Below, one piece after another: positions 1 to 8,499 of a stretch of DNA of 8,499 bases (position 1 is its first letter; every line of letters starts with the position of its first letter). Source of the DNA: JBBIVP01 sp037439705 [NCBI: bacterium] (GTDB lineage Bacteria > JBBIVP01); NCBI GenBank assembly GCA_037439705.1, contig JBBIVP010000012.1:2191-10689 (forward strand). Direction: 5' to 3'. Made by a program: the position numbers and the translations under genes. The notes below the pieces were generated by a model. That model did not search any database, was not told where the DNA came from, and saw only the letters and a list, made by a program, of their open reading frames with translations.

Positions 1-1
1 A

Positions 2-70
2 GCTCAACAAACACAGAACATTTCAAAATGGAAAATCGCAGGGAGGATGGAAGTTGTTAAACGCTTATGA
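2..70 (+). CDS. 3' end of an upstream gene, possibly a biotin-dependent carboxylase subunit (partial)
   Basis: Frame 2 is open from the window edge to a TGA at 68-70 and gives a 22-residue tail ending in WKIAGRMEVVKRL. It overlaps the start of the biotin carrier gene by 17 bases. A WK-x-AGR-x-E tail resembles, from memory, the C-terminus of biotin carboxylase (alpha) subunits of acyl-CoA carboxylases, and the biotin carrier directly downstream fits that. The evidence is short and circumstantial; a carboxyltransferase subunit is also possible. Frame 1 is open too, with a stop at 58-60, but its translation looks less protein-like. The coding call is moderately supported; the identity is inference. 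Confidence 0.45.
   Translation, partial: AQQTQNISKWKIAGRMEVVKRL
42..46 (+). promoter_or_regulatory. Ribosome binding site of the biotin carrier gene
   Basis: GGAGG at 42-46 lies 7 bases before the TTG at 54. This near-ideal Shine-Dalgarno and spacing is the main reason for choosing TTG as the start, because the frame is open back to the window edge and no nearby in-frame ATG competes. Confidence 0.7.
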
Positions 71-578
71 AAAAAATGTTTATGTAAAAGTTGAAAGCAG
101 AGAATTCCAACTCAAAGTGCAAAAAGAGAATGGAAAAATTGTTATCTTTATGGGAGATAGAAGAATTCTGGTAGATTATGAAAAAATAAATAAATATGTT
201 TATAGCTTCATAATAGATGGAAAACCGTTTGAAGCAGAGATAGAAAAAGAAAATGAGGGATACAGGATATATGTAGGAAATGTTTCAAAAGATGTTTTTG
301 TTTATGACCTGAAAAGATTTTCAATCACATCAAGAAAAGAGGTGGCGGAAAAAAGGGGAGAGCATATTATAAGAGCTCCAATGCCCGGAAAAATTGCAAA
401 GATATTTGTTAAAGAAGGAGAACCTGTTAAAAAATCCCAGCCAATTCTGACGATGGAAGCAATGAAAATGGAAAACGAAATAAGAAGTCCTGTGGACGGA
501 AAGGTAAAAAAAATCTATGTAAGGTCAGCGGAGGTAGTAGAAAGCAAAGCGGAACTGGCTATAGTAATAGAAGAATGA
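54..578 (+). CDS. Biotin carboxyl carrier protein (biotin/lipoyl attachment domain)
   Basis: This 174-residue protein carries the biotin that shuttles carboxyl groups between the biotin carboxylase and carboxyltransferase parts of a cytoplasmic acyl-CoA or oxoacid carboxylase. The C-terminal biotinyl domain spans about residues 105-174. It holds the biotinylation motif EAMKMENE, with Lys138 as the predicted biotinylated lysine, preceded by the expected PMPGKI strand and followed by a PVDGKV turn. Residues 1-100 are charged and beta-rich, with repeated short strands such as FIIDGKPFEAEI; similar N-terminal regions occur in stand-alone carriers and may dock onto the carboxylase. The Ala/Pro-rich linker common in AccB is absent. 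The start is TTG, supported by GGAGG 7 bases upstream. The gene overlaps a probable carboxylase gene upstream and the transporter downstream (ATGA). A propionyl-, methylmalonyl- or oxaloacetate-type carboxylase cannot be told apart here. Confidence 0.9.
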   Translation: MLNAYEKNVYVKVESREFQLKVQKENGKIVIFMGDRRILVDYEKINKYVYSFIIDGKPFEAEIEKENEGYRIYVGNVSKDVFVYDLKRFSITSRKEVAEKRGEHIIRAPMPGKIAKIFVKEGEPVKKSQPILTMEAMKMENEIRSPVDGKVKKIYVRSAEVVESKAELAIVIEE

Positions 579-1891
579 AAATTTACCATAATTTATTGAG
601 TTTTGCTGGAATTTTCTTTTTTGCCTTTTTAGCGTGGCTTTTCTCAAAAAATCGCAGAAATCTCAACTGGAGGGCTATCTTCTGGGGAATTTCTCTGCAA
701 CTCATTTTCGCTTTTTTTATATTCTACTTTCCCTGGGGTGCCATCATATTTTCATGGATAAATTCGCTGGTAGTAAAACTTCTATCCTTTGCCACCGCTG
801 GAACATATTTCGTGTTCGGGGTTCTTTCCATCTCTCCTGGACAGACAGGACCCTCCGGAGAAACTTCTATCGGATTCATTCTCGCCTTTCAAGCTCTTCC
901 CCTGGTAATATTCTTCTCCGCCCTCATGTCCCTTCTTTATTACTTCGGAATTATGCAAAAAATAATAAAACTCTTCAGCTACATATTTACAAAACTTATG
1001 AAAGTGAGTGGAGCGGAATCACTTTGCACAGCAAGCAATATATTTGTCGGAATTGAATCTGCTTTCACGATAAGACCCTATATAGAAAAAATGACCCTTT
1101 CAGAACTCTGCACCGTCCTCACAGCGGGAATGGCAACAATTGCATCAACGGTTATGGCTCTTTATGTGGGAATTTTGAAGGACACATTTCCCACCATAGC
1201 TGGACATCTTGTCTCTGCTTCCATCCTCAGCGCTCCAGCAGCCATTGTAATATCAAAACTCCTTTATCCTGAGGACGGAAAACCTCTCACTCTGGGTAAA
1301 GTTGTTGAAACCTACTATGAAAAACCTAAAAGCTGGGTTGAGGCTGTAATAATTGGTTCAAATGAGGGTGTAAAATTGTGTGTTGGAATTGTTGCCCTTC
1401 TTCTTTCATCCCTTGCCCTTTTAGCGATGTTAAACTGGTTTGTTGGGGCTGTGGGAGACCTGGTGGGAACCATTTTGAATTTAAAACTTGAATTATCAAT
1501 AGAAAAAATTCTTTCCTACATCTATTATCCAATATCATTTATGCTCGGGATTCCTCTTAAAGACATTCCAGCTGTTTCCACACTCCTTGCAGAAAGAAAC
1601 ATTCTCACTGAACTGGTATCATATCAACACCTCAATCAATACATTTCATCAGGAATCATCAGCGATCCGCGTACCATAGTAATAACCGTTTATTCTCTAT
1701 GTGGATTTGCCCATATCGCGTCCCTTGCCATATTTGTTGGAGGACTTTCTGCTATCGCTCCGAGCAGAGCAAAAGATATTGCTGGGCTTGGTTTTAGGAG
1801 CTTATTTTCTGCCATTCTTGCCTGTCTTATGACAGGTGCAATTGCTGGCGCCCTTTATACACCTTTTCAACAACAAATTTTGTCAAAATAA
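575..1891 (+). CDS. Concentrative nucleoside transporter, CNT/NupC family
   Basis: This 438-residue inner-membrane protein should import nucleosides or related solutes with Na+ or H+. Its layout matches the family: an N-terminal three-helix region (residues 5-60, with an NWRAIFWG motif), a gate-like region (about 100-130, AFQALPLVIFFSALMSLLYY), hairpin 1 with the SGAES and SNIFVG motifs (145-160), a TM region around 180-200 (AGMATIAS), and the C-terminal core with TELVSY (345-350), SLCGFAHIAS (374-383) and PSRAKDIA (396-403). Length is normal for bacterial CNTs. The family's substrate loop, usually GQTEAP or GMVEAP, reads GIESAF (159-164) and is one residue shorter; the usual Asn of CGFAN is His380. 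Glu161 and Glu346 appear to keep the two key acidic positions. The ATG overlaps the carrier stop as ATGA, implying translational coupling. Substrate is uncertain because of the altered loop. Confidence 0.9.
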   Translation: MKIYHNLLSFAGIFFFAFLAWLFSKNRRNLNWRAIFWGISLQLIFAFFIFYFPWGAIIFSWINSLVVKLLSFATAGTYFVFGVLSISPGQTGPSGETSIGFILAFQALPLVIFFSALMSLLYYFGIMQKIIKLFSYIFTKLMKVSGAESLCTASNIFVGIESAFTIRPYIEKMTLSELCTVLTAGMATIASTVMALYVGILKDTFPTIAGHLVSASILSAPAAIVISKLLYPEDGKPLTLGKVVETYYEKPKSWVEAVIIGSNEGVKLCVGIVALLLSSLALLAMLNWFVGAVGDLVGTILNLKLELSIEKILSYIYYPISFMLGIPLKDIPAVSTLLAERNILTELVSYQHLNQYISSGIISDPRTIVITVYSLCGFAHIASLAIFVGGLSAIAPSRAKDIAGLGFRSLFSAILACLMTGAIAGALYTPFQQQILSK

Positions 1892-1918
1892 AAATATGAA
1901 ACTCCAAATTTTCTCCAG

Positions 1919-1940
1919 AACCCAAAATAACTGGGTTTTA
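1919..1940 (+). terminator. Possible weak intrinsic terminator after the nucleoside transporter
   Basis: A perfect 6-bp stem, AACCCA (1919-1924) with TGGGTT (1932-1937), closes a 7-base loop and runs into a short T-rich stretch (TTTTA, counting the last stem bases). It lies 28 bases after the transporter stop, in the only gap between two blocks of overlapping genes. The stem and the T-run are short, so readthrough is likely. Confidence 0.45.
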
Positions 1941-1948
1941 TTGAAATT

Positions 1949-1971
1949 TTCTCAAAGATATGAGAATTTTA
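1949..1971 (+). promoter_or_regulatory. Second hairpin just before the ferredoxin start
   Basis: TTCTCA (1949-1954) pairs with TGAGAA (1961-1966) around a 6-base loop and is followed by TTTTA. The shape is that of a small terminator. However, it ends only 9 bases before the GTG start at 1976, and its 3' arm contains the only GAG element that could serve as a ribosome binding site. It could therefore act as a terminator for the upstream block or as a structure masking translation of the next gene. No convincing promoter for the downstream block was found; a TTGAAA at 1941-1946 has no good -10 partner. Confidence 0.35.
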
Positions 1972-1975
1972 GAAT

Positions 1976-2200
1976 GTGCAAGAAATAAGGAAGAAAAAGG
2001 TAATAATAGATATTGAAAGATGTAAAGGGTGTGAACTCTGTGTTCATTATTGTCCAAAGAAATGTTTGAAAATAGGCGAAAAGTTCAACCAGAAAGGCTA
2101 TTACTATGCTGTGTTTTTTGATGAAGAAAAGTGCACTTCTTGTGCTATATGTTCCAATATGTGTCCGGATGTAGCTATTGAAGTGTGGAAGGAAGAATGA
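1976..2200 (+). CDS. Ferredoxin-type delta subunit of 2-oxoacid:ferredoxin oxidoreductase (2x[4Fe-4S])
   Basis: This 74-residue protein holds two classical [4Fe-4S] motifs. Cluster 1 uses Cys16, 19, 22 and 26 and cluster 2 uses Cys53, 56, 59 and 63, each followed by proline (YCPKK, MCPDV). An extra Cys30 lies just after the first cluster. Small proteins of this kind are the delta (KorD/VorA/PorD-like) subunit that carries electrons from the TPP-bound oxoacid to soluble ferredoxin. The assignment rests on the alpha subunit that follows immediately. The start is GTG: a TAG at 1970-1972 closes the frame upstream and no other usual start precedes the conserved core. The ribosome binding site is poor (GAG in a hairpin arm). 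The stop overlaps the next ATG as ATGA. A general ferredoxin would look the same without that neighbour. Confidence 0.88.
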   Translation: MQEIRKKKVIIDIERCKGCELCVHYCPKKCLKIGEKFNQKGYYYAVFFDEEKCTSCAICSNMCPDVAIEVWKEE

Positions 2201-3300
2201 AAGAGCTGATAAAGGGGACAATTGCGGTTGCAAGGGGAGCGATAGATGCAGGATGTAGATTTTATTTCGGTTATCCTATAACCCCTCAAAACGAAATTCC
2301 TGAATATCTTTCAAGGGAACTCCCAAAGGTCGGAGGGGTTTTTATCCAAGCAGAAAGCGAAATAGCTTCAATAAACATGCTTATGGGAGCAGCAGCGACA
2401 GGAGCAAGGGCTATGACTTCATCGTCTGGACCCGGTATTTCCTTAAAACAGGAAGGAATATCCTATATAGCAGGAAGCGAAATTCCAGGAGTTATTGTGA
2501 ACATATCAAGGTGTGGTCCGGGTCTGGGAGGTATTTCTCCTTCTCAGGGAGATTACTTTCAGGCAACAAGGGGAGGAGGACATGGGGACTACAGGGCAAT
2601 TGTTCTTGCTCCTGCATCTGTTTCCGAGATGTATTATCTGACAATAAAAGCCTTTGAATTAGCTGATAAATACAGAAATCCTGCTTTACTCCTTTCAGAT
2701 GCAGCCCTGGGACAGATGAAAGAGTCAGTTGAGTTGATTCCACCTGAAATAAAAAAAATTGAAAAAAATTGGGCATTAACAGGAGCAAAAGGAAGAAAGC
2801 AAAGGGTTTTAAAAACACTTCATCTGGGAGAATTGGAACTTGAAAAAAAGATATGGAGGATTCACGAAAAATACGAAAAATTAAAGAAAGAAGATACTAT
2901 GGTAGAAGAGTTTATGGTAGATGACGCGGAAGTAGTTGGTGTTGCTTTTGGGTTTGCAGCAAGGATATTGAAATCGGCCTGTGCGTCACTCCGGGAAGCG
3001 GGATATAAAGTTGGAATGATAAGACCTATAACCCTTTTCCCATTTACTGAAGAATCAATTAAAAAAGCATCTGAAAAATGTAAAAAGTTTCTCGTTGTTG
3101 AAATGAATACAGGTCAGATGGTTGAGGATGTGATGATGTTTAACAAAAATGGGAAAGAAGTTTACTTTTATGGAAGAGCACCAGGGGTTGGCTCTATTCC
3201 ATATCCAGAAGAAATAGAGGTTGTGATGAAATATCTCTGCGGTGAGAAAGTTCATTTTGAACCCATTCACCATCTTTCCTTCAGAAAGGTGGCAGGATGA
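2197..3300 (+). CDS. 2-oxoacid:ferredoxin oxidoreductase alpha subunit (KorA/VorB-like)
   Basis: This 367-residue subunit belongs to the enzymes that oxidatively decarboxylate 2-oxoacids (2-oxoglutarate or branched-chain 2-oxoacids) to acyl-CoA and reduce ferredoxin in anaerobes. The N-terminal pyruvate-ferredoxin oxidoreductase-like domain shows the hallmark GYPITPQNEIPE (25-36), a QAESE strand (51-55), TSSSGPG (74-80), GGHGDY (127-132), and DKYRNPALLLSDA (157-169). The C-terminal transketolase-like domain includes KVGMIRPITLFPF (271-283) and an EMNTGQM motif (302-308). These fit the KorA/VorB group better than pyruvate PorA; the exact substrate cannot be decided. I chose ATG 2197 over an in-frame GTG at 2185 because it overlaps the ferredoxin stop as ATGA, has purine-rich GGAAGGA just upstream, and matches the usual N-terminus. 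The beta (TPP) and gamma subunits normally encoded next are missing here. Confidence 0.92.
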   Translation: MKELIKGTIAVARGAIDAGCRFYFGYPITPQNEIPEYLSRELPKVGGVFIQAESEIASINMLMGAAATGARAMTSSSGPGISLKQEGISYIAGSEIPGVIVNISRCGPGLGGISPSQGDYFQATRGGGHGDYRAIVLAPASVSEMYYLTIKAFELADKYRNPALLLSDAALGQMKESVELIPPEIKKIEKNWALTGAKGRKQRVLKTLHLGELELEKKIWRIHEKYEKLKKEDTMVEEFMVDDAEVVGVAFGFAARILKSACASLREAGYKVGMIRPITLFPFTEESIKKASEKCKKFLVVEMNTGQMVEDVMMFNKNGKEVYFYGRAPGVGSIPYPEEIEVVMKYLCGEKVHFEPIHHLSFRKVAG

Positions 3301-4472
3301 AGGATGTGGTAATCATAGGAGGAGGACCCGCAGGAGTAACCGCTTCACTCCTTTTCTCAAAAAAGGGGAAAAGCACTACTCTCATTACAACTAAATGGAA
3401 TTTGGCTTTTTCATCCGGAGCATTTGACCTTTTTATTCCTCCTTCTGAAAATCCATCCACTCCTGAGGAAGCGCTCTCCTCCCTTGTTAAAAATTATCCG
3501 GAACACATTCTTGTTAAAATTACAAATAAAAAAAGGGAAATTATCAGGGAAGGTATTGAGGCTATAAATTCAATATATCCGTTTTTTAAAATTGTAAAAG
3601 GAAATGAAAAATTTTACCATTATATCTCAGATATGGGTAATTCTAAAAAAAGCTGGGGAGCTTTAAAATGGGTGGCATCAATGGAAGAATTTGAAAATCT
3701 CAAAGAGAAAATCGTCGTTCTCCCTTCTAATTTCATTGGAAGAAAGGCAAAACAGGTGGTGGAAATTATAAACTTGTGGACGCACTGTGATTTTCAACTT
3801 ATTGAGGTAAAAGGCTCTCTTGAAAGCTATTATGAAACACTTAAAGACCCGGAAGTGAAAACTCTATTGATTTCTATCACAAAGGAAAGAAATGAAAATT
3901 TTCTCCTTCCCCCTATATTCTGTGGAGATTACGGAAAGCCAAAATTTGTGATGGAATTTCTTCCTACTTTTGAATCCCTCAACGGAATCTGGTTAAAAGA
4001 TTCTGCTATTGAAATGATGACAAAAAATGGAGTGGAAATAATTGAGGAAGAAGTGATTGAACTGGAAATAAAAAACGGGAGGGTTATAAAGGCTATTACA
4101 GATACCGGAAGGGAGGTTAAAGGAGATGTATTTATTATTTCTACGGGAAAATTTCTCGGTGGTGGAATGAATTTCAGAGGAGAAAGAATAAAAGACTGGC
4201 TCGGAAAATTTTTGACCACTTCAAAAACTTCAAAAGACCACAGCGTACTTCTTACAAATCCTCATCCGCTCCATTCACAGGGAATTTTTTCTATCGGGTT
4301 GAAAATAGATGAAAAAATGAGAGTATATATTGATGAAAACAAAAAGTTTGATAACCTTTTTGCATGTGGAATGATAATTTCAAATGTGGACCCGTTTTCG
4401 TGGTCCATGGGATTCGGATTTTCATCATTGACAGCATATATCCTTTCAAAAAATATTGATGAATCCCAATAA
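3297..4472 (+). CDS. GlpB-like FAD/FMN-dependent oxidoreductase
   Basis: This 391-residue protein starts with a Rossmann dinucleotide-binding motif, VVIIGGGPAGVTAS (residues 4-17). FSSGAFDLF (38-46) then matches the SSGS/AFDLL signature of GlpB, the subunit of anaerobic glycerol-3-phosphate dehydrogenase that passes electrons from GlpA to the membrane anchor GlpC. Later landmarks are FIISTGKFLGGGM (279-291), equivalent to the GlpB ASGSFxSGG stretch, and a C-terminal flavin-closing segment NLFACGMI...DPFSWSMGFG (353-374). The last part lacks the usual GCGSGVA-like wording. Length is close to E. coli GlpB (about 419). No GlpA, GlpC or glycerol gene lies nearby. The start overlaps the oxidoreductase stop as ATGA, with AAAGGTGG upstream, so the two are probably co-translated. 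It could serve another acceptor or substrate; fold assignment is strong, function is not. Confidence 0.8.
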   Translation: MKDVVIIGGGPAGVTASLLFSKKGKSTTLITTKWNLAFSSGAFDLFIPPSENPSTPEEALSSLVKNYPEHILVKITNKKREIIREGIEAINSIYPFFKIVKGNEKFYHYISDMGNSKKSWGALKWVASMEEFENLKEKIVVLPSNFIGRKAKQVVEIINLWTHCDFQLIEVKGSLESYYETLKDPEVKTLLISITKERNENFLLPPIFCGDYGKPKFVMEFLPTFESLNGIWLKDSAIEMMTKNGVEIIEEEVIELEIKNGRVIKAITDTGREVKGDVFIISTGKFLGGGMNFRGERIKDWLGKFLTTSKTSKDHSVLLTNPHPLHSQGIFSIGLKIDEKMRVYIDENKKFDNLFACGMIISNVDPFSWSMGFGFSSLTAYILSKNIDESQ

Positions 4473-6558
4473 GGTATCAGTTATTATAGTAACCTATAAC
4501 AGCGAAAATGACCTTGAAAAGCTTATTCCATCACTTTTATCTCAAACATATAAAGAAATTGAAATTATTGTGATTGATAATAACTCACAGGACAATTCAA
4601 TTGACCTCATAAAAAAACATTTCCCAGAGGTGAAAATCATCAAAAATTCTCAAAATCTCGGATTTGCTCATGCGGTCAATCAGGGTATAAACCTCTCATC
4701 CGGCAAGTTCCTACTTCTTTTAAATCCTGATACCATTCTAAAAGAAGATTTTATAGAAAAACTTTTTGAAACCTTAAAAAATCATCCCGAAGCAGGAGGA
4801 GTATGTGGAAAACTGCTCAGAGAAGATGGTCAAAAAATTGATTCATCAGGAATATTTTTTTCGCCGTTTTTAAGGCATTTTGACAGGGGTCAGGGTGATG
4901 ACCCTGAAAAATATGATAAAGAGGTTTATGTTTTTGGAGTGAGTGGAGCTGCTGCGCTGTTCAGAAGGGAAATGCTTGAAGATTTAAAAATTGAAGGGGA
5001 GTATTTTGATTCATCATTTTTTGCATACAGAGAGGATGCAGACCTGTGCTGGAGGGCTCAGCTTCTGGGCTGGAAATTTTTATATGTTCCATCGGCAATC
5101 GGGTTTCACCGAAGGAGAGTGTTCCCTGGAAAAAGAAAGGATTTACCGCCATTTATAAACATGCATTCAGTAAAGAATAGATTTTTGATGAGGATAAAAA
5201 ATCAAACAATTCCTTTATTTCTTACCATTCTCTTCCCATCACTTATAAGGGATATAGGAATTATCATATACCTCCTTCTGTTTGAAAGAACCTCCCTTAA
5301 GGCATTCAGAGAGATTTTTTCACTCATTCCGCGAGCGCTCAGATGGAGGAGGGAAATAATGAAAAAGAAAAGGGTGAATTTCTTTAAACTCCTTCCGTGG
5401 TTTTTATGGAAAATGGAGGAAAGGACATATCTCAAAATCGCCTTTATGGGAACAAGAGGAGTTCCGGCTGGTTACAGTGGATTTGAGACTTTTGTTGAAC
5501 AAACCGGAAAAAGACTTTCAAAATCTCATAAGGTTTTCGTTTACAACAGAAGCCATCACATAAAAATGAGGGGCGAATACCTTGGAATGAAATTGATAAA
5601 ACTTCCAACAATCCCACTTAAACACACAGATACAATAGTTCACACATTCCTTTCGGTTCTTCACGGAGCATTTATGGGTTATGACATAGTTTATATATGC
5701 GGTGTTGGAAATAGCATCCTTTCGTTTGTCCCAAAAATTTACGGAGCAAAAACAGTTCTGAATGTGGACGGAAAGGACTGGACGAGAGAAAAATGGGGAA
5801 AATTTGCAAGGTGGTTTCTTAAAATGAGTGAAAGAATAGCAACTCTTTTTCCTGATGTGGTGATTGCGGACTCAAAGGCAGTTGAAAATTATTACCTCAC
5901 AGCATACCGCAAAAAAACCGTTATGATTCCTTATGGAGCGGAGATGAGATATGTTCCTCCTTCAAAATGCCTTAAAAAATTTGAACTTGAGCCGAGAAAA
6001 TACATACTTTTTGTGGGAAGATTGGTGCCAGAAAATGGAGCCCACCTTCTTATTGAGGCATACAAAAAAATAAAGACCACTTCTTTTCCCCTTGTTATAG
6101 TTGGCGATGCACCTTACATGGAAAAATACAAGAAGGAATTGAAAAAAATGGCAGGAGAAATACCTCCACCCAAAAAGGTGGTTTTTACTGGCTTCCTTGT
6201 AGGAGATGACTATATGGAAATCTCAAACCATCCCTACATATATGTCCTTGCATCAGGAGTTGGAGGAACCCATCCCGTTCTAGTTGAACAGATGAAAGCA
6301 GGGAATTGTGTGCTTGTGAATTCCATAAATCCTGCTAATATAGAGGTTGTGGAGGACGCCGGATTTTATTTTGACGGTGAGAAAGGCGCAGAGGAATTAA
6401 AAGAAAAAATTGATTTCCTTCTTCAAAATCCAGAAATTGTTGAAAAATACAGAGAGCAGGCAAGAAAGAGAGCAGAAGAGGTTTACAACTGGGAGAAAAT
6501 CGTAGAAAAGTACGAAGAATTGTTTCTAATTCTGAGAGCCGGGAGGAAATTTCACTGA
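4459..6558 (+). CDS. Two-domain glycosyltransferase, GT2 fused to GT4 (DUF1972-like)
   Basis: From ATG 4459 this is a 699-residue protein with two glycosyltransferase modules. The N-terminal GT2 (GT-A fold) domain, about residues 5-245, has VSVIIVTYNSE (6-16), VIDNNSQD (38-45), NLGFAHAVNQG (66-76), the metal-site equivalent NPD (89-91) and an acidic YREDADLCWRA segment (190-200). A hydrophobic stretch (about 250-275) and a basic linker follow. The C-terminal GT4 (GT-B fold) domain begins with FMGTRGVPAGYSGFETF (329-345) and has NVDGKDW (435-441) and GGTHPVLVEQMKAGN (602-616), the wording of the rhamnosyltransferase-like DUF1972 group. In it the first Glu of the EX7E motif is replaced, a trait of that group. 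A role in polysaccharide or glycan assembly at the inner face of the membrane is likely. An in-frame TTG lies just upstream at 4456; ATG is preferred. No ribosome binding site is visible; the 14-base overlap with the previous gene suggests coupling. Confidence 0.88.
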   Translation: MNPNKVSVIIVTYNSENDLEKLIPSLLSQTYKEIEIIVIDNNSQDNSIDLIKKHFPEVKIIKNSQNLGFAHAVNQGINLSSGKFLLLLNPDTILKEDFIEKLFETLKNHPEAGGVCGKLLREDGQKIDSSGIFFSPFLRHFDRGQGDDPEKYDKEVYVFGVSGAAALFRREMLEDLKIEGEYFDSSFFAYREDADLCWRAQLLGWKFLYVPSAIGFHRRRVFPGKRKDLPPFINMHSVKNRFLMRIKNQTIPLFLTILFPSLIRDIGIIIYLLLFERTSLKAFREIFSLIPRALRWRREIMKKKRVNFFKLLPWFLWKMEERTYLKIAFMGTRGVPAGYSGFETFVEQTGKRLSKSHKVFVYNRSHHIKMRGEYLGMKLIKLPTIPLKHTDTIVHTFLSVLHGAFMGYDIVYICGVGNSILSFVPKIYGAKTVLNVDGKDWTREKWGKFARWFLKMSERIATLFPDVVIADSKAVENYYLTAYRKKTVMIPYGAEMRYVPPSKCLKKFELEPRKYILFVGRLVPENGAHLLIEAYKKIKTTSFPLVIVGDAPYMEKYKKELKKMAGEIPPPKKVVFTGFLVGDDYMEISNHPYIYVLASGVGGTHPVLVEQMKAGNCVLVNSINPANIEVVEDAGFYFDGEKGAEELKEKIDFLLQNPEIVEKYREQARKRAEEVYNWEKIVEKYEELFLILRAGRKFH
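6542..6546 (+). promoter_or_regulatory. Ribosome binding site of the potassium channel gene
   Basis: GGAGG at 6542-6546 lies 11 bases before ATG 6558, inside the last codons of the glycosyltransferase gene. It is the clearest internal site in the gene block and supports the chosen start. Confidence 0.55.
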
Positions 6559-7541
6559 TGGATTATAAAAAAAAGATATACACCCTTTTATCTCTCCTTT
6601 TTCTTTTAATAGCAATTGGAACTATCGGGTATACGCTCATTGAAGGATGGAATGTTCTTGATTCTCTATATATGGTAATAATTACACTTGCCACAGTTGG
6701 ATACAGAGAAGTGGGGGAGCTCTCACCTGCGGGAAAGGTTTATACAATGCTTCTCATCCTTGCTGGTTCAGGACTTTTAGCTTACAGCATAACGAATTTG
6801 AGTTTACTTTTCGTTGAAGGAAAAATAATAGAAATTTTAAGGAGCAGAAGAATGAAAAAGGAACTGGAAAAACTTGAGAACCATTACATAGTTTGTGGTG
6901 CTGGAAGAACAGGCATCCACATAATAGAAGAACTAAAAAAATTGAAGTACAAAGTGGTCGTGATTGACATTTCTCCTCCATCAATGGAGGATGTTTACTG
7001 GCTCCAGAAAGATGCTACACATGATGCTACCCTCCTTGAAGCAGGAATAATGAGAGCAGAAGGATTAGCCTCCGCTTTACCATCAGATAAAGAGAATCTT
7101 TTTGTGGTTCTAACAGCGAGAAGTTTAAATCCTTCAATAAGAATTGTTACAAAATGCGTAGACGATTATAATGAAACAAAAATGAGAAGGGCTGGAGCAA
7201 ACGCGGTTGTTTCTCCAAACAAAATAGGAGGATTAAGAATTGCTTCCGAGCTTTCACGCCCAACAGTTGTCTCATTTCTTGACAAAATGTTAAGAGCAGG
7301 AGATGCAACATTAAGGGTTGAAGAGGCAAAGGTCCTGGGGCGCTCATCTTATGTTGGAAAAAAGGTAGAGGTTATAAAGAAGGAAATAGAAAAGAACTTA
7401 TCCCTCCTACTTGTTGCCATTTCAAGGGGAGGAGAATATATATTCAATCCACCATCGGAAATGAAAATAAAAGATGATGATGTTCTTATCGTAATGGGTA
7501 ACATAGATTCTGTAAATGAGCTCAGAAAACTCCTTTCTTAA
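6558..7541 (+). CDS. Potassium channel with RCK (TrkA-N/TrkA-C) regulatory domain
   Basis: This 327-residue inner-membrane protein has a two-helix pore followed by a cytoplasmic ligand-binding module, the MthK/Kch-like layout. TM1 covers about residues 7-28, the pore helix 33-45, the selectivity filter TVGY 46-49 and TM2 59-84. The filter is followed by Arg50 rather than the common Gly (TVGYREV instead of TVGYGEV), a variant I recall in some bacterial channels. The RCK N-lobe (about 108-235) opens with YIVCGAGRTG (110-119), a GxGxxG nucleotide motif, and has Asp137 after the second strand, typical for NAD(H), ATP or ADP binding. A TrkA-C-like domain occupies about 250-327. It probably forms a gated K+ channel for ion homeostasis. 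Its ATG shares one base with the upstream stop (TGATG). No clear terminator was found behind it. Confidence 0.92.
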   Translation: MDYKKKIYTLLSLLFLLIAIGTIGYTLIEGWNVLDSLYMVIITLATVGYREVGELSPAGKVYTMLLILAGSGLLAYSITNLSLLFVEGKIIEILRSRRMKKELEKLENHYIVCGAGRTGIHIIEELKKLKYKVVVIDISPPSMEDVYWLQKDATHDATLLEAGIMRAEGLASALPSDKENLFVVLTARSLNPSIRIVTKCVDDYNETKMRRAGANAVVSPNKIGGLRIASELSRPTVVSFLDKMLRAGDATLRVEEAKVLGRSSYVGKKVEVIKKEIEKNLSLLLVAISRGGEYIFNPPSEMKIKDDDVLIVMGNIDSVNELRKLLS

Positions 7542-7650
7542 AAATTGAAAAAATGGGCATATTTCCTTCATTAGGGAATTCGAAAGTGGGTGAAAATATA
7601 TACATATGCAAGAGAAAGATTTACAAAGTTTTATAAAGTAATTTTACAAA

Positions 7651-7680
7651 GGAAAATTTCAGATGATATAGAAATATCCC
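7651..7680 (+). repeat. Imperfect inverted repeat 1
   Basis: GGAAAATTTC (7651-7660) pairs with GAAATATCCC (7671-7680) at 8 of 10 positions around the 10-base loop AGATGATATA. No T-run follows, so it does not look like an intrinsic terminator; an operator or an RNA structure is possible. AT-rich sequence makes chance pairing plausible. Confidence 0.35.
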
Positions 7681-7681
7681 A

Positions 7682-7711
7682 ACGATTCACAGTTTAAAAC
7701 CTCTGTATCGT
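7682..7711 (+). repeat. Imperfect inverted repeat 2
   Basis: ACGATTCACAG (7682-7692) pairs with CTCTGTATCGT (7701-7711) at 9 of 11 positions around an 8-base loop, TTTAAAAC. The arms are of mixed composition, so it is less likely to be chance than repeat 1, which ends two bases before it. It has no T-run. It could be an operator for the downstream pair or part of a structured RNA. Confidence 0.4.
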
Positions 7712-7759
7712 CCCTTCTAAAATTGTAAAATCTCGTGAATATATAATCTGGACATTCGG

Positions 7760-7787
7760 TTGATTTTTTTAAAAAAATTGTTAAAAT
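7760..7787 (+). promoter_or_regulatory. Predicted sigma70-like promoter of the HNH gene
   Basis: A -35-like TTGATT (7760-7765) and a -10-like TAAAAT (7782-7787, one mismatch to TATAAT) are separated by 16 bases. The spacer carries most of a perfect 16-base palindrome, ATTTTTTTAAAAAAAT (7763-7778). Transcription would start about 7 bases after the -10 box, at or next to the ATG at 7795, and no Shine-Dalgarno sequence is present, so the message may be leaderless. The -35 match is only partial. Confidence 0.45.
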
Positions 7788-7794
7788 AAAATCT

Positions 7795-8397
7795 ATGGTG
7801 TTGAATTCTAATGTTCTCGTATTAAACAAACTATTTGTTCCTGTTCATATAACAACAGTAAAAAGGGCATTGTGTCTTCTTTATGCAGGAATTGCCCGTG
7901 CTATGGATAAAAATTTCAGACTCTTTGATTTTAAAAGCTGGTCTGAATTATCCGTAGAAGTCGGTGAAGAAGGCATTAGAACAGTGGATAAAATAATAAA
8001 GGTACCGAGGGTAATTGTTCTTATAACTTATGACAGGCTCCCGAGAAGACATGTTAGGTTCTCCCGGTACAATATCTATTTAAGAGACAGAAACATATGT
8101 CAGTACTGCGGCAAAGTTCTATCAAAAGAAGACCTCAATATAGACCATGTAATACCAAGGTCAAGAGGTGGAAAGACAACCTGGACAAATGTTGTATTGA
8201 GCTGTATTGAGTGTAACAGAAAAAAAGGAGGAAGACTTCCAGAAGAGGCAGGTATGCAATTGATAAGAAAACCACAGAAACCAAGATGGTCGCCCATCTA
8301 TATGCTAAAAGCAGAAAATTTAAAATATGAGGAATGGGCACCTTTCTTCAACCTTGTTGATGCTGCTTATTGGAATACAGAGCTTGATAATGACTGA
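7795..8397 (+). CDS. HNH endonuclease family protein
   Basis: This 200-residue protein contains a complete HNH nuclease domain at about residues 95-160. Zinc-binding pairs are Cys102/Cys105 (ICQYCG) and Cys137/Cys140 (CIECN). The catalytic ββα-metal core is Asp117-His118 (NIDHVIPRSRGG), Asn132 (TWTNVV) and Asn141. It belongs to a widespread bacterial group that opens with a LNSNVLVLN-type strand (3-11) and a VPVHITTVKRA segment (15-25), contains RLPRRHVRFSR-like basic residues (81-91), and ends in an EAGMQLIRKPQKPRW segment; residues 171-200 form an acidic, aromatic tail. The group's biological role is not known to me; DNA nicking or cleavage is expected from the motif. ATG 7795 follows the predicted promoter directly and has no ribosome binding site. 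GTG and TTG follow in frame and could also start. The 3' end overlaps an ATPase gene by 8 bases. Confidence 0.9.
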   Translation: MVLNSNVLVLNKLFVPVHITTVKRALCLLYAGIARAMDKNFRLFDFKSWSELSVEVGEEGIRTVDKIIKVPRVIVLITYDRLPRRHVRFSRYNIYLRDRNICQYCGKVLSKEDLNIDHVIPRSRGGKTTWTNVVLSCIECNRKKGGRLPEEAGMQLIRKPQKPRWSPIYMLKAENLKYEEWAPFFNLVDAAYWNTELDND

Positions 8398-8499
8398 CAA
8401 AAGGGAAAATCCCATTACCTTAGCAATAGGCGGGGGAAAGGGAGGGGTCGGAAAAACATTTATAGCAGTTGCGCTTGGAATTTATGCTGCTGAAAAGGG
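8390..8499 (+). CDS. ParA/MinD-type P-loop ATPase (partial, cut by window end)
   Basis: Only the first 36 codons are present. They encode LAIGGGKGGVGKT (residues 11-23), a deviant Walker A motif with the signature lysine (Lys17) and the P-loop lysine (Lys22), followed by an alpha helix beginning FIAVALGIY. This is the N-terminus of SIMIBI-class ATPases such as ParA, MinD, FlhG or Mrp, which dimerise on ATP and position DNA, proteins or clusters. The GGGKGG form is nearer to MinD/FlhG-like members, but the subgroup cannot be set from this length. ATG 8390 overlaps the HNH stop by 8 bases, so the two genes are probably coupled; an in-frame TTG at 8384 is an alternative. The ribosome binding site is weak. 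Confidence 0.85.
   Translation, partial: MTDKRENPITLAIGGGKGGVGKTFIAVALGIYAAEK

What the first reader, a model, noticed from the sequence alone, without database searches (positions are those of the whole stretch)
1976..4472. 2-oxoacid oxidoreductase delta and alpha subunits without beta and gamma, followed by a GlpB-like flavoprotein
In the usual kor/vor clusters the alpha gene is followed by the TPP-binding beta and then the gamma gene. Here the slot is taken by a GlpB-like flavoprotein joined by an ATGA overlap, and the genes after it are unrelated. Either the missing subunits are encoded elsewhere, or this alpha-delta pair works with an unusual partner. A flavoprotein co-translated with the ferredoxin and alpha subunits could be an electron acceptor or donor.
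Basis: partly seen in the sequence, partly recalled or inferred. Interest (0 to 1): 0.6.

Follow-up and report, generated by a model that had tools for sequence, protein, structure and literature searches.

The report
Split genes for a keto-acid oxidoreductase
Two subunit genes of a common anaerobic enzyme that splits 2-oxo acids sit here without their two partner genes, most likely because the partners lie elsewhere in the genome, as seen in another bacterial phylum; the flavoprotein gene next door is probably just a neighbour.

Summary
The gene order is real: ferredoxin-like delta (1976-2200), VorB-type alpha (2197-3300), GlpB-like flavoprotein (3297-4472), no beta or gamma in 8.5 kb. Alpha scores 509 bits (cut-off 399) and keeps 58 of 61 invariant columns, so it looks like a working subunit needing a normal beta. 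Of 80 related loci, 48 have beta; 32 do not, 25 of them with at least 2 kb held downstream. Of the 32, 31 fall in one clade of 32 rows, labelled Nitrospirota save one. In 6 of 16 such genomes a VOR-type beta-gamma pair without alpha was found elsewhere; the other 10 were not resolved. Their betas form a matching clade. The window's alpha lies outside that clade, among 23 relatives with beta, so its separation seems independent. No relative of the flavoprotein was found in the 80 loci. Overlaps are general here: 6 of 8 junctions. Best reading: a split VOR with an unrelated flavoprotein neighbour. Untested: the window's own beta-gamma (genome not held) and its close relatives.

The parts
1976..2200 (+). 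delta subunit (2x[4Fe-4S] ferredoxin-like), GTG start
   Evidence: relatives shortly before VorB alpha, e.g. 53% in L004
2197..3300 (+). VorB-type alpha subunit of a 2-oxoacid:ferredoxin oxidoreductase
   Evidence: NF005507 509 bits, cut-off 399; PF01855 + PF17147; 58 of 61 invariant columns kept
3297..4472 (+). GlpB-like flavoprotein without GlpA or GlpC in the window; probably a neighbour, not a subunit
   Evidence: 22-26% identity to five GlpB or GlpB-like proteins

Best explanation
The delta and alpha genes encode half of a four-subunit VOR-type 2-oxoacid:ferredoxin oxidoreductase (branched-chain or related 2-oxo acid + CoA + oxidised ferredoxin -> acyl-CoA + CO2 + reduced ferredoxin; reaction from family knowledge). 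The TPP-binding beta and the gamma subunit are encoded elsewhere in the genome and assemble with them in trans. The GlpB-like flavoprotein is a separate redox protein that shares a tightly packed gene row by position only. Shown: gene identities, absence of beta/gamma here, conserved alpha, and the same kind of separation in Nitrospirota. Inferred: that this genome carries the matching beta-gamma pair, the substrate, and the independence of the flavoprotein.
For: Alpha is above the VorB cut-off and keeps 58 of 61 invariant and 26 of 26 near-invariant columns of 49 relatives. 32 of 80 related loci lack beta; 25 of these have at least 2 kb held downstream, and 4 of the 25 have delta directly before alpha, the window's layout. 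In 6 of 16 genomes with such an alpha, a VOR-type pair, beta 51-60% and gamma 39-50% identical to L002's, lies elsewhere with no alpha in the stretch held. On one 2.29 Mb contig (G010) alpha is at 794,893 and the pair's gamma at 1,839,901; the only other alpha match at E<=1e-10 lies in a 573-aa fused frame at 38,754. The six split betas plus one operon-borne Nitrospirota beta form one clade, 99/96, mirroring the alpha clade, 99/99. Within the six, alpha and beta distances correlate (r 0.61; 7 of 720 label permutations as high).
Against: The window's genome is not held, so its beta-gamma pair was not seen. The window alpha is not in the Nitrospirota clade; it sits with 23 relatives that all have beta (97/97), so the precedent is by analogy, not descent. 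It departs from 3 of 61 invariant columns, level with the worst relative, L025 (3 of 64), in leave-one-out. Distances of the split rows to the operon rows correlate only weakly to moderately (0.23-0.62). For the other 10 of 16 Nitrospirota-type genomes the pair was not among the fetched loci, and the alphas of L032 and L016 lie near a contig end.
Confidence: 0.72

Rival explanations
1. Subunit sharing: alpha-delta has no beta-gamma of its own and borrows that of another 2-oxoacid oxidoreductase in the same cell.
For: Genomes with a VorB alpha commonly hold several gamma-family (PF01558) matches: 2 to 12 per genome in 18 of 18.
Against: Six Nitrospirota genomes with a VorB alpha lacking beta beside it hold a VOR-type pair of their own.
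Confidence: 0.1
2. Relic: an ancestral delta-alpha-beta-gamma operon lost beta-gamma and the remaining pair is decaying.
For: Long terminal branch (0.57) and three departures from invariant columns.
Against: Open frames, all eight delta cysteines present, 58 of 61 invariant and 26 of 26 near-invariant alpha columns kept.
Confidence: 0.1
3. Unusual partner: the GlpB-like flavoprotein works with alpha-delta, for example as electron acceptor or donor.
For: 4-nt ATGA overlap with alpha; in GlpABC, GlpB is thought to take electrons from GlpA (passages of PMC11962113); no GlpA or GlpC beside it here.
Against: No relative of it near any of 80 related alphas; overlaps also join unrelated genes here; alpha alone lacks the beta half of the TPP site (family knowledge, recalled).
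Confidence: 0.06

Closest known systems
VOR-type (VorB) 2-oxoacid:ferredoxin oxidoreductase operon, delta-alpha-beta-gamma
   Same: Alpha above the NF005507 VorB cut-off; delta directly before alpha, as in most of the related operons.
   Different: Beta and gamma absent behind alpha.
Separated VOR subunits of Nitrospirota
   Same: VorB alpha, sometimes with delta, without beta/gamma nearby.
   Different: Window alpha is outside the Nitrospirota clade; its own beta-gamma not seen.
[quoted passage not shown]
   Same: Best family hits; keeps 28 of 44 residues invariant in five GlpB or GlpB-like proteins, E. coli GlpB included.
   Different: Far below GlpB cut-offs, 391 aa against 419-451, no GlpA or GlpC neighbour.

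Membership tests
VOR-type 2-oxoacid:ferredoxin oxidoreductase | alpha scores above the VorB model cut-off | tested here: met
   509 bits against 399
VOR-type 2-oxoacid:ferredoxin oxidoreductase | 8-cysteine ferredoxin-like delta beside alpha | tested here: met
   delta models themselves below cut-off
VOR-type 2-oxoacid:ferredoxin oxidoreductase | beta and gamma in the same operon | tested here: not met
   this is usual gene order, not a need of the enzyme
VOR-type 2-oxoacid:ferredoxin oxidoreductase | beta and gamma encoded somewhere in the genome | not testable with these tools
   own genome not held
GlpB (GlpABC) | score above a GlpB equivalog cut-off | tested here: not met
   96 bits against 313; 94 against 174
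GlpB (GlpABC) | glpA and glpC adjacent | tested here: not met
   neighbours are VorB alpha and a glycosyltransferase

The most novel reading that the evidence does not exclude
The delta-alpha pair and the GlpB-like flavoprotein form a genuine redox unit that joins a trans-encoded VOR core, so that electrons from 2-oxo acid oxidation pass through the delta clusters to a flavin instead of, or besides, free ferredoxin.
Probability: 0.06. Interest if true: 0.65.

Novelty: new member of a known kind. Interest (0 to 1): 0.25.

Why it matters
It turns an attractive reading (a new alpha-flavoprotein enzyme) into a probable separated operon. It also shows, in 6 Nitrospirota genomes, VOR-type beta-gamma pairs lying apart from the VorB alpha, so annotation that asks for beta and gamma beside alpha would miss or misname such an enzyme.

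Tried and rejected
Recurrence of delta-alpha-GlpB: P0003 was searched in phylum samples around nine anchor genomes and in 12 chosen genomes. The samples overlap: one search drew the same genomes as and repeats its three hits, and searches drew from one group. Five distinct genomes matched (G004, G043, G061, G096, G280), at 26-30% identity over 160-177 residues of the C-terminal half (G004 also 44% over 45 N-terminal residues). Six of the nine phylum searches returned nothing, and the tool warns that an empty answer without a known positive shows nothing; one search scored at most 4 candidates in each genome listed. The window's own phylum was not identified, so recurrence in close relatives is untested.

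Four viral-contig scans gave no relative of the flavoprotein, alpha or glycosyltransferase; the HNH query gave 17 loci that were not studied. Plasmid searches: P0003 matched 2 Proteus records, 34% over a third of the protein; alpha matched 61 records, all under 60%.

Structure prediction of P0003 from its single sequence failed (mean pLDDT 34.4); no fold search was made. Solved structures matched P0003 only weakly by sequence (best E 4.6e-6, part of the protein).

Paper searches (listings and abstract starts seen) showed no title or abstract start about a GlpB-VOR link or separated VOR genes in Nitrospirota. They are five searches of open-licence papers, so this is no claim that none is in print. 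Read in part: PMC8115632 (found passages, and section 17), on other POR/OGOR clusters of Nitrospira marina; PMC11962113 (found passages only).

Full report
What is there. The window carries, all on the plus strand, a biotin carrier protein (54-578, possibly longer upstream), a NupC-type nucleoside transporter (575-1891), a ferredoxin-like delta (1976-2200), a VorB-type alpha (2197-3300), a GlpB-like flavoprotein (3297-4472), a glycosyltransferase fusion (4459-6558, or from TTG 4456), a TrkA-type potassium channel (6558-7541), an HNH protein (7795-8397) and the start of a P-loop ATPase, read by eye from 8390. Alpha is above the VorB cut-off; the flavoprotein is below the cut-off of every GlpB model listed. 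No beta or gamma was found in the 8.5 kb.

Is the overlap telling? Six of the eight gene junctions overlap: biotin carrier-NupC, delta-alpha, alpha-GlpB, GlpB-glycosyltransferase, glycosyltransferase-channel and HNH-ATPase; three share the same 4-nt ATGA (that script had the last start one base early, at 8389, and I read it as 8390). Unrelated genes are joined in the same way, so the alpha-GlpB overlap is weak evidence of shared function. Promoter-like and terminator-like sites in 1850-4600 do not exceed shuffles (7 against a mean of 7.6; 2 against 2.2).

Relatives of alpha. In 48 of 80 a VOR-type beta follows, 45 of these with gamma. In 32 of 80 no beta was found; 25 of the 32 have at least 2 kb held downstream, and 4 of those 25 have delta directly upstream. 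In 0 of 80 was a relative of the flavoprotein found by tblastn at E<=0.01; the stretches held run from 3.2 to 21 kb, and a very diverged relative could escape this search.

Tree. Thirty-one of the 32 loci without beta fall in one clade of 32 rows (99/99). Its rows are labelled Nitrospirota save L027, titled only 'Bacterium'; the 32nd row, L043, keeps alpha-beta-gamma together. The remaining locus without beta, L046 (Bacillota), ends at alpha. The window lies outside, in a set of 24 (97/97) whose other 23 members all have beta. The end branch of the window is long (0.57), so its exact place is unsure. Its missing beta-gamma thus seems to be a separate event.

Where the Nitrospirota partners are. 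PF01558 (gamma) matched in 18 of 18 genomes searched, 16 of them with an alpha lacking beta (it also matched in 11 of 14 control genomes, so the family alone is not telling). Of the 25 loci laid, 6, from 6 of these 16 genomes, hold a VOR-type beta-gamma pair; in wider stretches of 5.9-12 kb no alpha or delta relative was found beside them. Hosts: those of L006, L016, L018, L032, L064 and L067. The alphas of L032 and L016 lie near a contig end, so there the separation rests mainly on the beta side. For the other 10 genomes the pair was not among the loci laid, and this was not pursued. On the 2.29 Mb contig of G010 the alpha lies at 794,893 and the pair's gamma at 1,839,901. The only other alpha match there at E<=1e-10 is in a 573-aa fused frame at 38,754; a third gamma, at 532,587, has a weakly similar (24%) alpha of another kind beside it. 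The six split betas and L043's beta form one clade (99/96; 46 of 48 operon betas used). Alpha and beta distances correlate at 0.83 over 46 loci with beta in place and 0.61 over the six split pairs (7 of 720 permutations as high); the split rows' distances to the operon rows correlate less well (0.23-0.62).

Is the window's alpha fit to work? It keeps 58 of 61 columns invariant in 49 relatives and all 26 near-invariant ones. In the leave-one-out control relatives depart 0 to 3 times, so the window is at the upper end. The best solved matches are alpha subunits of 2-oxoacid oxidoreductases, such as 1yd7 and 8ys5. In this enzyme class the TPP site needs the beta half (recalled family knowledge), so delta-alpha should not work alone.

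The flavoprotein. It is 22-26% identical to five GlpB or GlpB-like proteins, 22% to E. coli GlpB, which is itself 23-26% identical to the other four; it keeps 28 of 44 residues invariant in those five. In G004 and G280 a GlpC-like gene follows the GlpB-like gene, and a GlpA-like gene lies beside it in G004 and probably in G043; these names are my reading of translations, not a family scan. The four GlpB-bearing genomes checked show no VorB alpha in the 3-8.6 kb held; G280's locus came later and was not checked. Its role here is unknown; I take it as an independent flavin oxidoreductase, with no confidence in any substrate.

Verdict. An ordinary VOR alpha-delta pair in an unusual gene order. 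A separated operon is the most likely explanation; the alpha-flavoprotein enzyme is not excluded but has no positive evidence beyond adjacency.

Noticed in passing
L113 6398-6853, L116 4821-5276, L117 5939-6430, L118 7014-7472: In 4 of 6 split beta-gamma loci an ORF of 151-163 aa with a GNAT-acetyltransferase look (by reading only) follows or overlaps gamma.
   Followed up: no
L043 1266-3605: One Nitrospirota locus nested inside the separated clade keeps alpha-beta-gamma together, so separation happened more than once, was reversed, or the operon was transferred.
   Followed up: partly
L075 (title: Calditrichales bacterium MX18-03): Its genome's phylum sample shares genomes with that of a Bacillota record, and its alpha and beta sit beside a Clostridia row; the record title looks misassigned.
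   Followed up: no
window 4459-6558: A GT2 glycosyltransferase fused to a DUF1972/GT1 rhamnosyltransferase-like half in one protein of about 700 aa.
   Followed up: no
window about 1920-1945: A small inverted repeat with a T-rich tail between nupC and delta, seen by eye, may end the upstream unit; the scan did not list it.
   Followed up: no
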